From Clostridium massiliamazoniense (lineage in GTDB: Bacteria > Bacillota > Clostridia > Clostridiales > Clostridiaceae), in contig NZ_LN879468.1 of assembly GCF_001403635.1 (NCBI RefSeq), forward strand, positions 310,001 to 374,000: a stretch of DNA of 64,000 bases, read 5' to 3'. A program made the translations under genes and the position numbers. Below the pieces are notes generated by a model. The model searched no databases, was not told the origin of the DNA, and saw only the letters and a list, made by a program, of their open reading frames with translations. Of the stretch, positions 1 through 64,000 are shown piece by piece; position 1 is the stretch's first letter, and every line of letters begins with the position of its first letter.

Positions 1-1
1 A

Positions 2-871
2 GGAAGTGCTGGAGTTTCAGTAAAAGGAGGGGCACCAGGAACAAGAGAAACAGATTTATTAGAACCTACAGAAATGATAGAAAAGGTACATGCTATTGTT
101 CTTGCAGGAGGTTCAGCTTTTGGTTTAGATGCATCTTCTGGTGTAATGGAGTATTTAGAGGAATGTAATGTTGGATTTGATGTTGGTGTAGGAAAGGTTC
201 CAATCGTATGTTCAGCTGTATTATTTGACTTGCTATGTGGTGATTCAAAGGTGAGACCAAACAAAGAAATGGGTTATAAAGCAGCTAAAAATGCAGAAAG
301 TTATAAGAAAAATATTAATGGAAACATAGGTTGTGGAACAGGAGCAACCATTGGAAAGATGTTAGGACCAGAATATGCAATGAAAGGTGGGTTTGGAAGT
401 TATGCAGTAGAAATTGGAGATTTAAAAGTAGGCGCTATAGTTGGAGTAAATTGTGTTGGTGATGTTATTAATCCTGAAAATGGACAGATAATAGGTGGGG
501 CATTTAATAAAGAAGAGAAAAAATTTTATAATACACAAAAATTTCTTTTTGAAAACTATGATAAATCAATAAAAGCTTTTAAAGGTAATACAACTATAGG
601 TGTTGTAATGTCTAATGCTAAATTTACAAAAGCTGAGAATAAAAGAATTGCTTCAGTATCACATAATGCCTTTGCTAGAACTATAAAACCAGCACATACC
701 ATGTTTGATGGAGATACTATTTTTTCTATATCAAGTGGATTAATTGAGGCAGATATTAATTTAGTAGCAGAATTATCAACTTATGCTATGGAAAAAGCAG
801 TTGTTAATGCAATTAATAATGCAGAAACTGCTTATGGCTATATAAGTAAAAAGGAGTTATCTGATAATTAG
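2..871 (+). CDS. P1 family peptidase (DmpA/NylC-like aminopeptidase), 5' end outside window
   Basis: The frame is open from base 2, with no stop before the first in-window ATG at 74, and the extra residues (GSAGVSVKGGAPGTRE, then TDLLEP) fit the start of P1/T4-family peptidases, so the true start lies before the window. The family has the DmpA / ornithine acetyltransferase fold and cleaves itself to expose an N-terminal Ser or Thr nucleophile. Here the likely nucleophile region is GNTTIGVV at 584-607, followed by the conserved TMFDGDTIFS stretch. Earlier motifs GGSAFGLDA and GCGTGATIG are also typical. Members hydrolyse short peptides, D-amino acid amides or nylon oligomers; the substrate here cannot be told. 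No signal peptide is visible in the part present. Confidence 0.88.
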   Translation, partial: GSAGVSVKGGAPGTRETDLLEPTEMIEKVHAIVLAGGSAFGLDASSGVMEYLEECNVGFDVGVGKVPIVCSAVLFDLLCGDSKVRPNKEMGYKAAKNAESYKKNINGNIGCGTGATIGKMLGPEYAMKGGFGSYAVEIGDLKVGAIVGVNCVGDVINPENGQIIGGAFNKEEKKFYNTQKFLFENYDKSIKAFKGNTTIGVVMSNAKFTKAENKRIASVSHNAFARTIKPAHTMFDGDTIFSISSGLIEADINLVAELSTYAMEKAVVNAINNAETAYGYISKKELSDN

Positions 872-931
872 CGATGATAGATATATATAATTTTGGATCA
901 AGTAAGAGAAGAAATCGGGGAAAGTGAATTT

Positions 932-1042
932 ATGAATAGAGTAACTATATCCTTTAGTGGTGGAATTTATGAATTTAATTTTGATGACATAAATAAAACT
1001 CTTAAAATAGTAGACAAACTTTTATATGTTGCAAAAAAATAA
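932..1042 (+). CDS. possible 36-residue protein
   Basis: A short frame begins with ATG at 932 after a GGGG-AAAG stretch at about 917-924 that could serve as a ribosome binding site. It encodes MNRVTISFSGG and ends in a lysine-rich tail. The product alternates hydrophobic and polar residues and has no recognised domain. It lies 60 bases after the peptidase gene and just before a terminator, so it could be the last cistron of that unit. Coding status is uncertain because the frame is so short. Confidence 0.35.
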   Translation: MNRVTISFSGGIYEFNFDDINKTLKIVDKLLYVAKK

Positions 1043-1065
1043 AATAATATTAGGTTAAAAGTAAA

Positions 1066-1112
1066 ATACAGCTTTCCTTTAGAGATAATTTACTCAAAAG
1101 GGAAGCTGTATT
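1066..1112. terminator. bidirectional hairpin terminator
   Basis: An imperfect inverted repeat pairs ATACAGCTTTCC with GGAAGCTGTAT. It sits between the plus-strand unit ending at 1042 and the minus-strand gene ending at 1115, with A/T tracts suited to termination both ways. Confidence 0.65.
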
Positions 1113-1114
1113 AT

Positions 1115-1471
1115 TTAGATTGTGCCTATTTCATATTCAAGATCTAAAAGACCTTTTAAAATTCGATATTTGTATTTATGAAGTAATCCTTTTTTTTCTT
1201 CATGATTTTCAGCTTTATTATAGTGTCCAAGCAATGAGTGAATTCTTTTTAAATAGGATTGTAATTCAAGTAAAAAATCTTCATTATGCATAGTAGATTG
1301 CTTTAATAAAATTTCTATAGTATCTAAAGATGTGTTTATAAATTCTTCATCATCTTTTACATTAATTTCTTTATTTGCTGAAATTTTTTCAAAAATTTCT
1401 GAGGCGTGTGTTTTTATGTTATTTAGTAAATTTTCGTAATATTCTTCTTTAAATTCAACTATTTCTTTCAT
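1115..1471 (-). CDS. hypothetical helical protein, 118 aa
   Basis: I do not recognise this protein. It is charged, has no membrane segment and appears almost wholly alpha-helical, with many Glu/Lys/Leu residues. The start is set by a GGAGGT ribosome binding site about 9 bases before the ATG at 1471. It is transcribed convergently with the peptidase unit and shares the terminator with it. A cytoplasmic helical-bundle role is plausible but cannot be made more specific. Confidence 0.7.
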   Translation of the reverse strand: MKEIVEFKEEYYENLLNNIKTHASEIFEKISANKEINVKDDEEFINTSLDTIEILLKQSTMHNEDFLLELQSYLKRIHSLLGHYNKAENHEEKKGLLHKYKYRILKGLLDLEYEIGTI

Positions 1472-1920
1472 TAGATATAACCTCCATGTAAAATGTATTT
1501 TTTAGTTTTATTAGAGAGATTAATTTAAGTAATAAGTCATAAATTGGGGTTTAATTCAGATAATTTTAATCCTAGTTGAATTTATCTAGGAATTTATATC
1601 TGTTTATTTTTAACTTAATTTTATATATATACAATTTTTTGTGCAAATAAAGAGTTATATGAAATTGAAAAATATATATAAGAGTTTCTTAGATAAATTT
1701 TGTATAATAATAAAATTTCTATGAATTTTCTTTATTCTATACTTTATTATTTTATATTTATAAATTTGGGTTAATTTTAATAATAAACTTTAAAAATTAT
1801 TATTATAATAAAAAAATAACATTAAATCCATTTAATTTATATTGAATTAAAAAATAGTAAATGATAGAATTAATGGAAAACAGAATTAGTAACATAAGCT
1901 TTTTATTGGGGGATAAAATT
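1472..1920. other. intergenic region between divergent genes
   Basis: This 449-base AT-rich stretch separates the minus-strand gene from the RND exporter. It holds a copy of the dispersed repeat (1547-1612) and a TATAAT at 1703-1708 that could be a -10 element for the exporter, though no good -35 is seen. A stretch of open frame upstream of 1921 is read as leader, because the ribosome binding site lies just before 1921. Confidence 0.6.
1547..1612 (-). repeat. dispersed repeat, partial copy, minus orientation
   Basis: On the minus strand this resembles the central and right parts of the full-length elements at 40403 and 60819: the AAACAGA block, a TAGATAA block and the end with TCTGAATTAA. 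Confidence 0.5.
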
Positions 1921-4900
1921 ATGATTTCTAAATTTAGTGTGAAAAAACCACTAACAGTGTTTGTAGCTGTAATTTTAGTTATTATTTTAGGTGCTGTTTC
2001 TTTTTTAGGAATGAAAACAGACTTATTACCTAAAATTGAGTTACCTTTTGTGGTGGTTATGACTACGTATGCTGGGGCTAATCCTGAAAAGGTAGAATTA
2101 GAAGTAACAAAACCTTTGGAAAAGGTTTTGTCTACTACTGCAGGAGTAGAGAAAATTAATAGTATATCGCGAGAAAATTCCAGTTTAATTATGGTAGAGT
2201 TTAATGCTGGAATAAACATGGATAGTGCAATTATAGATTTGAATTCAAAAATTGATTTGATAAAATCTAGTTTAGGGGAAAATGTACAAAATCCAACTAT
2301 AATGAAAATGGATCCAAATATGCTACCAATTATGGTTGCTACTGTGGATGTTGAAGGATTAAAAGGGAAGGAACTTTCTGAATATGTAAAGAATAATATT
2401 ATTCCTTCTTTCGAACGTATAGATGGAGTTGCATCAGTTGATGCAATAGGTCTTTTAGAAGAGAGAATAAAAATAACACTAGATGAAAAGAAAATAGAGG
2501 AAATAAATAATAAAGTACTAAGAACAATAGATGCTAATTTAGCTGATGGAGAAGCAAAATTAAATTCGGCAAAAGCTGAAATTAAAGATGCTAAGAAGAA
2601 ATTAGATGAAGAAGGTAAGAAAAAGGCTGAGGATCTTGCTACTGGTGGACAAGCATTAGGAGACGGGAAAAACCAATTAGAATCAGCTCTTAAAGATTTA
2701 CCTAAGCTTAAAAAAGAATTAGAAAGTCAAAAGGCTGACTTAATATCTAAAAGAGATGCTTTAGAAAAGGTTATAAAATGGCAAGAAGAAAATAATGTTT
2801 CTGTAAAGGATGAAGAAAGGGAAGCTATAAAGCAATTTAATGAGGCTATAACTAAGTTAGAAGCTGCTATTTCAGATATTGATAATCAAAAACCAACTTT
2901 AGAAAGTAAATTAGAAGAAATAAAAAAAGGTGAAAAAGATTTAGAAGTTGGTAAGTTAGTTTTAAATCAAGAATTAGGTAAAGTAAATGCTAGTTTAGCT
3001 GCAAGTGAAGCTGAATTAAATAGAGCTACAAAAGAGTTTGAGAAAGCTAGAGATGAGGCTTATGCAAAAGCTAACATAGGTTTTGCAATAACAAAGGAAA
3101 ATATAGCAAAGATTTTAATGGCTCAAAACTTTTCAATGCCTGCTGGGTATATAGATGATGGGTTAAATAAATTTGCAGTTAAAGTTGGAGACAAAATAAA
3201 GGACTTAGAAGAATTAAAAAATGTAGTTTTAATGAATATGGGAACAGCTGGAGTTGGAGAGGTTAAACTTTCAGATATAGCTACTGTAGAGATGGATGAT
3301 AATTCAGATTCTCTATATACAAAGATAAATGGAAATGATGGCATAATGTTTAGCATACAAAAGCAAAGCAATGCATCAACTTCAGAGGTTTCAGATAAAA
3401 TAAATAAGACTATAAAAGAGCTTACTAAGAAGGATTCTAAGGTTCATATAACAGCTCTTCAAGACCAAGGTGTTTATATAGACTTTGTTATAAACTCAGT
3501 ACTTCAAAACTTATTATTAGGTGGAGCATTAGCTATCCTTATATTATTCTTATTCTTAAAGAGTATAAGACCAACAATAATAATTGCAGTAAGTATACCT
3601 ATAAGTTTACTTTTTGCAGTGGTAATGATGTATTTTAGTGGAGTAACAATGAACATAATATCACTAGGAGGACTAGCCTTAGGGGTAGGAATGCTCGTTG
3701 ATAATAGTATAGTTGTTATAGAAAATACCTATAGGCTTAGAAATGAGGGAATGCCAGCAAAGGAAGCAGCTGTAAAGGGTGCAGCTCAAGTTGCAGGAGC
3801 TATAATAGCTTCTACACTAACAACAGTTTCTGTATTTTTACCTATAGTATTTACTCAAGGCTTATCACGTCAGTTATTTACTGATATGGGATTAACAATA
3901 GCCTATTCTTTAGTGGCAAGTTTAATAGTTGCTTTAACATTAGTTCCAGCTATGTCATCTTTAGTTTTACGTACTACTGATGAAAAGGAACATAAATTAT
4001 TTGATAAGGGAGTTAACTTCTATGAAGGGCTTTTAAGAAAGGCTTTAAAGCACAAGGTTTTAATATTGGTAATATCTCTTGTGTTATTCATAGGTAGTGC
4101 TTTGTTAAGTGTTTCAAGGGGAACTATTTTAATGCCAGCTTCTGATGGAACACAAATATCTTTAACGATGACAATGCCGAGAGGTACTGATAAGGCTGAA
4201 GCTAGAAAAATGAGTGATACAATTATTGAAAAAATAAGTTCCATTGAAGATATAAAAACTATTGGTGCTATGGAAAAATCAAATAATATGAATCCTACTT
4301 CTAAGAATGAAATTTCAATGTACATTCTTTTAAAGGATGATAAAAAACTTAGCAGCCAAGAAGTTGGAGCTGAAATAAAGAAGCTTACTAAAGATTTAAA
4401 ATGTGAAATTAAAGTTCAAACAGAAACAATGGATATGTCAGCTTTAGGTGGTTCAGGAGTTAATGTTGCAATAAAGGGTAGTGACTTAGATAAGCTTAAA
4501 GAAATTGCAAAGGATATTACAAAGATGGTACAGGGGACTGAAGGAGCAACCAATGTAACCAATGGATTAGAAGAAGGGGCTAAGGAAGTAATAATTACAG
4601 TAGATAAAGAAAAGGCTATGGCTCATGGATTAACTGTAGCTCAAGTTTATCAAGAAGTGGCTACAGCAATTAAAAATGAAGCAACTTCTACTAATTTAAA
4701 TATAGAAAACAAGGAATACCCAATGGTATTAGTTAATGGTGAAGAAAGTAAAGTTCTTAAAGATACTTTAAAGGATTATAAACTTAAAGTAAGTAAAGAT
4801 GGAAAAGAAGAAAAAATTCCTTTAAGTGGTATAGCTACTTTGTCAGAAGCAGATAGCTTAATGGCAATAAACCATGAAGGTCAATTAAGAACAATAACTA

Positions 4901-5592
4901 TTAATGCAACAGTAGATAAGGAACATAATGTGGGTCTTGTAAATAAAGAAATAGAGAAAAAGCTAAAGGATTATAAAGTACCAGCAGGTTATACAATAGA
5001 TTTAGAGGGTGAAAAAGAGTCAATGGATCAGGCCTTCGGAGATTTAGTAAAAATGATTACTTTAGCAATAGTATTTATATACTTAATAATGGTTGCGCAA
5101 TTCCAATCATTACGTTCTCCATTTATAGTTCTATTTACAATACCATTAGCATTTACAGGAGGATTTTTAGCATTATATCTTACAAATTTTGAAATTAGTA
5201 TGATTGCAATGTTAGGATTCTTAATATTATCTGGTATAGTAGTTAATAATGGTATAGTTTTTGTTGATTCTGTAAATCAGTTAAGAGAAGAAGGATTGGA
5301 AATGAATGAAGCTTTAATAGTAGCTGGAAAAACAAGAGTAAGACCAATATTAATGACTGCTCTTACAACAATATTAGGGTTGTTAACTTTAGCAATGGGC
5401 TTAGGAACAGGAGCAGATATGATACAGCCAATGGCTATAGTAACTGTAGGTGGACTTGCTTATGCTACAATATTAACTCTATTTGTAGTACCAATAATGT
5501 ATGCTGTATTAAACAGAAAGAGAAAGAAAAAAAGTAAAGATAAGAATAAAAATAAAAGTGAAAATGAAGTAAAAGAATTGCAAAAGCAATAA
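1921..5592 (+). CDS. RND family efflux transporter (AcrB/SwrC-like), 1223 aa
   Basis: This is a proton-driven exporter of the hydrophobe/amphiphile efflux family, acting in the cell membrane. The start at 1921 is chosen over an upstream in-frame ATG because GGGGGAT lies about 8 bases before it and the N-terminus MISKFSVKKPLTV is typical. Membrane segment 1 is at residues 11-30; a cluster of five lies at about 521-690, with the family motif GMLVDNSIVVIEN (one Asp kept, Asn where AcrB has a second Asp); another begins near 710, and the last five lie at about 1044-1195. Residues about 200-380, inside the first extracytoplasmic domain, form a long Lys/Glu/Ala-rich coiled coil that AcrB lacks. A terminator follows at once. 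No membrane fusion protein gene is adjacent, as expected in a Gram-positive cell. Confidence 0.92.
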   Translation: MISKFSVKKPLTVFVAVILVIILGAVSFLGMKTDLLPKIELPFVVVMTTYAGANPEKVELEVTKPLEKVLSTTAGVEKINSISRENSSLIMVEFNAGINMDSAIIDLNSKIDLIKSSLGENVQNPTIMKMDPNMLPIMVATVDVEGLKGKELSEYVKNNIIPSFERIDGVASVDAIGLLEERIKITLDEKKIEEINNKVLRTIDANLADGEAKLNSAKAEIKDAKKKLDEEGKKKAEDLATGGQALGDGKNQLESALKDLPKLKKELESQKADLISKRDALEKVIKWQEENNVSVKDEEREAIKQFNEAITKLEAAISDIDNQKPTLESKLEEIKKGEKDLEVGKLVLNQELGKVNASLAASEAELNRATKEFEKARDEAYAKANIGFAITKENIAKILMAQNFSMPAGYIDDGLNKFAVKVGDKIKDLEELKNVVLMNMGTAGVGEVKLSDIATVEMDDNSDSLYTKINGNDGIMFSIQKQSNASTSEVSDKINKTIKELTKKDSKVHITALQDQGVYIDFVINSVLQNLLLGGALAILILFLFLKSIRPTIIIAVSIPISLLFAVVMMYFSGVTMNIISLGGLALGVGMLVDNSIVVIENTYRLRNEGMPAKEAAVKGAAQVAGAIIASTLTTVSVFLPIVFTQGLSRQLFTDMGLTIAYSLVASLIVALTLVPAMSSLVLRTTDEKEHKLFDKGVNFYEGLLRKALKHKVLILVISLVLFIGSALLSVSRGTILMPASDGTQISLTMTMPRGTDKAEARKMSDTIIEKISSIEDIKTIGAMEKSNNMNPTSKNEISMYILLKDDKKLSSQEVGAEIKKLTKDLKCEIKVQTETMDMSALGGSGVNVAIKGSDLDKLKEIAKDITKMVQGTEGATNVTNGLEEGAKEVIITVDKEKAMAHGLTVAQVYQEVATAIKNEATSTNLNIENKEYPMVLVNGEESKVLKDTLKDYKLKVSKDGKEEKIPLSGIATLSEADSLMAINHEGQLRTITINATVDKEHNVGLVNKEIEKKLKDYKVPAGYTIDLEGEKESMDQAFGDLVKMITLAIVFIYLIMVAQFQSLRSPFIVLFTIPLAFTGGFLALYLTNFEISMIAMLGFLILSGIVVNNGIVFVDSVNQLREEGLEMNEALIVAGKTRVRPILMTALTTILGLLTLAMGLGTGADMIQPMAIVTVGGLAYATILTLFVVPIMYAVLNRKRKKKSKDKNKNKSENEVKELQKQ

Positions 5593-5601
5593 CAGTTTAG
5601 A

Positions 5602-5627
5602 GGATGTATCAAATTATAGATACATCC
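5602..5627 (+). terminator. terminator of the recurrent GGATGTATC type
   Basis: Perfect 9-bp arms GGATGTATC / GATACATCC enclose the loop AAATTATA, 10 bases after the RND stop codon, followed by TTTCT. The same arms and loop recur at 35425, 38249 and, extended, at 63272. Confidence 0.85.
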
Positions 5628-5726
5628 TTTCTGCGTTTATAGAGACTTTAGTTATGAGATAAAAAAGGTTTTTAAAAAAACTGTAGAATAATATTATTTA
5701 TAAAAGGATTTTTATGGAGGTAAAAT

Positions 5727-5801
5727 ATGGTCAGATTTGAAAAGATATTTGATGATGCTAAAATAGAGGGAGAAATTTATTTACTTACTCTAAGAATATA
5801 A
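5727..5801 (+). CDS. possible 24-residue peptide or gene remnant
   Basis: ATG at 5727 follows a good TGGAGG site with 6-base spacing. The frame encodes MVRFEKIFDDAKIEG and stops after 24 residues. It may be a real small peptide or the broken start of a lost gene; no continuation in other frames was recognised. The surrounding 513-base gap (5593-6105) otherwise holds only two hairpins. Confidence 0.25.
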   Translation: MVRFEKIFDDAKIEGEIYLLTLRI

Positions 5802-5914
5802 AAAGATTAATTATATTGTTAAAATTTTAAAAAAATATAAGTGAAAAAATAATAATACATGGAAATAAATATCATTTTTTAAGTTAAAAATGGAATTTAT
5901 TGAATTTAAAAGTA

Positions 5915-5960
5915 AAAAAATCACTTTAAATTGTTATTTAAATAATTTAAAGTGATTTTT
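5915..5960. terminator. strong hairpin terminator
   Basis: AAAAATCACTTTAAATT pairs with AATTTAAAGTGATTTTT around a short loop. A- and T-tracts on both sides suit termination in either direction. It closes the short frame at 5727 or read-through from the RND gene. Confidence 0.7.
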
Positions 5961-6105
5961 ATAATTAAATTTTATAGAAGTACTTGATTTTAATGGAATT
6001 ATTAAAGTGATATAATAATTAAGCAATAATTATTATTAATAAGTAATTAACTTAAAGATTTATTTAGAAGTTTATTTATATTATTTAAGAGGGAGGAGTA
6101 TAATT

Positions 6106-6348
6106 ATGCTTAGAGTATATCTTTTAGATAGAGGAATGAAAAATAAGAAAAGGGAAGAAGCCATTTTAGAAAATAATATTCAAGAAAGAATTGAATTTAA
6201 GAGAATAAATAAGTATAGAATTCAAGTTGAAAGAATTCTTAGAGATTTAGATAATTTAGATGATGAAATTATAAATAACGAAGTGATAAAAGTATTTAAA
6301 TCAGCTATAAAAGAATTAGAATCAAAATCAACAGTTTCAAAACTATAG
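6106..6348 (+). CDS. hypothetical charged protein, 80 aa
   Basis: I do not recognise this protein. It is small, soluble and very rich in Lys, Arg, Glu and Ile, and is predicted to be mainly helical. The start is well supported by GGGAGGAG about 8 bases before the ATG. It is a single gene with a terminator shortly after. Its size and charge would fit a small regulatory or nucleic-acid-associated protein, but no motif shows that. Confidence 0.65.
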   Translation: MLRVYLLDRGMKNKKREEAILENNIQERIEFKRINKYRIQVERILRDLDNLDDEIINNEVIKVFKSAIKELESKSTVSKL

Positions 6349-6384
6349 AGGCTTTAATAAATGAATATAATAATTAAAGAATAG

Positions 6385-6432
6385 AGATGTATTAAGCAAT
6401 AAAAAATATTTTGTTTAATACATCTATTTTTT
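6385..6432 (+). terminator. hairpin terminator
   Basis: AGATGTATTAA pairs with TTAATACATCT around a loop of about 20 bases, followed by a T-run. It closes the gene at 6106-6348. Confidence 0.75.
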
Positions 6433-6487
6433 TAAAGTTTATTGATTATTTTACGATAATTAATAAAAAAAGAAAAGGTGAGGAAAA

Positions 6488-6883
6488 ATGGGTGAATTAA
6501 TAAAAATAATAATACCAGAAATTATTCATTTATTAGAATTATTTGGAATAACTATAATAGCTATAGGAGGACTTAGAGCTTTTTATAAATATCTTATGAA
6601 TTTATTAATGAAGAAAAATTATTCTATTAAAATTGATTTTGCAGAATCTTTAACCTTAGCTTTAGAGTTTAAGCTTGGTGCTGAGATATTAAAAACAGTT
6701 CTTGTTCAAAATTTAGATGAAATGTACATATTAGGTGCTGTTATATTACTTAGGGCGGTATTAGCCTTTGTAATACATTGGGAGGTAAAAGGAGAAAGAA
6801 AATTAGAAGGAGAAAAGAAGTTAGAAGAGGCAAGAAAATTAGAGGAAGAGAAGAAAAAACAATACATTATAGAAGAAGTATAA
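6488..6883 (+). CDS. DUF1622 family membrane protein, 131 aa
   Basis: The protein has a first membrane helix at about residues 10-30, a second hydrophobic pair at about 70-100, and the pattern IIAIGGLRAFYKYL followed by a conserved ALEFKLGAEILK stretch, which I recognise from DUF1622 membrane proteins. Their function is unknown. The last 30 residues are a highly charged Lys/Glu tail built on KLEEEKK-like repeats, probably a cytoplasmic coiled coil and longer than usual for the family. Start: AAAAGGTGAGG lies just before the ATG. It is a single gene with a hairpin after it. Confidence 0.8.
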   Translation: MGELIKIIIPEIIHLLELFGITIIAIGGLRAFYKYLMNLLMKKNYSIKIDFAESLTLALEFKLGAEILKTVLVQNLDEMYILGAVILLRAVLAFVIHWEVKGERKLEGEKKLEEARKLEEEKKKQYIIEEV

Positions 6884-6906
6884 AATTAAGATTTAATTTG
6901 TGAACT

Positions 6907-6944
6907 AAGTAGTATCAGTATTATTAATGTTGGTACTATTTTTT
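6907..6944 (+). terminator. hairpin terminator
   Basis: AGTAGTATCA pairs imperfectly with TTGGTACTATT across AT-rich sequence and is followed by a T-run. It lies shortly after the DUF1622 gene. Confidence 0.6.
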
Positions 6945-7153
6945 GAAAATATAATTTAAAGTAGAATAAGTAATTTTTGATGTTTATTTTAATATTAAGA
7001 TTTTGATGTTTCTTTAAAAGAAAGTAAATAATACATGTAGATTTTACTTAAATTAAAATTAATTGAAATAGTTTTAATAAATATTGATATAATTTTATTG
7101 TTATATGTAAAAATATAATAAAACTTACATAAGAAAATAAAATATTATTGTGT

Positions 7154-7159
7154 TATAAT
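7154..7159 (+). promoter_or_regulatory. possible -10 element for the DUF975 gene
   Basis: TATAAT lies 55 bases before the start codon. No convincing -35 was seen at 16-18 bases. The rest of 6884-7214 (331 bases) is AT-rich, without other structure that I see. Confidence 0.4.
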
Positions 7160-7214
7160 CCCCGTACAGGTAAAATATATTAATAATTTCAAATTGTAAC
7201 ATGGGGGAAAAGCT

Positions 7215-7838
7215 ATGAATAGAAAAGAACTAAAGAGCAAAGCTAAAGAACAATTAAAGAAAGATAATAATTACTGGAAAATTACGTTTATTGTATTTAT
7301 TTGCTTTGTAATTGCAGGATTTGGTAATTGGTTAAGTAATGAATTTAATGGAGGAACTAGAGAAATTATAAATCTATTATATACAATTTTATTAGCATAT
7401 CCAGTATTCATTAGTATAATATATGTAGTTTATAATATCGCTAAAAATAAAGAATGTTCTATAAAAAATTTAGGGTATTTTACAAAGATATATGGGAAAG
7501 CAGTAGGAATTAAAATTTTATTAAGTATATTTACAATAATAGGATTTATATTATTTATAATACCAGGAATAATTGTATCATTAAGATTATCACAGGCAGA
7601 ATTTATTTTAGTAGATGATAATTCTAAAGGAGTAATTCAATGTTTGAAGGAAAGTAATGAAATGATGAAAGGTCATTGTTGGGAATTTTTTGTTTTGGCA
7701 CTTAGCTTTATATTATGGTATATAGTGTGTATAGTAACTGTATTTATAGGATTTATTTTCTTAATGCCATATTATAGTACAACATTCGCTAATTATTATT
7801 TAGAATTAAAAGGAAGCAAAGAAAAAGAATTAATTTAA
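7215..7838 (+). CDS. DUF975 family membrane protein, 207 aa
   Basis: The N-terminus MNRKELKSKAKEQLKKDNNYW is the signature start of DUF975 integral membrane proteins, followed by about five hydrophobic segments and the internal motif GIIVSLRLSQAEFILVDD, also typical of the family. Function is unknown; the protein resides in the cytoplasmic membrane. The start is supported by ATGGGGGAAA just upstream. It appears to be a single gene. A weak terminator-like dyad occurs at about 7956-8020, after a partial dispersed repeat. Confidence 0.82.
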   Translation: MNRKELKSKAKEQLKKDNNYWKITFIVFICFVIAGFGNWLSNEFNGGTREIINLLYTILLAYPVFISIIYVVYNIAKNKECSIKNLGYFTKIYGKAVGIKILLSIFTIIGFILFIIPGIIVSLRLSQAEFILVDDNSKGVIQCLKESNEMMKGHCWEFFVLALSFILWYIVCIVTVFIGFIFLMPYYSTTFANYYLELKGSKEKELI

Positions 7839-8274
7839 GAGTTTATAAATACTTTTGACTAAGCATTGAGATGGAGTCAAAACTCCATTTGAATTAAGTC
7901 TATGTTTATATTAAGAAGATTAGATATAAATCAATAAATAATCATAAAAATTTAGAAAGAGTTTTGATTTTGTAATTTTTAGATTTACAAAGTTAAAGCT
8001 CTTAAATTTTTTATTATGTTTTTTTATATAGATAAACATTTATTTAATAATAAGAATACTTATATAATTTTCATTAATGAACTTTGAGGGTAAATTAACC
8101 AATAATATAAGTTATTTGTATAAAAAGGTATTTTTAAGAATATTAAATGATGTTATAATAACTAAGTTGGATTTATGGTTTTAAATAGCACAATATAATT
8201 TCTAACAAGTTGAAGAGTACATTAAAATATATTTTATGTATAGAAATAAAGGTTTATAAAGGAGTACTTTACAA
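7839..8274. other. intergenic region with repeat fragment
   Basis: A 436-base AT-rich gap. It contains a partial dispersed repeat (7858-7912), an imperfect dyad at about 7956-8020 (AGAGTTTTGA against TTAAAGCTCT), and the leader of the next gene. No coding frame with a ribosome binding site was found. Confidence 0.5.
7858..7912 (+). repeat. dispersed repeat, right-end copy, plus orientation
   Basis: Contains ATGGAGT-CAAA-ACTCCAT (7871-7888) followed by TTGAATTAAGTCTATGTTTAT. It matches the right end of the full element at 60819 except that the stem has a compensatory A-T to G-C change (TAGAGT/ACTCTA there). Confidence 0.6.
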
Positions 8275-8994
8275 ATGAAGAAAAGCATAATATTGATAAT
8301 ATCTATATGTGTTATTGGAGTTTTATTCTTTTTAGGATATAAGATTGGTAAGGATATTCATACTAATAATGTGAGTAATAGCAATAATGTAAACAGTACT
8401 AATAATATTACTTATAATAATAGTGGTGATAATAGTGATAGTAGTTATACTACACAGAATAGTAACATAAATAATACTAATGAAGATATACATAGTAATA
8501 ATGTAACTAGGGTTAATGGTTTTACAGATCATAATAAAAGTAATATAGTAACAAAGCAAGAAGTTAAGACTGTAAGTAATTTGGGCAATAATTCTACTGT
8601 TCAGAGTTATTTTGGAACATGGAAAGTTTCAAATTCTATTGGATATTCTATAGAAGGGATTTCAGGTGATTATCCATCAATGACAGGAAAAGAGTTAAGA
8701 ATTTCAAATAATCTTTATGAATTTAATGGAGTTAATATTTCTAATCCACATTATTATATTAAGAAGGTAAGTTCAAGGGTACTTTTTGGAGAAGATGGTG
8801 CAACGGGGATATTAGGAAATAGTGATATGCTTAATGTTCTTTTTGTATCTCAACAAGCTTTAAGTAACTCAGAGATAGAAAATTTAGAACCTCAAGGGTT
8901 AATTCCAACTATTATATTATATAATTCTAAGATTTATATTTTTGGTGGAGGAAAAAATTATTCTGAAATCTATAGCACTTACTTAATTAAATAG
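8275..8994 (+). CDS. membrane-tethered extracellular protein, N/S-rich linker, unknown C-terminal domain
   Basis: I do not recognise the family. Residues 4-23 form one hydrophobic segment without a clear cleavage site, so the protein is probably anchored by an uncleaved signal. Residues about 30-105 are a low-complexity linker of Asn, Ser and Thr. The rest (about 110-239) is a compact domain beginning YFGTWKVSNS and rich in beta-strand-like segments. WKV after a GTW start recalls lipocalin-type domains, but this is weak. AAGGAG lies about 12 bases before the ATG. Similar one-helix plus linker proteins occur at 19830, 39744 and 57051. Confidence 0.7.
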   Translation: MKKSIILIISICVIGVLFFLGYKIGKDIHTNNVSNSNNVNSTNNITYNNSGDNSDSSYTTQNSNINNTNEDIHSNNVTRVNGFTDHNKSNIVTKQEVKTVSNLGNNSTVQSYFGTWKVSNSIGYSIEGISGDYPSMTGKELRISNNLYEFNGVNISNPHYYIKKVSSRVLFGEDGATGILGNSDMLNVLFVSQQALSNSEIENLEPQGLIPTIILYNSKIYIFGGGKNYSEIYSTYLIK

Positions 8995-9047
8995 CATAAT
9001 TTAATTTTTATATTGTTATAAATCATAAATAAAAAAAGTCTTTAAAA

Positions 9048-9083
9048 TAAAGGAATTGGTAAATTGATTTTTACTAATTCCTT
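9048..9083. terminator. bidirectional hairpin terminator
   Basis: AAAGGAATTGGTAAA pairs with TTTACTAATTCCTTT with one mismatch around a 6-base loop. It lies between convergent genes ending at 8994 and 9128. Confidence 0.8.
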
Positions 9084-9127
9084 TAATTTTGCGTATTTAT
9101 ATCAATTAATTATGTGAAAAGAATATT

Positions 9128-9460
9128 TTAATTATTATTTTCTTTATCAAATTTATTTAAATTTTTTTCAACTAAAAATCCTAAAGTAAGTGCACTTAAC
9201 AGGGTAACTATGTTGAAGTTATTACCTAATTTTAAGTTTAATAAACCTATTATATTATTTATTAGTAAGAATAAGAACCCATTAAGAATTAAAAGTTTAC
9301 CATAGTAAATTTGTGCATATTTCCAATTTTTAAGATTCTTTTTAGAGAGCTGTGTTCTATAACCTATATGGGAGGTTATATTTTTAGAAAAATAATATAT
9401 TTCAAGGTATCCAAGAACGATGCAAAGCATTGGTACTATTGAAAAGGTAAAAGTATTCAT
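9128..9460 (-). CDS. SdpI/YfhL-like membrane protein, 110 aa
   Basis: The protein has an N-terminal hydrophobic segment, then HIGYRTQLSKKNLKNWKYAQ, which matches the conserved IGxRT...W...A signature of the SdpI family (PF13630), then two further hydrophobic segments. In Bacillus, SdpI gives immunity to the SdpC toxin and signals its presence, but many family members lie away from any toxin, as here, where no sdpABC-like gene is near. Start: TAAGGAG precedes the ATG by 7 bases on the minus strand. Family assignment rests on the one motif and the topology. Confidence 0.7.
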   Translation of the reverse strand: MNTFTFSIVPMLCIVLGYLEIYYFSKNITSHIGYRTQLSKKNLKNWKYAQIYYGKLLILNGFLFLLINNIIGLLNLKLGNNFNIVTLLSALTLGFLVEKNLNKFDKENNN

Positions 9461-9986
9461 AATATGCTCCTTATAAACTAAGATTTTACCTCATAGCTAG
9501 AGGAAAGTTTATCTGTATTTTAGTAGAAGTTATTTAGTGTTCAGGTTTATTTATTTCTAATTTATAGAGCGTTAGATTATTATAAAACTAATAATTATAT
9601 AAATATATTTATGCGAAAATTTACTTTGGATTTATTTTAACAAGGAATAGAAAAAAAGAATAAATTAGAGCAATAAGAAATTTATATATAATTTTAACTA
9701 CAATTGAATCATTTTAAAACATATTAAGTATTTTATAACATACTAAATATTTAGATAAGGAAGATAATTAATAATAAATAATTTTAAGTGGATATAAGAT
9801 ATTTTATAGATAAAATAATACGAGGATTGTATTATTGAATGTTTCTAAAATGTCATTAAAATTCATTGAACTTGGGTGTAATATTAAAATAAATACTAAA
9901 AAGAATAAATGAAAAGGGAAGTTTATAGAAAGTTTAATTTAAGTATGAACATTCTTATTAAAAAAGAATAAACTTAGGAGAAGAAT
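9461..9986. other. intergenic region between divergent genes
   Basis: A 526-base AT-rich gap with a dispersed repeat copy at its left end (9481-9580) and promoter regions for both flanking genes. CTTAGGAG just before 9987 is the ribosome binding site of the MFS gene. No coding frame is supported. Confidence 0.5.
9481..9580 (-). repeat. dispersed repeat, diverged copy, minus orientation
   Basis: The stretch ATTTTAGTAGAAGTTATTTAG, then a TTTATTTATTT block and GAGCGTTAGA, follows the order of the full element on the minus strand, with many substitutions. Confidence 0.45.
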
Positions 9987-11225
9987 ATGAATTTTGCTTT
10001 ATTAAAAAATAAAAGTTTTTTACTTTTAATATTAAGTAATTTAATTTCATTAATAGGTACTGAAGCTTTAAATTTTGCTTTATCTTTATATGTTTTAGTT
10101 ATAACTGGATCTGCAATTAAATTTGCATTTCTTTTGTCAATTTCAGCAATTCCTCCAATTATAATTAGTCCAATTAGTGGAGTATTAGTTGATAGACTAA
10201 ATAAAAAAATTCTTATTATATTACTTAACTTAATAGATTTTTTTGTTCTTTCAATAAATATTTTTATATATTTAGAAAATAAAAAGATATCTATGGTGGG
10301 AATATATGTATTAGTAATTTTGCTTGCAATTACTTCATCCATATTTAATCCAGCAGTGAGTACGATAATACCTTCCATAATAGAGGAGGAACATCTGGTT
10401 GATGCTAATGGATTTAATAGTATATGTAAAAATATAGCTTTATTATTTGCGCCAATATTATCTGGATTTTTATTTGGTATCTATGGACTAAATATTATTT
10501 TATTCATTGATTGTATAAGCTTTTTAATAGCTGCTATAAATTTTGGATTTATAAGATTGCCCAAAATAGAAAATGATAAATTCTTAAATTTATCTACTTT
10601 TTTGGTTGAATTTAAAGAGGGATTAGATTTTATAAAATCTAAAAAAATATTAGGTGTAATTGTTATTTTAGGATTGATAATTAATTTTGCATATATACCA
10701 GTTATATCTGTAGGTTTTAATTATTTAGGTAAGATAGTTTTACATATAACCGATTATCAATTAGGTATATTAAATTCTATAAGCTTAATTTCAATTGTAT
10801 TTTCACCGTTTTTATGTAAGTTTTTATTAAAAAGGGTTGAATTGTCTAAGATTATTTTTATAGATATTTTTATAGTTTCATTGCTTTTAATTTTATTATC
10901 TATTTTAAATAATTCATTGGTATTAAAGCTATTTAATAGAGTTTTAATACCATATTTAAATTTATTAATAATTGCATTTTTATTAAATTTAATTTCTTCT
11001 ACTGGAAATTTAGCTTTAACAACAATAATTCAAAAAGAAACTCCAATTTCTTTGTTAGGAAGAGTAGGTTCTGTATTTAGTACAATTTTGCTAATAGCGA
11101 TGCCCTTAGGACAAATGGTTTTTGGAATTGTTTTTAATAAATATTCAGTAAGTATAGGATTTTTTTTAGCTGGGATTTTGATATTGGTATCTACAATTAT
11201 ATCAGGAAAGTACTTATTAAATTAG
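9987..11225 (+). CDS. MFS transporter, 412 aa
   Basis: About twelve hydrophobic segments run the length of the protein. The loop between segments 2 and 3 has GVLVDRLNKK, the MFS motif A region (G-x-x-x-D-R-x-x-K/R). The overall look, with an N-terminus LLKNKSFLLLILSNLISLIG and the central NGFNSICKNIALLFAPILSG, fits the MFS_3 / EntS-type drug and siderophore exporter group. Direction and substrate are unknown. Start: CTTAGGAGAAG lies before the ATG. It appears monocistronic; the next gene is about 250 bases away. Confidence 0.85.
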   Translation: MNFALLKNKSFLLLILSNLISLIGTEALNFALSLYVLVITGSAIKFAFLLSISAIPPIIISPISGVLVDRLNKKILIILLNLIDFFVLSINIFIYLENKKISMVGIYVLVILLAITSSIFNPAVSTIIPSIIEEEHLVDANGFNSICKNIALLFAPILSGFLFGIYGLNIILFIDCISFLIAAINFGFIRLPKIENDKFLNLSTFLVEFKEGLDFIKSKKILGVIVILGLIINFAYIPVISVGFNYLGKIVLHITDYQLGILNSISLISIVFSPFLCKFLLKRVELSKIIFIDIFIVSLLLILLSILNNSLVLKLFNRVLIPYLNLLIIAFLLNLISSTGNLALTTIIQKETPISLLGRVGSVFSTILLIAMPLGQMVFGIVFNKYSVSIGFFLAGILILVSTIISGKYLLN

Positions 11226-11472
11226 AGATATTAGTCTATAGATTAGTATTTCAGAAGATAGAGAATAAGTTCAATATTTCTCTTAATAGGAAAAGTATAA
11301 GTAGAGAATATGTATTATTAAATTAATTTAATAATACATATTAAGTGGTAACATAGGTTTTATAGAACATGGCGTAATTTGAATTTGAAATGTCACTTTA
11401 TGCTATTATAATTATTATTTAGAGATATTATAATAAGAACTACAATGAGTTAAGAAATTAGGAGGAATTTTT

Positions 11473-12291
11473 ATGAATAGAGTAGTTCTTGTAACAGGAG
11501 CAAGTAGTGGAATAGGATTTTCTACTGCTATGCAATTTAGAAAAAAGGGATTTACAGTTTATGCTACAGCTAGACGATTAAATAGATTAGAAAAACTAAA
11601 AGAGCATGGAATAAATATATTAGAACTTGACGTAACTAAAGAAGAATCAATGGTAAATTGCGTTAATAAAGTAATGAGTAAAGAAGGAAGAATAGATGTA
11701 CTTGTAAATAATGCAGGATATGGATATTATGGTGCTGTTGAAGATGTTAGCATGGAAGAGGCTAGAAAACAAGTGGAAGTTAATATATTTGGACTTGCAA
11801 GAATGACACAATTAGTTTTACCAAGTATGAGGAAAAATAAGTTTGGTAAAATAATAAATATATCATCAATGGGTGGTAAAATTTATACTAAATTTGGAGC
11901 ATGGTATCATGCAACAAAGTTTGCTGTTGAAGGATTTAGTGATTGTTTGAGATTAGAAGTTGAGCCTTTTGGAATTGATGTAGTTGTTGTTGAACCAGGT
12001 GGAATAAAAACAGAGTGGGGTGGAATTGCAGCAGAAAACTTAAAAAAATCTTCTGCAAATGGTGTATATGCTGAAGAAGCTAATAAAGCTAGTGAATATA
12101 TTAAGCAAACGTATAGTGGAAGTAAATTAACAGACCCAATAGTAATTGCAGATACAATTGTAAAGGCAGCAACTGTAAAGAAACCTAAAACAAGATATCT
12201 AATTGGATATTCAGCAAAGCCAGTTGTCTTTTTAAGAAGAATATTATCAGATAGAATGTTTGACAAGATTATAAGGAGAGTTCAAGGTTAA
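11473..12291 (+). CDS. short-chain dehydrogenase/reductase, 272 aa
   Basis: This is a classical SDR with the cofactor motif TGASSGIG at residues 8-15, NNAG after strand 4, a catalytic serine region (NISSMGG), and Tyr145-x-x-x-Lys149 in YHATK. An arginine pair after strand 2 (ATARR) suggests preference for NADP(H). It has the usual SDR length. The start has TAGGAGG about 8 bases before it. The next gene, an AraC-type regulator, begins 24 bases later, so the two are likely one operon and the regulator may act on it. The substrate is unknown. Confidence 0.9.
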   Translation: MNRVVLVTGASSGIGFSTAMQFRKKGFTVYATARRLNRLEKLKEHGINILELDVTKEESMVNCVNKVMSKEGRIDVLVNNAGYGYYGAVEDVSMEEARKQVEVNIFGLARMTQLVLPSMRKNKFGKIINISSMGGKIYTKFGAWYHATKFAVEGFSDCLRLEVEPFGIDVVVVEPGGIKTEWGGIAAENLKKSSANGVYAEEANKASEYIKQTYSGSKLTDPIVIADTIVKAATVKKPKTRYLIGYSAKPVVFLRRILSDRMFDKIIRRVQG

Positions 12292-12315
12292 TAAAGTAAT
12301 AAAAAGGAGGTTATT

Positions 12316-13303
12316 ATGTCCAGATTTTATTTATTAGATAAAAAATATTTAGAATACCTAGAGTTTATTGGTATCAATGGAGAATTAGCCTTTAAAAAAG
12401 CTGATATACCAATAAAAATCTTATCTAAAAAAGATATTGTTATAAATAGGGAACAATACATAAATTTAATGAATGTACTAGATGAAATTATAGATACTGA
12501 AAGTTTGATAAATTATAGTGATATTGAAAATATGATTATGTTTATACCATCCTTATTTGCTAGTATGTGTTCAAGAAATGGTATTGAGTGTTTTAAAATA
12601 ATATCTAAATATAAAAAATTAATAGGACCATATATTGTTGATGTTTATGTTGATGAAGAAAAGTTAACTTTGGAATTTAAATTTGATAATGAAGATAAAA
12701 ACTTACCTAGGTTTACTATATTTAGTGAACAAATTTTAATGTTAAATATTATAAGAAAAGCTACAGGCGTAAATATAGTTCCTAAAAAAGTAACATCTAT
12801 TTATGAATATAAAGATAGTAAGTTTGAAGAATTTTTTGGAGTAAAGCCATATAAATCTTATAAGTCTATAATAGAATTTTCAATAGAAGATGTTCAAAGA
12901 TGTTTTATAACAGAAAACAATATAATGTGGAATTTTCTAGAGCCAGAGTTAACAAAGAGAATAAAGGAATTAGAAATGGATGAAAGTTTTGCAGCGAGTG
13001 TTAGAAGTAGTTTAATTGAACTTATTCCAAGAGGGGAAGGGAATATTGAAATGGTAGCAAAAGAACTTGCTTTAAGTGTGAGAACCTTACAAAGAAAATT
13101 ATTAAATGAAAAAAACTACTTTTATAAAACAGTTAAATCATACTAGAGAATTACTTGCTAAAAGTTATTTAAGAGACAAAACTATGACTAATGATGATAT
13201 TGCATTTTTAATTGGTTATTCAGATACTAATTCATTTATTAGAGCTTTTAAAAATTGGACTGGTATGACAATTAAAGAGTATAAGGAGAGAAATTCTTTA
13301 TAA
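12316..13303 (+). pseudogene. AraC family regulator interrupted by a frameshift in the DNA-binding domain
   Basis: The first frame (12316-13146) holds an N-terminal ligand/dimerisation domain of the Arabinose_bd type (about residues 1-200) and the start of the AraC helix-turn-helix, ending at LALSVRTLQRKLLNEK. It then runs out of frame at an A7 tract (13109-13115) to a stop at 13144-13146. With one A fewer the frame continues as TTFIKQLNHTRELLAKSYL and on to the typical second helix-turn-helix SDTNSFIRAFKNWTGMT, ending at 13303. The break is thus a single-base insertion in a homopolymer. It could be a true mutation, a reversible slippage switch, or a sequencing error. AAGGAGG precedes the start. 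The gene follows the SDR gene closely. Confidence 0.85.
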
Positions 13304-13350
13304 TAAGTAAATTATTATGTATTACTGCTTTGATTTTAGAGGTGTAAAAG

Positions 13351-13821
13351 ATGTCTTATTGTGAAAGTAAAGATAATTCAATTGATTTAATAGAACAGGT
13401 TATTGTATGTCCTATATGTAATGGAGATACTAAACAAGTAAAAGAAATAACTGTCAGACATTTTATACTTGATAGCCTTGTAAACAAGGTGAAAGAGGGG
13501 AATTACTATATTTGTTTAAATGAAAGTTGCGATGTTGTTTATTATAATTTAAATGAAAATATCATAATAAAAAAACAAGAAGTGAAAGTTCCTATTTGGT
13601 ATAAAAAAGACGCTAATCCTAAATATATATGTTACTGTAATCAAGTAACAGAAAAGCAAATCATTAATGCAGTTCTTAATGATAAAGCAAAAGATATAAA
13701 GGATGTTGCAAGGTTTACAGGAGCAATGAAAAATGGACAGTGTGAGATTAACAATCCTTTCGGTAAATGTTGTAGCCCTAATATTCAAAAAGTTATTGAC
13801 AAAGCATTAAGTATGAAATAG
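13351..13821 (+). CDS. CopZ-like zinc-ribbon and BFD-like [2Fe-2S] protein, 156 aa
   Basis: The N-terminal part has CPIC (Cys20, Cys23) and a second pair in CLNESC, forming a zinc-ribbon of the zf_CopZ type. The C-terminal part has CYCNQVTEKQI and GQCEINNPFGKCC, the four-cysteine pattern of BFD-like [2Fe-2S] domains as in the Archaeoglobus copper chaperone CopZ N-terminal domain. No heavy-metal-associated (HMA) domain follows, so copper delivery is uncertain; an electron-transfer or metal-sensing role is equally likely. It lies 47 bases after the broken AraC gene on the same strand. GAGGTG precedes the start. A terminator follows. Confidence 0.82.
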   Translation: MSYCESKDNSIDLIEQVIVCPICNGDTKQVKEITVRHFILDSLVNKVKEGNYYICLNESCDVVYYNLNENIIIKKQEVKVPIWYKKDANPKYICYCNQVTEKQIINAVLNDKAKDIKDVARFTGAMKNGQCEINNPFGKCCSPNIQKVIDKALSMK

Positions 13822-13887
13822 TGACATAGTATATTATATTTTCTTATTGAACATTATAGGTGGACAATTAGTATGGAAGTATATGTG

Positions 13888-13921
13888 AAAAAGGATTTTC
13901 TGTAATTAGAAAATCCTTTTT
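13888..13921. terminator. bidirectional hairpin terminator
   Basis: AAAAAGGATTTTCT pairs perfectly with AGAAAATCCTTTTT around a 6-base loop, between convergent genes ending at 13821 and 13930. Confidence 0.85.
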
Positions 13922-13929
13922 GTAATTTA

Positions 13930-14220
13930 TTAGTTACCACAATCATAAGTTGTCCATTCATCAAAAAGATCTTCTTTAGGATCTCTTATGCTTATGATTG
14001 TTTCATTTCCATTAACTATAGTGTTATAGCCTTTGCTATATAAATTTTCTCTAAGTTCTTGAATAACAGCAAAATTTACAGTTATTCTTTCTGATTCTAC
14101 TAACTTTTCAAGTTCTGGAAGTAAAAATTCTATTTGTTTTTTTATTTCAACTTCTTTATTAGAATCTCTTTTTTCTAATATTTCCTTAGCTGTAGGAAGT
14201 ACGTCAAATAAATTTTCCAT
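13930..14220 (-). CDS. hypothetical protein, 96 aa
   Basis: I do not recognise this protein. It is acidic, with two likely long helices (about residues 20-60), followed by a beta-rich end NGNETIISIRDPKED and a terminal YDCGN. There is no signal or membrane segment. The start is set by AGGAGG about 8 bases before the ATG on the minus strand. It is divergent from the marR operon, 270 bases away. Confidence 0.65.
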   Translation of the reverse strand: MENLFDVLPTAKEILEKRDSNKEVEIKKQIEFLLPELEKLVESERITVNFAVIQELRENLYSKGYNTIVNGNETIISIRDPKEDLFDEWTTYDCGN

Positions 14221-14419
14221 AATAAAATCCTCCTATTATGTAATTAAGGAAATTTTATCATAATAATAGTATTTTAACAATGATGTGTACTTTAAAGTGT
14301 AATATTAAATTTTTTAGGAGGAAGGAACAGTATAATTGCTTATCTCCAGTTTATAGAACACTAAAAATTATAAATATTAGCTAAAAGTTAAATTGCTTAT
14401 TGATTTTAGGTTTTATAAG

Positions 14420-14454
14420 TAGTACTATATTAGTATAGTACTAAATTAGTACTA
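14420..14454 (+). promoter_or_regulatory. candidate operator: three TAGTACTA boxes before the MarR gene
   Basis: TAGTACTA occurs at 14420-14427, 14436-14443 and 14447-14454. The first two lie within a perfect inverted repeat GTACTATA-TTAG-TATAGTAC (14422-14441). The position, 37 bases before the regulator start, suits autoregulation by a dimeric MarR protein. This is inference from symmetry and position. Confidence 0.6.
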
Positions 14455-14490
14455 TTTTGTTTAAGAACTAATTTGGAGAGGGAACATATT

Positions 14491-14955
14491 ATGGATAAAC
14501 ATAGTGAAAAGCAAGTAAATGATTTAAGTTTATTATTTCATGAGATTTTATTTTTAAAAAATAATTTAAGTTTAGGAAAAGATTTTAGCAACCTAGATAA
14601 GTTTAGTGAAAATGAAATATCTATAATAAATATATTAGGACATAATGATAATGTTACTTTAAAGGATATAATCAATGTTATTAAAGTTCCTAAAAGTACC
14701 TTAACAGGATTAATTAATAAACTTGAAAAAAATAATTACGTAAAAAGAAGTATTAATGATGTAGATAAAAGATCTTATAAGTTAGAACTAACTGAAGAAG
14801 GAATAAAAGTTAGTAAAGAACATGATGAATTTGACAGAACTGTTTCAGAAAAGGTTCTTTCTGCTTTGAATGATTCTCAAGATAGAGAATTATTTATAAA
14901 ATTATTTGGGGAAATTATCAATAATTTAAAAAGTGAGATAAAGGAGAATAAATAA
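14491..14955 (+). CDS. MarR family transcriptional regulator, 154 aa
   Basis: The winged helix-turn-helix is visible at about residues 40-100: the recognition part VPKSTLTGLINKLEKNNYVKR is followed by the wing NDVDKRSYKLELTEEG, the diagnostic MarR D-x-R motif. The start at 14491 is preferred to the in-frame TTG at 14473 because GGAGAGGG lies 10 bases before it and overlaps that TTG. The gene ends one base before the cyclase-family gene, so the two form an operon, and it probably binds the dyads at 14420-14454. The ligand is unknown. Confidence 0.9.
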   Translation: MDKHSEKQVNDLSLLFHEILFLKNNLSLGKDFSNLDKFSENEISIINILGHNDNVTLKDIINVIKVPKSTLTGLINKLEKNNYVKRSINDVDKRSYKLELTEEGIKVSKEHDEFDRTVSEKVLSALNDSQDRELFIKLFGEIINNLKSEIKENK

Positions 14956-14956
14956 C

Positions 14957-15520
14957 ATGTTAGTAGATTTAAGTTTAAAAGTAACAAAAGCTCATATGAA
15001 AATGGCTATGGATTATGGAAAAATGGAGCATTTAGGACATCTAGGAACACATTTTGATGTTATGGATAAGGAATTTCCTCTAGAATATACATCTAGAGAT
15101 GCTATAGTTTTTGATGTTAGCAATATAGAAAATAGAGATATTGAAATTTCTGATATAGATATAAACAAAGTTAAAGAAGGAATGTTTGTAGCTTTTTATA
15201 CAGATATAATTAATAAGCTAGAATATGGAACAAAGGAATATTTTGAAGGTAATAGAAATTTATCAAAGGATTTAATAAAGGAATTAGTGAAAAAGGGAGT
15301 AGCAATTATAGCTATTGATTGTTGTGGTATTAGAGCGGGAAAAGAACATGATTTAGCAGATCAATATTGTGCAGATAATAATGCTTTCGTGGTAGAAAAT
15401 CTATGTAATTTAGAAAAAGTACTAAATGGAGAAAAATACAAATTATTTAAAGCTAGTACATATCCTATAAATTTTATTGATATTACAGGATTACCATGTA
15501 GAGTAATAGGAGAACTATAA
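14957..15520 (+). CDS. cyclase/kynurenine formamidase-like metal hydrolase, 187 aa
   Basis: The family motif HLGTHFD (His28, His32, Asp34) is the metal-binding HxGTHxD signature of the cyclase family (PF04199), which includes bacterial kynurenine formamidase. The protein is somewhat shorter than typical members (about 210 residues). The true reaction is unknown; no tryptophan-degradation genes lie nearby. It starts two bases after the marR stop and is therefore likely co-transcribed and controlled by that regulator. A long hairpin terminator follows. Confidence 0.82.
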   Translation: MLVDLSLKVTKAHMKMAMDYGKMEHLGHLGTHFDVMDKEFPLEYTSRDAIVFDVSNIENRDIEISDIDINKVKEGMFVAFYTDIINKLEYGTKEYFEGNRNLSKDLIKELVKKGVAIIAIDCCGIRAGKEHDLADQYCADNNAFVVENLCNLEKVLNGEKYKLFKASTYPINFIDITGLPCRVIGEL

Positions 15521-15532
15521 ACTTCAATAAAA

Positions 15533-15600
15533 AGAACTGTGTATTTACTAAAGCTAGGTATACTTTATCATATCTAATTTTAGTATTACACAGTTTTTTA
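15533..15600. terminator. bidirectional hairpin terminator
   Basis: AACTGTGTATTTACTAAA pairs with TTTAGTATTACACAGTT, with a few mismatches and a long AT-rich loop, flanked by A- and T-tracts. It separates convergent genes ending at 15520 and 15619. Confidence 0.75.
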
Positions 15601-15618
15601 TATGCAATATTTTAATTA

Positions 15619-16131
15619 TTAAACTGTTGTTGTAGGATCAACGAAAACTCTTTTAGCAAGTTCTTCATCTATCATATATAGAGCAGCTGGATTTCCTTCA
15701 GCTCTTCTAATTTTCTTTAGAAGGGAATTAAAGTTATTTTCTTCTTCAACTTGTTCATCAATAAACCATTGAAGTAAACTTATTGTAGCATGTTCTTTTT
15801 CTTCAAAAGCAACGTCAGCTAAAGCATATATTCTTTTAGTTACAAGTTGCTCATGTTCATAACCAGCAGCAAATAAATCTGAAGCATTTTCAAAATGATA
15901 TGAAGGTTTTTCAATTGCTTCTAATTGAACATTACCGTTTTTTTGGAATATGTAATCATAAAACTTCATAGCATGAGCTAATTCTTCTTTAGCTTGAATT
16001 CTGAAGAAATTTGCAAATCCACTTAAATCAACAGATTCAGCATAAGCTGCCATTGATAAATAAACATAAGATGAGTAAAATTCAAAGTTAACTTGTTCAT
16101 TAAGTTTTTCTTGTAAGTTTTTGCTTAACAT
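15619..16131 (-). CDS. ftnA: ferritin (bacterial FtnA type), 170 aa
   Basis: This is a full-length non-heme ferritin with the ferroxidase residues in place: Glu17, Tyr24, Glu50, His53, Glu94, Gln127 and Glu130. It oxidises Fe(II) and stores it as a mineral inside a 24-subunit shell in the cytoplasm. The start has AAAGGAGTG before the ATG on the minus strand. It appears monocistronic, with a shared terminator downstream. No Fur-like box was identified with confidence in the 352-base upstream gap. Confidence 0.93.
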   Translation of the reverse strand: MLSKNLQEKLNEQVNFEFYSSYVYLSMAAYAESVDLSGFANFFRIQAKEELAHAMKFYDYIFQKNGNVQLEAIEKPSYHFENASDLFAAGYEHEQLVTKRIYALADVAFEEKEHATISLLQWFIDEQVEEENNFNSLLKKIRRAEGNPAALYMIDEELAKRVFVDPTTTV

Positions 16132-16483
16132 AATAACACTCCTTTAATATAAAAGACTTTTACTATTATTTTACAACTTTCATCAAATTTTCACAATAAT
16201 AATTAACATATTTTTAATTATTATGATATAAGTATAAGAATTGTTAGATTCTTATTAGAAGAAGGTAATTATGTAGTTTTTTATATGAATTTACTAAAGT
16301 TTATCCTTAATATTTATAATTGAATTAATTGAAAGTTGAAGAAAGAGAATAATGTTACATATAATATTAAGAAAAGGTGTAAGTTTTGACTCTTAATTTT
16401 TTAAAATAGTAAAGTTATAGGAATTATAAATTTTACATAGGAAAGTTAGTATATATAATTTTTATTAGTTTGGGGGAATAGCT
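16132..16483. other. divergent intergenic region
   Basis: 352 AT-rich bases holding the promoters of ferritin (minus) and the HAD gene (plus). I see no open frame, repeat copy or strong hairpin in it. Confidence 0.4.
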
Positions 16484-17143
16484 TTGGAAATAAATACAGT
16501 AATATTTGATATGGATGGAGTAATTTTTGATACAGAAAGTCTTTATTTAAAACACTGGTGTAGTATTTTTAGTAAGTATGGTTATGAAATGACAAAGGAA
16601 AATTACTTACTTGTTATGGGAAGGGGAAGAAAAGTTGTTAAGGAAAAGTTTTTAAGTATGTATGGTGAAAAGCTGCCTATTGATGATATGTATAAGGAAA
16701 AGGATTATGAGTTAAGTAAGTATATTGAGGAAAATGAAGTTCCCATTAAGGAAGGAGCTTATGAATTGTTAGAATTTTTAAGTAAAAAGGGTTATAAAAT
16801 TGCTTTAGCAACATCAGCTAAAAAGGGACGAGCTATGAAACATTTAAAGGATTCAAAGTTTAAGGATTATTTTGATGTTATTATAACTGGTGAGGATATA
16901 GAAAAAGCAAAACCTAATCCAGAGATATTTTTAAAGGCTTTAGAAAAATTAGATGTAGAGCCTAAGAATGCTATAGTTATTGAAGATTCAATAGCAGGGA
17001 TAAAAGCAGCTAAAAATGCAGGAATATTTGCTGTCCATACACCTGATTTAAAAGAACCAGATGAAGAAATGCTTAAAGAAGCTGACGTTATAGTTTCTAA
17101 TTTAATAGAAATAAAAACTTTAGTTCAGAATCTAGAAGAGTGA
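16484..17143 (+). CDS. HAD family phosphatase/phosphoglucomutase-like, 219 aa
   Basis: Motif I is FDMDGVIFDTES with Asp9 and Asp11; motif II is the TSAKKG region; motif III/IV is AKPNPEIF followed by VIEDSIAGIKAAKNAG. The small cap between motifs I and II makes it subfamily IA, like beta-phosphoglucomutases and sugar phosphatases. The start codon is TTG at 16484, supported by GGGGGAA at 16472-16478; no ATG lies near. The substrate is unknown. It is monocistronic, with a terminator at 17231. Confidence 0.88.
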   Translation: MEINTVIFDMDGVIFDTESLYLKHWCSIFSKYGYEMTKENYLLVMGRGRKVVKEKFLSMYGEKLPIDDMYKEKDYELSKYIEENEVPIKEGAYELLEFLSKKGYKIALATSAKKGRAMKHLKDSKFKDYFDVIITGEDIEKAKPNPEIFLKALEKLDVEPKNAIVIEDSIAGIKAAKNAGIFAVHTPDLKEPDEEMLKEADVIVSNLIEIKTLVQNLEE

Positions 17144-17146
17144 GAC

Positions 17147-17188
17147 TATTTATCTCCTACTTATAGAAGAGAGGAGTTATAAGATAAA
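17147..17188 (-). repeat. dispersed repeat fragment, minus orientation
   Basis: TTTATCTCCTACTTATAGAAG-AGAGGAGTTATAAGAT resembles the left end of the element as seen at 63378-63434. It is a weak match. Confidence 0.3.
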
Positions 17189-17230
17189 ATAAGTTTCAAT
17201 AGAAACTTACAAAAGCAATAAAGAATTAAG

Positions 17231-17275
17231 AAAATAGTAATTTAGATATTAAAATTCTAAGTTGCTATTTTTTTA
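17231..17275 (+). terminator. hairpin terminator
   Basis: AAATAGTAATTTAGA pairs with TCTAAGTTGCTATTT (one or two mismatches), followed by T7. It closes the HAD gene. Confidence 0.75.
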
Positions 17276-17345
17276 TTGAAAATAAAATATCCTTAGTATC
17301 ATATTATAGAACTTAGGTGAAAATAGATAAAAGGAAGGTGATTTT

Positions 17346-18743
17346 ATGTTAAATTATTTTTTAATGCCTCATCCACCTATAATTATTCCTGAAGTGGGGA
17401 AAGATGGTGAAGGGGAAGCTATGGAAACAATTAAAGGATGTACTTTAGTTGGAGAACGAGTAAAAGATTTAGATGCAGAAACTATAATTATTATTTCTCC
17501 ACATGGTGCAGTATTTAGAAATGCTGTTTCTATTGTAACATCTAATACTATAAGTGGTGATTTAGGAAGATTTGGGGCAAAGGAAGTAAGTTTTGATTAT
17601 GATATAGATTTAGAATTGACTAATAAAATAATTGAAATATCTAATGAAAAAAATATATCAATAGCAGCCTTAAATGAAGATAGTACCACAATGTATAAAA
17701 TTCCTTTAGAGCTTGACCATGGAGTTATGGTTCCTTTATATTATGCTGATAAAGGAAAAAAACATAAATTAGTTCATATAAATTATGGGTTCCTTTCACC
17801 AATTGAGTTATTGAAGTTTGGTGTTGTAGTGAAAGAAGCTGTAAAAGAATGTGATAAAAATGTTGTAGTAATAGCTTCTGGGGATTTATCTCACAGGTTA
17901 ACAAAGGAAGGACCTTATGAATATAGTCCTTTAGGAAAGGTGTTTGATAAAAAGCTAATAGATATATTATCAGAAGGAAATTTAGAAGAGCTTTTTTATA
18001 TAGATAGAAATTTAATAAGAGAAGCAGGGGAATGTGGTTTAAGGTCATTATATATATTGGCAGGAACTATAAATACACCTAAAATTCATTCTGAATTATT
18101 TAGCTATGAAGGGCCTTTTGGAATAGGGTATGGAGTTTTTCAATTTAAAGAAGGAGAAGGAAACTTATATGAGTCAATTATGCATAAAAAAGAAAAAGAG
18201 CATGAGAGAAGAATGGAAGAAGGAAATCCCTACACAAAATTAGCAAGAAAGAACTTAGAAAGATATTTTACAGGAGGAACTTTAATGACTGTTGATGAGG
18301 TGGAGGATAAGGAATTATTAAATGATAAGAAGGGGGTTTTTGTGTCATTAAAGATAAATGGAGAATTAAGAGGATGTATTGGAACTATAGCACCAACTAC
18401 AGATTCCTTAGGTGAAGAGATTATTAGAAATTCTATAAGTGCAGCTTTAAATGATCCTAGATTTCAACCAGTTAATAAAGAAGAGTTAGTGGATATAGAT
18501 ATATCAGTAGACCTACTTTATCCTTCTGAGCCTACTACCATGGATGGATTAGATCCTAAAAACTATGGGGTTATAGTAACATCTGGTCATAAGAGAGGAC
18601 TTTTACTTCCAAATTTAGAGGGGATAGATAGTTCAGAAGAACAAGTGAAAATTGCAATGAATAAGGGTGGAATATTACCATCAGAAAGTTATACTTTAGA
18701 GAGATTTAAGGTTGAAAGATTTAAGGAGGAGGAATATGAATAA
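17346..18743 (+). CDS. AmmeMemoRadiSam proteins B and A fused: LigB/Memo-like domain plus AMMECR1 domain, 465 aa
   Basis: The N-terminal half (about residues 1-265) starts LMPHPPIIIPEVGK and has ISPHGAVFRN and SGDLSHRL, typical of the class III extradiol dioxygenase/Memo fold with a metal site. After a charged linker, residues about 295-460 form an AMMECR1 domain, with ELRGCIGTI near residue 340 and DISVDLLYPSEP. In many anaerobes these two parts are separate or fused and sit next to a radical SAM enzyme, as here. The biochemical role of the trio is not established as far as I know. AAGGAAGGTG precedes the start. It overlaps the radical SAM gene by 8 bases. Confidence 0.9.
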   Translation: MLNYFLMPHPPIIIPEVGKDGEGEAMETIKGCTLVGERVKDLDAETIIIISPHGAVFRNAVSIVTSNTISGDLGRFGAKEVSFDYDIDLELTNKIIEISNEKNISIAALNEDSTTMYKIPLELDHGVMVPLYYADKGKKHKLVHINYGFLSPIELLKFGVVVKEAVKECDKNVVVIASGDLSHRLTKEGPYEYSPLGKVFDKKLIDILSEGNLEELFYIDRNLIREAGECGLRSLYILAGTINTPKIHSELFSYEGPFGIGYGVFQFKEGEGNLYESIMHKKEKEHERRMEEGNPYTKLARKNLERYFTGGTLMTVDEVEDKELLNDKKGVFVSLKINGELRGCIGTIAPTTDSLGEEIIRNSISAALNDPRFQPVNKEELVDIDISVDLLYPSEPTTMDGLDPKNYGVIVTSGHKRGLLLPNLEGIDSSEEQVKIAMNKGGILPSESYTLERFKVERFKEEEYE

Positions 18744-19635
18744 AAAAGCTCTATTTTATAAAAAAGAAGACGATAAAATAAGATGTAATTTATGTCCACA
18801 TAATTGCTTAATAAGTGAAGGACATAGAGGAATTTGTAAGGTCAGAGAAGCTATAAGGTGTGATGATGGAGAGTTAAACTTATATTCATTAAATTATGGA
18901 GAAGTTACTTCTATATCTCTAGACCCAATAATTAAAAAGCCACTATATAATTTTTATCCGGAGAGTATGATTTTATCTATAGGTTCCTTTGGATGTAATT
19001 TTAAATGTTCTTTTTGTCAAAATTATGATATTTCTCAGTATAGACCAGAAAGTAAATTTGTTTCACCAGAGGACATGGCAAAAATATCTTTAGATATGAA
19101 AGAAAGTATAGGATTAGCCTTTACTTATAATGAGCCATCTATATGGTATGAGTATGTTTATTATACAGCAAAAAAAATTAAAGAAATAGATAGTAATCAT
19201 AAAATAGTTATAGTTACTAATGGCTATATAAGTGAGGAACCATTAAAAGCTTTATTACCTTATGTGGATGCTTTAAATATAGATTTAAAAGGAAATAATG
19301 AGTATTATAAAAAATTATGTTTTGGTTCTTTAGAAGAGGTAAAAAGAACTATAAAAATAGCAGTGGAAATGGGAAAACATGTAGAGGTAACAACATTATT
19401 GATACCAGATGAAAATACAGATAACTTTACTTTAGCTGATATAGGAGACTTTTTAAATAAACTTGATAGGACTATACCTTTACATATATCTAGATATTTT
19501 CCAAGATATAAGATGGAGAAAAAGGCAACTTCTCTGCAAGAAATGAGGAATGCTTATAAGGTTTTAAGTGAAAAGTTAGATAATATATATTTGGGGAATT
19601 TAACAAAAGATGAAATTGATTATTGTATGAATTAA
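18736..19635 (+). CDS. amrS: AmmeMemoRadiSam system radical SAM enzyme, 299 aa
   Basis: A CxxxCxxC [4Fe-4S] motif at Cys87, Cys91, Cys94 (GCNFKCSFCQ) defines a radical SAM enzyme. A second N-terminal cysteine set (CNLCPHNC, then GICKVR) is typical of the AmrS / PflA-like group and may bind metal or another cluster. The start at 18736 is chosen over an in-frame TTG at 18712 because GGAGGAGG lies directly before it. Its first bases overlap the previous gene, indicating translational coupling. The AMMECR1/Memo-like partner upstream may be its substrate-binding or metal-site partner; that is inference. Confidence 0.9.
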   Translation: MNKKALFYKKEDDKIRCNLCPHNCLISEGHRGICKVREAIRCDDGELNLYSLNYGEVTSISLDPIIKKPLYNFYPESMILSIGSFGCNFKCSFCQNYDISQYRPESKFVSPEDMAKISLDMKESIGLAFTYNEPSIWYEYVYYTAKKIKEIDSNHKIVIVTNGYISEEPLKALLPYVDALNIDLKGNNEYYKKLCFGSLEEVKRTIKIAVEMGKHVEVTTLLIPDENTDNFTLADIGDFLNKLDRTIPLHISRYFPRYKMEKKATSLQEMRNAYKVLSEKLDNIYLGNLTKDEIDYCMN

Positions 19636-19829
19636 TAGGTTAATTAGTGTATTTAATTGTGATGAAATAGGGACTGTTGGTAGAAAATTATAGACTTTCT
19701 TGTGAGAAAGATTTTCCTGTATTTAAAAAAAGTGTTACAAAAATAATATTAGATTGTTTTGTAATCGTAGTTATTTCTTGGTTGTTAAGGTATATAATTT
19801 ATTAGTAACTAAGACAAAGGAGAAAAACA

Positions 19830-20963
19830 ATGGGAGAGAACAAAACAACAAAAGAGAAAAAAAGTGGGCAATATAAAATAATAGGCTCTATTATAGTAGC
19901 TATAATTATAATAGGTTCTATAGCTTATTATGATTTTTGTCATAGAAAGGAAAGTATTCCTAGTGAAGTTAATAAGGAAATTTATGAACTTAACACTATA
20001 TCAACAAATATAAATAATGATATGGTAAGTTTTCCTAAGGTTTCATCTGATAATTTAAACACATATATGAATCAATTATTATTAATAAAAGAAAATTTAA
20101 TTGATGATGAAAAGAAAACAGCTAATAATACATCATTATTAGCTGAAGAAAAGCTATATGAGAATTTTGCTACATATAGTTATTATTATTGTGAACTTGC
20201 AAATAATACAAAATCTATCTTTAGTGAAGCCAATGGTTTTAAATATAATAATGTTGTTAGTATTAATGATATGTTAGCTTTAGAAAAAAACGTTAAAAAA
20301 CAATTAAATAGTGAAGCTTTAGGTACAATTACAAGTTTATATAACAATAATGAATTAAAGAGAGTATTAACTTATACTATAACACCACAACAGTTTAAAG
20401 ATAAATTAAGTGGAATTCAAGAAGATTTAATAGCTAGTAAAAATTATGAAGAGGTAAGTAATTTGGTAGCTAATACAGAATCAAGAACTTATAAAAGTCA
20501 AAGACAAGTAAATAATAGTAAGGAAGGCTATGCTGGAATGAATTTAGAACTTCAATATGAACTAAATAATACTCCAGGAAAGATAAATCCGTTATTAGAA
20601 AAGATATATAAGCTTAAAATACTTCATGGAACCGTAGGTGGAAATCCTGCTATACTTGATTTTTCGAATTCTAACTATAATGGAGGAAATAACCTTTCTG
20701 GAGTTCAAATAATTAATGGGGTTAAAAGTAAAATATATTTAAGCGAAAGTGAAAATGCAATAACAATAAATTCAGAAAATGAAATACCACCTAGTATATC
20801 CATAGCTGTTCAATCTAATAATAATTCTCAAGAATATATGTATGGTCTGGCTTATATGAATAATACTCTTACTGGACAATATACAAATTTTGGAGAAGTA
20901 AAAAAGGAGAGCAATGGAGTAATGTCTTTAGGACAATCTGAAAATGCTACTTTTTATATGTAG
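19830..20963 (+). CDS. membrane-anchored extracytoplasmic protein, 377 aa, unknown
   Basis: I do not recognise the family. Residues 1-15 are basic and cytoplasmic; residues 18-37 form one hydrophobic helix; the remaining 340 residues would be outside. The outer part is helical and Asn-rich to about residue 220, then richer in beta-like segments (GGNPAILDFSNSNYNGG). No catalytic motif was found. AAAGGAG lies about 9 bases before the ATG. It is transcribed alone; a gap of about 190 bases separates it from the radical SAM gene. Role unknown. Confidence 0.65.
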   Translation: MGENKTTKEKKSGQYKIIGSIIVAIIIIGSIAYYDFCHRKESIPSEVNKEIYELNTISTNINNDMVSFPKVSSDNLNTYMNQLLLIKENLIDDEKKTANNTSLLAEEKLYENFATYSYYYCELANNTKSIFSEANGFKYNNVVSINDMLALEKNVKKQLNSEALGTITSLYNNNELKRVLTYTITPQQFKDKLSGIQEDLIASKNYEEVSNLVANTESRTYKSQRQVNNSKEGYAGMNLELQYELNNTPGKINPLLEKIYKLKILHGTVGGNPAILDFSNSNYNGGNNLSGVQIINGVKSKIYLSESENAITINSENEIPPSISIAVQSNNNSQEYMYGLAYMNNTLTGQYTNFGEVKKESNGVMSLGQSENATFYM

Positions 20964-21051
20964 AACATAATAATAAATGTATATTTAAAGGATTTTTAGA
21001 GATAATTAAGTTAAGAGAAAATTTATATTTTTAAAAGTGTAGGAGGTTTCG

Positions 21052-21549
21052 GTGGAAATAAATCAATTTTTGAACTATTTAGAAAGTTATGGCTTAACCA
21101 TAATGTTTATAGTGGTGATGTTAGAATATTTAAATTTGCCAGGACTTCCTGCTGGGGTAATAATGCCAGCTACAGGAATAATAATAGCAAGAGGGGAGCA
21201 TAATTTTCTTTTGGCTTTAGTAATTTCAGTAATTGCAGGAACTATAGGAAGTTTTATGTTATATTTAATTGGTTATTATGGAGGAAATCCAATTTTAGAT
21301 AAGCTTTCATCAAAATATAAAAAAATGGGAAAAGCCATTGAAAAAATAAATAGAATAAATGATAAATATGGAAGTAAATATAATTTTATTGCAAGGTTAA
21401 TACCAATGGCACGAACTCTTGTATCTCTAACATCAGGGATTTTAAGATATAATCCAATAAAGTTTTTATTATATTCCATTCCAGGGATAGCTATATGGAA
21501 CTTTGTTTTTATATATGCTGGATATGCATTTAGTCATTCATTTATCTAA
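21052..21549 (+). CDS. DedA family (SNARE-associated) membrane protein, 165 aa
   Basis: The protein has the DedA pattern: an early helix with an acidic residue (MLEYLNLPGLPAGVIMPATG), then ISVIAGTIGSFMLYLIGYYGG with its conserved glycines, and the late ARLIPMARTLVSLTSGILRY motif containing the essential arginines. DedA proteins are needed for membrane lipid recycling and proton-motive-force maintenance; some flip undecaprenyl phosphate or phosphatidylethanolamine. The start is GTG at 21052 after TAGGAGG. A double terminator follows. Confidence 0.9.
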   Translation: MEINQFLNYLESYGLTIMFIVVMLEYLNLPGLPAGVIMPATGIIIARGEHNFLLALVISVIAGTIGSFMLYLIGYYGGNPILDKLSSKYKKMGKAIEKINRINDKYGSKYNFIARLIPMARTLVSLTSGILRYNPIKFLLYSIPGIAIWNFVFIYAGYAFSHSFI

Positions 21550-21568
21550 TTATATAGTAAAGTTTATT

Positions 21569-21603
21569 CAGAGGAAGTTTTAAGCTACCTCTGATTTTTT
21601 TCT
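21569..21603 (+). terminator. hairpin terminator
   Basis: CAGAGG pairs with CCTCTG and inner bases extend the stem partly; a T7 run follows. It closes the DedA gene. Confidence 0.75.
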
Positions 21604-21613
21604 TTAAAGTAAA

Positions 21614-21637
21614 AAAGAAGTTCAAAGGAACTTCTTT
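21614..21637. terminator. second hairpin
   Basis: Perfect 10-bp arms AAAGAAGTTC / GAACTTCTTT around AAAG, directly after the first terminator, so a tandem terminator. Confidence 0.7.
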
Positions 21638-22272
21638 ATAATATGTGCTTCGAATATTATCATAATTTATAGTATATAAATAGTGCTTTGATTGGGAGAG
21701 GATAGGTATATTTACATACTATAAAATTGGTAAATCGAAAAAATATAATATGTCATGAAATTTTGAGGATGTAATCAACTATAGATTAAATATATTTTTT
21801 ATGTAGAGCAGAATAAGTTTTAATTAATACTTTTTTGTATGTTTCCCTATGATTTAAAAGTGAATATTATAAAAAATATATCTATAGAAAATTGGTATAT
21901 TTTTATTTTATCATAAATTTTAATAAAATGTTAATTAAAAATGAACTAAAATTTACAATGAATAAATATAAATTAAGAACCATTTAAAATAATTAAAGAT
22001 TGCATAAAAAGTAGCTATATAAAAAAATAAATAGGTTTATTTTTTGTATAAATATAAGCGAAAAAATATAATATCAATAATTTTAAAATATAAATATCTA
22101 AAATAATCAGAGAGTTATAAAAAAAGTATATAAAATTTGAAAATAAACAGAAATTAATTTTATATAAGTATTAAGATGTAGAAAAAAATTATTAATATTC
22201 ATATAATTTGTAAAAATATAATTATTATGATAATATATATAAACGTAAATTATTAAAAGTGGAGGGATGTAG
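21638..22272. other. gene-poor AT-rich stretch
   Basis: About 635 bases of very AT-rich sequence. I see no frame with a ribosome binding site, no repeat copy and no strong hairpin. The promoter of the next gene must lie in its right part. A small RNA cannot be excluded by eye. Confidence 0.4.
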
Positions 22273-22614
22273 ATGTTTAATTTACCAAATTGTCCTAAAT
22301 GTAATTCAGAATATACTTATGAAGATGGAAATCTTTATATTTGTCCAGAGTGTGGTAATGAATGGGGCTTAGAAACTGTAGTAGAAAGTAATGAAGATGA
22401 ATTAGTTGTAAAAGATGCTAATGGAAATATATTGAAAGATGGAGATTCTGTAACTGTAATAAAAGATTTAAAAGTAAAAGGATTTTCTTCGGCTATAAAA
22501 ATAGGAACTAAAGTTAAAAACATACGTTTAGTTGATGGCGATCATAACATAGATTGTAAAATAGATGGATTTGGAGCAATGTGCTTAAAATCTGAATTTG
22601 TTAAAAAATTATAA
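22273..22614 (+). CDS. yjdM: zinc-ribbon PhnA/YjdM-like protein, 113 aa
   Basis: The N-terminus [29 protein letters not shown] has two CxxC pairs forming a zinc ribbon, and the C-terminal half ([26 protein letters not shown]) is the PhnA beta domain. The family was named for alkylphosphonate use in E. coli, but the E. coli YjdM link to phosphonates is not firm; in this genome there are no phn genes near. The length is normal. The start has GTGGAGGGATG before it. It is a single gene with a terminator. Confidence 0.9.
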
Positions 22615-22634
22615 TATACATATAGTTGAATTAT

Positions 22635-22679
22635 GAGATGTAAAAATAGTCTTTGGTTAATTTTTATATCTCTTTTTTA
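22635..22679 (+). terminator. hairpin terminator
   Basis: GAGATGTAAAAAT pairs with ATTTTTATATCTC around a 12-base loop, followed by a T-run. Confidence 0.75.
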
Positions 22680-22907
22680 TTTTACAATTAATGACTATAA
22701 TTCTTAATTTCCTATAAGCTTAAAATAAACCCATATTTATAGGCAATTTATTTTTGAATTTAAATGAAGATTGATTTACATTCTAAATTAAGTTTCAACT
22801 TATGTTTTTAAATTTATCAAAATTAGGAGAAATATACCCATACATTTGCAATATCAATTAGAAGATGATATATTATAATAAAAAAATGGTAAAAAGTGGG
22901 TGTTGAA

Positions 22908-23777
22908 ATGGGAAGAGAACTAGTAAATAAGAATTTGGCACAAATGCTTAAGGGCGGAGTTATAATGGATGTAACTAATAAAGAGGAGGCAATTGTTGCA
23001 GAAAAAGCAGGAGCTTGTGCAGTTATGGCATTAGAAAGAGTTCCATCAGATATAAGAAAACAAGGTGGAGTTGCAAGAATGTCAGATGCTAAAATGATAA
23101 AAGAAATTCAAGAGGCTGTATCAATACCTGTTATGGCTAAAGTTAGAATAGGACATTTTGTTGAAGCACAAATTCTAGAAGCTTTAGATATTGATTTTAT
23201 AGATGAAAGTGAAGTATTAACTCCAGCTGATGACAAGTTTCATATTAAAAAAAGTGAATTTAAGGTCCCTTTTGTTTGTGGAGCTACAAATGTAGGTGAA
23301 GCTTTAAGAAGGATAGGAGAAGGAGCATCTATGATAAGAACTAAAGGCGAAGCTGGAACAGGGGATATAGTACAAGCAGTAAGACATATGAGAACAATGA
23401 ATAAAGAAATAAGAGAAATTCAAAGTGCTAGTGAAGAAGAGTTAATGACTATAGCAAAAAATTTAAATGCTCCTTATGATTTAGTTAGAAAAGTTCATAA
23501 AAGAGGGAAGTTACCAGTTGTTAATTTTGCTGCTGGAGGAATTGCAACACCAGCTGATGCTGCACTTATGATGCAATTAGGAAGTGAGGGAGTTTTTGTT
23601 GGCTCTGGAATATTTAAATCTACAAATCCAGAAAAAAGAGCAAGGGCAATAGTTTTAGCAACTACTTATTATGATGATTCAAAGAAGTTAGCTGAAATTT
23701 CAGCTGATTTAGGAGAACCTATGACTGGTATAAATTCAGCAGAGCTTCAAACTAGATATGAAGAAAGAGGCTGGTAA
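22908..23777 (+). CDS. pdxS: pyridoxal 5'-phosphate synthase, PdxS subunit, 289 aa
   Basis: PdxS makes pyridoxal phosphate from ribose 5-phosphate, glyceraldehyde 3-phosphate and the ammonia delivered by PdxT. Motifs of this very conserved TIM barrel are present: GGVIMDV with the active Asp, [25 protein letters not shown] with the Schiff-base Lys, and [10 protein letters not shown] with the second Lys. The ATG at 22908 fits the family length; an in-frame GTG at 22896 would add four residues. pdxT starts one base after the stop, so the two genes form one operon, as in most Firmicutes. The final GW is usual. Confidence 0.95.
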
Positions 23778-23778
23778 A

Positions 23779-24348
23779 ATGAAAATTGGAGTCTTATCCC
23801 TACAAGGAGGATTTGCTGAGCATATGAGGCAAATTGAAAGTCTTGGACATGAAGCTATAGCTATAAGAAATCAATGTGATTTGGAGGACTTAAGTGGAAT
23901 AATATTGCCTGGTGGAGAAAGCACAACCATAGCAAAACTTCTTAAGGTTACAGGATTGATGGAACCTCTTAAAAATAAAATTAAGAATGGATTACCTACC
24001 TTTGGAACCTGTGCAGGTATGATATTATTAGCTAAGGACATAGATGGTGAATTATCTCATTTAGCACTTATGAATATAAAGATCAAGAGAAATGCTTTTG
24101 GTAGACAAAGTGCTAGTTTTAGAACTTTTAGTACTATAAAATATATAGATAAAAGTATTGAACTAGTCTTTATAAGAGCACCCTATGTGGAAGAGGTTAT
24201 GGGAGATGTGGAGATTTTGGGGAAGGTTGAAGATAAAATAGTTGCTGTAAGGGAAGGAAATATAATAGCAACAGCCTTCCATCCAGAGCTTACAGAAGAT
24301 TTGAGTTTTATGAAATATTTCATAAAATTATGTACGAGCTTTAAGTAA
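23779..24348 (+). CDS. pdxT: pyridoxal 5'-phosphate synthase, glutaminase subunit PdxT, 189 aa
   Basis: A class I glutamine amidotransferase that releases ammonia for PdxS. The start MKIGVLSLQGGFAEH at 23779 is typical and lies one base after the pdxS stop. The triad is visible: Cys78 in FGTCAGM, His168 and Glu170 in FHPELTED; the oxyanion region GGESTT is also intact. An upstream in-frame start inside pdxS is rejected because of the family N-terminus. A hairpin at 24370-24429 follows. Confidence 0.95.
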   Translation: MKIGVLSLQGGFAEHMRQIESLGHEAIAIRNQCDLEDLSGIILPGGESTTIAKLLKVTGLMEPLKNKIKNGLPTFGTCAGMILLAKDIDGELSHLALMNIKIKRNAFGRQSASFRTFSTIKYIDKSIELVFIRAPYVEEVMGDVEILGKVEDKIVAVREGNIIATAFHPELTEDLSFMKYFIKLCTSFK

Positions 24349-24369
24349 TAAGAGATTGTAAAAATTGAG

Positions 24370-24429
24370 ACTCTATATAGATTTTTATAAACTGAGACTT
24401 AATTCAGATAAAACATTTCTATATAGAGT
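24370..24429 (+). terminator. hairpin after pdxT
   Basis: ACTCTATATAGA (24370-24381) pairs perfectly with TCTATATAGAGT (24418-24429), followed by TTTCTATG. The loop is long (36 bases) and includes part of a dispersed repeat, so termination is likely but not certain. Confidence 0.55.
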
Positions 24430-24463
24430 TTTCTATGATTGAGTAAATTTTAGTGAAAGTTTA
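24389..24463 (-). repeat. dispersed repeat, partial copy, minus orientation
   Basis: AACTGAGACTTAATTCAGAT, then GAGTTTTCTATGATT and AAATTTTAGTGAAAGTTTAT follow the order of the full element read on the minus strand. Confidence 0.55.
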
Positions 24464-24493
24464 TTATGAAATATAACTAAAGGCTTTAGAAAG

Positions 24494-25243
24494 CTATTTC
24501 TCTTTTAAAAATTGCTTAGTTCTTCCCATCATATAGGCAATTTTTATCATTTCCATATCTTTTTTACTTAAGTTTCTTTTGTATTTTTTCTCAAATTGTT
24601 TGAAGAGTGCAGGAAAATTAATGATTTCTCTTTTCTTTTTTTCTCTTCTGATGGTTTCAAAATTATATGATTCAGCTACAATTTTATGGGTAAATATTCT
24701 TTTAAATACTTCATAGGTATAAATAGCATCAAAGTAAGCATCATGAAAATTTAAATCTGTATTAATCTTTAAGGCTTCAACAGCAGTCTTTAAGCCTATT
24801 TTATATCCCTTTTCGCAACTTAAATCTTTAGATGCATACCTTTGGATATCTATGTATTTTTTTGGCACTACATTAAAAGGAAGTTTATGAAAAGAAGCAT
24901 TTTTTATAAGTTCTTTTATGTCTGATGTTCCCCAGACACAAAGAATAGGATTATCATCTCCTATAAACTTTATAAATTCTTTAAAAACCTCAGGAAAGGT
25001 CTTAGCTTTATTTAGGTCAGATATATTTATATTTGTTAAATTTTCAACATAAGGATGCAATTCGGTATGTAAAATTGGTTTTATTAAGGTATTGAATTTA
25101 GAAATTATATTAAAATTTTTATCTACTTTAACAGCACCAATTTGAATTATTTCAAACATTAGTTTTATTTCTTTATCTTTTCTTTCTTCTTTTGTTTCTT
25201 TGCTTTGATTAAATTCTAAATCAAAGATTATGTATTGCATCAT
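24494..25243 (-). CDS. DEDDh 3'-5' exonuclease domain protein (KapD/Eri1-like), 249 aa
   Basis: ExoI motif is IIFDLEFNQ with Asp8 and Glu10; ExoIII has NFHDAYFDA with the DEDDh His and Asp; the middle motif includes VWGTSDIKEL. The layout fits the Eri1/KapD group of exonucleases, acting on RNA or DNA 3' ends, rather than DNA polymerase epsilon subunits. The start at 25243 (MMQYIIFD) has GAGG 5 bases before it; the GTG at 25249 would be too close. It is convergent with pdxT and transcribed after, but probably apart from, the Cof phosphatase gene. Confidence 0.82.
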   Translation of the reverse strand: MMQYIIFDLEFNQSKETKEERKDKEIKLMFEIIQIGAVKVDKNFNIISKFNTLIKPILHTELHPYVENLTNINISDLNKAKTFPEVFKEFIKFIGDDNPILCVWGTSDIKELIKNASFHKLPFNVVPKKYIDIQRYASKDLSCEKGYKIGLKTAVEALKINTDLNFHDAYFDAIYTYEVFKRIFTHKIVAESYNFETIRREKKKREIINFPALFKQFEKKYKRNLSKKDMEMIKIAYMMGRTKQFLKEK

Positions 25244-25368
25244 AATCACCTCAATTAAATATTTCTATATTTATTTGATCAGTAGCTAATTTAATTTTAT
25301 TTTAAAGAATTAATTAATTCTTAGGTTAATTTAATCTTATTTTATCATATAGTTTTATTAATAATTTA

Positions 25369-26172
25369 TCAAATTTTTAATAAATCATTCAGAGCATAAG
25401 TTTCTATGGCTTTAATAACTCCATTATCTTTATTACTTTCAGCTGTGAAATTACCGTATTTTTTCATATCTTCATTAGCATTTGCCATTACAAAACTATA
25501 GTGAGCTTTTTCAAACATTTCTATGTCATTATAGAAATCTCCAAAGGCCATTGTTTCATCATATGATATATTTTGAGATTGTTGAATTTTTTCAAGAGCT
25601 AAGCCTTTATTTATATTCTTATTTGTAATATCAAGCCAAATATCACCAGAAACTACTACTTTAAAGTCTTTTCCAAAAAGTGGTGATAAATGCTTAAAGG
25701 AATTTTCTTTAGAACCACTTAAATCGCAGAATGTTATTTTAAAGATTTCATCATCAATATTATTAAAATCAGTTACTATTTTCTTTTTTAAATAATATTT
25801 ATTAATTTCTTTAGTGAAGTTAGCACTACAAGGTCTATGGTAAGCGCCTTTTTTACCACAAAGTATAATCTCAGTATTTTCTAATCCTAAAGATTTTTTT
25901 ACAATAGCTTGGACTGCGTGATTTTCAATAATACTTACTGAAATTTCTTTATTCCCATCTGCTATATAAGCACCATTATCACAAATGTAATAAATTTTAT
26001 CGGAGTAAGGTTTAAAGTTTTCTTGTAGAGTATAATAAGGTCTTCCACTAGCAACTGCAAATTTAATTTTATTAGCTATAAGAATATCTAAAGTTTTAAA
26101 GAAATTTTTTGGTAATTTACCATTTTCATCTAATAGTGTTCCATCCATATCACTTGCAATTAATTTTATCAT
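25369..26172 (-). CDS. Cof-type HAD phosphatase (subfamily IIB), 267 aa
   Basis: Motif I is LIASDMDGTLLDENG (Asp8, Asp10); the cap is the large C2b type in the middle; motif IV is AFGDFYNDIEMFEKA, and the family signature NANEDMKKYG follows. Such enzymes remove phosphate from sugar phosphates, flavins or PLP; the substrate is not shown by the sequence. The PLP synthase operon is close but not linked. TGGAGGATT precedes the ATG on the minus strand. Confidence 0.88.
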   Translation of the reverse strand: MIKLIASDMDGTLLDENGKLPKNFFKTLDILIANKIKFAVASGRPYYTLQENFKPYSDKIYYICDNGAYIADGNKEISVSIIENHAVQAIVKKSLGLENTEIILCGKKGAYHRPCSANFTKEINKYYLKKKIVTDFNNIDDEIFKITFCDLSGSKENSFKHLSPLFGKDFKVVVSGDIWLDITNKNINKGLALEKIQQSQNISYDETMAFGDFYNDIEMFEKAHYSFVMANANEDMKKYGNFTAESNKDNGVIKAIETYALNDLLKI

Positions 26173-26397
26173 TCTAAAAATCCTCCATTAAAATTGAAAT
26201 AAATTTCTCTTTTATTCCCAATAAAGTTAGTATAAACTAATAAGAAAAGAAAAACAATAATAGGCTTTATTTAGTAGTAAAAATTGAAAGCAAGAATTAA
26301 AGAAGCAGGTTACTAAAGTGTTAAGAGGTTCACAACTTAATAGCAAAAATAAGTATAATTGCATAATAATAAAGTATTAATAATTATAAAAGGTTTT

Positions 26398-26904
26398 ATG
26401 ATGGATTTAAAAAGATTGGTTAAGAATGAATGTAATATAGCAATGAATGCGTGCAAAAAGTATAAAAATATGTTTTGTAAAGATAAAATTAAAATATTGA
26501 AATTGTTAAATAATGGAGAAATAAAAAGTGAAACTGATTATTTTGTTTATGTAAATCGAGATAAGTTTATGACATATGTATATAAAAAAAATAATAATAA
26601 CTGGAACATAGTACAGTCATATCTTTGCTCTATTGGAAAACCTTCAACACCAACACCTACAGGAAGCTATAAAGTGAAGTTAAAGGGAGAATATTTTGGA
26701 GTTAAAAATGGATATAAGTGTCTTTATTATACACAAATAGAAAGAAATTATTTATTTCACTCAATTATATATAATTTAAATGGAACAGTAAGGGATGGAA
26801 GATTAGGAATGGCAATTTCAGATGGATGTATAAGATTAGCCACTCCTAATGCTAAATGGATTTGGATGAACGTTCCAAAGGATACCTGTATATTAATTGA
26901 ATAG
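26398..26904 (+). CDS. L,D-transpeptidase (YkuD) domain protein, 168 aa
   Basis: The YkuD catalytic pattern is present: His121 in FHSIIYN and Cys144 in SDGCIRLA, with the upstream GKPSTPTPTG that precedes the active site in this family. Such enzymes form 3-3 crosslinks in peptidoglycan or attach proteins to it. Oddly, no signal peptide or membrane helix precedes the domain: the N-terminus is basic and rather Cys-rich. The start is uncertain; ATG 26398 or 26401 follows AAAAGG, and an upstream TTG (26359) also gives no signal sequence. It stands alone. Confidence 0.8.
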   Translation: MMDLKRLVKNECNIAMNACKKYKNMFCKDKIKILKLLNNGEIKSETDYFVYVNRDKFMTYVYKKNNNNWNIVQSYLCSIGKPSTPTPTGSYKVKLKGEYFGVKNGYKCLYYTQIERNYLFHSIIYNLNGTVRDGRLGMAISDGCIRLATPNAKWIWMNVPKDTCILIE

Positions 26905-26938
26905 AATATTAATTGGAAGATAAGAAAAGAAAAAAACA

Positions 26939-26967
26939 TTGACTTTATAAATAAAGAATGATATAAT
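26939..26967 (+). promoter_or_regulatory. strong sigma-A type promoter
   Basis: TTGACT (26939-26944), a 17-base spacer, and TATAAT (26962-26967). Transcription should start near 26974, giving an untranslated leader of about 90 bases for the zinc-ribbon gene. Confidence 0.85.
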
Positions 26968-27007
26968 ATAAATAAATATAAAATAAAATTTAGTTTAGAT
27001 ATCTTTT

Positions 27008-27058
27008 CTCCAATTAAATTTGAGGAACTGCTTACCTAATTAAATTTTTAAATTGGAG
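27008..27058 (+). promoter_or_regulatory. leader hairpin that would hide the ribosome binding site
   Basis: CTCCAATT (27008-27015) is the exact complement of AATTGGAG (27051-27058), which carries most of the SD sequence TTGGAGG of the gene at 27068. Inner A/T pairs can extend the stem with a bulge. Confidence 0.55.
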
Positions 27059-27067
27059 GAATGTAAA

Positions 27068-27220
27068 ATGGATAAAAATTTAACTTGTAGAGATTGTGGA
27101 AGCGAATTCGTATTTACTGAAGGAGAACAACAATTCTACAAAGAAAAAGGATTCGATAACGAACCAACAAGATGCCCAGCTTGTAGAAAAGCTAGAAAAC
27201 AACAACAAAATAGAAGATAA
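27068..27220 (+). CDS. zinc-ribbon protein, 50 aa
   Basis: A short gene with two CxxC pairs (LTCRDCGSEF and TRCPACRKAR) and a very basic end KARKQQQNRR. It matches the small zinc-ribbon family (zf-trcl, PF13451) found across Firmicutes; a nucleic-acid-binding role is likely from the charge but unproven. The ATG follows TTGGAGGAATG. It has its own strong promoter, a leader of about 90 bases with a hairpin that could mask the SD, and its own terminator, so it is probably highly and conditionally expressed. Codon use looks like that of well-expressed genes (for example AAC, TTC). Confidence 0.88.
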   Translation: MDKNLTCRDCGSEFVFTEGEQQFYKEKGFDNEPTRCPACRKARKQQQNRR

Positions 27221-27255
27221 TAGAATTTAAATTTAGTTTAAATATATTACAAAAG

Positions 27256-27288
27256 AATGCTATGCTCATTGAGTATGGCATTTTTTTT
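27256..27288 (+). terminator. hairpin terminator
   Basis: AATGCTATGCTC pairs with GAGTATGGCATT (G-U pairs allowed) around ATT, followed by T8. Confidence 0.85.
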
Positions 27289-27602
27289 ACAAAAAACTAT
27301 TGCAATTTTAAATCTTTAATAATATACTAAAGTAAATAGCGTAACAATGTTTCGTTATTCTAGAGTTTAAACTCTATATAAATTAAGTCGAATTTTTTAT
27401 AAATAATTAATGTAGTGTTTAGGAAAGTATTTAGATATAGAAATACACTATGTTTTAAAGGTTAATTGATTAAAATAAAATAATCTTTAAGAAGAATCTT
27501 AGTAAAGGTTTATGAATATTATAAGAGGTAAGTACAAAAGAAAAAAATATATATTAAAATTTTTTATAATTCAATGAAACAATGTTACAAGGAGTGATTA
27601 AT
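27289..27602. other. intergenic region before the bactofilin-like pair
   Basis: About 310 AT-rich bases. They include a short repeat-like segment at 27361-27390 (palindrome TAGAGTTTAAACTCTA, then AAATTAAGTCG) that resembles the right end of the dispersed repeat. No other structure is seen. Confidence 0.45.
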
Positions 27603-28337
27603 TTGAAAAGTAATATGAATATTAATGGTGTTGGAACTATAACTGATGGAGAATATAATGCTGTATCCATCAACGGAATGGGAAAATTAAAGGGAAATTT
27701 AAAAGCAAATACAATAGATATATCAGGAAGTTCTTCAGGGGATGGAATGTTAGAGTGTGAAGAATTAAAAGTCAATGGACATATGAAATATGAGGGACGA
27801 GTTATTACTAAGGAATCTTTAATAGTAAATGGGACTATGAGAGTTACAAAGGATTTATTTGCTAGTGATATTAAGGTTTCTGGTAATTTAAAAGTAGAAG
27901 GCTCATGTGCCTATGATAGAGCTACCATAACAGGTGCTTTTAATGTTGAAGGAAATTGTGAGGGAAATAATTTTACTTGTAATGGAGCATTAAATATAGA
28001 TGGGCTTTTAAGTGCTGATAATGTGGATATTTATCTTTATAAAACAGCTAATGTTAAAGAGATAGGTGGAGAAAATATAAGAGTTAGAACAGATGAGAAA
28101 ATTGTTAAACTTCCTCTAGTGGGAAAATTCTTTAGTAATCAATTAGTTTGTGAAACTATAGAAGGAGATAGTATATACTTAGAGAACACTGTTGCTAAAA
28201 AGGTTTCAGGTAATAATATAATTATTGGAAGAGGATGTACAATTGATGAAGTAAATTATAAGGAAACTATAGAAGTTGATTTAGGAAGTAATGTAGCTAA
28301 AAAAACTTATACAGGAAAATTAAATTTATTAAAGTAA
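27603..28337 (+). CDS. bactofilin-like polymer-forming protein, first of a pair, 244 aa
   Basis: The protein is built of short beta-helix-like repeats with Gly and Asn turns (INGMGKLKGNLKANTIDISGS, VNGHMKYEG, VSGNLKVEG), the hallmark of bactofilin/DUF583-type domains, and has IGGENIRV near residue 155 shared with the next gene. It should polymerise in the cytoplasm. It resembles B. subtilis YhbE/YhbF (BacE/BacF), linked to flagellar assembly there. The start is TTG at 27603 with AAGGAG 8 bases upstream; the ATG at 27582 precedes that site. It forms an operon with the next two genes. Confidence 0.82.
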   Translation: MKSNMNINGVGTITDGEYNAVSINGMGKLKGNLKANTIDISGSSSGDGMLECEELKVNGHMKYEGRVITKESLIVNGTMRVTKDLFASDIKVSGNLKVEGSCAYDRATITGAFNVEGNCEGNNFTCNGALNIDGLLSADNVDIYLYKTANVKEIGGENIRVRTDEKIVKLPLVGKFFSNQLVCETIEGDSIYLENTVAKKVSGNNIIIGRGCTIDEVNYKETIEVDLGSNVAKKTYTGKLNLLK

Positions 28338-28350
28338 AGGAAAGAGTAAA

Positions 28351-29055
28351 ATGAATAATATAAGAATAATGGGTGAAGGAACTGTAGGAGCTGGTAATTA
28401 TAATAAAATAAGTATTATGGGTGAAGGGGATATATTAGGAAAAGTAAATGCCAATGGAATATCTATTTTAGGAAATGGAAGGTCAGAAAAAGGAATAGAA
28501 ACTAATGCTTTGAAGGTATCTGGAACTTTTCGTACTAAAAGTTTTGTAAAGATAAAGGATTTCTTAAAGATCTCTGGAAATGCAACTTTTAATGATAATG
28601 TTACTTCAGAAAATATTAAAATTAGTGGAGAAGCAGAATTTAAAAATGGACTAAATAGTAGGAAAATGAGAATACTAGGTAAATGTGATATTTCTGGTGA
28701 TTGTGAAAGTGAAAGAATTATAGGTAGAGGAGAAGCAAATGTAGAGGGATTAATGACAGCAGACTATATAGACCTAAAGCTTTTTAATCGCTCTTATATA
28801 AAAGAAATTGGTGGAGAAAATATAAAGGTTACAAAGGGAAAAAGTTTCTTTATGTTTAGAGGAAGTAAGGGAAGGTTATGTAGTGATATTATAGAAGGTG
28901 ATAATATAGAATTAACCAATACTACCTGTAAAATAGTTAGAGGAAATAATATTGTAATAAATTCAGGATGTAAAATAGGAAGAGTTGAATATAGAGATAA
29001 TTTACAAATAAATAGTAATAGTGAAGTGGAGGAGAAACTATGGAGGAAAAATTAA
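28351..29055 (+). CDS. bactofilin-like polymer-forming protein, second of a pair, 234 aa
   Basis: A paralogue of the preceding protein: the same beta-helix repeats (IMGEGTVGAGNYNKISIMGEG, ISILGNG, VSGTF), the shared IGGENIKV, and a basic segment RGSKGRL where the first has a hydrophobic stretch (KLPLVGKFF). It lies 13 bases after the first gene, with AAAGGAAAGAG before its ATG, and overlaps the YhbD-like gene by 16 bases. The two may co-polymerise, as proposed for bactofilin pairs; this is inference from the pairing. Confidence 0.82.
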   Translation: MNNIRIMGEGTVGAGNYNKISIMGEGDILGKVNANGISILGNGRSEKGIETNALKVSGTFRTKSFVKIKDFLKISGNATFNDNVTSENIKISGEAEFKNGLNSRKMRILGKCDISGDCESERIIGRGEANVEGLMTADYIDLKLFNRSYIKEIGGENIKVTKGKSFFMFRGSKGRLCSDIIEGDNIELTNTTCKIVRGNNIVINSGCKIGRVEYRDNLQINSNSEVEEKLWRKN

Positions 29056-29657
29056 TTTCAAAAAAAGATCTGTTAGAACTTACTGGTATATCTTATGGAC
29101 AATTATACAGATGGAAGAGAAAAAAAATCATTCCAGAAGAATGGTTTATAAAAAAGAGTGTTAGTACTGGACAAGAAACCTTCTTTCCTATGGAAAAAAT
29201 ACTTGTACGAATAAGAGAAATTTTATCTTTAAAAGATGAGAGCTCTTTAGATGAACTTGCTAATATATTTTCTAATAATGTAAAAAGTGCAGAAATACTA
29301 AGAAAGTATATAATAGAGCGAAACATTGTTCCATTGATGGTCTTAGAAAAATTTGAGGAGACAAGGGGAATTAAAGAAAAGTACAGTAGTGAAGAACTTG
29401 TTTTAATTTTAATTTTTGATTATTTAATTAATTCATCAATGGTAAGTTTTGAAGAAGCTTCTGATTTAATAAATGCCATAGAGGTTGGCTATGAAGACAT
29501 AAAAGAGGGAGAGAAGTTAATATTAAAAAGAAAGTTAGGAATACTATTTTATTATTTAAGTAGTAGGTCAGAAGAGATTATAGAGGACAAATTATCTAAA
29601 AAGATATTAGAAATAGATTTTGATAAAATCAAAAAACAGGTTAATAGTATATTGTAA
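29040..29657 (+). CDS. YhbD-like protein (DUF4004), 205 aa
   Basis: The N-terminal motif EEKLISKKDLLELTGISYGQ-LYRWKRKKIIPEEWF looks like a MerR-type helix-turn-helix and matches YhbD of Bacillus, which is encoded next to the bactofilins yhbE and yhbF. The remainder is helical. The start has GGAGGAGAAAC before the ATG, within the end of the previous gene. In Bacillus the order is yhbD-yhbE-yhbF; here the YhbD-like gene comes last. Conserved linkage suggests it controls or binds the filaments. Confidence 0.8.
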   Translation: MEEKLISKKDLLELTGISYGQLYRWKRKKIIPEEWFIKKSVSTGQETFFPMEKILVRIREILSLKDESSLDELANIFSNNVKSAEILRKYIIERNIVPLMVLEKFEETRGIKEKYSSEELVLILIFDYLINSSMVSFEEASDLINAIEVGYEDIKEGEKLILKRKLGILFYYLSSRSEEIIEDKLSKKILEIDFDKIKKQVNSIL

Positions 29658-29695
29658 TAAAATTGTAAATTTAAAAGTTAAAATACTTTGCTTAG

Positions 29696-29755
29696 AGGAA
29701 AAGCCTAAGGCATATATATAGAAGGTAATAGTTGTCATAAAAGGGGGCTTTTCCT
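29696..29755 (+). promoter_or_regulatory. possible leader hairpin masking a ribosome binding site
   Basis: AGGAAAAGCC (29696-29705) is the exact complement of GGCTTTTCCT (29746-29755), which overlaps the end of the GGGGG binding site and the first base of the TTG start of the next gene. There is no T-run after it, so it does not look like a terminator. Confidence 0.45.
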
Positions 29756-30579
29756 TGAAGGGTAAAAGAATTCTTATTATTTTAAGTTGTGTTTTAGTTA
29801 TTAGAACTTTAGGATGTGTAGAGTATGCTATGAGTAAAAGTAATTTAAAGAAGGGAGAGGAAATAAAAAAGGAATATTCTAAAATTAGTTATAAGAATTT
29901 AAGTAATACAATAAAAGAATTAAATGAAAATTTAAAACTAAATGTAGGTAAGTTGCAAGGAGAAAGTTTTTCGGCAATTGAAAATGTATATGAATATAAT
30001 TTTGAACATGCTATTATTGGATTGGATTACTTAACTGGGGAAGTTAGGTTTTTTAAAACAAAGGATAGTTTTTTGGAAAAGCAATATAATAGTAATTTAA
30101 ATAAAGAAGATATTAAAGAAAGAATAAATAGGTATTATAATATATTAATAAATAAAAGTAATTATAAAGTGAGTGAAAGTATAAGAGAAGAGGAAGATTT
30201 CATAATTTTCTCATTAAATCTTAAGCTGAAAGAAAGTATAATTTCTTCATATAATTCATTGAAAGTTACTATTGATAAAAAATTAAAAAGTATTATTGGA
30301 ATAGATTTTATAAATAATGACATAAGCAATAATATGAATGAGATAAATATATCTAAAGAGGAAGCAGAAAAAATCGTAAGAAAATTTGTTCTAGTTAATG
30401 GAGATGAATATTGTGAGAATATATATTTAGGAGTAGTTCCAGCTAATAAAGAGTATGAGAACTATAAAAGTAGAATAGCTTGGGTTGCTGAAATAGAAGA
30501 TAAGAAAAATAATAAAAGTTTCGTTCATATTGATGGTACTGATGGTATAGTAATCGGTAGAGATTTGGATAAATTTTAA
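29755..30579 (+). CDS. secreted or membrane-anchored protein with PepSY-like C-terminal part, 274 aa
   Basis: The start is TTG at 29755 after AAGGGGG. Residues 3-20 form a hydrophobic signal segment with a Cys (TLGC) that is a poor lipobox, so lipidation is doubtful. The rest is charged and helical; near residue 200, ISKEEAEKIVRKFVLVNG and the following beta strands, ending AWVAEIEDKKNNKSFVHIDGTDG, look like a PepSY/YcdB-type domain, which often occurs in cell-surface protease regulators. No catalytic motif was found. A terminator follows. Confidence 0.65.
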   Translation: MKGKRILIILSCVLVIRTLGCVEYAMSKSNLKKGEEIKKEYSKISYKNLSNTIKELNENLKLNVGKLQGESFSAIENVYEYNFEHAIIGLDYLTGEVRFFKTKDSFLEKQYNSNLNKEDIKERINRYYNILINKSNYKVSESIREEEDFIIFSLNLKLKESIISSYNSLKVTIDKKLKSIIGIDFINNDISNNMNEINISKEEAEKIVRKFVLVNGDEYCENIYLGVVPANKEYENYKSRIAWVAEIEDKKNNKSFVHIDGTDGIVIGRDLDKF

Positions 30580-30624
30580 ATTAAGGGCTTATATCAAATT
30601 AAGGTTTGGTATAGCCCTTAATTT
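30580..30624 (+). terminator. hairpin terminator
   Basis: ATTAAGGGCT pairs with AGCCCTTAAT directly after the stop codon. AT-rich sequence with T-stretches follows. Confidence 0.75.
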
Positions 30625-30642
30625 ATATTATTTTTATTTATC

Positions 30643-30701
30643 TAGAGAGGTGTGCCTGTAATACTCTAGCTAGAGATGAACAGACCTAGGTTCCTAAGTA
30701 A
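30643..30701 (+). repeat. dispersed repeat, left-end copy, plus orientation
   Basis: GCCTGTAATACTC, then GATGAACAGACC and GGTTCCTAAG match the left half of the full elements, with the GYCTGT/ACAGRC arms preserved. Confidence 0.55.
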
Positions 30702-30757
30702 TATATTTGTAGTATAATATGAAAAGATACATATTATTTAGAAAAGAGGTGGAGGAA

Positions 30758-33700
30758 GTGAATTTAAAGACTTTAAGAGATAATATTATTTATAGTAGCT
30801 CTACATTTTCAAGAAATAAGGGAGAAGAATTATTTAATAAAGGTTTAGTTAATTCGGTAAAAGGAAAAAGAATAGGAGAAGGGTATCATATATACGGAAG
30901 TATAACTAACACTGTGGGTGCGGCTATATTAAATTCTCATTTAAATATAGATGTGAAAACTAGTAAGTTAATTAGTTGTAGTTGCAGTTGTTTAGATTAT
31001 GAGGAAAATTCAAAATATAATAGTAGATATTTATGTGAACATATGGTTGGTACTGTACTTAAGTTTTATAGCTTAGCTTTAAAAAAGAGTGGGGGTTCAG
31101 ATAAGAAAGAAAAGCTTATAAAGAAAAAGGAAGCTTTTTTCAATAATTTTAAAGATGAATCTAAGATTAAGCTTTCTCTTATACCTAAACTTAAATATAT
31201 AAATATTAATGATGATGGCTATTATCATTGTCAGTTAAAGGTTACGGATGGAATTAATACAGCATTAATAAACTCTATTTATGATTTCATTAGAGAGAAG
31301 GAAGAGGGTAGAGGCTATAGTTTTAATTCGAAATTCATCTATAGTGAAAATAATCATTACTTTTCAAATAATGATGAAAGGGTCTTTGATTTTTTTAAGG
31401 AGTATATTGATATAAACAAGTTAATAACTAATGATATTAATGCTTTAATAAAAGGAAAAGATATAAGAATTTTAAAAAGTTCAATTAGAAGATTTTTAGA
31501 ACTTTTTAGAGGGAAAAAAGTTGAATTAAGTTATGAGCATATAAATGGAGTCATAGAGATTTTAGAAGAAAAGGTACCTTTAGATTTATATGGAGAATTT
31601 AATAATGGAGAAATTATAATAAGTCATAGAAAAGCTAAGGCTATTAATCTTAATTTATCAAAAGATACAATTTTATATGATGGAAAGATATATTTATTAA
31701 CCAAGGAACAGAGTAAGATATATGTAGAACTTTTCAATATATTAGGTTCAAATAATAAATTAATTTTAAAGAAAGATAACTTCATAGATGCTTTTAAAGT
31801 TATATCTAGATTGTCTAATAAAATTACTTTTAGTAATTCTATGAGGAATTTTATATTAGAAGAAAGTAAAACTAAGTTTAATTTTAACAGGAAGGGAAGA
31901 GAAATATTTTGTACCTATGATATAAGTGCATTGGGTGAAAATATTGATTTTAAAGAATTTAAAAATGATGTGTTTAAAGGATCTTTAAAAGCTAAAAAAA
32001 TAGATATGTTTTTAGAGAAGCTTAAATTTGTAAAAAAAGATGATGTATTTTCTTTTATTGGAGAGGATGAAGATGTTTATGCATTACTAAAGGATGGGCT
32101 TACTTCTCTGAAGGAATTTGGAGAGATAAGTTATTCTAATGAATTTAATGAGATAAAGTTATTTGGGAAAAATCATATATATTCATCTATATATGAAGAT
32201 AGAGGGCATTTAAGCCTTGAATATTCCATAGGAAATATATCAGAGAACGATATAGGAAATGCTATAGAGGCTCTTAAAAGAGGAGAAAGTTTTTATAGAA
32301 CATCTAAGAATTCCTATTTAGATTTACAAGATGAAGAGGTTATTGGATTTTTAAACTTAGTAGATTTATTGCATGATGGAGATAATATATCAAAGGTTGT
32401 TGAGATTCCAGAAAATAAGTCATTATATATAGAAGGGAAAATAAGTAAAAATAATTTAGATTTTATTGATGGTAGAGAGAAATTATTACTTTTAAATAAA
32501 AACATCGTAAATGAGAAAAAAGAACAACCAAAAAAACTTAATGGGAAACTAAGAAATTATCAGTTAGTGGGATATAATTGGTTAGTTGAATTAAGTAATT
32601 TAGGTCTTGGTGGAATATTAGCAGATGATATGGGGCTTGGTAAAACAATCCAAAGTATAAGCTTTCTACTTGAAAAAGAATATAAAAAAGCTTTAATTGT
32701 AACACCAACTACTCTTATTTATAACTGGGAGGAAGAAATAAAGACCTTTGCACCATCCTTAAAAGTTGGAATTATTCATGGAAGTAAAGATAAAAGGCAT
32801 AAAATCTTTGAAAATCTTTCAGATTATAATGTGATTCTTACTACCTATGGAACTATAAAGAATGATATAGAGCTTTATAAGGAAATATATTTTGATGCAA
32901 TGATTATTGATGAAGGACAAAATATAAAGAATCATAAATCTCAAAGTGCTAAGTATATAAAGAGCATAAATGCTGATTTTAAGGTTGCTTTAACAGGGAC
33001 ACCTATTGAAAATAATTTAATGGAATTATGGTCTATATTTGATTTTATAATGCCAGGGTATTTATCTACAGAAGAGAAATTTAAAGATAGATTTATAAAT
33101 AATAAAGACAATATGGAGGATTTAAAGTTGCTCATAAGTCCTTTTATATTGAGAAGAATGAAAAAGGATGTACTTAAGGAATTACCTGAAAAAATAGATA
33201 AGAAATTTATAGTTGAAATGACTCCAAGTCAAAGTAGGGTTTATAAATCCTATGTTAAAGAAGTAAAAGAAAAAATAAAGTTAGCTAAGAATAATAATAT
33301 AACTTTATTTTCTTATATTACAAGACTTAGACAGCTATGCTTGGACCCTTCTCTAGTTATTGATGATTATGAAGGGGGAAGTGGAAAAATTAAAGCTCTT
33401 ATGGATATATTGAAAACTAATAAGGAGCTAGGAATAAAGACTTTAGTATTTTCTCAATTTACATCCTTATTAACAGAACTTTCTAAAAAGTTAGAAGAAG
33501 AAGAGATGAATGTTTTTTATCTTGATGGTGGCACACCAGCTAAAGAAAGAATAAAACTTGTTAATGACTTTAATGCAACGGAATTATCAACTGTATTCTT
33601 AATATCTTTAAAAGCTGGTGGAACAGGACTTAATTTAACATCAGCCAGTGAGGTAATACATTTAGATCCATGGTGGAATCCGGCAATTGAAGATCAAGCA

Positions 33701-33901
33701 ACAGATAGAGCTTATAGAATTGGACAGAAGAATAGAGTGGAAGTAATTAAATTAATAAGTAGAGGTTCAATTGAGGAAAAAATTATATTACTTCAAGAAG
33801 AAAAGAGAGCTTTAATAAGTAATATAATCAATGATGACTATGTGGCAGAAAATAATTTAAATAAAATATCAAGTAGTGAATTGTTAGAATTACTCGATTA
33901 A
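30758..33901 (+). CDS. SWIM zinc finger plus SNF2 helicase (Rad54/HepA-like ATPase), 1047 aa
   Basis: The N-terminal part has a SWIM finger (CSCSC from Cys74; CEHM with Cys93 and His95). Residues about 590-1040 form the SNF2 ATPase: DDMGLGKT (Lys629), IIDEGQNIKN as Walker B (Asp718-Glu719), LTGTPIENNLMELWS, FSQFTSLL, AGGTGLNL and QATDRAYRIGQ. It probably remodels protein-DNA or RNA polymerase-DNA complexes. I chose the GTG at 30758 because AGAGGTGG lies before it and a TATAAT at 30713-30718 would start transcription after the in-frame ATG at 30719. It is a single gene. Confidence 0.9.
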   Translation: MNLKTLRDNIIYSSSTFSRNKGEELFNKGLVNSVKGKRIGEGYHIYGSITNTVGAAILNSHLNIDVKTSKLISCSCSCLDYEENSKYNSRYLCEHMVGTVLKFYSLALKKSGGSDKKEKLIKKKEAFFNNFKDESKIKLSLIPKLKYININDDGYYHCQLKVTDGINTALINSIYDFIREKEEGRGYSFNSKFIYSENNHYFSNNDERVFDFFKEYIDINKLITNDINALIKGKDIRILKSSIRRFLELFRGKKVELSYEHINGVIEILEEKVPLDLYGEFNNGEIIISHRKAKAINLNLSKDTILYDGKIYLLTKEQSKIYVELFNILGSNNKLILKKDNFIDAFKVISRLSNKITFSNSMRNFILEESKTKFNFNRKGREIFCTYDISALGENIDFKEFKNDVFKGSLKAKKIDMFLEKLKFVKKDDVFSFIGEDEDVYALLKDGLTSLKEFGEISYSNEFNEIKLFGKNHIYSSIYEDRGHLSLEYSIGNISENDIGNAIEALKRGESFYRTSKNSYLDLQDEEVIGFLNLVDLLHDGDNISKVVEIPENKSLYIEGKISKNNLDFIDGREKLLLLNKNIVNEKKEQPKKLNGKLRNYQLVGYNWLVELSNLGLGGILADDMGLGKTIQSISFLLEKEYKKALIVTPTTLIYNWEEEIKTFAPSLKVGIIHGSKDKRHKIFENLSDYNVILTTYGTIKNDIELYKEIYFDAMIIDEGQNIKNHKSQSAKYIKSINADFKVALTGTPIENNLMELWSIFDFIMPGYLSTEEKFKDRFINNKDNMEDLKLLISPFILRRMKKDVLKELPEKIDKKFIVEMTPSQSRVYKSYVKEVKEKIKLAKNNNITLFSYITRLRQLCLDPSLVIDDYEGGSGKIKALMDILKTNKELGIKTLVFSQFTSLLTELSKKLEEEEMNVFYLDGGTPAKERIKLVNDFNATELSTVFLISLKAGGTGLNLTSASEVIHLDPWWNPAIEDQATDRAYRIGQKNRVEVIKLISRGSIEEKIILLQEEKRALISNIINDDYVAENNLNKISSSELLELLD

Positions 33902-33944
33902 ATCCTAGAGATTAAGGATATTTAATGTAAGTGTAGAAGAGCCA

Positions 33945-34069
33945 TAAGATAAGATTTAATTTAGATGAAGTTTTAAATTTTTATCTGAATTTTAGTGAAA
34001 TTTAGATAAGGACGTGGTTTGTTTATTTTTAACTTGTAGAAGAATGGAGCATTACAGATATTAGTTACC
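33945..34069 (-). repeat. dispersed repeat, full-length copy, minus orientation
   Basis: Read on the minus strand it runs from GGTAACTAATATCTGTAAT through AACAAACCACGTCC, CACTAAAATTCAGATA and CATCTAAATTAAATCTTA. It can be aligned over its whole length with the copies at 40403 and 60819. Confidence 0.7.
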
Positions 34070-34164
34070 AAATAAAGTAAATTAATTTATTTACATTAAA
34101 ATGATTTTATGATTTAATATAACTATATTGTAAATAATTTCAAATAGTGTTTAGGAGGGGTTTT

Positions 34165-35331
34165 ATGGCTCGTTTTACATTACCAAGGGACATTTATCAT
34201 GGAAAGGGATCAATTGATGTTTTAAAAACTTTAGAAGGTAAAAAAGCAATGATAGTAATGGGCGGAGGCTCAATGAAAAGATTTGGCTTTTTGCAAAAAA
34301 TAGAGGACAATTTAAAGGAAGCTGGAATGGAAGTTACTGTTTTTGATGGAGTTGAATCTGATCCATCAGTGGAAACTGTAATGAAAGGTGCTAAGGCAAT
34401 GGAAGAATTTAATCCAGACTGGATTATTGGTCTTGGTGGAGGCTCTCCTATTGATGCAGCAAAGGCTATGTGGATTTTTTATGAGCATCCAGAATTTACA
34501 TTTGAAAAGGCTATAATACCATTTGGCTTACCTAAGTTAAGAAATAAGGCTAAGTTTGTTGCTATTGCATCAACTAGTGGAACAGCTACAGAAGTTACAG
34601 CCTTCTCAGTTATAACAGACTATAAGGCTAAAATTAAATATCCATTAGCTGATTTTGAAATAACTCCAGATATAGCCATAGTTGATCCAGACTTAGCTGA
34701 AACAATGCCACCAAAATTAGTAGCTCATACAGGTATGGATGCAATGACTCATGCTATAGAAGCTTATGTGTCAACATCAGCAGATAATTTCTCAGATCCT
34801 CTTGCTCTAAAGGCAATAGAAATGGTGAGAGATTATGTAAAGAAATCCTATGATGGAGATATGGAAGCAAGAAAAGAAATGCATGATGCACAATGTTTAG
34901 CTGGAATGGCCTTTAGTAATGTTTCTTTAGGTATAGTTCATTCAATGGCACATAAAATAGGAGGAGTATTCCATGTACCTCATGGATGCGCTAATGCTAT
35001 TTTACTTCCATCTGTAATTGAATTTAATGCTAAAAAAGCAGGAGCTAGATTTGCTAAAATAGCTGTGATGCTAGGTCTTAAGGGAAATGATGAAAAAGAA
35101 CTTGTAGAAGCATTAGTTAAGTTAATAAGAGATTTAAATGATGAATTAAATATACCTAAAACCTTTAAAGAATATGGTGTAGAAGAAGAAGCGTTCTTAG
35201 CAAATATTAAATATATGTCAGACAATGCTGTAGAAGATGCTTGTACGTTAACAAATCCAAGGGATGTTAATTCTATTGATATAGAAAAAATATATAAAGC
35301 TGCTTTTTATGGAGAGAAAGTAGATTTTTAA
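34165..35331 (+). CDS. iron-containing alcohol dehydrogenase, 388 aa
   Basis: A group III alcohol dehydrogenase, likely NAD(P)H-dependent butanol or similar dehydrogenase acting in fermentation. The cofactor motif GLGGGSPIDAAKAM is clear, and the iron site lies in DAMTHAIEAY (Asp, His), SMAHKIGG (His) and VFHVPHG (His). The length is normal. The start at 34165 follows AGGAGGGG; an upstream in-frame GTG at 34147 precedes that site. It is single, with a terminator at 35347. Substrate preference cannot be read from sequence. Confidence 0.92.
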   Translation: MARFTLPRDIYHGKGSIDVLKTLEGKKAMIVMGGGSMKRFGFLQKIEDNLKEAGMEVTVFDGVESDPSVETVMKGAKAMEEFNPDWIIGLGGGSPIDAAKAMWIFYEHPEFTFEKAIIPFGLPKLRNKAKFVAIASTSGTATEVTAFSVITDYKAKIKYPLADFEITPDIAIVDPDLAETMPPKLVAHTGMDAMTHAIEAYVSTSADNFSDPLALKAIEMVRDYVKKSYDGDMEARKEMHDAQCLAGMAFSNVSLGIVHSMAHKIGGVFHVPHGCANAILLPSVIEFNAKKAGARFAKIAVMLGLKGNDEKELVEALVKLIRDLNDELNIPKTFKEYGVEEEAFLANIKYMSDNAVEDACTLTNPRDVNSIDIEKIYKAAFYGEKVDF

Positions 35332-35346
35332 AATATATATGCAAGA

Positions 35347-35372
35347 AAGGTGCTGAATCAAATCAGCACCTT
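35347..35372 (+). terminator. hairpin terminator
   Basis: AAGGTGCTGA pairs perfectly with TCAGCACCTT around a 6-base loop, followed by a T-rich stretch. Confidence 0.85.
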
Positions 35373-35424
35373 GATTTATTTTATACTTGCCGAGATACCT
35401 ATATAGCTAGCTAAAAGGCAAATA

Positions 35425-35450
35425 GGACGTATCAAATTATAGATACATCC
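35425..35450 (-). terminator. terminator of the recurrent GGATGTATC type, minus strand
   Basis: On the minus strand GGATGTATC-TATAATTT-GATACGTCC (one G-U type mismatch) lies 30 bases after the MFS stop. It is followed downstream by TTTAGCTAGCTATATAGG, the flank also seen after the copies at 38249 and 63272. Confidence 0.8.
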
Positions 35451-35479
35451 TATTTTTTCTATTCTAATATAGTTATTTT

Positions 35480-36706
35480 TTAATGATGTTCTTCCACTTG
35501 TCTTATAAAAGGTTTCTTATGGAATATAACCCAAAGTATTAATGCTAATATAGAAACTATTAAGTACATAACTCCTATATCTACAATTTTGTTTCCAAAG
35601 TTAAGGGTTATAAGAACCATACCGATACTTCCCATGATTGTGTTAGCAAAGCTTATTAAAGATGATGCTGAACCTATATTGTCATCTTGTTGGGCTAACA
35701 TAAGGTTTGTTCCTGGTGGTCTAGTCATGTTACCAAACATCATGGCAGGTATAATACATAGGGCAAATAGATAAGGTGATTCCTTACCTATAAAGATAAG
35801 TAATATACCACTTATAACTAGTATTGCAAAATCAGCTTTTATTATAGAATTACTATGGAATTTTTTAGCTAATCTCATGTAAACCATAGGTCCTAAAACT
35901 AAGAATATAGCAGTACATGCATAGAAATAACTATATACTTGATCGCTTAAGTGGAAACCATTCATATAAATATAAGATGACATAGTTATATAAGCCATCA
36001 TAGGTAATGATTGCATTGAAAATATAAATAATAGTAGTGAAAATCCAGGATTCTTACTAACTATAGCTAATTTTGAAAATATTTGCACTATATTTCCTGT
36101 ACTATGTATTTTTATAGTTTCTTGAAGTAATAGTCCTCCAATTATAGCAATAACACTTACAGCAGTTAATATCCAAAATATACCGTGCCAAGAGGTGTAT
36201 TTTAAAATAAATGCACCTATAATAGGAGCTATAACAGGTGTTGTCATAGCTATAGATTGTACAGTGGCAAGCATGGACACAAGTTTTTTTCCACTATAAA
36301 CATCTTTCATCATAGCTGTTGAAACTGACACTGCAGCACCACTTCCTATGGCTTGTAAAATACGATAAATTATAAGTAGTGGAACAGTAGTAGCAGTAGC
36401 ACATAATATACTTCCTATAGCATAAAGTATCATTCCAATTAATAGAATAGGTTTTCTTCCATACTTATCACTAAGAGGACCCCAAAATAACATTCCTACG
36501 GCATAAAAAATAAAAAAGAATGTAATTGTAAGATTTAGTATAGCCACAGTAGTATGAAAAGTATTTACCATAGAAGGTAATGCAGGCAAATACAAATCAG
36601 TAGACATAGGTACAAAAGCACTTAAAAAACCTATAAAAATTATGAATCCAGTGTTACCTAAAAACTTTTGGCTAATGCTTTGATTTTCTTTTTCTTTAGT
36701 TGTCAT
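35480..36706 (-). CDS. Bcr/CflA family MFS drug exporter, 408 aa
   Basis: Twelve hydrophobic segments with typical Bcr/CflA features: an early STDLYLPALPSM, motif A GPLSDKYGRKPILL, RILQAIGSGAAVSVSTAMMKD with the conserved Asp in segment 4/5, and PGTNLMLAQ later. The family exports bicyclomycin, sulfonamides or chloramphenicol, and in some bacteria peptides or cysteine; the actual substrate here is unknown. AAAAGGAG lies 7 bases before the ATG. It is a single gene convergent with the alcohol dehydrogenase. Confidence 0.9.
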   Translation of the reverse strand: MTTKEKENQSISQKFLGNTGFIIFIGFLSAFVPMSTDLYLPALPSMVNTFHTTVAILNLTITFFFIFYAVGMLFWGPLSDKYGRKPILLIGMILYAIGSILCATATTVPLLIIYRILQAIGSGAAVSVSTAMMKDVYSGKKLVSMLATVQSIAMTTPVIAPIIGAFILKYTSWHGIFWILTAVSVIAIIGGLLLQETIKIHSTGNIVQIFSKLAIVSKNPGFSLLLFIFSMQSLPMMAYITMSSYIYMNGFHLSDQVYSYFYACTAIFLVLGPMVYMRLAKKFHSNSIIKADFAILVISGILLIFIGKESPYLFALCIIPAMMFGNMTRPPGTNLMLAQQDDNIGSASSLISFANTIMGSIGMVLITLNFGNKIVDIGVMYLIVSILALILWVIFHKKPFIRQVEEHH

Positions 36707-37023
36707 TATTTTTCTCCTTTTTGTATTTGTAAAGAAAGACTTAATTCAAAGAGATAATAAAGTGAATTTGGTCTAACTTTTCTAAGAGCATAACGCAGTA
36801 ATACTCCAACTAAAAAGATAGAGCATTGTTATGGTTTGCTATTAGATAAAGTAATCATAATATTACTTTAGTAGTTGTGTCAAATGTAGATAGTTTATGA
36901 ATTTAATAAATTATTCCATGTAAGCCATGAAATACTAGGTTTTTTTTCGTGGTTTTTACACATTATATTATTGTAGTTGAGAGCTCGAAATTACAATAAA
37001 TTATTTAAGGATGGTGCATTAAA
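36707..37023. other. divergent intergenic region
   Basis: 317 bases. A fragment AAGACTTAATTCAAAGAG at about 36736 hints at a decayed dispersed repeat. A small dyad ATTGTAGTT / AATTACAAT (36970-36997) lies 27 bases before the next start codon. No frame is supported. Confidence 0.4.
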
Positions 37024-37212
37024 ATGATGAACAATACTAACTATAAAGCACAAGATTGCATAAACGATGTAAAAACACAATTAAACAAAGCTGAAACAGA
37101 ATTAAACGAAGCAAAAATGAAAGCAGAAAAAACTGAAAACAAAACAGCAATAGAAGATGCTATAAGCTCTTTAAAAAGTGCTTGTGATAGCTTAGATAAA
37201 TTCCAAGACTAA
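37024..37212 (+). CDS. small helical protein, 62 aa
   Basis: I do not recognise it. It is a single long amphipathic helix pattern (AETELNEAKMKAEKTENKTA) with two cysteines, like a coiled-coil peptide. Codon use resembles well-expressed genes (AAC, TTC and ACA common), so it may be abundant. The start is ATG 37024 or 37027; AAGGATGG lies upstream. It is single, with its own strong terminator. Such small coiled-coil proteins include stress and spore proteins, but no motif decides. Confidence 0.65.
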   Translation: MMNNTNYKAQDCINDVKTQLNKAETELNEAKMKAEKTENKTAIEDAISSLKSACDSLDKFQD

Positions 37213-37256
37213 TTAGAGTTAGGAAGTAAATTTAAATATAAGTTAAAATTTTATAT

Positions 37257-37320
37257 AAAAAGTTAAATTGCTTAAGTAGACTATATAGTGAACTTTAACA
37301 ATTTGACTTTTTATTTTTTT
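37257..37320 (+). terminator. hairpin terminator
   Basis: AAAAAGTTAAATTG pairs with CAATTTGACTTTTT (one mismatch) around a loop of about 28 bases, followed by T-runs. Confidence 0.75.
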
Positions 37321-37453
37321 GTTGTAACTTTGGTTACCTCTTTAATTTATAAAATGTTATAAGATATAAGCAAGAACTGAAAAACAAATAAGAAATAAAA
37401 TAAGAAATTTATAGATATAGAATAAATTTAAAGAGAAAGAAGGAGTTTACAAC

Positions 37454-38236
37454 ATGGAAAATAAAGAAAAGAAAATGGATGCAAAAAAAATAGAAGCTTT
37501 AAAAGGATTATTAAAAAAATTAAATGAAGGCGAAATAAGCGAAGATTTAAGAAAAGAAAGCTTAGAAATAGTAAAAAATATAAATCCTTTAGAATTATCT
37601 GTAGCAGAGCAAAGTTTAATTGATGAAGGAATGAATCCAACAGATTTAAGACATTTATGTGATATTCATATGGAAGTTCTTAAGGACGAGCTAGAAAAGT
37701 TAAAATCAAACATTGATAAGGGACATGTTTTATATACACTAGTAGCAGAACACGACGAAATAGTAAAACTTTTAGATAGATTAGAAGAAATAAATAAGGA
37801 AATAAGTAAATTAAATAAGTATGATGAAAATAATAAAATCTTTAATGAATTAGTTGAAGTGGCTAATTTAATAATTGAAGCAGAATTACATCATAAAAGA
37901 GAAGAAGATGTTCTATTTAAAGAATTAGAAGATAGAGAAATAACAGGTCCTACAAGAATAATGAAAATGGAACATGATACTCTAAGAGCAAAGAAAATAG
38001 CTATAAGAGAATTAGGAAATACAGTTAAGTATATAGGATTTGATGATTTCAAAGAAAGATTAGATCAATTAGCAAAAGAATTAATTTATGAATTAAAAGA
38101 TCATATATTCAAAGAAAACTATATTTTATATCCAACAGCTTTAGAAGCTATAGAATCAACTGAAAAATGGAATGAAATGAGAGTAAAATGTGATGAAATA
38201 GGCTATTGTCCATTTACACCACAAGAAAGTTTATAA
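37454..38236 (+). CDS. DUF438 / hemerythrin-like HHE domain protein, 260 aa
   Basis: Residues about 10-80 match DUF438 (LLKKLNEGEISEDLRKE ... GMNPTDLRHLCDIH). Residues about 95-235 are a hemerythrin-type four-helix bundle with metal-ligand patterns: AEHDEI, ELHHKREEDVLF, MEHDTLRAKK and DHIFKENYILYP. Such di-iron proteins bind oxygen or nitric oxide, or sense redox state; in anaerobes they are often stress proteins. The PAS domain that many DUF438 proteins carry at the end is missing. AGAAGGAG lies 10 bases before the start. It ends in a recurrent-type terminator. Confidence 0.88.
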   Translation: MENKEKKMDAKKIEALKGLLKKLNEGEISEDLRKESLEIVKNINPLELSVAEQSLIDEGMNPTDLRHLCDIHMEVLKDELEKLKSNIDKGHVLYTLVAEHDEIVKLLDRLEEINKEISKLNKYDENNKIFNELVEVANLIIEAELHHKREEDVLFKELEDREITGPTRIMKMEHDTLRAKKIAIRELGNTVKYIGFDDFKERLDQLAKELIYELKDHIFKENYILYPTALEAIESTEKWNEMRVKCDEIGYCPFTPQESL

Positions 38237-38240
38237 TAAT

Positions 38241-38282
38241 AAAAATGAGGATGTATCAAATTATAGATACATCCTCATTTTT
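38241..38282. terminator. terminator of the recurrent GGATGTATC type
   Basis: AAAAATGAGGATGTATC pairs perfectly with GATACATCCTCATTTTT around AAATTATA. This copy has a 17-bp stem. It is followed by TTTAGCTATATAG. It lies between convergent genes ending at 38236 and 38311. Confidence 0.9.
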
Positions 38283-38310
38283 ATTTAGCTATATAGATTA
38301 ATTTTACATT

Positions 38311-38946
38311 TTAAAATAATTTTAAAGATGCTTCTAAACCGATATCTAATTTATTACCATTAACGGTAAAGCTATTTATTGATATATTTTTTACAGATTT
38401 AAAGTTTAAAGCTATATTTTGTTCATTAGGATAAACTGTTATAAATTCATTTGATTTTAGTCTATTGAATATAACACTTGCAGGGATTTTTATAAATCCT
38501 ATATTTCCAGATTCATAGTGAATAATTGCCTGACCATTTTCACTTAAACAATTAAAGTTTAATTGAGCTTCTAAAGGTATTCCTCCATATGTAAATTTAA
38601 CATAAAGAGTAACTTTATTGTTATTTATATTGAATTTTAAGCCATTAACAAACTTTTGAACCTCTTGATTATTTTGAATTGCTAATATAGCAAAATCAGT
38701 TAGTTGATCTTCAGTAAGTTCAATATTAGAATTAACTTTTATTTCATTGAGAGAAAGGTCTACTTTATTTGGAAGTAACTTAAGGGCTAATTCTAAGGGA
38801 TTTACCTCTATAGTAGTGTTAATAGAAGTTACAGGAACCTTAGGAGCAAAATATGCTTCATAAGTGAATAATGAACCAAATATAATGATTAAAATGACTA
38901 CTATTGTAGATATAATAACTTTAAAAGCCTTGCTTTTCTTTTTCAT
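38311..38946 (-). CDS. membrane-anchored protein, resembles YpmS/DUF2140, 211 aa
   Basis: One N-terminal hydrophobic helix (residues 9-30), then an extracytoplasmic domain of alternating strands. The order, a region like NPLELALKLLP early and SGNIGFIKIPASVIFNRL late, resembles the YpmS/DUF2140 family, whose function is unknown. The start follows a GAAAGGATTTGAT stretch on the minus strand. It is divergent from the SIMPL gene 96 bases away and shares the big terminator with the DUF438 gene. Family assignment is tentative. Confidence 0.65.
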   Translation of the reverse strand: MKKKSKAFKVIISTIVVILIIIFGSLFTYEAYFAPKVPVTSINTTIEVNPLELALKLLPNKVDLSLNEIKVNSNIELTEDQLTDFAILAIQNNQEVQKFVNGLKFNINNNKVTLYVKFTYGGIPLEAQLNFNCLSENGQAIIHYESGNIGFIKIPASVIFNRLKSNEFITVYPNEQNIALNFKSVKNISINSFTVNGNKLDIGLEASLKLF

Positions 38947-39042
38947 CTAAATCAAATCCTTTCAAAAGAATTATAGTATAATATTAATAATAAATCTAGG
39001 ATATATAGGTTAAATTTTGTGTTATAAAAAAGGGGGAGAACA

Positions 39043-39675
39043 TTGAGAACTATTAATGTTATAGGAAAAGGAAAAATTAAAAAAGAACCGGATAGGGCTA
39101 TTATAAGCTTTCAAAAAATTGCTACTAATAAAGATTATGATAAAGCTATAGAAACTTTAAATTCAACAATAAGAGCTGTGTTGCAAGGAATAAAGAACTT
39201 AGGAATTAATGAAAAGGATGTTAAAACAACAAACTTTCAAATATATGCAGAGAATAAATATGATAATGAATTAAAAGAAAGTATTTTTTCACATTATAAA
39301 GCAGAACAAAAAATAAAAATTGAAGTTCCTAATGAACAAAGAGAAATAAATAAGGTATTAAAATTTTTAAGTGATAGTGATTTTTCAGCAAATATAAGTA
39401 TTGATTTTAAGGTTTCTGATGAGGAAGGTTTGAGGGAAGAAGCTTTAATAAGAGCTATTGAAGATGGAAAGAATAAGGGGAATATAATTGCCAATTCTTT
39501 AAATTTAAAAATATCTTCAGTTAATGAGGTTATTTATAATAATACTTATAATGCTTTTCCTAGAAATCAATATAACAATATAGTATTAGGGAAATCAAAT
39601 AATATGGACTTTAATATAAATCCTAAGGATATAGAAATAGAAGAAAGTGTTACTATAATTTTTAATATAAAATAA
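39043..39675 (+). CDS. SIMPL (DUF541) domain protein, 210 aa
   Basis: The start RTINVIGKGKIKKEPDRAII is the typical SIMPL opening (V-x-G-x-G ... P-D-x-A), and the body has the repeated alpha/beta pattern including REEALIRAIEDGKNKGNIIAN near residue 150. Family members are periplasmic or surface proteins linked to oxidative stress or kinase signalling; this copy lacks a signal peptide, so it is probably cytoplasmic, as in other clostridia. The start is TTG at 39043 after GGGGGAG. It is a single gene, with a perfect-arm terminator. Confidence 0.85.
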   Translation: MRTINVIGKGKIKKEPDRAIISFQKIATNKDYDKAIETLNSTIRAVLQGIKNLGINEKDVKTTNFQIYAENKYDNELKESIFSHYKAEQKIKIEVPNEQREINKVLKFLSDSDFSANISIDFKVSDEEGLREEALIRAIEDGKNKGNIIANSLNLKISSVNEVIYNNTYNAFPRNQYNNIVLGKSNNMDFNINPKDIEIEESVTIIFNIK

Positions 39676-39690
39676 GATAGAAAATAAAAG

Positions 39691-39740
39691 TTTAATCCAA
39701 TTAGGTATAAGATTTAGAACAATACTTAATTGGATTAAAT
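39691..39740. terminator. bidirectional hairpin terminator
   Basis: TTTAATCCAATTA pairs perfectly with TAATTGGATTAAA between convergent genes ending at 39675 and 39744. Confidence 0.8.
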
Positions 39741-39743
39741 TTA

Positions 39744-40355
39744 TTATTTGGAAGAAGTATTTTCAGATGTCTGTGTATTTGAAGGGACATTTGAATTAGC
39801 AGTATTTTTGCTATTTTGAGAGCTTGTATTATCTTTGCTCTCCTGAGAATTACTGTTCTTATTAGAATCAGTAGTGTTATTATTAGTAGTAGAAATACTC
39901 GTTTTTTTAGTAGCATCATTATCAGAAGAACTATTATTTAGAGTATTGCTTGGACTATTTGAAATTTTCTCTACTGGTTGACTTGAATTATCAGTAGTAG
40001 TTTTATTAGAAATAGTATTATTGGTAGCATTGTTACTACTATAATTATTTAATTGCTTTGAACTCTGATTTTGAATTTCTTTTTGAGAATTTCCATTGTT
40101 ATTTTCAGATAAGTTAGAATTATTGGTGTTTTCATTAGAAGAACCATAATTACTATTTTGTGAATCATCATTACTTGAAGAATTTGAATAAGAGTTAGTG
40201 TTAGGCGACTGAGCAGTTGCTACTTGAACACTTTGAGTTTGTGAAGTTTTTGATGAAAAAAAATCACCAGAAAATTTACTATATCCAAAGTGTATAGCTG
40301 CAGAGATACCTATGACTAAAAGACCTGTTATAACTTCTATTATCATTTTTTTCAT
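39744..40355 (-). CDS. membrane-anchored S/N/T-rich low-complexity protein, 203 aa
   Basis: Residues 4-24 form a hydrophobic anchor. The other 175 residues are almost wholly Ser, Asn, Thr and Gln with few charged residues, with no cysteine and no folded domain visible. This would be a flexible extracellular stalk on the cell surface, perhaps glycosylated; no sorting signal (LPxTG) or second domain follows. The start has CAGGAGATG on the minus strand. Low complexity raises the chance of a chance open frame, but the anchor, the ribosome binding site and the terminator support a gene. Confidence 0.65.
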   Translation of the reverse strand: MKKMIIEVITGLLVIGISAAIHFGYSKFSGDFFSSKTSQTQSVQVATAQSPNTNSYSNSSSNDDSQNSNYGSSNENTNNSNLSENNNGNSQKEIQNQSSKQLNNYSSNNATNNTISNKTTTDNSSQPVEKISNSPSNTLNNSSSDNDATKKTSISTTNNNTTDSNKNSNSQESKDNTSSQNSKNTANSNVPSNTQTSENTSSK

Positions 40356-41016
40356 TTGTGTACATCTCCTGAGTCTACTTATATAATAATTTGAGTTTTT
40401 TTGATGAACGAGTGTCTGTAATACTCAAATCTTTTATAAGTTTAAGATAAACAGACGCAAGTCCTTAGATAACTTCCACTAAAATTCAGATAAAGTCAAA
40501 ATCCTATCTAGATTAAGTTTCAGTTTATTTACTATGAATATAATAATTTTTTAACAATATGTCAACTAATTTGAGAAAATTTCAAGAATATTTCAATGCA
40601 TGCAGGAAAATGTAGAGGAAATTAACTTAAAATATGTTTTTAAAGGAAAATAATATATTTTTTTATTAGTGTAGTTTTAAATTAGTTAAATAAGATAAAA
40701 TTCAAAGTAAATCACAAATTAAATAAATTTTATTAACATATACATAAATTTGTTAAATTGGTGCAATACTAGAATAAAGATAAAATGAGACTTAATTCAA
40801 AAATAGTTTTAAGCAGTAATGAATCTTTAGTTTAATTAATCTGAGAGCCAGATAATGGCATTATGTTTATTAAAAACTCATACTGTTGTTAACTGGCTGT
40901 GAGAGAAATAATAAAAGTTTAGATTTAAAGGTTTTGTCTACAACTAAATTTAAGCTTAATCTATTAAGCAGTAGTCTAATTTTACTGTAAGAGAAAAATT
41001 TATATGAGGTGACGAA
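40356..41016. other. intergenic region with full dispersed repeat
   Basis: 661 bases. They contain the full repeat at 40403-40530 and a further fragment ATGAGACTTAATTCAAAAATAG at about 40786. The right part must hold the promoter of the radical SAM gene, whose GAGGTGACGAA ribosome binding site precedes 41017. A minus-strand open frame over 40870-41175 is not believed. Confidence 0.5.
40403..40530 (+). repeat. dispersed repeat, full-length copy, plus orientation
   Basis: Blocks in order: GTGTCTGTAATACTC, AAACAGACGCAAGTCC, TAGATAACTTCCACTAAAAT, then TCAGATAAAGTCAAAA and GATTAAGTTTCAGTTTATT. GTCTGT and ACAGAC can pair as a stem. It aligns with 60819-60943 and 33945-34069. Confidence 0.75.
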
Positions 41017-42396
41017 ATGAAGTCTAATAAAGAAGCTACAAGAGAAAAAATTATTAGTACCATTTGTGACATAATAGAAAAGGACCCAGAGAGCAACATA
41101 GAAGCAATAATAAAAATAGCTAAGACAGTTGTAAGAAATGAATATGATAGAAAGGGTGTAGAAATGGTAGAGCATTTTTACAGAGAAGTTCCATCAATGA
41201 AACCCTTACTTCATAGAATAACAACAGAAATAGACCCTAAAATATTAAGGACATTCTTTAGAAATTTCGTAGCTAATGCTATTTGGAATGGAGGAGAAAA
41301 AAGAGAAAAATTTTATAAAGAGCATGGAGCTCATGTTCCTTTTGCACTTCTTATAAGTCCATCAATGAAATGTAATTTAAGATGTACAGGATGCTATGCA
41401 GCAGATTGGGATAAATCAAAAGGTCTTACTTACGAAGAAGTTGATAGAATTGTAGGGGAAGCTAGAGACTTAGGTATATACTTTATGTTTATACTAGGTG
41501 GAGAACCTTATTTTGTTGATTATATGTGGAAAATATATGAGAAATATAATGATGTTGTATTTCTTACATTTACAAATGGAAGTTTATTTACAGATGAAGT
41601 TGCAGATAAAATAAAAGAATTAAAAAATGTTTACCCAATGTTTTCTTTAGAAGGCTATGAAAAAGAAACAGATGAAAGAAGAGGAGCAGGGGTATATGCT
41701 AAAGTTATGGAAGGAATGGAAAAACTAAAAAGTAGAGGAATTCCTTTTGGAGTATCATCAGCAACTGGTGCTATGAATGTTGATACTGTAATATCAGATG
41801 AATTTATAGATAATTTAATGGATAAAGGTTCATTTATAAATTGGTATTTCATGTTTATGCCAATAGGTGAAAAACCAGATGTCTCATTGATGTTAAACCC
41901 AGAACAAAGACTTAGAATGGGAAAACGTTCAAATGAAATAAGACACACAAAACCATGTTTAACAATCGACTTCTTTAATGATGCACCTCATGTTGGTGGA
42001 TGTATTGCTGGTAGCTATTATTGCCATGTAACAGCATCAGGAGATGTTGAACCATGTGTATTTGCTCATTTTACTGTTGATAATGTAAGAGAAAAGTCAC
42101 TAGGAGAAGTATTCCAAAGCCAATTCTTTAAAGAATTAATGAATAGACAGCCATATAGTGATAATTTACTTAAACCTTGCATGATGATTGATAATACTAA
42201 TGTAGTAAGGGAAATTGTTCAAAAGGTTGGAGCAAGACCAACTGATGAAAGTGCAAGAGCAATGATATATGATGACGAGTTTAAGAAAAAATTAGATAAT
42301 TTATCAGCAGAATTTACACCATATGCTGAGAAAGCTTGGAGAGAATTATATCCAGAAAAATGCGATAAAGTACCAAAGCGTATGGATATGATGTAA
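41017..42396 (+). CDS. radical SAM protein with SPASM-like C-terminus, 459 aa
   Basis: A CxxxCxxC motif (Cys119, Cys123, Cys126 in CNLRCTGC) gives the radical SAM cluster; GGEPY and the barrel continue to about residue 310. Three further cysteines (GGCIAGSYYCHVTASGDVEPC) form the start of a SPASM-type auxiliary cluster, and KPCMM comes later. The N-terminal 100 residues are a helical domain with no known motif, and the C-terminal end is helical. The substrate is unknown; no peptide precursor gene lies next to it. The start follows GAGGTGACGAA. It is a single gene with a strong terminator. Confidence 0.85.
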   Translation: MKSNKEATREKIISTICDIIEKDPESNIEAIIKIAKTVVRNEYDRKGVEMVEHFYREVPSMKPLLHRITTEIDPKILRTFFRNFVANAIWNGGEKREKFYKEHGAHVPFALLISPSMKCNLRCTGCYAADWDKSKGLTYEEVDRIVGEARDLGIYFMFILGGEPYFVDYMWKIYEKYNDVVFLTFTNGSLFTDEVADKIKELKNVYPMFSLEGYEKETDERRGAGVYAKVMEGMEKLKSRGIPFGVSSATGAMNVDTVISDEFIDNLMDKGSFINWYFMFMPIGEKPDVSLMLNPEQRLRMGKRSNEIRHTKPCLTIDFFNDAPHVGGCIAGSYYCHVTASGDVEPCVFAHFTVDNVREKSLGEVFQSQFFKELMNRQPYSDNLLKPCMMIDNTNVVREIVQKVGARPTDESARAMIYDDEFKKKLDNLSAEFTPYAEKAWRELYPEKCDKVPKRMDMM

Positions 42397-42414
42397 GTAT
42401 TTTTAAGTAAAGTT

Positions 42415-42458
42415 ATATCTCTAAATAGAATTTTCTTCTATTTAGAGATATTTTTTTA
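42415..42458 (+). terminator. hairpin terminator
   Basis: ATATCTCTAAATAGAA pairs perfectly with TTCTATTTAGAGATAT around a 5-base loop, followed by T7. Confidence 0.9.
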
Positions 42459-42598
42459 TTTTAAATAATTTAATTTAGTTAAGATATATTTAAGTTTTAT
42501 TTAATTTTGGATAATGGTTCTATGAAAAATAATATTTTAAATTGTAAAATATTAATAGAATATTAAAAATATAAGTTAAAGTGATTAACAAAAAGAGA

Positions 42599-42628
42599 TT
42601 GAAAATGTTATCAAAGTAGTTGTATAAT
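42599..42628 (+). promoter_or_regulatory. sigma-A type promoter
   Basis: TTGAAA (42599-42604), 18 bases, TATAAT (42623-42628). Transcription would begin near 42635, which rules out the upstream TTG start of the next gene. Confidence 0.75.
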
Positions 42629-42668
42629 TTTGGAGGGAGTGAAAATAAAACAAAAGAGGGATAACTTA

Positions 42669-43964
42669 ATGCGAAAATTAAAAATTTCAATAGGGATAAC
42701 ACTTGTAATATTTATTATAAGCTTTATTTGTTCATTTTATTTTCCAATGGCTATATCATCGAAAATTTATAGTAATCCAGTAAAAGTAGACAAACCTATA
42801 GCCTATGGAACAAATAAAGATGAGCCAGGAATACAGGGAGAATCAGCTGTGACAATGGATTTATCTGATAATGAAGTAATTTATTCTAAAGATCCAAATG
42901 CGAAAAGATATCCAGCAAGTTTAACTAAATTAATGACTGCATATCTTTTTGGAACACATGCAAAGCCAACTGATGAAATTCCTTATACTCAATCAGCAGA
43001 AGAACAACCAGAGTTTTCTTTAAGTAAAAACTTTTGGCCTGTAAAGGTAGGAGAAACAATGGAAGCAAAGGATGTTTTAGATGGATTGTTATTATATTCT
43101 GCTAATGATACTGCTTATATGATAGCGGATTATGTTGGTGGAAATAAAGAAAATTTTGCAAAGATGATGAATGAAACAGCTCAAAAATGGGGACTTAAAG
43201 GAACTCATTTTATGAATCCTAATGGTTTAAATAATCCAGATCATTATACAACTGCATATGATATTGCTATAATAGGATCTCATGCTTATTCTATTCCTTG
43301 GGTAAGAGAAACAATGAATACAAAGTATGCAGCTATTCATTTTAATCAAACACCAAATGAAATAATCCATATAGAAAATAGAAATGCTAATTTAGGTAAG
43401 GATGGAAATGTAGGAGGGAAAACAGGATTTACATTTGAAGCAGGACGTTGTTTATTTAATGTAGATGTAAGAAATGGTAAAACTATAGTTGGGGTTATAA
43501 TGAAATCTGGAGAAAATGAAGAAAATCCAGAGATATTTAAAGATATGGATAAAATAATGAATTATAGTTTTAATGCTACACCTGTTATATATGAAAAGGC
43601 AGGTTCAGTAGTAGCAGTTCCAACTCTGAAATATAAATTATTTGGATTCTTTGGACCTAGTGTAGACATAAAGGTTCCATTAAAATTAAATGAAAACATA
43701 ATGTACTATAATAATGGTGAAAATAATGAATATAGTAAACTAGAAGTAGATACTAATAATATTTCAGCTTGGGATGCTGTGAGCAACGGTGTTAAAGTTA
43801 ATTTCAATGAATTAAAATATAATAAAACTTATAACACAACAGCTGGAATAACAGAAGCAAAATTAATAGAAATAAGTATCTTCCCATATATAGCTTTATT
43901 ATCATTTATTATATTAATAGTATTAAGTGCAGTATTCATAGTAAAAAATAAAAAAGTTTCTTAA
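42669..43964 (+). CDS. D-alanyl-D-alanine carboxypeptidase (penicillin-binding protein, DacF/PBP5-like), 431 aa
   Basis: A serine DD-peptidase of the S11 family: SLTK with Ser84 and Lys87, SAN at 144-146, and KTG at 251-253. It trims the last D-Ala from peptidoglycan stem peptides outside the cell. An N-terminal hydrophobic helix (about residues 8-30) acts as signal, and a C-terminal membrane helix (about 403-425) anchors it, unusual compared with the amphipathic anchor of PBP5. The start at 42669 is set by GAGGG 8 bases upstream and by the promoter position. It is a single gene. Confidence 0.92.
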   Translation: MRKLKISIGITLVIFIISFICSFYFPMAISSKIYSNPVKVDKPIAYGTNKDEPGIQGESAVTMDLSDNEVIYSKDPNAKRYPASLTKLMTAYLFGTHAKPTDEIPYTQSAEEQPEFSLSKNFWPVKVGETMEAKDVLDGLLLYSANDTAYMIADYVGGNKENFAKMMNETAQKWGLKGTHFMNPNGLNNPDHYTTAYDIAIIGSHAYSIPWVRETMNTKYAAIHFNQTPNEIIHIENRNANLGKDGNVGGKTGFTFEAGRCLFNVDVRNGKTIVGVIMKSGENEENPEIFKDMDKIMNYSFNATPVIYEKAGSVVAVPTLKYKLFGFFGPSVDIKVPLKLNENIMYYNNGENNEYSKLEVDTNNISAWDAVSNGVKVNFNELKYNKTYNTTAGITEAKLIEISIFPYIALLSFIILIVLSAVFIVKNKKVS

Positions 43965-43977
43965 TTAAAAAATAAGT

Positions 43978-44019
43978 GGATTGTATCAAGAGGGAATAAA
44001 TATCCCTGTGATACAATCC
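43978..44019. terminator. bidirectional hairpin terminator
   Basis: GGATTGTATCA pairs perfectly with TGATACAATCC; the inner AGGGA/TCCCT adds a second stem. It separates convergent genes ending at 43964 and 44029. Confidence 0.85.
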
Positions 44020-44028
44020 TTATTACTT

Positions 44029-44280
44029 TTAAGTATATAATTTAGAAATTTCAGCAATTCCCAATATAAGAAAATCCTCTTTTAAGTAGGCATTGTTATT
44101 CTCTATATAGGTAATTACTCTGTGCATAATATTTCCTGTATATTTTTCATTTTCATATTCTTTAAGGATTAGAATATCTCCTATTTTAAAATCAATATTA
44201 TCATTTCGAACTAAAAATTTTTTTCTTCCAAAATAAATATCATTGAAATCCTTTTCTGATATATTCAATTTATATTCCAT
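44029..44280 (-). CDS. DUF3850 (ASCH-like) protein, 83 aa
   Basis: A small soluble protein with the DUF3850 order: MEYKLNISEKDFNDIYFGRK, then VRNDNIDFKIGDILILKEYEN and YTGNIMHRVITYI, resembling the ASCH/PUA-like RNA-binding fold. Function is unknown; RNA binding is suggested by the fold. Translation start is peculiar: the strong GGAGGTGA lies about 40 bases before the ATG at 44280, but a perfect 13-bp hairpin lies between, leaving only about 8 unpaired bases. An in-frame CTG at the hairpin base could be an alternative start. It is convergent with the carboxypeptidase. Confidence 0.75.
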   Translation of the reverse strand: MEYKLNISEKDFNDIYFGRKKFLVRNDNIDFKIGDILILKEYENEKYTGNIMHRVITYIENNNAYLKEDFLILGIAEISKLYT

Positions 44281-44330
44281 AAGATGCTGTTTAAAATAAT
44301 ATTTTGTTATTTTAAACAGTTCACCTCCTT
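44281..44330 (-). promoter_or_regulatory. ribosome binding site joined to its start codon by a hairpin
   Basis: On the minus strand: AAGGAGGTGAA (44330-44320), arm CTGTTTAAAATAA (44319-44307), 7-base loop, arm TTATTTTAAACAG (44299-44287), then CATCTT and the ATG at 44280. The 13-bp stem is perfect. The same layout occurs at 61891-61940. Confidence 0.75.
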
Positions 44331-44462
44331 TCGATTAAATTTAATATCTTCTTATACTTATATAATATATTTTTTTGAATTAAAAAAGAAGACAGAAAAA
44401 GATTAATTTTACAAATAATTGATGAATTTATTTGTAAATTGAATCCATACAAAATGAAAAAA

Positions 44463-44491
44463 TTGACAAATATCAATGATGAATTTAAGAT
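44463..44491 (+). promoter_or_regulatory. sigma-A type promoter
   Basis: TTGACA (44463-44468), 17 bases, TAAGAT (44486-44491), placed 45 bases before the ECF gene. Confidence 0.7.
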
Positions 44492-44535
44492 TTAAGCATA
44501 TTGGAATTAAATTTTCATAGTTAAGGGGGGATTAT

Positions 44536-45066
44536 ATGGAGAAAAAATATAATTCAAAAAATATAATAAATTATGGATTATGTATAGCTTTGGTGTATAT
44601 AGCTACGAGATTTATAAATATACCAGGACCAACAGAAGGATCACTTTTTCATTTAGGGAATGTAATGTTATTTACTATAGCTATTGTTTTTGGTAAAAAA
44701 ACTGGTGCAATAGCTGGAGCTTTTGGAATGGCTTTGTTTGATATAACAAGTTCCTATGTTATATGGGCTCCTTTTACATTTGTTATAAGATTTTTTATGG
44801 GCTATTCTTTGGGGTATTTAGGAAATATAAAAAGTGAAAATAAGGTCTTTAAAAATGTAATGTTAATTATGGGATTGTTTTTATCAAGCTTAATAATGGT
44901 TGCTGGATATTATTTAACTGAAGCAATATTATATTTTAATATATATATTCCTATTGAATCTTTATTTGGAAATATAATGCAATGTGTAATTGGGATAATA
45001 GGGGCTTTACCTTTATCTATAATGATAAAATCAGCTATGAAAAAGATGAATATGTATAAGATTTAA
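44536..45066 (+). CDS. ECF transporter S component, 176 aa
   Basis: Six hydrophobic segments and the S-component pattern near the start (ALVYIATRFINIPGPTEGSLFHLGNVMLF), with GAIAGAFGMALFDITSSYVIWAPFTFVIRFFMGYSLGYL, fit the ECF_S family (PF07155). It would bind a vitamin or similar solute and work with a shared EcfAA'T energising module encoded elsewhere. The substrate cannot be told; no riboswitch was recognised in the leader. AAGGGGGGA precedes the ATG. The gene has its own promoter. Confidence 0.85.
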   Translation: MEKKYNSKNIINYGLCIALVYIATRFINIPGPTEGSLFHLGNVMLFTIAIVFGKKTGAIAGAFGMALFDITSSYVIWAPFTFVIRFFMGYSLGYLGNIKSENKVFKNVMLIMGLFLSSLIMVAGYYLTEAILYFNIYIPIESLFGNIMQCVIGIIGALPLSIMIKSAMKKMNMYKI

Positions 45067-45098
45067 AATTTTAGATTTAGAAAGGAAGGTTAGTTATA

Positions 45099-45152
45099 TT
45101 GCAATTATCAATGGATATAATGAATAATATTATGTTATTAGTTAAGGAATAA
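45099..45152 (+). CDS. possible 17-residue peptide
   Basis: TTG at 45099 follows AAAGGAAGG. The frame MQLSMDIMNNIMLLVKE then stops. It is an amphipathic, Met-rich short peptide between the ECF gene and the phosphatase gene. It is too short to be sure that it is translated. Confidence 0.2.
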   Translation: MQLSMDIMNNIMLLVKE

Positions 45153-45206
45153 AATTGCTTATAAACAGAGAAAATAATTCTATATTTAAGTATTGAGGTG
45201 GTATAA

Positions 45207-46031
45207 ATGAAGAATCATTTTAAACTTACATTACTATTAATTTTAAGTATAGTAATTATTTCTCCTAAATTGATAAATGTAGAAGCTAGTGAAAATAATA
45301 TGTTCATGGTTAGTGATGGGAAAAATGAATCAGCAATGCCAGAAAAGTATAGAAATATAGAATTTCTCAATATATCAGGAAGTGGACAATTTACTCCAAA
45401 TCAACTTCCTAATTTAATTCAATCTTTAAGTAAAGATAAAATACTAGATATAGATTTAAGGCAAGAGTCACACGGTTTTATAAATAATATTGCTTTTAGT
45501 TATGCTGGAAATAGCGATGCTTTAAACTATGGAATGTCATCAAATTCAGTAATGGTAAAAGAAATAAATGATCTTGAAAAAATAAAATTAAATAGTAGTG
45601 TTAAAATCTACAATAAGGCAAAAAAGCCTGAGGAAAATTTGACTGTAAAAAAGGTAATGAGTGAATATGATTTAGCAACTAAAAATAATATAGAATATAT
45701 AAGATTAGCAGTTAAAAGTAATGGGATTCCTTCAGAAGATGTTGTTGATAACTTTATAAATATAGTAAAAAATAAGCCTAAGGATTTGCATACTCACTTT
45801 CATTGTGATTATGGAGAGGGAAGAACAACTCTATTTATGGCTATGTATCAAATAATGAATAATAATTTAGATTTATCATTAGATGAAATACTTAAATATC
45901 AATTAGAAAATGGAGGTACAGAGTTAAGTACTAATAAAGAGAAGGTTAATTTTTTAAATAAGTTTCATAATTATGTAAAGTGTAATAAAGATAATAATTA
46001 TGAAGTTGCCTATTCAAATTGGAAAAGTTAA
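45207..46031 (+). CDS. secreted PTP-like phosphatase (phytase/inositol phosphatase type), 274 aa
   Basis: A signal peptide (about residues 1-27, cleavage after VEA) is followed by a cysteine-phosphatase domain with the P-loop HCDYGEGRT (His199, Cys200, Arg206) and LDIDLRQESHGF, a match to the PTP-like phytase family in anaerobes such as Selenomonas and to other secreted PTP-like enzymes. It probably removes phosphate from inositol phosphates or related esters outside the cell. GAGGTGG precedes the ATG. It is a single gene, about 140 bases after the ECF gene. Confidence 0.85.
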   Translation: MKNHFKLTLLLILSIVIISPKLINVEASENNMFMVSDGKNESAMPEKYRNIEFLNISGSGQFTPNQLPNLIQSLSKDKILDIDLRQESHGFINNIAFSYAGNSDALNYGMSSNSVMVKEINDLEKIKLNSSVKIYNKAKKPEENLTVKKVMSEYDLATKNNIEYIRLAVKSNGIPSEDVVDNFINIVKNKPKDLHTHFHCDYGEGRTTLFMAMYQIMNNNLDLSLDEILKYQLENGGTELSTNKEKVNFLNKFHNYVKCNKDNNYEVAYSNWKS

Positions 46032-46181
46032 TATAGATTATTTAAATTTTTAAATACTTAATAAAAGCATTGAGGAAGGGTTAGAACAAATAGTTCTGTT
46101 CAGTTAAAATTTAAACATTTATTAATTTATTGTATAATATAAATATAAACGGATATTTTAAGGAATGGGGCTGAGTTTTAT

Positions 46182-47150
46182 ATGAAAAAGAAAAATGTAG
46201 CATTAGTAGGTATAGGATCAGTTGCAAGTATTGCTGCTCTTGGTGCAGTCGGAAATTATTTTTATAATTTAGCTTTAAATCCTAAAGCATCAAAAGAGAA
46301 GGTTTTCGGGAATACAGATAAAACAACAGATAAAGTTACTATTAAAGATACCAGTGGAAGAGTAACAGAAGAGGAAATGAATTGGTTCAAGGAAGAATCA
46401 AACTATGAGAGTGTATATATCAATTCTTATGGCAATTTAAAGTTACATGGTTATTTAGTTAAAAAAGAAGAAAGTAATAAATGGGCAATAGTTGTTCATG
46501 GATATATGGGAAATGCAGCTAATTTAGTTAATGCAATAAAAAAGTTTAATGAACTTGGATATAATGTAATAGCTCCAGATTTAAGAGGACACGGGAGAAG
46601 TGAAGGGACTTATATTGGCATGGGATGGCATGACAGACTAGATATAATAAATTGGATAAATTATATAACAGAAATAAATGAAAATGCCGATATAGTTCTT
46701 TATGGAATATCTATGGGAGCTGGAACTGTAATGATGGCAGCTGGTGAAGAATTAAAGGATAATGTAAAGGCTATTATTGAAGATTGTGGTTATACATCAG
46801 CTTGGAATCAATTTTCATATCAATTAAAATCAATGTATAAGAAGGTGCCAAAGTTTCCTGTAATGCATTCAGCTAGTGTAGTAAGTAAAATAAGAGCAGG
46901 TTACTCCATAAGAGAAGCATCAGCTATTAAACAATTAGGTAAAGCGAAAAAACCAATGTTATTTATACATGGAGATAAGGATGAATTCGTTCCATATGCT
47001 ATGTTGCAGGAAGTCTATGATTCAGCTATAAATTGTGAAAAAGAAAAGCTGATAATAGAAGGAGCAGGTCATGCCAAATCTTTTTTAGTTAATCCAGAAC
47101 TATATTGGGATACTGTAGAAAAGTTTTTAAATAAACATATAAAAGAATAA
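46182..47150 (+). CDS. alpha/beta hydrolase, membrane-anchored or secreted, 322 aa
   Basis: An N-terminal hydrophobic segment (about residues 7-30) is followed by a serine hydrolase domain: VVHGYMGN oxyanion region, APDLRGHGRSEG, nucleophile motif YGISMGAG, then FIHGDKDEFVP with the acid and GAGHAKS with the His. This fits the clostridial and bacillar YqkD-type group. The substrate is unknown. GGGGCTGAG is a modest ribosome binding site, and TATAAT at 46133-46138 is a possible -10. A long terminator follows. Confidence 0.88.
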   Translation: MKKKNVALVGIGSVASIAALGAVGNYFYNLALNPKASKEKVFGNTDKTTDKVTIKDTSGRVTEEEMNWFKEESNYESVYINSYGNLKLHGYLVKKEESNKWAIVVHGYMGNAANLVNAIKKFNELGYNVIAPDLRGHGRSEGTYIGMGWHDRLDIINWINYITEINENADIVLYGISMGAGTVMMAAGEELKDNVKAIIEDCGYTSAWNQFSYQLKSMYKKVPKFPVMHSASVVSKIRAGYSIREASAIKQLGKAKKPMLFIHGDKDEFVPYAMLQEVYDSAINCEKEKLIIEGAGHAKSFLVNPELYWDTVEKFLNKHIKE

Positions 47151-47168
47151 ATTAAGTAATATTAGTGG

Positions 47169-47218
47169 AAAGAGACTAATCAAAGTGGATTGAAATTCAC
47201 AGTTGATTGGTCTCTTTT
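47169..47218 (+). terminator. hairpin terminator
   Basis: AAAGAGACTAATCAA pairs with TTGATTGGTCTCTTT (G-U allowed), and the inner GTG/CAC extends it. A T-run follows. Confidence 0.85.
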
Positions 47219-47383
47219 AATATAGATAAAAGGGAGATTCAGAATTGAGGATTTTTGGAATTATATAAATGAAGCAGCCATATTTTATAGTGAGGGTAGA
47301 CTTTAATAAGTATTTGAAAAAAATAGATTAATATTATTTTCAAGGGTAGCATTTATAGAGATGTATATATAGTGGAATCAATT

Positions 47384-47445
47384 TAGTTAGAGGGCTATGT
47401 TTGTTTATCTTTAAATCATAAGGAGTATTAGAGATACTAATTATT
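47384..47445 (-). repeat. dispersed repeat, left-end copy, minus orientation
   Basis: AGGGCTATGTTTGTTTATC, then TTTAAATCATAAGGAGTATTA and GATACTAATTA follow the left half of the full element on the minus strand. The rest of 47219-47483 is AT-rich without a believable gene. Confidence 0.55.
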
Positions 47446-47483
47446 AAAAAGTATGATATAAAATTTGAAAAGGGATGATTTTA

Positions 47484-49376
47484 ATGGATATAAGGGAATT
47501 GGATAAACTATATTATTATGAGAAAGATGATTTAGGATTAACTATAGAAGGTGGAATTTTTACTTTTAAGTTTTGGTCACCATTGGCAGAAAGTGCTTGT
47601 TTATGTATTTATGATCATTATGAAAGTCAAAATTTCAGTGAATATGAAATGAATAAAGTTAAAGGCGTTTTTAGTATAAGTCTTAATGAGGATATAAAAG
47701 AAAAATTTTATACCTTTGCAGTTTATATAGATGGAGAAAGAAGAGAATTTGTAGATCCTTATGCAAGAGCAGTTTCTGTTAATGGAATAAAAGGGGCAAT
47801 AATAGATATGAATGATACCAATCCAGAAGGTTTTTTAGAACATAAAGGATTAGAAAAAATTGAACCTTGTGACAGTATAATTTGCGAAATGAGTATTAGA
47901 GATATATCAATAGATAAGTCATCAAATATAAAAAATAAGGGAAAGTTTTTAGGGGTGAAGCAATTCCAAAATGGTGATTTTGAGAACTTAACGGGAATAA
48001 GTCATATTAAAGAAATGGGATTTACACATGTTCAAATAATGCCAATTTATGATTTTGCTAGTATTGATGAAAAGCTTGCAAATAATAATGAAACTGAAAA
48101 TAATAGACCATATAATTGGGGATATGATCCACAAAACTATAATGCTGTAGAGGGGAGTTATAGTACAAATCCTTATGATGTAAAATGTAGAATAAGAGAA
48201 CTTAAGGAAACAATACAAGAAATACATTTACATGGATTAGGAGTAATTATGGATGTTGTTTATAACCATCTTTATGAGTATGATAAGTCAGGTTTTCATC
48301 TAAGTATGCCAGGATATTTTTTTAGATACAACCATGGATATATACAAAATGAAACAGGATGTGGTAATACTGTAGCATCAGAAAATAAAATGGCAAGAAA
48401 ATTTATAGTTGATTCTGTTAAGTTTTGGGCAAGTGAGTACAAATTAGATGGATTTAGATTTGATCTTATGGGATTAATAGACATAGATACAATGAATGAA
48501 GTAAAAAAAGAGCTTAAAAAAATTAATCCATACATTATAATAATTGGAGAAGGATGGAGTATGAATTCGATTTTACCTGAGGAGAGAAGAGCTACTCAGA
48601 GAAATGCAAGTAAAATAAAAAATATAGGATTTTTTAATGATACTATACGGGATGCTCTAAGAGGTAGTGAGTTTATAGAAAATGATAGAGGATTTCTAAA
48701 TGGAGATTTTACAAAGAAGTTAAGGGTGAAATCTAGTATTGTTGGTGGAATTGATTATTCAGATGAAATAAAACTTTGGGGAGTGGTAAGTCCAAATCAA
48801 GTTGTAAACTATGTTGAATGTCATGATAACTATACTTTTTATGATAAACTTTTAAAAGATGGAGTTGCAGTGGAAGTAATAAAAGATGTTCAGAAATTAG
48901 GGATTAGTATTATAATACTTTCACAAGGAATTCCCTTTATGCAAATTGGTCAGGAGTTTTTAAGAACTAAGCAAGGTGTAGAAAATTCATATAACTCACC
49001 AGATAGTATAAATAAAGTTTGTTGGAATATGAAAAAACAAAATATAGATTCTGTAATCTATACTAAGGGGCTTATAGAACTTAGAAAAGCATTTAGTTTA
49101 TTTAGATTTAAAACAGCAGAGGAAATAAAAAAAGGGCTTAAGTTTATAGAAACAAAGGATTGCTGCATTGCTTATACTTTAGAGAATGATAATGATAAAA
49201 TCTTAGTAGTTCATAATGCTAATGAATATGATTATAATCTGAATTTAGATAAGGAATTAAACTTAGAAGTTTTGACTGATAAATTTAATTCTGGAATAAA
49301 TGTAATAGAAACTTTTAAAAGAAAAAATATAATAGTACAAAAAATATCAACACTTGTAGCAAAAATAATACCGTAA
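47484..49376 (+). CDS. pulA: type I pullulanase (GH13), 630 aa
   Basis: A debranching enzyme that cuts alpha-1,6 links in pullulan and branched dextrins. An N-terminal CBM48-like domain leads to the GH13 barrel with the pullulanase signature YNWGYDPQNY; conserved regions are DVVYNH (257-262), GFRFDLMG with nucleophile Asp327, GEGW with Glu356, and ECHDN with Asp448. There is no signal peptide, so it acts in the cytoplasm on imported maltodextrins or glycogen. The start at 47484 is set by AAAAGGG 9 bases upstream, rather than the ATG at 47475. It is a single gene. Confidence 0.93.
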   Translation: MDIRELDKLYYYEKDDLGLTIEGGIFTFKFWSPLAESACLCIYDHYESQNFSEYEMNKVKGVFSISLNEDIKEKFYTFAVYIDGERREFVDPYARAVSVNGIKGAIIDMNDTNPEGFLEHKGLEKIEPCDSIICEMSIRDISIDKSSNIKNKGKFLGVKQFQNGDFENLTGISHIKEMGFTHVQIMPIYDFASIDEKLANNNETENNRPYNWGYDPQNYNAVEGSYSTNPYDVKCRIRELKETIQEIHLHGLGVIMDVVYNHLYEYDKSGFHLSMPGYFFRYNHGYIQNETGCGNTVASENKMARKFIVDSVKFWASEYKLDGFRFDLMGLIDIDTMNEVKKELKKINPYIIIIGEGWSMNSILPEERRATQRNASKIKNIGFFNDTIRDALRGSEFIENDRGFLNGDFTKKLRVKSSIVGGIDYSDEIKLWGVVSPNQVVNYVECHDNYTFYDKLLKDGVAVEVIKDVQKLGISIIILSQGIPFMQIGQEFLRTKQGVENSYNSPDSINKVCWNMKKQNIDSVIYTKGLIELRKAFSLFRFKTAEEIKKGLKFIETKDCCIAYTLENDNDKILVVHNANEYDYNLNLDKELNLEVLTDKFNSGINVIETFKRKNIIVQKISTLVAKIIP

Positions 49377-49384
49377 AATACTAG

Positions 49385-49437
49385 AAATAAGGAGTATTTT
49401 AAAGCTTATAATTATGTTTTTTTATATTCCTTATTTT
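49385..49437 (+). terminator. hairpin terminator
   Basis: AAATAAGGAGTAT pairs with ATATTCCTTATTT (one mismatch); the T-runs are in the loop and after the stem. Confidence 0.7.
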
Positions 49438-49775
49438 ATTAATGAATTTTATTTTTTATGTTGTTATTCTACATTGTTAAACTTATTTAAATAAGTTTAG
49501 GTTCTATTATTTCGAAGGTATTTTAAGCTTGTGTAAAATAGCAAGGGAAGTTAGTGCACTTAAGTTATTATTAAGAATATTTTTGTAAATAAAGTTATAT
49601 GAGGCTAAGTATATGATAGAGAAGGATTTTTCAATTATTTGGAGGTTGAAAATTTAAATTTAATTATAAAAAATAAAAAAATACGATAAAACTGTGGAAA
49701 TTTTCTGAAAATGATGTATAATATATATAACATATCGAAATAGTACGAATTATAATTTAGAAAAGAGGTTTACAT
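49438..49775. other. intergenic region
   Basis: About 340 AT-rich bases. They contain a perfect 20-bp palindrome AAACTTATTT-AAATAAGTTT (49479-49498) and TATAAT near 49718, a possible -10 for the next gene. No gene is supported. Confidence 0.4.
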
Positions 49776-50204
49776 ATGAACTTAGAGTTGAATATATATG
49801 AATTAGGACAAGGATTAAAAAAATTAAATGAAGAATATAATTTAGAAGTTTTAATAAAAATGAATTTAAGTGGTGGATGGATGACATTAATGGGGGAAGC
49901 CACTATAGAAAACATTCCTGTTGAGGTTGTAAAAGGTTGTTCTTCAAAAAGTAATAACATAATAGATATAAGAATTAAGAGTGAAGGAACTGAAGAGGGG
50001 AGTATAGTAAAATTAACAGGAGCTCAAGATAAAAAATTTGAGGTTAATATAGCACCTGGTAAGTATAGAGAATTATCTTCAAATACTATAAACATAAATC
50101 AAGTTAAAATAAATAATAAAGAATGTAAAATTAGAATAGATAAGGATATTATATTCATAGTTAAAACTACAATGGAAAACGTAGAGAAAATTATGAGTAT
50201 TTAA
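49776..50204 (+). CDS. hypothetical protein, 142 aa
   Basis: I do not recognise it. It is a soluble, strand-rich protein with no signal or membrane segment and a single Cys pair region (KGCSSKS, then NNKECKI). The segment NLSGGWMTLMGEATIENIPVEVV is its most distinctive part. AAAGAGG lies 9 bases before the ATG. It is monocistronic, with its own possible promoter and a strong bidirectional-looking terminator at 50233. Confidence 0.65.
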   Translation: MNLELNIYELGQGLKKLNEEYNLEVLIKMNLSGGWMTLMGEATIENIPVEVVKGCSSKSNNIIDIRIKSEGTEEGSIVKLTGAQDKKFEVNIAPGKYRELSSNTININQVKINNKECKIRIDKDIIFIVKTTMENVEKIMSI

Positions 50205-50232
50205 TTTTATAAAAGTAAGTGTTATATAGAGT

Positions 50233-50284
50233 AAAACTAGGTTAATAAAAAATCTTAATAGATTTTTTAACCTAGTTTTTTTAT
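50233..50284 (+). terminator. hairpin terminator
   Basis: AAAACTAGGTTAA pairs perfectly with TTAACCTAGTTTT; the inner AAAAAATCT/AGATTTTTT extends it, and T-runs follow. Confidence 0.85.
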
Positions 50285-50462
50285 TTTTAGCCATTTAAAT
50301 TCGATTTTATTATAAATATGACAAAAAAATAAGGAAATTATGTATAAATAATAAACAAAATGTTGGAATTTATAAAAAGTTAATAGAATTTCTATGGAAA
50401 AACTTATTGAAATAATATAGTATAAATTATGTAATCAAATTGTAATATTTAGGGGGAATTAG

Positions 50463-51788
50463 ATGAAAAAAAGAATATTAACAGCGATTATAACAATTGG
50501 ATTATTAGTGGGAGTAACAGCAAACGGACAAAATAGAGAAGTTAATAATATAGATAATAAACAAGTAGTAAATCATGTATTACAAGTTAATCAAACAAGT
50601 AGAGCTAGTGAAACGGGAACAGTGATAAATGTAACTAGTAATTTAAGGATAAGACAAAAGCCAAGTACTAATTCGAATATATTAGGATACTTATATGGTG
50701 GAAATACAGTAAATATCATATCAAAAACAGATGGATGGTATGAGATTGAAGTCAAAGGTATAAAAGGCTATGTTAGTGCTGACTATATATCTGTCAATAA
50801 TGGTGGTAGTGCTAATAATAACAACAATACAGAGAATAATAACATGTCAGGTAATTATGGACAGGTTATAAATGTAACTACATCATTAAGAATAAGACAA
50901 TCAGCTAGTACATCCTCAGCAGTGATAGGTAGCCTTAGAGGTGGAGATAAATTTGAAATTTTATCAAAATCTAATGGATGGTACAAAATAAAGAGTAATG
51001 GAACAACAGGATACGTTCATGGTGATTATGTAAAAGTTTTAAGTGGAAGTGTAAATAATGGAGGAAGTAATGAAGAATCTTCAACTTCTAAACCAGAAAT
51101 TAGTGGGAAAATAGAAAAGGGGAAAGTTGTAAACGTAAGCACATCTTTAAGAATGAGAAGTGATGCAAGTACATCAGCAAGTATCATAGGTTCTCTTTAT
51201 GCAGGAAATACCTTTGATATACATGGACAAAAAAATGGATGGTATTACATAAATTATAATAATAAATTTGGTTATGTTCATGGTGACTATGTAGCAAAGG
51301 TAAGTGAAAATAGTAGTAATACTGGAAATAATGGAAGTTCAGAAACAAATCAAGGAAAGTATGAAACAGTATTAAATGCTATGAAAAAACATATAGGAAC
51401 TCCATATGTATATGGAGGTAGTGGTGAAATTATAAGTGATAGCTTAATTTCAAGTCTTTCAAAGAAATATCCTGGTCAAAGATATGATGTTCCAAGTGAA
51501 TATAGAAATGGAAATTATAGAGCCTTTGACTGTTCAGGTTTAATGCAATGGGGCTTTAGACAAGGTGGGGTAAGTTTAGGAAGAACTACTTACGACCAAG
51601 TAAAACAAGGACAAGCAGTGAGTAGAAGCAATGTAAAACCTGGAGATTTAGTATTTTATTCAGATTTAAGTCATGTAGGTATGTATGTTGGAGATGGACA
51701 GATGATAGAAGCACCTAGAACTGGAAGTAAGGTTAGGATTATAGATGTGCCTTGGAGTAAAATAGGACAAATAAGAAGAGTATTATAA
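50463..51788 (+). CDS. secreted SH3-repeat NlpC/P60 cell-wall endopeptidase, 441 aa
   Basis: A signal peptide (residues 1-22) is followed by three bacterial SH3 domains beginning at about residues 55, 135 and 220 (each V-x-x-LRxRxxxSTxxxxLGxLxxG, ending GYVxxDYV), then a C-terminal NlpC/P60 domain: Cys357 in FDCSGLMQW and His404 in SHVGMYVG. It would cut peptidoglycan stem peptides outside the cell, with the SH3 domains binding the wall. AGGGGGAATTAG precedes the ATG. Linkers are Asn/Ser/Gly-rich. It is a single gene with a terminator. Confidence 0.93.
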   Translation: MKKRILTAIITIGLLVGVTANGQNREVNNIDNKQVVNHVLQVNQTSRASETGTVINVTSNLRIRQKPSTNSNILGYLYGGNTVNIISKTDGWYEIEVKGIKGYVSADYISVNNGGSANNNNNTENNNMSGNYGQVINVTTSLRIRQSASTSSAVIGSLRGGDKFEILSKSNGWYKIKSNGTTGYVHGDYVKVLSGSVNNGGSNEESSTSKPEISGKIEKGKVVNVSTSLRMRSDASTSASIIGSLYAGNTFDIHGQKNGWYYINYNNKFGYVHGDYVAKVSENSSNTGNNGSSETNQGKYETVLNAMKKHIGTPYVYGGSGEIISDSLISSLSKKYPGQRYDVPSEYRNGNYRAFDCSGLMQWGFRQGGVSLGRTTYDQVKQGQAVSRSNVKPGDLVFYSDLSHVGMYVGDGQMIEAPRTGSKVRIIDVPWSKIGQIRRVL

Positions 51789-51800
51789 AGTTAATATAGA

Positions 51801-51850
51801 AAGGCTATCTTAAGATGGATAAAATTTCATCTTGTAGATAGTCTTTTTAT
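51801..51850 (+). terminator. hairpin terminator
   Basis: AAGGCTATCT pairs with AGATAGTCTT and the inner AAGATG/CATCTT adds to the stem; T5 follows. The rest of 51851-52136 is AT-rich and holds nothing that I recognise except the leader of the Rrf2 gene. Confidence 0.75.
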
Positions 51851-52136
51851 TTATTACAAGTTACTAATATTAAAAAACAAAAATAAAAAATTATAAAAAA
51901 TGAAATATAATATTGAAAAATGATTAAAATTATAAGGAAAACTGCAAAAGTTTAATTAATCTTATAGATTTATAGCAATATTAAGAACAATTTTTTTATT
52001 TGCAATTGTTAATATATAGTTAATAAAGCGATATGAAGTATTTACAATAAGAAAAAGATGGTGTATTTTAAAAAGTGTAGAAAATAAGTATAGTTTTTAT
52101 TTGAATTTAATAAAATTAAAGGAGTGTACTAGTTTA

Positions 52137-52553
52137 ATGAATATTTCTCAAGAGACTGATTATGCCTTAAGATCATTAAGAGCTATGTATTTTCATGGTC
52201 CTGACTCTAAGATGGAAGCAAAAGCTATATCTGAGAGGGAAAAGATTCCTTTAAGATTTCTATTTAAAATTCTTAGAAAGTTATGTGCTTCTAAAATCAT
52301 AGTGTCATATAGAGGTATTAATGGTGGATATAAATTAAATAAGCCATTAAGTGATACTACTTTAAAGGAATTAATAGAAATAATAGAGGGACCAATTCAT
52401 ATAAATAGATGTACAAAGGATAATAAATCCTGTGAATTATGTGTTAGAGGCTGTGAATTATATCCTGAAATGTTAAAAGTCGAGCAGGAAATACATTCAA
52501 TATTAGAACAAAGATCTTTAGAGGATATATTACTTAAGAGATTTAAAAATTAA
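52137..52553 (+). CDS. Rrf2 family transcriptional regulator, 138 aa
   Basis: A winged helix regulator of the Rrf2 family: MNISQETDYALRSLRAMYF opening, the wing SYRGINGGYKLNKP, and cysteines Cys92, Cys99, Cys102 and Cys106 that can hold an Fe-S cluster, as in IscR, NsrR and RsrR. Such proteins sense iron-sulfur status, nitric oxide or redox state. It is encoded 237 bases before cooS on the same strand, with a terminator between. It therefore probably controls cooS, perhaps through the boxes at 52613-52659. AAAGGAGTG precedes the ATG by 11 bases. Confidence 0.9.
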   Translation: MNISQETDYALRSLRAMYFHGPDSKMEAKAISEREKIPLRFLFKILRKLCASKIIVSYRGINGGYKLNKPLSDTTLKELIEIIEGPIHINRCTKDNKSCELCVRGCELYPEMLKVEQEIHSILEQRSLEDILLKRFKN

Positions 52554-52577
52554 AATCCAAATAAGCCTTTGGATTTT
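52552..52577 (+). terminator. hairpin terminator
   Basis: AAAATCCAAA pairs perfectly with TTTGGATTTT around a 6-base loop, overlapping the end of the Rrf2 gene. A dyad ATCAC-TTAAT-GTGAT (52586-52600) lies directly after. Confidence 0.7.
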
Positions 52578-52612
52578 AATTTAAAATCACTTAATGTGAT
52601 ATAAATTTAAAT

Positions 52613-52659
52613 TATACTAGATTAGTGTACTTAAGGTTAAAACTATACTATATTAGTAC
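52613..52659 (+). promoter_or_regulatory. candidate operator before cooS: two similar boxes
   Basis: TATACTA-G-ATTAGT-GTAC (52613-52630) and TATACTA-T-ATTAGT-AC (52644-52659) are near-identical and start 31 bases apart, about three helical turns. They lie 132-178 bases before cooS. Their position after an Rrf2 gene suggests binding by that regulator; this is inference. Confidence 0.55.
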
Positions 52660-52790
52660 ATTTTTTAAAATTTATATATTAAAAAATTTTCAGTAAAGCA
52701 TTGATTATATAGCCAAATATCAAAGTAAATAGTAATAGTACCAATAAATGCAATATAGCTGAAAATAAAGATAAGAAAGGTTGATGAAGA

Positions 52791-54686
52791 ATGTCAAAAA
52801 ATTGTAGCATAACTAGCTGCCAAACATGTAAATCAGCAGATGTCAAACTAGAAGGATTTATAAAGGAATTAGATGTTGAAACATCACATCACAGAGTTCA
52901 ATCTCAAAGTATAAAATGTGGATTTGGTCTTCAAGGAGTTTGTTGTAGATTATGTTCAAATGGACCTTGTAGAATAACACCAAAAGCACCAAGAGGTATT
53001 TGTGGAGCAGATGCAGATACAATAGTTGCTAGAAACTTCTTAAGAGCTGTTTCAGCAGGATCAGGATGTTATATTCACGTTATAGAAACAACAGCAACAA
53101 ATTTAAGAGATATGGCTAAAAATGGTGAAGAACTAAAAGGTAAGAAGGCCTTAGCAAAAGTTGCTGAAATATTTGGGATTAAAGAAGGAAGTGAAAATGA
53201 AAAAGCTATAAAAATAGCTGAAGAAGTTTTAAAAGATCTTTATAAACCAAAATACGATAAAATGGAACTTGTTGAAAAATTAGCTTATGCTCCAAGATTA
53301 AAAAAATGGAAAGAGCTAAATATAATGCCAGGAGGAGCTAAATCAGAAGTATTTGATGGAGTAGTTAAAAGTTCAACTAACTTAAGTAGTGATCCTGTAG
53401 ATATGTATATGAGCTGTTTAAGACTTGGAATTTCAACAGGTTTATATGGATTAACTTTAGTAAATCTATTAAATGATATCATGCTTGGAGATCCTGTAAT
53501 AAGACAGGCTTCAGTAGGATTAAAAGTAATAGATGAAGATTACATCAATATAATGATTACTGGACATCAACATTCAGCTATATCACATCTTCAAGATACT
53601 TTAATAACAGAAGAAGCAACTAAATTAGCAGAAACAGTTGGAGCTAAAGGATTTAGACTTGTAGGATGTACTTGTGTAGGGCAAGACCTTCAAGTAAGAG
53701 GAGAACATTATGATGAAGTCTTCTCAGGACATGCAGGAAATAACTATACTAGTGAAGCAGTATTAGCTACTGGTGGAGTAGATTTAGTTGTATCAGAATT
53801 TAACTGTACATTACCAGGAATTGAGCCAATTGCTGACAAATTAAATATAAAAATGATTTGTCTAGATGATGTGGCTAAAAAAGCTAATGCTGAATTTGTA
53901 AGATATACTTATGAAGAAAGAGAAAAAATTACAGATTATGTTATGAAATCAGCTTTAGAGAGTTATAAAGATAGAAGAGGAAAGGTAGAGTTAAATATAC
54001 CTAAAGATCATGGTCATGATGATGTTGTAACAGGGTTAAGTGAAGGTTCATTAAGAGAATTCTTAGGTGGAAACTGGAAAGCTTTAGTAGATTTAATTGC
54101 TGAAGGAAAAATCAAAGGTATAGCAGCTGTAGTTGGATGTTCGAACTTAACTGCAAAAGGTCATGATGTATTTACAGTTGAATTAGCTAAAGAATTAATT
54201 AAGAAAGATATTTTAGTACTTTCAGCTGGATGTTCATCAGGAGGATTAGAAAATGTTGGATTAATGTCACCTAAAGCGGCTGAATTAGCTGGAGATAGCT
54301 TAAAAGCTGTTTGTGAATCTTTAGGAATTCCACCAGTTCTAAACTTTGGACCATGTTTAGCTATAGGAAGATTAGAAATGATAGCAGCAGAACTTGCTGA
54401 ATATTTAAATGTAGATATTCCACAATTACCATTAGTATTCTCAGCACCTCAATGGTTAGAGGAACAAGCTTTAGCTGATGGTGTATTTGGATTAACTTTA
54501 GGGTTACCATTACATTTAGCATTATCTCCATTTATAGATGGAAGTAAGTTAGCTACAGAATTGTTAAGTGAAGGTCTAAAAGAAATAACTGGAGGACAAT
54601 TAATAGTTGATGGTGATGTAGAAAGTGCTGCTAATAAATTAGAAGCTATTATAGTTGATAGAAGAAGTGGATTAGGATTAAAATAG
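52791..54686 (+). CDS. cooS: anaerobic carbon monoxide dehydrogenase catalytic subunit, 631 aa
   Basis: A homodimeric Ni-Fe-S enzyme that oxidises CO to CO2, passing electrons to a CooF-type ferredoxin. Cysteines for clusters D and B lie near the N-terminus (CGFGLQGVCCRLCSNGPCRI and CGADADT). C-cluster residues include GCTCVGQDLQVRGEHYDE, EFNCTLPG, VVGCSN, SAGCSSGG and NFGPCLAIGR. The length is normal for CooS. AAAGGTTGATGAAG is a moderate ribosome binding site. The CooC nickel-insertion ATPase is not next to it. cooF and an NAD(P)/FAD oxidoreductase follow after a hairpin, so CO oxidation can probably feed NAD(P)H. Confidence 0.95.
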   Translation: MSKNCSITSCQTCKSADVKLEGFIKELDVETSHHRVQSQSIKCGFGLQGVCCRLCSNGPCRITPKAPRGICGADADTIVARNFLRAVSAGSGCYIHVIETTATNLRDMAKNGEELKGKKALAKVAEIFGIKEGSENEKAIKIAEEVLKDLYKPKYDKMELVEKLAYAPRLKKWKELNIMPGGAKSEVFDGVVKSSTNLSSDPVDMYMSCLRLGISTGLYGLTLVNLLNDIMLGDPVIRQASVGLKVIDEDYINIMITGHQHSAISHLQDTLITEEATKLAETVGAKGFRLVGCTCVGQDLQVRGEHYDEVFSGHAGNNYTSEAVLATGGVDLVVSEFNCTLPGIEPIADKLNIKMICLDDVAKKANAEFVRYTYEEREKITDYVMKSALESYKDRRGKVELNIPKDHGHDDVVTGLSEGSLREFLGGNWKALVDLIAEGKIKGIAAVVGCSNLTAKGHDVFTVELAKELIKKDILVLSAGCSSGGLENVGLMSPKAAELAGDSLKAVCESLGIPPVLNFGPCLAIGRLEMIAAELAEYLNVDIPQLPLVFSAPQWLEEQALADGVFGLTLGLPLHLALSPFIDGSKLATELLSEGLKEITGGQLIVDGDVESAANKLEAIIVDRRSGLGLK

Positions 54687-54720
54687 AATAATTTTCTTTG
54701 ATGATTTGGATTGTTTAAAA

Positions 54721-54752
54721 TTAAAGGGCATTTTGGATAGGGTGCCCTTTAA
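54721..54752 (+). terminator. hairpin between cooS and cooF
   Basis: TTAAAGGGCA pairs perfectly with TGCCCTTTAA around a 12-base loop. The T-run after it is poor, so partial termination or transcript processing is possible. Confidence 0.6.
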
Positions 54753-54824
54753 TATAATTATATAATGTTTAGTTTTTTTTACTTTAAAATGTTAAAATTA
54801 TAACAATTACTAGGGAGGCTTGTT

Positions 54825-55268
54825 ATGAAACGTATAATGATTAAGAAAGAATTATGTACAGCATGTATGAACTGTGTTGTTGGGTGTATGGCTGAACATA
54901 ATGATAAAGGGAAATCTATTTATTTATTAGATATGATAGATGAGGAAAATGAAAGTAGAAATCAAATTGTTATAGGTAAAGATAATAAACCTGTACCAAT
55001 AATTTGTAGACATTGTGATGAAGCAGAATGTGCAAATACTTGTATGAGTGGGGCTATGACAAAGGATTATGTAACAGGACATGTTAAGTATGATGCTGTT
55101 AAATGTGCATCTTGTTATATGTGTGTTATGTCTTGTCCATTTGGTGTATTAAAACCAGATACAGAAACAGGAGAAAAAATAGTGAAGTGTGATTTTTGTA
55201 ATGATAGAGAAACTCCAAGATGCGTGGAAAGTTGTCCAGTTGGAGCTATATATGTAGAGGAGGTGTAG
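54825..55268 (+). CDS. cooF: 4Fe-4S ferredoxin, CooF-like, 147 aa
   Basis: Sixteen cysteines in four [4Fe-4S] groups: CTACMNCVVGC, CRHCDEAECANTC, CASCYMCVMSC and CDFCNDRETPRCVESC. It resembles CooF/HycB-type iron-sulfur subunits, which carry electrons from CooS. The start follows AGGGAGGCTTG. It is separated from cooS by about 140 bases with a hairpin and from the oxidoreductase gene by 2 bases, which indicates a CO-oxidation operon in which electrons pass CooS to CooF to a flavoprotein. Confidence 0.9.
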   Translation: MKRIMIKKELCTACMNCVVGCMAEHNDKGKSIYLLDMIDEENESRNQIVIGKDNKPVPIICRHCDEAECANTCMSGAMTKDYVTGHVKYDAVKCASCYMCVMSCPFGVLKPDTETGEKIVKCDFCNDRETPRCVESCPVGAIYVEEV

Positions 55269-55270
55269 TT

Positions 55271-56503
55271 ATGAAGCATATAATTATAGGAGCAAGTGCA
55301 GCAGGAATAAGTGCAGCAGAGACTTTAAGAAGATTAGACGAAAATTGTGAAATAGTAATGATATCTGAGGATAAATATATTTATTCAAGATGTATGTTAC
55401 ATCATTACATAAGCCATCATAGAACTTTAGAGGAATTATCATTTGTAGATAAAGATTTCTTTGAGAAGAATAGAATTAAGTGGATTAAGGGAAAAAGTGC
55501 AAAATCTATAAATCCAGATAAAAAGGTAGTTCTTTTAGATGATGGAGAAGAAGTTGCTTATGATAAGCTTTTAATAGCTACAGGTGCTAGAGCAACTATA
55601 CCTCCAATTGAAAATTTAAGGGAAGGTACAAATGTTCATACCCTAAGGGATTTAAAAGATATTCTATCATTAGATGAATTAGCAGGTAAATATAAAAATG
55701 CAGTTGTTATAGGGGCAGGTCTAGTTGGGCTTGATGCTATTTCAGCATTAGTTGAAAGAAATATTAATGTATCAGTTATGGAAATGTCAGATAGAATATT
55801 GCCACTTCAATTAGATAAAGAAGCAGCTAATATTTATGAGGAAGAACTTAAGAAAAGAAATGTATCAATCTTCACTAATGTTAAGGTTGTGTCTACAACT
55901 TTAGGAGATGATAATAAGGTTATCTCTGTTAATTTAGAGGATGGAAGACAAATCCCTTGTGACTTTGTAGTTGTAGCAGCTGGTGTAAGAGCAAACACAG
56001 AGTTTTTAGAGGGTAGTGGAGTAAAGGTTGAAAGAGGAATAGTAATTGACGAAAATTTAAGAACTAATATTGCAAACATATATGCAGCTGGGGATGTTTG
56101 TGGTACTGGAATTTGGCCTATAGCAGTTAAACAAGGGAGATACGCAGCTTATAACATGGTTGGAAAAGAAGAAAAGAAATTTAATGATTATTTCCAATTT
56201 AAAAATACTCTTAATTTCTTTGGAATAAAGACAGTATCAATTGGAGATATAAATGATAATAATGAGGAAGTAGATGTAGATATATACAGAAATAAAAATC
56301 TTTATAAAAAGATAGTTCATAAAGATGGAATTGTTAAGGGAATTTTATTCCAAGGTAATATAGATTACTGTGGAGTATGGACTCAAATTATAAAGAATAA
56401 AATAGATATATCATCAATAGATAATAAGTCTATATTTGATATAAATTACGGAGATTTTTTTCAAATAGACGAAAAGGGGAAATTCTCTTATAATAATAAA
56501 TAA
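55271..56503 (+). CDS. NAD(P)/FAD-dependent oxidoreductase of the CO dehydrogenase cluster, 410 aa
   Basis: A pyridine nucleotide-disulfide oxidoreductase fold: FAD motif IIGASAAGISAAE at the N-terminus, the second dinucleotide motif VVIGAGLVGLDA at about residues 149-160 and the FAD end motif NIYAAGDVCG near residue 276. SRCMLHHYI holds a Cys, but no redox CxxxxC pair. The start at 55271 follows GAGGAGGTG; a longer upstream frame inside cooF is rejected. It likely accepts electrons from CooF and reduces NAD(P)+, as in other clostridial cooS-cooF-FNOR clusters. Confidence 0.88.
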   Translation: MKHIIIGASAAGISAAETLRRLDENCEIVMISEDKYIYSRCMLHHYISHHRTLEELSFVDKDFFEKNRIKWIKGKSAKSINPDKKVVLLDDGEEVAYDKLLIATGARATIPPIENLREGTNVHTLRDLKDILSLDELAGKYKNAVVIGAGLVGLDAISALVERNINVSVMEMSDRILPLQLDKEAANIYEEELKKRNVSIFTNVKVVSTTLGDDNKVISVNLEDGRQIPCDFVVVAAGVRANTEFLEGSGVKVERGIVIDENLRTNIANIYAAGDVCGTGIWPIAVKQGRYAAYNMVGKEEKKFNDYFQFKNTLNFFGIKTVSIGDINDNNEEVDVDIYRNKNLYKKIVHKDGIVKGILFQGNIDYCGVWTQIIKNKIDISSIDNKSIFDINYGDFFQIDEKGKFSYNNK

Positions 56504-56513
56504 GATATAACAG

Positions 56514-56550
56514 AAAGGAGCTTTATCACCTATTATGATATAGCTCCTTT
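56514..56550 (+). terminator. hairpin terminator
   Basis: AAAGGAGCT pairs with AGCTCCTTT around a loop of about 19 bases that itself is partly self-complementary. It closes the CO dehydrogenase cluster and lies just before the thioesterase gene, so it might also affect that gene. Confidence 0.65.
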
Positions 56551-56573
56551 ATTAATAGGAGATGAATTTTTTT

Positions 56574-56987
56574 ATGAGTATGACAAATATTAGAGTAAGA
56601 TATGCAGAAACTGATGCTATGAGAATTGTACACCACGCTAATTATTATTTATATTTCGAAGTAGCTAGGGAAGATTTAATAAAGGAACTTGGAGTATCCT
56701 ATAGAGAAATAGAAGAGATGGGAATAATGATGCCTTTAGTTGAAACAGAGTGTAAATATATAGAAGCTGCAAAGTATGATGATGATCTTATAATAGAAGC
56801 TAAAATAATTGAATTAACAGCTGTTAAGGTTAGAATAGAATATAATGTTATAAAGAAAGAAAATAATAAGATTATAGCTAAAGGTTCAACACTTCAAACT
56901 TTTATTGATAGAAATAATTTTAAAATAATAAATCTGAAGAGAGTTAATAGTGATTTATGGCAAAAACTAAGTGAAAGTATTTTGTAA
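56574..56987 (+). CDS. acyl-CoA thioesterase (4-hydroxybenzoyl-CoA thioesterase/YbgC type), 137 aa
   Basis: A hotdog-fold thioesterase: VRYAETDAMRIVHHANYYLYFEVARED is the YbgC/4HBT motif with the catalytic Asp. It cleaves acyl-CoA esters in the cytoplasm; the chain length is unknown. Start: ATG at 56574 has AGGAG about 12 bases upstream; the ATG at 56562 would touch that site, and ATG 56580 is a third option. It lies 70 bases after the CO dehydrogenase cluster, separated by a hairpin. Confidence 0.88.
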   Translation: MSMTNIRVRYAETDAMRIVHHANYYLYFEVAREDLIKELGVSYREIEEMGIMMPLVETECKYIEAAKYDDDLIIEAKIIELTAVKVRIEYNVIKKENNKIIAKGSTLQTFIDRNNFKIINLKRVNSDLWQKLSESIL

Positions 56988-57050
56988 TAGAAAAGTTAAT
57001 AATATTATTCTTACTATGATATGATGTATTATTAGAAAGGATAGATAAAC

Positions 57051-57962
57051 ATGTTTATTATGGTTATAGGAATAATATTAATTTTATTTATAATCTTTAG
57101 AAATTTCATAAGAAAGACTATGAAAGTTTTATTTTACATTGGAATAGTTGTGGTTATACTTCTACTATTATCATATAAGTATAGCTTTGACAATGGATTT
57201 ATATTAAATAGCATAAATACAGGAGTTAACACTATAAAGGACAGTACTATAAATAATAATATAGCTTATGATAGTAAAAAAATCACAAACAGTGAAATAG
57301 GATTTATAGAAGATAAAGTAAAGAATGATATATTGAATTTTATAGATAACACCAATGGGACAAAGAGTAATAAAAAGTTAACTTTTGATGAATACATAAA
57401 TTCTAGTATATATAATAAGGAAGTATTTCAAAAAGGTGATAAATATGTTTATATAAATGGAATGTTATGTGAAATTACAGATAATAATTCTAGTGGATAT
57501 AATATTTACACCATGAATATAGATGGTAATAATTATAAACCAGTGAAATATAATAATAACGATTTTTCTGGATTTTCTGTAGGAGCAGATTCTATTACTA
57601 TAGATGGTATAACTTATTACAAAAATTTAGATTATAATAAAATAAATGTTTATGGAGAAGATTATGGAACTAAGAAAGATGCTTTACAATATATAAAAGA
57701 TAATAAAATTATTTATAAAACTGGGGATGAATATATTTGCATCAATGATTCAAAATATAAATTAGCTGAAGACAAAGGTGATTTATCTATAAATGGTAAA
57801 AGTTATAATTTGATAAAAGGAAATCAAATTGAATTAAAAGATTATTTAAATATAAATGGAACAATCTATTGGAGAAGTAGTAATAAGAATTCTACTTCAA
57901 TAAATATAGATGGTGAAAATTATGTTTCTTCAAATAATAGTATATTTAATGATATATTTTAA
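57051..57962 (+). CDS. membrane protein with extracellular tail, 303 aa, unknown
   Basis: Two hydrophobic segments near the N-terminus (about residues 3-18 and 26-42) are followed by about 260 polar residues rich in Asn, Tyr, Lys and Ser. The tail has a weakly repeated pattern of beta-hairpin-like units (YVYINGMLCEI, YICINDSKYKL, YLNINGTIYW, then SINIDGENY), perhaps a small repeat domain. I do not recognise the family. GAAAGGAT lies about 10 bases before the ATG. It is a single gene with a terminator. Confidence 0.65.
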   Translation: MFIMVIGIILILFIIFRNFIRKTMKVLFYIGIVVVILLLLSYKYSFDNGFILNSINTGVNTIKDSTINNNIAYDSKKITNSEIGFIEDKVKNDILNFIDNTNGTKSNKKLTFDEYINSSIYNKEVFQKGDKYVYINGMLCEITDNNSSGYNIYTMNIDGNNYKPVKYNNNDFSGFSVGADSITIDGITYYKNLDYNKINVYGEDYGTKKDALQYIKDNKIIYKTGDEYICINDSKYKLAEDKGDLSINGKSYNLIKGNQIELKDYLNINGTIYWRSSNKNSTSINIDGENYVSSNNSIFNDIF

Positions 57963-57990
57963 ATTAAAGAAAAAGTATATATTAACTAGG

Positions 57991-58032
57991 ATATTTCTAG
58001 AATTGGGTAAGTGATTCTAGAAATATTTTTTT
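57991..58032 (+). terminator. hairpin terminator
   Basis: ATATTTCTAGAAT pairs perfectly with ATTCTAGAAATAT around a 10-base loop, followed by T7. Confidence 0.9.
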
Positions 58033-58056
58033 ATACAAAAGATTAATTATTAATCT

Positions 58057-58150
58057 GATAGCTAGAGGCTGTAATATTCTTATCTTTATAATAGACTTAC
58101 CATTCTAGATAAGGACTACGTTTTATGAGAATTAAGTTTTAGTTTATTAA
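58057..58150 (+). repeat. dispersed repeat, diverged copy, plus orientation
   Basis: GCTAGAGGCTGTAATATTC, then TAGACTTACC, TAGATAAGGAC and GAGAATTAAGTTTTAGTTTATT follow the element order, with a deletion in the middle. Confidence 0.5.
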
Positions 58151-58274
58151 TAAAATATTAACGATTGATAAATATTATGTTAAAAAGATATAAAAAAAAT
58201 AAAAAAGAACTTTTTAATGTAAAGATATATTAAGAAAAACTTTATATAGATAAAATAACAATAAAAGTTATAAA

Positions 58275-58303
58275 TTGCTTGTGATTTCTAAAAGTAGTAT
58301 ATT
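58275..58303 (+). promoter_or_regulatory. possible promoter of the glucosaminidase gene
   Basis: TTGCTT (58275-58280), 17 bases, TATATT (58298-58303). It would start RNA near 58310, ahead of the leader hairpin. Confidence 0.5.
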
Positions 58304-58323
58304 ATAGGTAATGTGTTGAAAAA

Positions 58324-58357
58324 AGAAAAGGCTATATCAAATGATATAGCCTTTTCT
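58324..58357 (+). promoter_or_regulatory. terminator-like hairpin in the leader of the glucosaminidase gene
   Basis: AGAAAAGGCTATATCA pairs perfectly with TGATATAGCCTTTTCT (16 bp), followed by CTT. It sits 44 bases before the start codon and after the upstream gene's own terminator (57991), so it may act as an attenuator rather than a gene end. Confidence 0.6.
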
Positions 58358-58400
58358 CTTAGAATTTTACAAAGGTCAAGATTTTGGAGGGAATGTTATA

Positions 58401-60740
58401 ATGAATAGAAAAACGCTAAGTACATTAATAATGGCAGCTACTATGGCTATAGGTGGATTAGGTGCAGCTAATATTAATTCAAATAAAACAAGCCAGAGAA
58501 ATGAAGTGCTATTATCAAGTGCAAGTGCTAGTTCAACAGCATCATCAAATTCAGGAGAAAATACATCAAGTGCAAGTGCTAGCTCAACGGCATCATCAAA
58601 TTCAGAAGGAAGTACATCAAGTGCTAGCTCAACAGCATCATCAAACTCAGGAGCAAGTACATCAAGTGCAAATGCTAGTTCAACAGCATCATCAAATTCA
58701 GAAGGAAGTACATCAAGTGCTAGCTCAACAGCATCATCAAACTCAGGAGCAAGTACATCAAGTGCAAATGCTAGTTCAACAGCATCATCAAATTCAGGAG
58801 CAAGTACATCAAGCTCAAATGCTAGTTCAACAGTATCATCAAATTTAGAAGGAAGCACAAATGCTAAAGCAACAGCAACAACAAAAGCAGAAGGAAGTAT
58901 AGCAAGCTCAAATGCTGAAGCAACAGCAGCAACAAAGTCAGGAGAAAGTACAGCAAGTTCAAATGCTGAAGCAACAGCAGCAACAAAGTCAGGAGAAAGT
59001 ACAGCAAGTTCAAATGCTAAAGCAACAGCAACAACAAAAGCAGGAGAAAGTACATCAAGTTCAAATGCTAAAGCAACAGCAACAACAAATTCAGGAAAGA
59101 GTACAGCAAGTTCAAATGCTAAAGCAACAGCAACAACAAAAGCAGGAGAAAGTACATCAAGCTCAAGTGCTAAAGCAATAGCATCATCAAATTCAAGCTC
59201 AACTAATCAAAGTGGACAAACAGAGAATAAAGGAAACCAAGGAACAAGTAATCAAGGTGGACAAACAGAGAATAAAGGAAACCAAGGAACAAGCAACAAG
59301 GGTGGACAAACAGAGCACAAAGGAAACCAAGGAACAAGTAACAAGGGTGGACAAACAGAGAATAAAGGAAACCAAGGAACAAGCAACAAGGGAGGACAAA
59401 CAGAGCACAAAGGAAACCAAGGAACAAGTAACAAAGGAGGACAAACAGAGCAGAAAGGAAGCCAAGGAACAAGTAACAAGGGTGGACAAACAGAGCATAA
59501 AGGAAGCCAAGGAACAAGTAACAAGGGTGGACAAACAGAGCATAAAGGAAGCCAAGGAACAAGCAACAAAGGTGGACAAACAGAGAATAAAGGAAACCAA
59601 GGAACAAGTAATCAAGGTGGACAAACAGAGAATAAAGGAAATCAAGAGAAACCTCAAGTAGTACCACAACAACCATTAACAACTTATGATGGTCTTGTAT
59701 CTACAAATAATAAAACTATAAATGTTATGTCAGCACCAACAACAATACCAAGTTATTCATTTGTTGTTGGAACATTAAGCAATGGTAAAAATGTTAAAAT
59801 AATAAGCAAAGATAATGGATATTATGAAATAGAATTTGGTGGAAGTATAGGTTATGTAAATGCTAGTGATGTAAATACTACAGCTACTGCAATTCCAACA
59901 TCAACTTCAGTTGCTAATAGTGAAAATAGTATTAAGAAAAATGTAAATTACCCAACAACAATGAAGAAATATGTAGCTCAACAACTTAAAAGTTATAATG
60001 AAGCTTATGGTAATTCATTAACAAAAGCACAGTTAGAGAATACTTCAAAGAAAATATCAGAAGCTGTTAACCCTAAAGCTGCAGCAACTGTATTTGAATT
60101 CTTAAATGTTAATAAATACAGAAATGTAAATGCTCAAGAATTTAATCAAGCATTACAAGGAAAAGGTGTATTACAAGGACAAGGTCAAGCATTTATAAAT
60201 GCAGCAAAAAAATACAATTTAGATCCAGTATATTTATTAGCACAATGTGCCTTAGAAACTGGATGGGGCCAAAGTAATTTTGCAAAAGGAACAACTATAA
60301 CAGAAGTCGCAGATATGAATGCACCTATTAAAAATTCTAAGGGACAATTAATAGGATATAAAATGATAAAGCTAAAAAAACCTGTTACAGTGTATAATTT
60401 ATTTGGAGTAGGAGCTTATGATAATACTAAGGAATTTTCAAACAAAGCAACTATAACTGCAGAAGCTTATGCATATAATCATGGTTGGACAAGTGTTTCA
60501 AGTGCATTACAAGGTGCTGCTGAGTTTATAGCAAATAATTATGTTCATAATTCCAAATATGGTCAAAATACTCCATATGCTTTAAGATATATAAATGGAG
60601 AAGGTAGTAGTATAAATCATCAATATTCAACAGATATTAATTATGGTCAAACTATTGGTGAAATAATGAAACAATATAGTTATTTATACAATGCAAATGA
60701 TAAATTTTCATTTGGAATACCAACATTTCAAAGTAAATAA
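58401..60740 (+). CDS. secreted repeat-rich glucosaminidase with SH3-like domain, 779 aa
   Basis: A signal peptide (about residues 1-25) is followed by a Ser/Ala/Thr-rich low-complexity region (about 40-270) of degenerate ASSTASSNSG- and NAKATATTKAGES-type repeats, then ten 15-residue repeats of the type GGQTENKGNQGTSNK (about 271-418), an SH3-like domain (about 435-492), and a C-terminal endo-beta-N-acetylglucosaminidase domain (about 595-760) with catalytic Glu619 in CALETGWG. It would cut the glycan strands of peptidoglycan; the long repeat stalk probably crosses the wall. TTGGAGGGAATG precedes the start. No LPxTG motif is present. Confidence 0.92.
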   Translation: MNRKTLSTLIMAATMAIGGLGAANINSNKTSQRNEVLLSSASASSTASSNSGENTSSASASSTASSNSEGSTSSASSTASSNSGASTSSANASSTASSNSEGSTSSASSTASSNSGASTSSANASSTASSNSGASTSSSNASSTVSSNLEGSTNAKATATTKAEGSIASSNAEATAATKSGESTASSNAEATAATKSGESTASSNAKATATTKAGESTSSSNAKATATTNSGKSTASSNAKATATTKAGESTSSSSAKAIASSNSSSTNQSGQTENKGNQGTSNQGGQTENKGNQGTSNKGGQTEHKGNQGTSNKGGQTENKGNQGTSNKGGQTEHKGNQGTSNKGGQTEQKGSQGTSNKGGQTEHKGSQGTSNKGGQTEHKGSQGTSNKGGQTENKGNQGTSNQGGQTENKGNQEKPQVVPQQPLTTYDGLVSTNNKTINVMSAPTTIPSYSFVVGTLSNGKNVKIISKDNGYYEIEFGGSIGYVNASDVNTTATAIPTSTSVANSENSIKKNVNYPTTMKKYVAQQLKSYNEAYGNSLTKAQLENTSKKISEAVNPKAAATVFEFLNVNKYRNVNAQEFNQALQGKGVLQGQGQAFINAAKKYNLDPVYLLAQCALETGWGQSNFAKGTTITEVADMNAPIKNSKGQLIGYKMIKLKKPVTVYNLFGVGAYDNTKEFSNKATITAEAYAYNHGWTSVSSALQGAAEFIANNYVHNSKYGQNTPYALRYINGEGSSINHQYSTDINYGQTIGEIMKQYSYLYNANDKFSFGIPTFQSK
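58510..59200 (+). repeat. Ser/Ala/Thr-coding degenerate tandem repeats
   Basis: Repeats of the type TCAAGTGCTAGCTCAACAGC-ATCATCAAATTCAGGA, then units with AAAGCAACAGCAACAACAA, encode the S/A/T stalk. Near-identical long units make slippage or recombination likely. Confidence 0.85.
59212..59645 (+). repeat. ten tandem 45-bp repeats
   Basis: Unit GGTGGACAAACAGAG-AATAAAGGAAACCAAGGAAC-AAGTAACAAG encodes GGQTENKGNQGTSNK. Ten copies differ at few positions (N/H/Q after TE; N/S; GGT/GGA). All are in frame. Confidence 0.95.
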
Positions 60741-60763
60741 TTGAATATTTTTATAATAAATAA

Positions 60764-60815
60764 AAGGAAGTATATTAAAGAGAATTTTATTTCTCTTTAG
60801 GATACTTCTTTTTTA
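60764..60815 (+). terminator. hairpin terminator
   Basis: AAGGAAGTAT pairs with ATACTTCTT and the inner AAAGAGAA/TTCTCTTT forms a second perfect stem, followed by T6. Confidence 0.85.
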
Positions 60816-60818
60816 TTT

Positions 60819-60943
60819 GATGACTAGTGTCTGTAATACTAAAGTCTCTAGAAGCTGGAGAAAAACAGATACATGTCCCTAGATAACTTCAGCTAAAATT
60901 CAGCTAGAGTCAAAACTCTACCTGAATTAAGTCTTAGTTTATT
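60819..60943 (+). repeat. dispersed repeat, full-length copy, plus orientation
   Basis: Blocks: AGTGTCTGTAATACTA, AAACAGATACATGTCC, TAGATAACTTCAGCTAAAAT, TCAGCTAGAGTCAAAACTC, then ACCTGAATTAAGTCTTAGTT. TAGAGT-CAAA-ACTCTA (60905-60920) is a perfect small stem. It begins right after the glucosaminidase terminator. The rest of 60944-61126 is AT-rich without a gene. Confidence 0.75.
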
Positions 60944-61126
60944 AAAGAGTATGTAGATTAAATCTAAAAATACTAAGTTGAGGGAAAAATGCTTATTTAT
61001 AAATTTTTACAAGGTTCATTAAAGTTTATTTAGCTTTAAAAGAGGTATCTATTAGAAAGGAATGATGTTTTTTCTTTATATTATATATAACAATATAAAA
61101 TTATAAATACAAATATATTTAAAATA

Positions 61127-61155
61127 TTGACAAAAAAATACTTTTATTCTAAAAT
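61127..61155 (+). promoter_or_regulatory. sigma-A type promoter
   Basis: TTGACA (61127-61132), 17 bases, TAAAAT (61150-61155), 48 bases before the DUF4097-like gene. Confidence 0.75.
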
Positions 61156-61202
61156 CAAGTAAGAGGTATAATTACAGGAATAATTGCAAAGGGGAGAATT
61201 TT

Positions 61203-61823
61203 ATGAGAGGTGTTAAAAGAGAGGTTTCTTCTAAAAATATATATACTATCAATATGAATGTAACAGAAGGTAGTTTAAAAATATCAAGTTATAATGGGGA
61301 TCTTATAGATATAAATGGAAAGTTAGGATTTTGGACAAGAAATATAAAAGCATATACTAAGGATACAATGGCCTTTATAGAAATAAAGTCTAGATTGTTT
61401 AAACCTACTTTTATAAAAACAGCACCATCAGAGATTGAAGTAAAAATACCTAAGGAATACAGAATGAATTTAAATTTATATTTAGGTGAGGTTAAGGTTA
61501 ATATTTCTGATTTGAAGCTTAATATTTTATCTATAAAAGCTGAAAATAGTGATATTCATTTAGCTAACGTTTATGAAGAAATATTTAATAGTGACTTAGG
61601 GGAAAGTAAGTTTTCTAGAGAAGAATTTGAAAAATATGAGGATATAGAAAATTTAGGAATAGTAGAAACTGAAACTGGGTTATCCTTTGCAAATGATATA
61701 AAAGATTTTTATATAGATATAGAAGAGATCGGCGGAAGTAAAAAATCAAAAATAGAAGCAAAACAATTGGTGCATGGAGAAACAACTAACTCAAAAGATA
61801 TTATAATTAATAATTATTTTTAA
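61203..61823 (+). CDS. DUF4097-like protein, 206 aa
   Basis: A soluble, strand-rich protein with the repeated pattern of DUF4097/DUF2154-type beta-helix-like domains (SLKISSYNGDLIDINGKLG, then ILSIKAENSDIHLANVYEE). No signal peptide is seen. The function of such domains is unknown, though they often accompany sensor or membrane-stress systems. A promoter (61127) and AGGGGAG ribosome binding site support the start. The next gene, 117 bases away, may be co-transcribed, as no terminator lies between. Confidence 0.7.
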   Translation: MRGVKREVSSKNIYTINMNVTEGSLKISSYNGDLIDINGKLGFWTRNIKAYTKDTMAFIEIKSRLFKPTFIKTAPSEIEVKIPKEYRMNLNLYLGEVKVNISDLKLNILSIKAENSDIHLANVYEEIFNSDLGESKFSREEFEKYEDIENLGIVETETGLSFANDIKDFYIDIEEIGGSKKSKIEAKQLVHGETTNSKDIIINNYF

Positions 61824-61890
61824 ATTTAAGTAATTTACAAGAACATATAAATTTTAAATTTAATAATATATAACAAATGATTAATTTATA

Positions 61891-61940
61891 AGGAGGTGAA
61901 CTATTGCTAAATAAAGGATAAAGTTTAGCAATAGCCTCGA
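61891..61940 (+). promoter_or_regulatory. ribosome binding site joined to its start codon by a hairpin
   Basis: AGGAGGTGAA (61891-61900), arm CTATTGCTAAA (61901-61911), 12-base loop, arm TTTAGCAATAG (61924-61934), then CCTCGA and ATG. The stem is perfect (11 bp). An in-frame TAA at 61908-61910 rules out a longer protein. It has the same layout as 44281-44330 on the other strand. Confidence 0.75.
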
Positions 61941-62174
61941 ATGGATGGATATGAATTAATAATGAGAATTCAACAAAAAATACAAGAAGACCCTAATTTT
62001 GCAGCAAGATTTAATGAATTGGGCCAAAAATTAAACTCTATACCTGGACTTGAACAGGAAGTAATGAGAATAATTCAAATAAGTGATGAGAAAAAAAGAA
62101 AAAAAGCTATTGATAAATTGCCTAGCTCAGCTAAAAGAGCAGTTAGTGATTTTATGAAGTTAATTAACGAATAA
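61941..62174 (+). CDS. small helical protein, 77 aa, unknown
   Basis: I do not recognise the family. It is a soluble all-helical protein (MDGYELIMRIQQKIQEDPNF, then LNSIPGLEQEVMRIIQISDE), with a basic C-terminal part (KKRKKAIDKLPSSAKRAV) that may contact nucleic acid. The start is fixed by the in-frame stop at 61908-61910 and the layout of the ribosome binding site, which lies about 41 bases before the ATG with a perfect hairpin between. Another ATG eight bases on is out of frame. A very strong terminator follows. Confidence 0.75.
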   Translation: MDGYELIMRIQQKIQEDPNFAARFNELGQKLNSIPGLEQEVMRIIQISDEKKRKKAIDKLPSSAKRAVSDFMKLINE

Positions 62175-62197
62175 TTTTAATAAAACATACAATGCTA

Positions 62198-62245
62198 TTA
62201 GTCTAGAATCATTGAATAAAATGATTCTAGACTAATATTTTATTT
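62198..62245 (+). terminator. strong hairpin terminator
   Basis: ATTAGTCTAGAATCATT pairs perfectly with AATGATTCTAGACTAAT (17 bp) around GAATAA, followed by a T-rich stretch. Confidence 0.9.
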
Positions 62246-62307
62246 TATAATTATTATTTGTAATGGAATTGAAAAAAATTACATAATAATTATAAGAGGT
62301 GATTAAA

Positions 62308-63171
62308 TTGATTATTTTAGCTACTACTATAGTTCTAATTATATTATTTTTTAGAATAATAAGAAAAAGTTATATACATAAAAAGTCTATAAATATGGCT
62401 ATAGAGGCTATAAATAGTAATTATATAAATTTATTTATTGATGGAACCTTAGGGGTTAGATTATTACAATGTTTTATGGTTATTTTTTCAGAAATATTTT
62501 CTTTTATTATAGTTTATAAATTAATATTAAATTATTTTGATAAGTATGTGTTTTTAGAAATTGGCATTTATATTAAATTTATAATGATTTTTCTTTTATT
62601 TATGTTAATACATTACTCCATGGGATATATTATGCTTATTACCTCTAAAATATATAGTTTTTTATACAGAAGTGAGGAGGAAAGTTTAAAATTTGATTTT
62701 TTATTAAGTTATTTTTTAACTACAGCATATTTAATGGCATTAATATTATTTCCTAAGGAACTTTATAACTATGCTTTAGTAGGTATATTGGGAGTAGGTA
62801 TTTCTTATTTCTTAAATTTAAAAATATTACTTAATGTAATGAGAAATCCTAAAAATATAAAATTTTCTATAGAAGATAGAAGTAGTTTTATAAGGATATT
62901 TATTGCCGCTATTTTAATTTCTTTTATGATACTTATAAATTTATATTTGGGAGTTTGTTTAGTCCATATATTAGGACAGGGAGGTTTTTCTAACAATCCA
63001 GGATATTTTGATTTGTTTTATTATACAGTAATAACATTTACTACTATAGGTTTTGGAGATATATTGCCCTTAACTGTACCTGCTAAATTTATAGCTATAA
63101 TAATATCTTTAACCAGTGTAATATGTTTGACTATATTTTTAGGAAGTATATTTTCTTATAGAAGTAAATAA
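62308..63171 (+). CDS. potassium channel-like membrane protein, 287 aa
   Basis: About six hydrophobic segments. The C-terminal pair encloses a pore loop with TFTTIGFGDILP, the potassium selectivity filter pattern (TxGFGD), as in the Ion_trans_2 family, and the last helix ends the protein without a regulatory domain. Four further hydrophobic segments lie before it. It should allow passive K+ flow; gating is unknown. The start is TTG at 62308 with AGAGGTG upstream; an in-frame GTG at 62299 lies within that site. It is a single gene. Confidence 0.88.
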   Translation: MIILATTIVLIILFFRIIRKSYIHKKSINMAIEAINSNYINLFIDGTLGVRLLQCFMVIFSEIFSFIIVYKLILNYFDKYVFLEIGIYIKFIMIFLLFMLIHYSMGYIMLITSKIYSFLYRSEEESLKFDFLLSYFLTTAYLMALILFPKELYNYALVGILGVGISYFLNLKILLNVMRNPKNIKFSIEDRSSFIRIFIAAILISFMILINLYLGVCLVHILGQGGFSNNPGYFDLFYYTVITFTTIGFGDILPLTVPAKFIAIIISLTSVICLTIFLGSIFSYRSK

Positions 63172-63271
63172 GAGCAAGTTCTTTTGAAATAGATAAAGAT
63201 TATGGATATGCATTTATAATTTTCATATATCTTCATAGCTTTTTTACCTAAAATTATATAAATAAAAGCTT

Positions 63272-63302
63272 GAGTATGTATCAAATTACAGATACATACT
63301 CT
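63272..63302 (+). terminator. terminator of the recurrent type, extended arms
   Basis: GAGTATGTATC pairs perfectly with GATACATACTC around AAATTACA. CTGCTTTTTATCTAGCTATATAGG follows in two parts, the flank shared with the copies at 35425 and 38249. It is 100 bases after the channel gene. Confidence 0.8.
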
Positions 63303-63377
63303 CTGCTTTTTATCTAGCTATATAGGTTCCACTAAATTAAGGTGCTAACTTGAGACAGCCTCTTAGTGTTTTTTTAG

Positions 63378-63434
63378 AGAGCATGTCTGTATATCTTAAG
63401 TTTATAGAAGAGAGGGGATTACAGATACTAGTCT
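63378..63434 (-). repeat. dispersed repeat, left-end copy, minus orientation
   Basis: GCATGTCTGTATATCTTAAG, then TTTATAGAAG, GGGGATTACAGATACTAGTC match the left half of the element on the minus strand; the ACAGAC/ATCTGT arms are kept. The copy runs up to the stop codon of the DsrE-type gene. Confidence 0.6.
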
Positions 63435-64000
63435 TTAGATGAATAAGTTTAGACCAGAGTCATCAGTTGCATTTAGGTAAGTAGCAACTCCAGCAACTTC
63501 TATTTCATCTAATAATTCTTCTCTTTTTATTCCCATTAAGTCCATAGACATTGAACAAGCTAATAATTTAACTCCCATATCTAAGGCATTTTTTATTAAG
63601 GTTTCTAAACTATCAACATTGTTTTTTTCCATTATTTTTTTTATCATTTTAGGTCCCATTCCACCCATATTCATCTTAGATAGAGGAAGTTTAGCGGCAC
63701 TATCGGGAAGCATCATATCAAACATTTTTTCCATTCCATCTTTTTTTATAGTTGGTTTATTTTCTTTTTTTAATATATTTAATCCCCAAAATGTAAAGAA
63801 CATAGTAACTTTTTTTCCCATAGATGCAGCTCCAGTAGCAATAATAAAGGATGCAATAGCTTTGTCTAAATCACCACTAAATACAACTAAGGTTGCATCA
63901 TCTTTACTTTTTATATTTGTTATAACTTCAGAAGAACTCTTTTCAGAACTTAATCCTTTTCTTATTTGTACGATAAAAGCTTTTTTTTCTTTTGAATAAT
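63435..64000 (-). CDS. DsrE/DsrF-like C-terminal domain of a larger protein, 5' end outside window
   Basis: The frame is open to the window edge. It encodes FSGDLDKAIASFIIATGAAS, then MGKKVTMFFTFWGLNILKK, LLACSMSMDLMGIKREEL and AGVATYLNATDDSGLNLFI, the pattern of DsrE-type domains found alone or at the end of CoA-disulfide reductase-like flavoproteins (order: FAD/NAD domains, rhodanese, TusA, DsrE). The residues present before the DsrE part would suit the end of a TusA domain. A start at the ATG 63821 would cut the first strand of the domain and is rejected. A role in persulfide transfer is likely. Confidence 0.8.
   Translation of the reverse strand, partial: YSKEKKAFIVQIRKGLSSEKSSSEVITNIKSKDDATLVVFSGDLDKAIASFIIATGAASMGKKVTMFFTFWGLNILKKENKPTIKKDGMEKMFDMMLPDSAAKLPLSKMNMGGMGPKMIKKIMEKNNVDSLETLIKNALDMGVKLLACSMSMDLMGIKREELLDEIEVAGVATYLNATDDSGLNLFI

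Follow-up and report, generated by a model that had tools for sequence, protein, structure and literature searches.

Hairpins between the Shine-Dalgarno sequence and the start codon of two clostridial genes as probable relics of IS607-type insertions

Why does a perfect 13-bp stem lie between the ribosome-binding site and the start codon of a small clostridial gene, and why is the same arrangement found before a second, unrelated gene in the same window (the whole stretch of 64,000 nucleotides from Clostridium massiliamazoniense that was analysed)? The first hairpin is on the minus strand, upstream of a gene encoding an 83-aa DUF3850 protein (44029..44280; Pfam PF12961, E 1.6e-17). An AAGGAGG Shine-Dalgarno (SD) sequence (44324..44330), which we read as a pre-existing target that provides an AGGAG motif and a GG insertion point, is followed by a 37-nt insert (44287..44323) composed of TGAA, the 13-bp stem and a 7-nt loop; read directly from the sequence, positions 44330-44320 are AAGGAGGTGAA. 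The 5' arm CTGTTTAAAATAA (44319-44307) pairs perfectly with the 3' arm TTATTTTAAACAG (44299-44287) around the loop CAAAATA (44306-44300). The spacer CATCTT (44286-44281), which extends from the right end of the insert to the ATG (44280-44278), is able to pair with the SD. A preliminary description of this DNA had given the same layout.

The second hairpin is on the plus strand and precedes a gene of 77 aa (p77; 61941..62174, starting with the ATG at 61941) that has no Pfam family. Here AAGGAGGTGAA is read at 61890-61900, and its AAGGAGG SD (61890..61896), again taken as the target, is followed by a 38-nt insert (61897..61934) containing a stem of 12 bp (11 perfect pairs and one G-U) and a 10-nt loop. 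The arms are CTATTGCTAAAT (61901-61912) and GTTTAGCAATAG (61923-61934), and the CCUC of the spacer CCTCGA (61935..61940) is able to pair with the GAGG of the SD. The earlier observation that both loci have a common motif before the stem and six bases between stem and ATG is therefore borne out by AAGGAGGTGAA, CATCTT and CCTCGA. The p77 protein gives only sub-threshold matches to NCBIfam and PHROGs, and has one match per genome in 57 of 67 genomes of a related genus; it appears to be a conserved, unnamed small clostridial protein. A TTG within its stem (61904-61906, +), 7 nt past GGAGG, would be suitably spaced to act as a decoy start, which the stem would conceal.

The arrangement in the window is confirmed and greatly exceeds chance expectation. 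Each strand of the 64 kb has one copy of GGAGGTGA, located in both cases at these two hairpins, and each copy is followed by a hairpin of 12-13 bp, six bases and an ATG. The preliminary description had proposed a search with a descriptor of this kind, and one consisting of GGAGG, a perfect 11-bp stem and a start codon did match two sites in the window, compared with none in 100 dinucleotide shuffles. Among 1278 [AG]GGAGG sites in 1.62 Mb (the window plus 80 clostridial loci), 13 precede a stem of at least 9 bp, and a stem of at least 12 bp follows only the window's two. The predicted folds of both window regions beat 200 of 200 shuffles (z -4.6 for DUF3850 and -4.4 for p77). The six spacer bases also pair with the SD in these folds (GAGGUG/CAUCUU at DUF3850 and GAGG/CCUC at p77), a pairing predicted with a probability of 0.79 at both loci.

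Could the insert simply be part of the protein, with translation starting at a codon inside the stem? An in-frame CTG at the base of the DUF3850 stem had been put forward earlier as a potential real start. The codon is present, although it begins at 44319 rather than at 44318, and its frame is open through to the ATG. However, with the ATG as residue 1 the DUF3850 match extends over residues 4-75, corresponding to profile positions 3-77 of 77, and so begins after the ATG, which makes the CTG an unlikely start. At p77 the TTG has a suitable distance of 7 nt from GGAGG, but its frame closes after five codons, and the orthologous proteins align from the start codon corresponding to the ATG. We consider it extremely improbable that either insert is translated as part of its protein.

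The arrangement is not restricted to the window. Related genomes were reached via Clostridium loci that match the prismane-family gene of the window (best 82% identity). With a covariance model built from the two window sites, an hpt gene and the gene of a 51-aa zinc-ribbon protein were then located in other genomes, and the leaders of these two genes have AGGAGGTGA-CT-TTG in common. Searching the genus with this model gave 68 matches at E 1 or better, eight of which coincide with places matched by the pattern AGGAGGTGAHCTRTTK. Five covariance-model loci, picked via a second search (16 of 30 loci, 10 alignments), were read; two have the arrangement (hpt and zinc ribbon) and three do not. The shared motif is enriched on the larger scale as well: in 206 genomes of the family, AGGAGGTGAHCTRTTK gave 43 matches as against five for the reversed pattern, spread over 35 genomes, with six in one genome. 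All 43 were read. An insert followed by a start codon is present in 37, in which the AGGAGG next to the left end was demanded by the search pattern; five (L141-L144 and L148) are ordinary starts or coding sequence, and one (L161) runs into the end of a contig.

Inserts with the same left end thus recur before unrelated genes: 17 of the 37 sites precede the zinc-ribbon gene, three precede hpt and 17 precede other genes. The latter include, by Pfam, cold-shock (cspA), thymidine kinase (tdk), seryl-tRNA synthetase (serS), UDP-GlcNAc 2-epimerase, nickel-insertion, urocanase, P-type ATPase and GGDEF/EAL proteins, and the Pfam-matched genes behind the inserts have no evident common function. The 51-aa zinc-ribbon family (treble-clef, zf_Tbcl) has matches in 145 of 146 genomes, with up to nine per genome, and carries the SD hairpin at 17 loci (L122-L138). 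As for the DUF3850 insert, its first 13 nt after AGGAGG (TGAACTGTTTAAA) are identical in one of the relatives (L159). A class-level search with a slightly narrower pattern gave two of 291 genomes, both already found, and the left end accordingly looks confined to the family.

Orthologues of the genes concerned offer a view of the leader without the hairpin. For p77, 30 loci were fetched and 27 parsed: the insert is absent within 50 nt upstream in all 27, and an SD core lies 8-16 nt before the start in 24, the search pattern finding none in the other three (L275, L281 and L302). The leader of the closest orthologue reads GGGAGG-ATATA-ATG. The gene gave no match in viral contigs and is absent from the two closest genomes. 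For hpt, a search of 30 genomes returned 25 of 27 orthologues with an ordinary leader and two with the insert, and a third hpt insert came from the pattern search. The three share their left end and differ in length, with SD-to-start distances of 52, 109 and 128 nt. They look like stages in the decay of one old insertion, although it is possible that they represent independent insertions. A purine-rich SD lies directly before the start in 14 zinc-ribbon relatives, which may be paralogues. Pattern and tblastn searches of the genome contigs gave no orthologue of the DUF3850 gene, and therefore no empty site; the genus-level matches (9 of 68 genomes) have at most 40% identity, and GGAGGTGA is absent from these nine loci. 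Since no orthologue was found, the DUF3850 case rests on the shared left end and the shared anatomy.

A candidate source for such inserts is provided by the IS607 family. The part of PMC11061315 on which we draw describes RAGATH-18-derived RNAs that guide IS607-family TnpB nucleases, a target-adjacent motif (TAM) that is AGGAG in 18 and GAGGG in the other four of 22 strains, and AG-rich motifs adjoining the putative left ends of the elements; IS607 itself is described, in the relevant part of PMC6188088, as inserting at GG without target duplication and having GG at the element ends. The reported AGGAG motif is the Shine-Dalgarno core. RAGATH-18 (RF03064) lies inside five longer inserts that have the same left end (L146, L150, L151, L152 and L156), and relatives that carry tnpB are situated in comparable positions. 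For example, eight of the 20 RAGATH-18 matches in genome G106 were examined, and represent IS607-like elements of 1.7-2.0 kb. Their left ends adjoin a G-rich purine tract in 8/8 copies, which is exactly AGGAGG in three and consists of AGAGAGG, AAAGAGG or G runs in the other five. The right end is GTAACGG, and an ORF of at least 60 aa starts 6-16 nt further on in seven of the eight. A 381-aa tnpB frame is kept in five of these copies and a 207-aa tnpA-like frame in two. Pfam, run on L195 only among the G106 relatives, identified TnpB domains and a MerR-type HTH. A group II intron match in the same locus (L195:225-302) is barely above the cut-off and lies outside the IS607 element.

Proximity to a start codon extends beyond G106. 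With each of 30 genomes represented by its best copy, a start codon (ORF defined as before) was located within 17 nt of the right end in 22 of the 30 RAGATH-18 loci, compared with 1229 of 9000 random same-strand positions; the right-end patterns were selected with the sequences already known, and the control positions are random rather than matched intergenic ones. There is no close start codon in the remaining eight (L167, L168, L173, L174, L179, L187, L191 and L193). The left ends of 20 further elements, one of which has no right end, are convincing by eye in about eight, and are not independent evidence for the target because the script required purine tracts. At two loci of genome G135 (L208 and L209) RAGATH-18 is present and the left ends are not at an SD; both appear IStron-like by eye, an appearance that Rfam did not confirm.

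The ends link the short inserts to the longer elements only in part. No insert seen with the left end TGAACTGTTG exceeds 390 nt, longer copies having left ends that are related but different, and no tnpB-bearing element with exactly TGAACTGTTG was found among the elements examined. The right end GGCAACGG is common to TGAACTGTTG-type inserts and to copies with a TnpB-like frame. At the outer right margin the window inserts read CAG and TAG, with the left GG present, and the relatives CGG, TGG, TAG or CAG; the long copies read CGG, unlike those of the window. The AGGAG motif is next to the left end at both window sites. The 37-38 nt inserts have lost tnpA, tnpB and every other coding part as well as RAGATH-18, the window giving no Rfam match at the gathering threshold and hence neither RAGATH-18 nor a group I intron. 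As all IS607 parts are lost and the right ends are CAG and TAG, we do not file these inserts as members of IS607, but as probable relics.

How might the downstream gene be translated with such an insert in its leader? Across the 37 relatives and the two window sites, the distance from SD to start codon ranges ninefold, from 43 to 390 nt. When the SD and start codon were held unpaired, a single predicted helix spanned the insert in 39 of 39 minimum-energy folds, leaving 9-14 exterior unpaired bases in 32 and five in seven. The window sites, with linear distances of 43 and 44 nt, are each predicted to retain 10 exterior bases. One helix with at most 14 exterior bases was obtained for 35/35 real inserts (the 39 minus four zinc-ribbon rows with repeated inserts) and for 157 of 525 shuffled inserts, and with 30% of the latter also giving this result the test is only moderately demanding. 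Among the 17 zinc-ribbon leaders, of which 13 are distinct in sequence, pairing extends to 95.2% of cells and five pairs are altered on both sides, values that 0/500 shuffles reach in either case, although these counts are not probabilities because the sequences are related. Further pair types show no excess, the count being reached by 350 of 500 shuffles.

Our preferred explanation, to which we assign a probability of about 0.83 for the whole, including the looping-out of the insert near the SD, is that both hairpins are deletion relics of IS607-type insertions into SD sites. An IS607-type element, comprising a serine recombinase TnpA, a nuclease TnpB and a RAGATH-18 guide RNA, would insert at the GG of an AGGAGG SD; its complementary ends would pair in the mRNA, so that the insert folds as one stem and leaves some 10 unpaired bases between SD and AUG, and the ribosome could still use the old SD. 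Internal deletions would then remove the coding and RAGATH-18 parts, while the end-to-end stem would be kept or strengthened, because its loss would silence the gene. On this view GGAGGTGAAC would be the target (AGGAGG) joined to a mobile element's left end, and the stem would arise where the two ends of the element pair; the 37-nt DUF3850 insert presumably consists of the left and right ends of a deleted element. We infer that the window hairpins descend from such an element and that translation proceeds across the predicted fold. The TGA of the left end may also lengthen the match of the SD to 16S rRNA, for which we take the pairing sequence to be AAGGAGGTGA. We lean, with rather less assurance, towards the broader idea that a branch of IS607 has adopted the SD as its landing site, with TAM and GG crossover both inside AGGAGG and with ends that loop the insert out.

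The preliminary description had offered a different cause, regarding the occurrence of one structure on non-homologous genes as a structural rule that reflects a translation switch or an RNA-binding factor common to both. The rule itself stands; the proposed cause is not supported. In a regulatory hairpin the stem and spacer would hide the SD until temperature, a ligand or an RNA-binding protein opened them, and this would suit the SD-spacer pairing at both window loci and the zinc-ribbon stem, which is kept with compensatory change. Against this, the SD pairs with the spacer in only 10 of the 39 minimum-energy folds, those of both window sites included, and such pairing is therefore not a general rule (counting pairs with any partner, three or more SD bases are paired at 19 of 39 sites); the conserved SD sequestration of an RNA thermometer or riboswitch is not seen. 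Moreover, the ninefold range in SD-to-start distance is accompanied by variation in stem interior, loop and length, which would not suit a common factor either, the Pfam-matched genes share no evident function, and orthologues of p77 and hpt exist without the insert. We therefore regard a regulatory hairpin as unlikely in general. It is possible that a switch operates in the two window genes specifically, where the predicted SD-spacer pairing could lower translation.

Two further alternatives accept an insertion but differ as to its nature. The inserts might derive from a palindromic mobile element unrelated to IS607 that has the TGAACTGTTG end and the SD target by chance, and the small size of the window and zinc-ribbon inserts (about 35-40 nt) would accord with this, as would the failure to find a tnpB-bearing element with exactly that left end. 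We nevertheless judge it very unlikely, as the same left end accompanies RAGATH-18 in five elements and the right end GGCAACGG is also present on copies with a TnpB-like frame. Alternatively, the inserts might be introns or IStrons that leave the mRNA by self-splicing, so that no looping-out is needed; IS607-type IStrons that insert next to GG sites are indeed described in the part of PMC4227781 relevant here. No group I intron was detected, however, in 36 loci (among which two places appear twice) at the gathering threshold or in five of them at E 0.05, and a ribozyme would not fit into 37-38 nt, leaving self-splicing a highly improbable explanation.

Deletion relics of IS607-type insertions would combine features of several known systems. 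They resemble the IS607-family TnpB/RAGATH-18 systems, in which RAGATH-18 lies near the right end, TnpB is encoded and an AG-rich target adjoins the left end, but in the part of PMC11061315 considered here AGGAG is not tied to SD sites or to translation of the next gene, and neither the coding parts nor the RNA parts of those systems are present in the window inserts. In T4 genes 25 and 38, structure between SD and AUG shortens the spacing from 27 to 11 nt and from 22 to 5 nt, respectively, and translation across it has mutational support (PMC3014915, in part). The window sites have a comparable predicted structure that would shorten the SD-AUG distance to a working one; the T4 examples are phage genes, and the same portion of that paper mentions neither a mobile element nor ends that recur, nor any spread to genes that are unrelated. 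Group B IStrons share IS607-type mobility, a GG site and inverted repeats that pair the element ends in RNA (PMC4227781, in the part cited above), but they are made harmless by splicing, whereas the window-type insert seems to stay in the mRNA, and no group I intron was detected in the relatives or the window. IS607 insertion, the AGGAG motif and split ribosome-binding sites were thus already known separately. A literature search with subscription papers mostly outside its scope found nothing linking TnpB/IS607 elements with insertion at SD sites, which is weak evidence for novelty; in the portion of PMC13418256 covered, the relevant terms occur together but in unrelated places.

If this explanation is correct, the AGGAG TAM of RAGATH-18 TnpB nucleases gains a meaning as the core of the ribosome-binding site. 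It would account for the ability of these elements to lie immediately ahead of genes such as hpt and serS, and for the observation that 22 of the 30 RAGATH-18 copies end shortly before a start codon. RNA folding would be an alternative to intron splicing as a means of harmless insertion, and would leave ready-made split ribosome-binding sites in the genome. Such natural split sites, with their SD-to-start distances of 43 to 390 nt, could be utilised to measure the bridging of structured mRNA by the 30S subunit, and care is needed not to mistake leader hairpins of this type for riboswitches.

RAGATH-18 is well represented in the family, with matches in 92 of 200 genomes, 89 of them above the curated cut-off. 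Four genomes (G036, G052, G060 and G061) contain 12-20 matches each, several of which are located at contig ends, and this suggests recent spread that breaks the assemblies.
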